Shown in pieces: positions 1 through 5,626 of a stretch of 5,626 nucleotides of DNA. The position numbers were made by a program, and so were the translations under genes. Under the pieces are notes generated by a model. That model had not been told where the DNA came from. It was given only the letters and a program-made list of their open reading frames with translations, and ran no database searches. The stretch comes from Desulfobacterales bacterium (lineage in GTDB: Bacteria; Desulfobacterota; Desulfobacteria; Desulfobacterales; UBA5852), in NCBI GenBank assembly GCA_016735415.1, contig JAERRP010000510.1:1-5626 (forward strand), in the 5' to 3' direction. The stretch's first letter is position 1; every line of letters starts with the position of its first letter.

Positions 1-22
1 AAAGGTTGAGACTTGGCCCGGC

Positions 23-52
23 TTGACACCCGCAAAGCAGGTCGACTATAGC
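23..52 (+). promoter_or_regulatory. Probable sigma70-type promoter for purB
   Basis: A perfect -35 hexamer TTGACA lies at 23-28. A -10-like TATAGC lies at 47-52, 18 bases downstream, and matches the consensus TATAAT at 4 of 6 positions. Initiation would be expected near 58-60, giving a leader of about 55 bases before the ATG at 114. That start point falls only a few bases before the alternative TTG at 63, which argues against that upstream start. The hexamers are seen directly; promoter activity is inferred. The -10 is imperfect and the spacing is one base above optimal. Confidence 0.5.
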
Positions 53-113
53 ACAGGGTAGTTTGAGGTTCCCCTTCACCCTAACAAATCAACTCGGAAT
101 TGGAATTCGCAGC

Positions 114-1466
114 ATGCCCCTATCGCCTCTAACGGCCATCTCGCCGGTGGACGGACGCTACCGCCGGGCAGTCGAAGCACTGGCCGGTCAGTTTTCCGAA
201 AGTGCCCTGATCCGCTACCGCGTGCGGGTGGAGATCGAATACTTTATCGCCTTGTGCGAACTGCCCCTGCCGCCCCTGGCCGCGGTGGACCGGGCCCGGT
301 TCGAACCCCTGCGGTCGATCTATCGTGATTTCAGCCTGGCCGACGCCGAAGCCGTCAAGGCCATCGAAGGCAAGACCAACCACGACGTCAAGGCGGTCGA
401 ATATTTCCTCAAGGAGCGTTTCGAGGCCCTGGGGCTGGGGAACCACAAGGAATTCATTCATTTCGGCCTGACCTCCCAGGATATCAACAACACGGCCATA
501 CCACTTTCCCTGCGCGACGCCTGGACGACGGTCGTAGGGCCCCTTTTCGACGAGGTCGCGACCGCCCTCAGGGAGCGCGTGCAGGAATGGAAAGACGTGC
601 CCCTGCTGGCCCGCACCCATGGCCAGCCGGCCTCACCCACCGGCCTGGGCAAGGAAATTCAGGTGTTTGTCGAACGTCTGGAGCAGCAGCGGGTGCTTCT
701 GGCGGCCGTGCCTTTTTCCGGCAAGTTCGGCGGCGCCACGGGCAATTTCAACGCCCACCTTGTGGCCTATCCCGAAGTCGACTGGCCGGCCTTCGCGGAC
801 CGGCTGGTGAACGAGGTGCTGGGACTCAAGCGCTGCCGGGTGACGACCCAGATCGAGCCCTACGACAACCTGGCGGCCTTCTGCGACGGGCTTAAACGCC
901 TGAACACCATCCTGCTGGATTTCGACCGGGACATCTGGACCTATGTTGCCATGGGTTACTTCCGCCAGAAGATCAATAAAGGCGAGGTGGGATCTTCCAC
1001 CATGCCCCACAAGGTCAACCCGATCGATTTCGAGAACTCCGAGGGCAACCTGGGGGTGGCCAACGCCCTCCTTGCGCACCTGGCCGCCAAACTGCCGATC
1101 TCCCGTCTCCAGCGCGACCTGACCGACTCCACCGTGACCCGCAATATCGGGGTGCCCCTGGCGCACACCGTGATCGCCCTGAAATCCCTGCTGCGCGGGC
1201 TGGCGAAACTCCTGATCGACACCGAGACCATCAAGCGGGATCTGGAAGCCAACTGGGCCGTGGTGACCGAAGGCATCCAGACGGTCCTGCGCCGTGTGGG
1301 TTATCCCAACCCCTACGAGGCGCTGAAGGCGCTGGCGCGCACCAACAAACCCATCGACCGGGCTATGATTCAGGCCTTTATCGACGAACTGGATGTCGAC
1401 GATACGGTCAAGGCCGAACTCAAGGCCATTACCCCGCTGAACTACACGGGCGTGCCGCTGGTCTGA
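114..1466 (+). CDS. purB: Adenylosuccinate lyase (PurB)
   Basis: PurB is a cytoplasmic homotetrameric lyase of the fumarase/aspartase superfamily. It releases fumarate twice in purine synthesis: SAICAR to AICAR, and adenylosuccinate to AMP. The 450-residue protein opens with LTAISPVDGRYRRAV, the typical start of the E. coli-like type. HFGLTSQDINNTA (residues 116-128) and ARTHGQPASPTGLGKE (from about 166) follow; His169 matches the catalytic histidine region (His171 in E. coli). The superfamily signature SSTMPHKVNPIDFENSEGN starts at Ser294, with the catalytic serine of the mobile loop at 294/295. Length is close to the 456 residues of the E. coli enzyme and no key residue is missing. I chose ATG 114 over the in-frame TTG at 63 because the 17 extra residues are not family-like and the putative promoter would leave almost no leader. 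The Shine-Dalgarno is weak. Family assignment is secure. Confidence 0.97.
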   Translation: MPLSPLTAISPVDGRYRRAVEALAGQFSESALIRYRVRVEIEYFIALCELPLPPLAAVDRARFEPLRSIYRDFSLADAEAVKAIEGKTNHDVKAVEYFLKERFEALGLGNHKEFIHFGLTSQDINNTAIPLSLRDAWTTVVGPLFDEVATALRERVQEWKDVPLLARTHGQPASPTGLGKEIQVFVERLEQQRVLLAAVPFSGKFGGATGNFNAHLVAYPEVDWPAFADRLVNEVLGLKRCRVTTQIEPYDNLAAFCDGLKRLNTILLDFDRDIWTYVAMGYFRQKINKGEVGSSTMPHKVNPIDFENSEGNLGVANALLAHLAAKLPISRLQRDLTDSTVTRNIGVPLAHTVIALKSLLRGLAKLLIDTETIKRDLEANWAVVTEGIQTVLRRVGYPNPYEALKALARTNKPIDRAMIQAFIDELDVDDTVKAELKAITPLNYTGVPLV

Positions 1467-1495
1467 CCGGACCTTCGATGTTTTCCACCATGGCA

Positions 1496-1525
1496 GAGGC
1501 ACCCTCAGTGTAAGGGGGGCGCCTC
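1496..1525 (+). terminator. GC-rich hairpin after purB, possible terminator
   Basis: GAGGCACCCTC at 1496-1506 pairs with GGGGGCGCCTC at 1515-1525. The stem has ten base pairs, including one T-G wobble, plus one A-C mismatch, and an 8-base loop. It begins 29 bases after the purB stop and ends 58 bases before the next gene. No U-tract follows directly; the nearest T run, TTTTT, lies about 16 bases downstream. It is therefore not a textbook intrinsic terminator and may instead be a 3'-end stabilising or processing structure. The fold is seen in the sequence; its role is inferred. Confidence 0.35.
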
Positions 1526-1572
1526 AATCTACAGCCCTAGTTTTTACGACCGCTCACCCCTGTCCAGCAACC

Positions 1573-1579
1573 AAGGAGG
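1573..1579 (+). promoter_or_regulatory. Strong Shine-Dalgarno of the binding-protein gene
   Basis: AAGGAGG ends four bases before ATG 1584 and is the best ribosome-binding site in the window. It fixes the start of the solute-binding protein gene. The permease and ATPase starts have much poorer sites. This fits the usual need for excess periplasmic binding protein over membrane components. No convincing separate promoter for this gene was found in 1467-1583. Confidence 0.8.
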
Positions 1580-1583
1580 CGTT

Positions 1584-3326
1584 ATGAAAAAATTATCGGT
1601 TTTTTTGTCTGTGCTTCTTATTCTGGCATTTGCCGTCAGTGTCCATGCGGCCGCCAAAAACCCGGACACCTTTGTCTTTGCCACCTACGGCACCCTGCGC
1701 ACCCTGGACCCCTGCGTGGCCTATGATACGACCTCCTCCCAGCGGCTCTGGAACATTTACGAGCCGCTGGTTTTTTTTGACGGCGGTCATACCGACAAGT
1801 TCAAGCCGCTGCTGGCAACGGCGGTGCCCACCCTTGCCAACGGGGGCATTTCGGAGGACGGCAAAACCTATACCTTTACCATTCGGAAAGGGGTGAAGTT
1901 TCACGAGGGCCAGGGTCTGACCCCCGGGGACGTGGTTTACAGCTTTAAACGCAACATGATGGCGGACCCGGACGGCGGTCCCATGTGGATGCTGCTCGAA
2001 GCCCTTACCGGCGAGGGGTCCACCCGTGACAAGGACGGTAAGCTGATTCCCGGCATCATGGAGAAGATCGACCGCTGCGTCGAAGCCAAAGGGGATCAGG
2101 TGATTTTCCACCTGCCCAATCCCTATCCGCCGTTCATGGGTATTCTGGCCTATTCCGCCTCGGTGGTGATGAGCAAGACGTGGTGCGTGGCCAACGGCTG
2201 CTGGGACGGATCATTGGCCACGGCCGCCAAGTTCAACAACCCGGCGCCGGGACACGAGCCCCTGTTGAAGGTCGCCAACGGCACCAACGCTTACAAGATG
2301 AAGTCCTGGGAACCCAGCAAACAGTTCGTGTTCGAGCGTTTTGACGGGTACTGGGGCGGCCGGGCCAAAATCAAAACCGCCATCATCAAATATGTGAAGG
2401 AATGGAGCACGCGCAAACTCATGCTCCAGAACGGTGATGCCGATCGCGTGACCGTGGACAATCCCTATGTGCCCGAAGTCAAGGAAATGAAAGGGCTCAC
2501 ATTCTACGAAATACCCCAGCTTTCGGTCAGCATGGCCTTTTTCTGCCGTAAGATTAACCCCGCCGGCAACCCCAATATCGGCAGCGGCAAACTGGACGGC
2601 GATGGCATTCCGCCGGATTTTTTCAGCGACATCAACGTGCGCAAGGCTTTTCTGCACGCTTTCGACCGTGCCACCTACGCCCAGGACGTCTTCAACGGGC
2701 TGGTGGTCATGCCCACCAGCCCCAATATCAAGGGGCTGGCTTTTCACAAGGAGGTGCCGGTCTACGCTTTCGATCTGACCAAATCCACGGAATACATGAA
2801 GAAGGCCTTCGGCGGTCAGGTGTGGGAAAAAGGCTTTAAAATGATCATTACCCACAATACGGGCAACGAGATGCGTGAAGCGGCGGCCCTGATGATGGCC
2901 GAAAACATCATGTCCCTCAACCCCAAGTTCCGGATTGAGGTCCGCAATGTGGAATGGAAGGACTATCTGGTCAAGTACCGCAACTACATGTATCCGATCT
3001 TTCTGATCGGGTGGGGTGCGGATTATGCCGATCCGCACAATTTCGTATACACCTTCATGCATTCCAAGGGGGTCTACGGGCGGTACATGGCCTACCAGAA
3101 TGATGAAGTGGATCGCCTGAGTGAAGAGGGCATCGCCACCATCGATCCGGCTAAACGGGGAATAATATACTCACGGCTGCAGGATCTTTTCTACGAGGAG
3201 GCCATTGCCGTGCCGCTCTACCAGCAGATCGTGGTGCGGGCCTATCGCGGCTGGGTCAAGGGATACACTCCCAACCCCATGCTGATGGACGCCAACGAGA
3301 TGCTGATGGAGATCCGGAAGGAGTAA
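1584..3326 (+). CDS. ABC transporter solute-binding protein, family 5 (peptide/nickel-type)
   Basis: This is the extracytoplasmic ligand receptor of an ABC importer (SBP_bac_5, the DppA/OppA/NikA family). Residues 1-22 form a Sec signal peptide: MKK, a hydrophobic core, then a signal peptidase I site after VHA (or after the following AA). There is no lipobox cysteine, so a soluble periplasmic protein is expected. Family hallmarks in order are YEPLVFFDGG (about 59-68), DGKTYTFTIRKGVKFHEG (92-109), DVVYSFKRNM (116-125), NVRKAFLHAFDRATY (351-365) and GWGADYADPHNFVYTFMHS (476-494). The 580-residue length is somewhat above the usual 500-550 of the family. The mature protein has five cysteines (44, 165, 201, 206, 321), more than typical. 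A strong Shine-Dalgarno precedes the start, and the gene heads the operon with permeases 3' of it. Family is clear; the ligand (di- or oligopeptide, metal complex, glycan fragment or other) cannot be decided from sequence. Confidence 0.93.
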   Translation: MKKLSVFLSVLLILAFAVSVHAAAKNPDTFVFATYGTLRTLDPCVAYDTTSSQRLWNIYEPLVFFDGGHTDKFKPLLATAVPTLANGGISEDGKTYTFTIRKGVKFHEGQGLTPGDVVYSFKRNMMADPDGGPMWMLLEALTGEGSTRDKDGKLIPGIMEKIDRCVEAKGDQVIFHLPNPYPPFMGILAYSASVVMSKTWCVANGCWDGSLATAAKFNNPAPGHEPLLKVANGTNAYKMKSWEPSKQFVFERFDGYWGGRAKIKTAIIKYVKEWSTRKLMLQNGDADRVTVDNPYVPEVKEMKGLTFYEIPQLSVSMAFFCRKINPAGNPNIGSGKLDGDGIPPDFFSDINVRKAFLHAFDRATYAQDVFNGLVVMPTSPNIKGLAFHKEVPVYAFDLTKSTEYMKKAFGGQVWEKGFKMIITHNTGNEMREAAALMMAENIMSLNPKFRIEVRNVEWKDYLVKYRNYMYPIFLIGWGADYADPHNFVYTFMHSKGVYGRYMAYQNDEVDRLSEEGIATIDPAKRGIIYSRLQDLFYEEAIAVPLYQQIVVRAYRGWVKGYTPNPMLMDANEMLMEIRKE

Positions 3327-3349
3327 TGCCCTGAAACAGCATTGAAGAT

Positions 3350-3385
3350 GACCGGCCGATGGGAAATTGATTCCTGTCGGCCGTC
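3350..3385 (+). other. Strong intercistronic hairpin between binding-protein and permease genes
   Basis: Positions 3353-3365 pair without interruption to 3371-3383: 13 base pairs, including two G-T wobbles, around the 5-base loop ATTGA. Two further pairs (3350-3351 with 3384-3385) add to the base across one bulged C at 3352. The arms centre on CGGCCGA and TCGGCCG. It lies 23 bases after the binding-protein stop and 34 bases before the permease ATG. No T run follows, so a complete terminator is unlikely. By analogy with other binding-protein operons it may protect the upstream message from 3' exonucleases or reduce readthrough. The structure is seen; the role is inferred. Confidence 0.65.
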
Positions 3386-3419
3386 AAATGACTTCTGTAT
3401 GGCATTTCTCCGGGAGATC

Positions 3420-4451
3420 ATGCCTACCTATATCCTCAGGCGGTTTTTCTTTCTTATCTTTGTGCTTTTCGGCGTGTCGGTGCTGTTGTTCGGCATCCTG
3501 ATGACTTTCAGCCCCGAGCGCCGGGCGGCTGCCTATGTCACCACCCCCCAGCAGGCCAAGGACATTCCGCGCATCATCAAACAGTTTGGCCTCGACGATC
3601 CCTTTTACATCCAGTACGTGCGCTGGATCAAGGAGGTGGCCCGGGGGAATCTGGGCTGGTCGCTGGTGGCCGCGCGTCCCGTCCGGGAAGCCTTCTGGCG
3701 CTATTTCCCCATCACCCTGGAGATGAACCTGTACGCCGCCCCCATCGTCATTTTTCTGGGGATATGGCTGGGGTCCGTTTCCGGCATTCACCGGGACAGC
3801 TGGATCGATCACAGCTCACGAATTTTCGCGATTATCGGATGGTCGCTGCCGACATTCCTTTTTGCCCTGGTTCTGCTGATGGTGTTTTACGGCTATTTTC
3901 AGATTTTTTCCCCCGGCGTGCTGAGCGATGAACTGGCCATGTCGATCATCGATCATCCGGAACAGTACACGGCCTATACCGGCATGCTCACCATCGACGG
4001 CCTGCTGAACGGCCGGCCGGACATCGCCCTGGACGCCATGCGCCATCTCGTTCTGCCCATTACGACATACGTGATCGTGGTGGTGGCCCTCAACATGCGG
4101 GTCATGCGCTCCGGCATTATCGAGGAGCTGTCCAAGGACTATGTCCTCACCGCCCGGGCCAAGGGCGCCGACCGCAAGACAATTAATTACCGGCATGCCC
4201 GCCGCAATGCCCTGCTGCCCGTCGTGACCGTGGCGGGGCAGCTGATGGCCATGTCCATGGAGGGCAGTATCGCCGTGGAAGTGGTCTACAACCGGCAGGG
4301 CATCGGCTGGTGGCTGGCCGAATCCGCCACCCAGCTGGACATGCCGGTGCTGATGTGCATCTGTCTTTTCATGGGCCTGGTGTTCGTGGTCACCAACCTG
4401 ACCATCGATATCCTGTACGCCTATATCGACCCGCGAATTCGGTTGAATTGA
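3420..4451 (+). CDS. ABC transporter permease, DppB/OppB-like
   Basis: One of two inner-membrane channel subunits of the importer (BPD_transp_1 fold). The 343-residue protein starts with ILRRFFFLIFVLFGVSVLLFG, the usual first membrane helix of this family. The conserved periplasmic segment includes FGLDDPFYIQYVRWIKE (about 56-72) and GNLGWS. Further hydrophobic segments lie near 103-121, 134-160, 208-228, 262-285 and 309-336. The EAA cytoplasmic loop that docks the ATPase is clear: DYVLTARAKGADRK (240-253), then RHARRNALLPVVT (258-270). The C-terminus DPRIRLN is also family-like. Length is close to E. coli DppB (339). I chose ATG 3420, preceded by GGGAG at short spacing. In-frame starts at 3342, 3348 and 3399 would add non-family residues, and the first two would translate through the hairpin at 3350-3385. 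A start at ATG 3399 cannot be excluded. Confidence 0.93.
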   Translation: MPTYILRRFFFLIFVLFGVSVLLFGILMTFSPERRAAAYVTTPQQAKDIPRIIKQFGLDDPFYIQYVRWIKEVARGNLGWSLVAARPVREAFWRYFPITLEMNLYAAPIVIFLGIWLGSVSGIHRDSWIDHSSRIFAIIGWSLPTFLFALVLLMVFYGYFQIFSPGVLSDELAMSIIDHPEQYTAYTGMLTIDGLLNGRPDIALDAMRHLVLPITTYVIVVVALNMRVMRSGIIEELSKDYVLTARAKGADRKTINYRHARRNALLPVVTVAGQLMAMSMEGSIAVEVVYNRQGIGWWLAESATQLDMPVLMCICLFMGLVFVVTNLTIDILYAYIDPRIRLN

Positions 4452-4463
4452 GCATTGGACGCT

Positions 4464-5369
4464 ATGGATAACACCCATCCAGGCCTGCGCGAGATAAAGT
4501 ATACGCTCTACCGTATTTTCCGCAATCCGTCGGCCATCATCGGATTCACGCTGCTGCTGTTTTTCCTGGGCGTGGCCGTGTTCGCGCCGGTACTGGCGCC
4601 GCCCAGATATGCTCACAACCCCTACCAGATGCCCCACCAGGGCTATTCGCCGACCCCCAAAGCGCCGGGCCCCAAAGCGATTTTCGGCACCACTTCCGGC
4701 CAGTACGACATCTACTACGGCGTCGTGTGGGGCACGCGCACGGCCTTCAAGATCGGGCTCTTCGTGGTTTTTATTTCGAGCTTTGTCGGGGTGGGGCTGG
4801 GGGCGGTATCCGGTTATTACGGCGGGTGGATAGATGAGATCCTCATGCGGGTCACCGATATCATGTGGGCTATTCCCACCCTGGTGCTGGCCATGGCCAT
4901 CGTGGTGGCCTTCGGGCGGGGCCTCGATAAAGTCATGATTGCCCTGGCACTGATCCAGTGGCGCTGGTACGTGCGCGTCATCCGTTCGGAAATTCTGACC
5001 CTCAGGGACCAGGATTTCGTGCAGGCCGCCCGCATCATGGGCGTGTCCGACCTGAAGATCATCCTGCGCCATATCCTGCCCAACGCGATCTATCCGGTGT
5101 TGATCATGGCTTCCATGGACATGGGCTCCATGGTGATCACGGCCTCTTTCATGAGTTTTGTGGGGCTGGGGGCTCCCAAGGGATATGCCGACTGGGGCCA
5201 GATGGTGGCCCTGGCCCGCAACTATATCGTCGGACCGCCGGATGATCCCCTGCGTTTCTGGTACACCATCGCTATTCCGGGGGCCTGCATCATCCTGTTC
5301 GTTCTGGCCTGGAATCTCATCGGCGATGCCCTGCGGGACGCGTTTGATCCCAAGTTGCGCCGTAGGTAG
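4464..5369 (+). CDS. ABC transporter permease, DppC/OppC-like
   Basis: The second inner-membrane channel subunit, expected to pair with the DppB-like protein just upstream. The 301-residue protein has the DppC/OppC order. An N-terminal cytoplasmic stretch (LYRIFRNPSAIIGF, about 15-28) leads into the first membrane helix (24-45). A periplasmic segment with FGTTSGQYDIYYGVVWGTRTA (74-94) precedes helices near 95-117, 131-152, 157-173, 207-233 and 268-289. The EAA loop reads DFVQAARIMGVSDLKIILRH (184-203), followed by LPNAIYPVLI. FVGLGAPKGYADWGQM (232-247) and the terminal GDALRDAFDPKLRRR are also typical. It starts 12 bases after the previous stop, so translational coupling is likely. TTG 4455 would add only three residues; ATG 4464 is preferred although both starts have weak ribosome-binding sites. 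No defect is seen. Only three bases separate its stop codon from the large palindrome downstream. Confidence 0.93.
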   Translation: MDNTHPGLREIKYTLYRIFRNPSAIIGFTLLLFFLGVAVFAPVLAPPRYAHNPYQMPHQGYSPTPKAPGPKAIFGTTSGQYDIYYGVVWGTRTAFKIGLFVVFISSFVGVGLGAVSGYYGGWIDEILMRVTDIMWAIPTLVLAMAIVVAFGRGLDKVMIALALIQWRWYVRVIRSEILTLRDQDFVQAARIMGVSDLKIILRHILPNAIYPVLIMASMDMGSMVITASFMSFVGLGAPKGYADWGQMVALARNYIVGPPDDPLRFWYTIAIPGACIILFVLAWNLIGDALRDAFDPKLRRR

Positions 5370-5372
5370 CCA

Positions 5373-5513
5373 GTGTCCGTCCGGAAATGGTCTTTTTTGC
5401 TCTGCTCGGTGGGTCGTAGCGGGGTTCCGGCTGCGGCGTACAACAGTACGCCTCACCGCAACCCCTTCTGCAGCTGTAGCAGAACAAAAAATCCTCATTT
5501 CCGAATCGGACAC
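5373..5513. repeat. 141-bp imperfect palindrome, putative dispersed repeat or MITE-like element
   Basis: Nearly the whole stretch folds on itself. Pairing blocks from outside in are: GTGTCCG 5373-5379 with 5507-5513; CGGAAATG 5382-5389 with 5496-5503; TTTTTTG 5393-5399 with 5485-5491; TCTGCT 5401-5406 with 5478-5483; GGGGTT 5421-5426 with 5460-5465; GGCGTAC 5435-5441 with 5446-5452. The tetraloop is AACA at 5442-5445. The segment 5407-5420 against 5466-5477 is mostly unpaired. The dA and dT runs sit inside the stem, so this is not an intrinsic terminator on either strand. It fills most of the gap between permease and ATPase genes. No protein is recognised inside and no target-site duplication is apparent. 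The palindrome is seen directly; calling it a mobile or multicopy repeat is inference. Confidence 0.85.
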
Positions 5514-5514
5514 G

Positions 5515-5559
5515 ATGGCGACTTTGATAAATCCACGGATGGACAATAGCCAAGTATGA
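5515..5559 (+). other. Possible 14-codon leader ORF coupled to the ATPase gene
   Basis: ATG 5515 opens a short frame (MATLINPRMDNSQV) whose TGA at 5557-5559 overlaps the ATPase start as ATGA. It begins one base after the palindrome ends. Such an arrangement could deliver ribosomes to the weakly signalled ATPase start. There is no good Shine-Dalgarno (only GGA at 5508-5510, within the stem) and the peptide resembles nothing I know. It may be chance. Confidence 0.15.
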
Positions 5560-5626
5560 CGGTTCTGCTAAAGACCGAAAATCTGGTCACCAATTTTTAC
5601 ACTTACGAGGGTGTCGTGCGGGCCTT
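5556..5626 (+). CDS. ABC transporter ATP-binding protein, DppD/OppD-like (5' part only)
   Basis: The frame from ATG 5556 runs to the window edge and reads MTVLLKTENLVTNFYTYEGV, then VRA. This matches the first beta strands of OppD/DppD-type ATPases, where LLEVKNL-type residues lead to a FYTYEGVVxAL segment ahead of the Walker A motif. Walker A, Walker B and the signature motif would lie beyond the window. The subunit should bind the EAA loops of the two permeases on the cytoplasmic face and hydrolyse ATP. An in-frame TAG at 5547-5549 shows that this is the first possible ATG. The ribosome-binding site is poor. The gene starts 186 bases after the second permease stop, an unusually long gap for this operon type, which the palindrome largely explains. 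A second ATPase gene (DppF/OppF-like) is expected downstream. Confidence 0.8.
   Translation, partial: MTVLLKTENLVTNFYTYEGVVRA

Follow-up and report, generated by a model that had tools for sequence, protein, structure and literature searches.

The bacterial MITEs RUP, Correia/NEMIS, ERIC and YPAL are short, non-coding and often intergenic; they carry inverted repeats, duplicate their target and form a hairpin when transcribed, and RUP has its ends in common with an insertion sequence (IS), as far as the accessible part of the source describes them (PMC2229807). The BOX repeat of pneumococcus often lies at the extreme 3' end of a gene and supplies its stop codon, an arrangement that the available portion of one report gives for 36 of 58 overlapping CDSs (PMC3049150). 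IS1202 and ISAjo2 are filed under ISNCY, and elements of the ISAjo2 type insert the same way round, at a set distance from a landmark, according to the part of the source at hand (PMC10132070). The element described here resembles each of these systems in the traits just named and is set apart from them by their descriptions, to the same partial extent of the sources. The descriptions of RUP, Correia/NEMIS, ERIC and YPAL mention neither one-way anchoring exactly at stop codons nor arms that co-evolve in situ (PMC2229807); BOX encodes the stop codon inside the repeat (PMC3049150); and for IS1202 and ISAjo2 the landmark is dif, the target site duplication (TSD) is 3-5, >15 or 0 bp and the ends are TGT (PMC10132070). 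Among the matches listed in the open-access literature, judged by titles and the starts of abstracts, none described the element, and an earlier description in print is possible.

The window, by which we mean the whole stretch of 5,626 nt that was analysed, carries an adenylosuccinate lyase gene and, after it, an operon for a peptide ABC transporter with a binding protein and two permeases (114-5369). The last of these genes is oppC, an ABC peptide transporter permease (4464-5369, plus strand; Pfam BPD_transp_1 and OppC_N) that ends with a TAG at 5367-5369. The start of a further plus-strand gene follows, with its ATG at 5556, and runs off the window (5556-5626); from its place after oppC in relatives, this gene is taken to be oppD. 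Between the two lies an imperfect hairpin of 141 nt (5373-5513, drawn without regard to strand). In the predicted fold its 55 pairs run from an outermost pair, 5373-5513, to an innermost pair, 5441-5446, which closes an AACA loop at 5442-5445. Compared to 200 dinucleotide shuffles, with a mean minimum free energy of -54.8 kcal/mol, the region 5353-5533 folds at -81.8 kcal/mol (z -6.33), and none of the 200 shuffles did as well. These results confirm the near full-length 141-bp palindrome with an AACA loop that an earlier note had reported from the letters alone, and its count of 41 pairs in six blocks was correct and conservative. R1, a covariance model of the hairpin, matched the window on the plus strand at 5373-5515 with 133.9 bits and on the minus strand at 5371-5513 with 44.9 bits.

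The coordinates 5373-5513 hold for the hairpin but not for the full element, which reaches 5546 and is flanked by a 6-bp direct repeat that had gone unmentioned. Altogether, the element is 174 bp long (5373-5546). Its left terminal inverted repeat is GTGTCCGTCC (10 bp, 5373-5382, plus strand). A tail at 5514-5546 (plus strand), delimited by comparison with complete young copies, connects the hairpin to the right end and includes the right terminal inverted repeat (5537-5546, minus strand; reverse complement TTGTCCATCC), which has 9/10 matches to the right end of the family. Outside both ends lies a perfect 6-bp TSD, TAGCCA, at 5367-5372 and 5547-5552. Since the TSD begins with the oppC stop codon, removal of the element plus one repeat leaves the oppC frame and its stop unchanged. 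As at an empty site, a short oppC-oppD spacer in a relative (L009) aligns with the window minus the element and one TSD. The nearest oppC relatives (94% and 93% amino-acid identity; L001 and L002) come from metagenome-assembled genomes labelled Deltaproteobacteria, Desulfobacteraceae. In L001 the orthologous oppC-oppD spacer, around 10903-11060, retains the tail and short remnants of the arms, and the hairpin core is gone; in L002 the spacer is unrelated and the element is absent.

The element belongs to a dispersed family. A search of the genomes of 20 relatives gave matches in nine, among them 18 in G001, 23 in G002 and 7 in G009, some of them short. With R1, matches were found in 99 of the 192 class genomes sampled (E <= 1e-3), in 27 of 198 genomes of the phylum (E <= 1e-6) and in 6 of 6 genomes of G001's family (E <= 1e-6); these three samples overlap, and for the class and phylum the counts per genome derive from the best 16 scored candidates. 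Plasmid and phage collections gave no match to the element at E 1e-5. Copies were collected, best-scoring first and not at random, from a set of 100 loci, with L165 left out as the same place as L084; removal of weaker overlapping matches reduced 202 matches to 153, and removal of duplicates left 150. These range from 98 to 180 nt, and 136 of them are 140-149 nt long. An alignment of 30 of 31 sequences including the window (A1; matches of at least 90 aligned bases only, L130 being dropped as equal to L099) showed at least one double change in 20 of 32 predicted pairs. Alignments made with R1 are fitted to the structure of that model. Several unpaired positions in the same 30 copies match the paired ones in conservation. 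The earlier note had proposed many copies with compensatory changes as the check for a repeat family, and both were found.

Complete young copies in G123 and G052 revealed how the element ends. It passes the palindrome to a right end, GGATGGRCAC, the inverted-repeat end of the family being GTKTCCATCC, and a 6-bp direct repeat lies outside both ends. This right end was recognisable (at least 8 of 10 matches) in 57 of the 150 copies, the other 93 falling below 8. A perfect 6-bp TSD flanked 25 of the 57, compared to 0.8 per round when left flanks were swapped. In the 44 copies with end and TSD intact, the TSD has the form TAnnTA in 28 and carries TA at one or both ends in 42. The copies are many and dispersed, and they carry no transposase gene. 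We had first read the adjacency to stop codons as the sign of a gene-end regulatory RNA; this reading was replaced once the young copies showed ends and TSDs, and because they did so, insertion explains the origin of the element.

A scan of G052 for the end motif gave inverted pairs 1,671 bp apart. The six that were fetched proved to be identical IS with GTGTCCATCC ends, each with a 6-bp duplication (TAGGTA, TATTTA, TAGCTA, TAGTTA, TAGTTA and GTACTA). Their 449-aa product matches the ISNCY family transposase model NF033593 of NCBIfam (E 1.9e-145) and, in Pfam, DDE_Tnp_1 and DUF772, as a DDE transposase. In the same genome, element and IS agree at 15 of the first 16 nt, and the first 14 nt of the window element, GTGTCCGTCCGGAA, equal the left end of another ISNCY-family IS (L297; G148). 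Among 21 further distinct ISNCY loci, five had GTGYC-type ends with a 6-bp TSD (G195, G093, G148, G143 and G027) and the other 16 did not. Three genomes (G052, G195 and G093) carry both copies and such an IS. Judged by ends and TSDs, the element is thus like the ISNCY-family IS (NF033593; L262-L266) in its 10-bp terminal inverted repeats and 6-bp TAnnTA-type duplications, and unlike them in having a conserved hairpin and no transposase gene. In L265, two identical ISNCY copies stand side by side (212-3559), with TAGTTA before, between and after them.

The six 1,671-bp IS have ends and duplications of this kind and code for a DDE transposase of the ISNCY family, so we read the element as a MITE that relies on ISNCY-family IS ends, with a probability of about 85%; its identity as a MITE is well supported. 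An ISNCY-type transposase acting in trans would have moved it. Across the 192 genomes of the class sample, a transposase over the cut-off was absent from 86 of the 99 genomes that carry copies, and by a hand tally R1 matched in 13 of 22 genomes with such a transposase and in 86 of 170 without; relatives of the G052 transposase were found in 4 of 32 hand-picked genomes. As the two do not co-occur over these 192 genomes, the case for mobilisation in trans rests on the shared ends and TSD. The earlier description of a dispersed, MITE-like palindromic repeat mobilised in trans thus gains support from the copies, the inverted-repeat ends, the 6-bp TSDs, the IS with the same ends and the compensatory changes, mobilisation itself being the part that we infer.

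Some copies depart from the common form. Tandem hairpins, head to tail and abutting, occur in L116 (1540-1830), L126 (1511-1792) and L122 (1563-1838), the first of each beginning at a stop codon, and the sites in L116 and L122 are orthologous. Two copies from G150 (L200 and L203) have the same insertion of about 19 nt near the apical loop, which marks a sub-lineage. A second tier of weaker R1 matches from G001's family consists of hairpins of equal length that have the core loops in common and otherwise differ (L316, L321, L322, L327, L328, L332-L334, L338-L340, L350-L360 and a second match in L348). Some of these have symmetrical ends, GTGTCCATCC, some start with GAAGCGATCTC and some end with GAAGCGATCTC/GAGATGGCTTC; by a looser gene rule, given below, 15 of 26 start at a stop codon.

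Many of the copies are placed with precision behind genes. In 73 of the 150, a sense gene upstream has its stop codon at the left end (offset -7 to 0 from it; genes being frames of 100 codons or more that do not overlap), comprising 15 of the 44 copies with end and TSD intact and 58 of the 106 others. By the same gene rule, the flanks contain 8,715 non-coding 6-mers with a TA, of which only 198 (2.3%) fall at sense stops. The looser rule, with frames of 80 codons, or of 25 if running off the locus, places 92 of 150 copies at stops (21/44 intact and 71/106 others; Fisher p 0.04); the control for that count used non-overlapping frames of 100 codons, hence the recount by the control's rule. Under the looser rule, the stop of an antisense frame lies at the right end in 7 of the 44 intact copies, compared to 21 at the left. 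The commonest offset is -2 (60 copies), with TA from the target and G, as a rule, from the element. Since the first base of the element is usually G, an element that inserts right after a stop codon's TA restores TAG. The products of the upstream genes look like ordinary cellular proteins. An integron attC site, for reference, has GTTRRRY/RYYYAAC core sites and belongs to a cassette array.

This placement might be wholly the work of a selfish MITE: it would hit stop codons because TA-rich 6-mers are scarce outside genes, its other insertions would be lost, and template-switching in replication would copy one arm onto the other and so keep the two complementary. Part of the stop-codon pattern follows from TA targeting together with the loss of insertions that do harm. 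The copies with an intact TSD are already enriched at stops (15/44), so that targeting may have a share in the pattern, a point that weighs against later retention. The excess over candidate sites, so few of which lie at sense stops, suggests something beyond targeting and loss.

To see what becomes of the hairpin after insertion, we compared 17 pairs of orthologous stop sites from 10 gene groups. These pairs were chosen by the upstream protein that ends at the element, so that non-stop sites are excluded; some of them depend on one another, and the sites of L097/L232, with 52% protein identity, may be paralogous. Hairpin identity was 0.58-0.95. Compared to the last 150 nt of the gene, the hairpin was within 0.10 in 12 of the 17 pairs, higher by more in one and lower by more in four, the last a point against retention. 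The 100 nt after the hairpin were at the shuffled level in 13 pairs, which a purely selfish element would not lead one to expect; in the other four, at 0.58-0.94, the downstream stretch is conserved as well, a further point against retention. A search by flanking sequence for pairs from different genomes in which both flanks match and neither member lies at a stop yielded only the tandem second copies of L116/L122.

The arms change together at these sites. Among 850 pair cells, 639 were unchanged; in 90 both bases had been replaced to give another Watson-Crick pair, in 27 both had changed in other ways, and in 94 one side had changed. Complementarity of the arms was higher within than across copies in G001, G002, G009, G003 and G159; in G002 the outer seven pairs scored 0.87 within a copy and 0.50 across copies. 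For the outer stem there was no such difference in G052, G123, G195 and G150, G177 lying in between; for the inner stem a difference appeared in G150, where none of 500 permutations reached the observed value, and a weak one in G123 and G177. Correction of one arm by the other in replication could give double changes without selection, and between L117 and L128 the differences fall in matching blocks on both arms, the pattern expected from template copying. Copying of arms does not account for the several unpaired positions whose conservation equals that of paired ones. The loss of the core at the window's own site in L001, where the tail is kept, and the absence of the element from L002 count against retention; the first of these is also what a purely selfish element would allow. 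On this balance the wholly selfish reading is a possible account of the family, somewhat short of probable.

Because ortholog hairpins are conserved, their arms change together and adjoining sequence is lost, we infer, with less certainty than for mobilisation in trans, that hairpins which have landed at stop codons tend to persist there as gene-end structures. In its full form this would be a mobile hairpin family domesticated again and again at the exact ends of genes: a MITE mobilised by ISNCY elements, with a structured core and a preferred antisense strand, selected at 3' ends after the transposon ends decay, its arms co-evolving in place. We put this forward tentatively, as an account that may well be wrong. 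The functional unit would then be the core and not the transposon ends, since the wider superfamily with other ends shares core loops and position.

The two strands of the hairpin are not equivalent in their folding. In 178 of 187 copies the better fold belongs to the strand antisense to the upstream gene (147 of the 150 and 40 of 42 further copies, short or N-bearing ones left out), compared to 59 of 130 in the control, with an average advantage of about 10 kcal/mol, or 15 in the second tier. Similarly, the consensus of the 30 copies folds at -109.4 on the antisense strand and -92.9 on the other. Where the sense strand has a C-A mismatch, the antisense strand has a G-U pair. At the ortholog sites, one-sided changes gave 14 G-U and 32 A-C on the gene-sense strand, that is 32 against 14 for G-U on the minus strand; in older copies they gave 115 G-U and 139 A-C, and in the outer 21 pairs 35 and 74 (4 and 8 weakly paired positions left out). 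Since G-U is not favoured on the sense strand, as would also suit a purely selfish element, the substitutions do not point to an mRNA hairpin, a candidate that we rejected; if a single strand matters, its better folding indicates the antisense one. We considered a structured non-coding RNA that would function from the strand opposite to the gene upstream. Both the folding bias and the one-sided changes are in its favour, the latter from ortholog pairs that are not independent. No Rfam model matched, and the 54 tails showed no clear -10 box enrichment that would make them a promoter for the antisense hairpin (TATAAT with 0-1 mismatch in 14 of 54 against 10.9 expected; perfect in 3 against 0.9). 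Such an RNA is unlikely. Of the earlier suggestion of a structured RNA, the maintained pairing and the consistently better fold of one strand stand, and membership in a known Rfam family does not.

It is less likely still that each hairpin serves as a rho-independent terminator or attenuator behind its gene. Copies do often lie directly 3' of stop codons in the sense orientation. However, the window hairpin has no T-run after its right arm, beyond 5513, its T-run being located in the left arm, so the GC-rich hairpin with T-run is lacking and the earlier remark that this is no such terminator stands. A co-directional frame longer than the convergent one follows 42 of 71 older stop-adjacent copies, and a terminator that lies several bp behind a gene is reportedly almost completely repressed, in the part of the source available (PMC4824070). 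Least credible of all is the proposal, raised in the earlier note as well, of a REP/BIME-type palindrome moved by RAYT, a Y1 tyrosine transposase, which the dispersed intergenic palindromes and PF01797 matches in 10 of 11 genomes had favoured: REP units measure 20-40 bp in the portion of the source seen (PMC3733652), compared to about 144 nt here; R1 found no copy (E <= 0.01) in the 30 loci that were fetched out of 78 PF01797 matches; G009 has copies and no PF01797 match, and G013 has 20 such matches and no copy by BLAST; and the element shares 6-bp TSDs and inverted-repeat ends with an IS that encodes a DDE transposase.

The element provides a short partner for insertion sequences that are still filed as 'not characterised yet', and its stop-codon anchoring and in-place co-evolution are the part that would interest specialists. 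Knowledge of the element would help annotation, because mechanically called frames run through the hairpin. If its retention holds, the copies amount to a replicated natural experiment in the passage from selfish insertion to gene-end structure, with the same element at the same stop-codon offset behind many unrelated genes, and the effect of a long stop-adjacent hairpin on transcript ends and operon balance would become testable.
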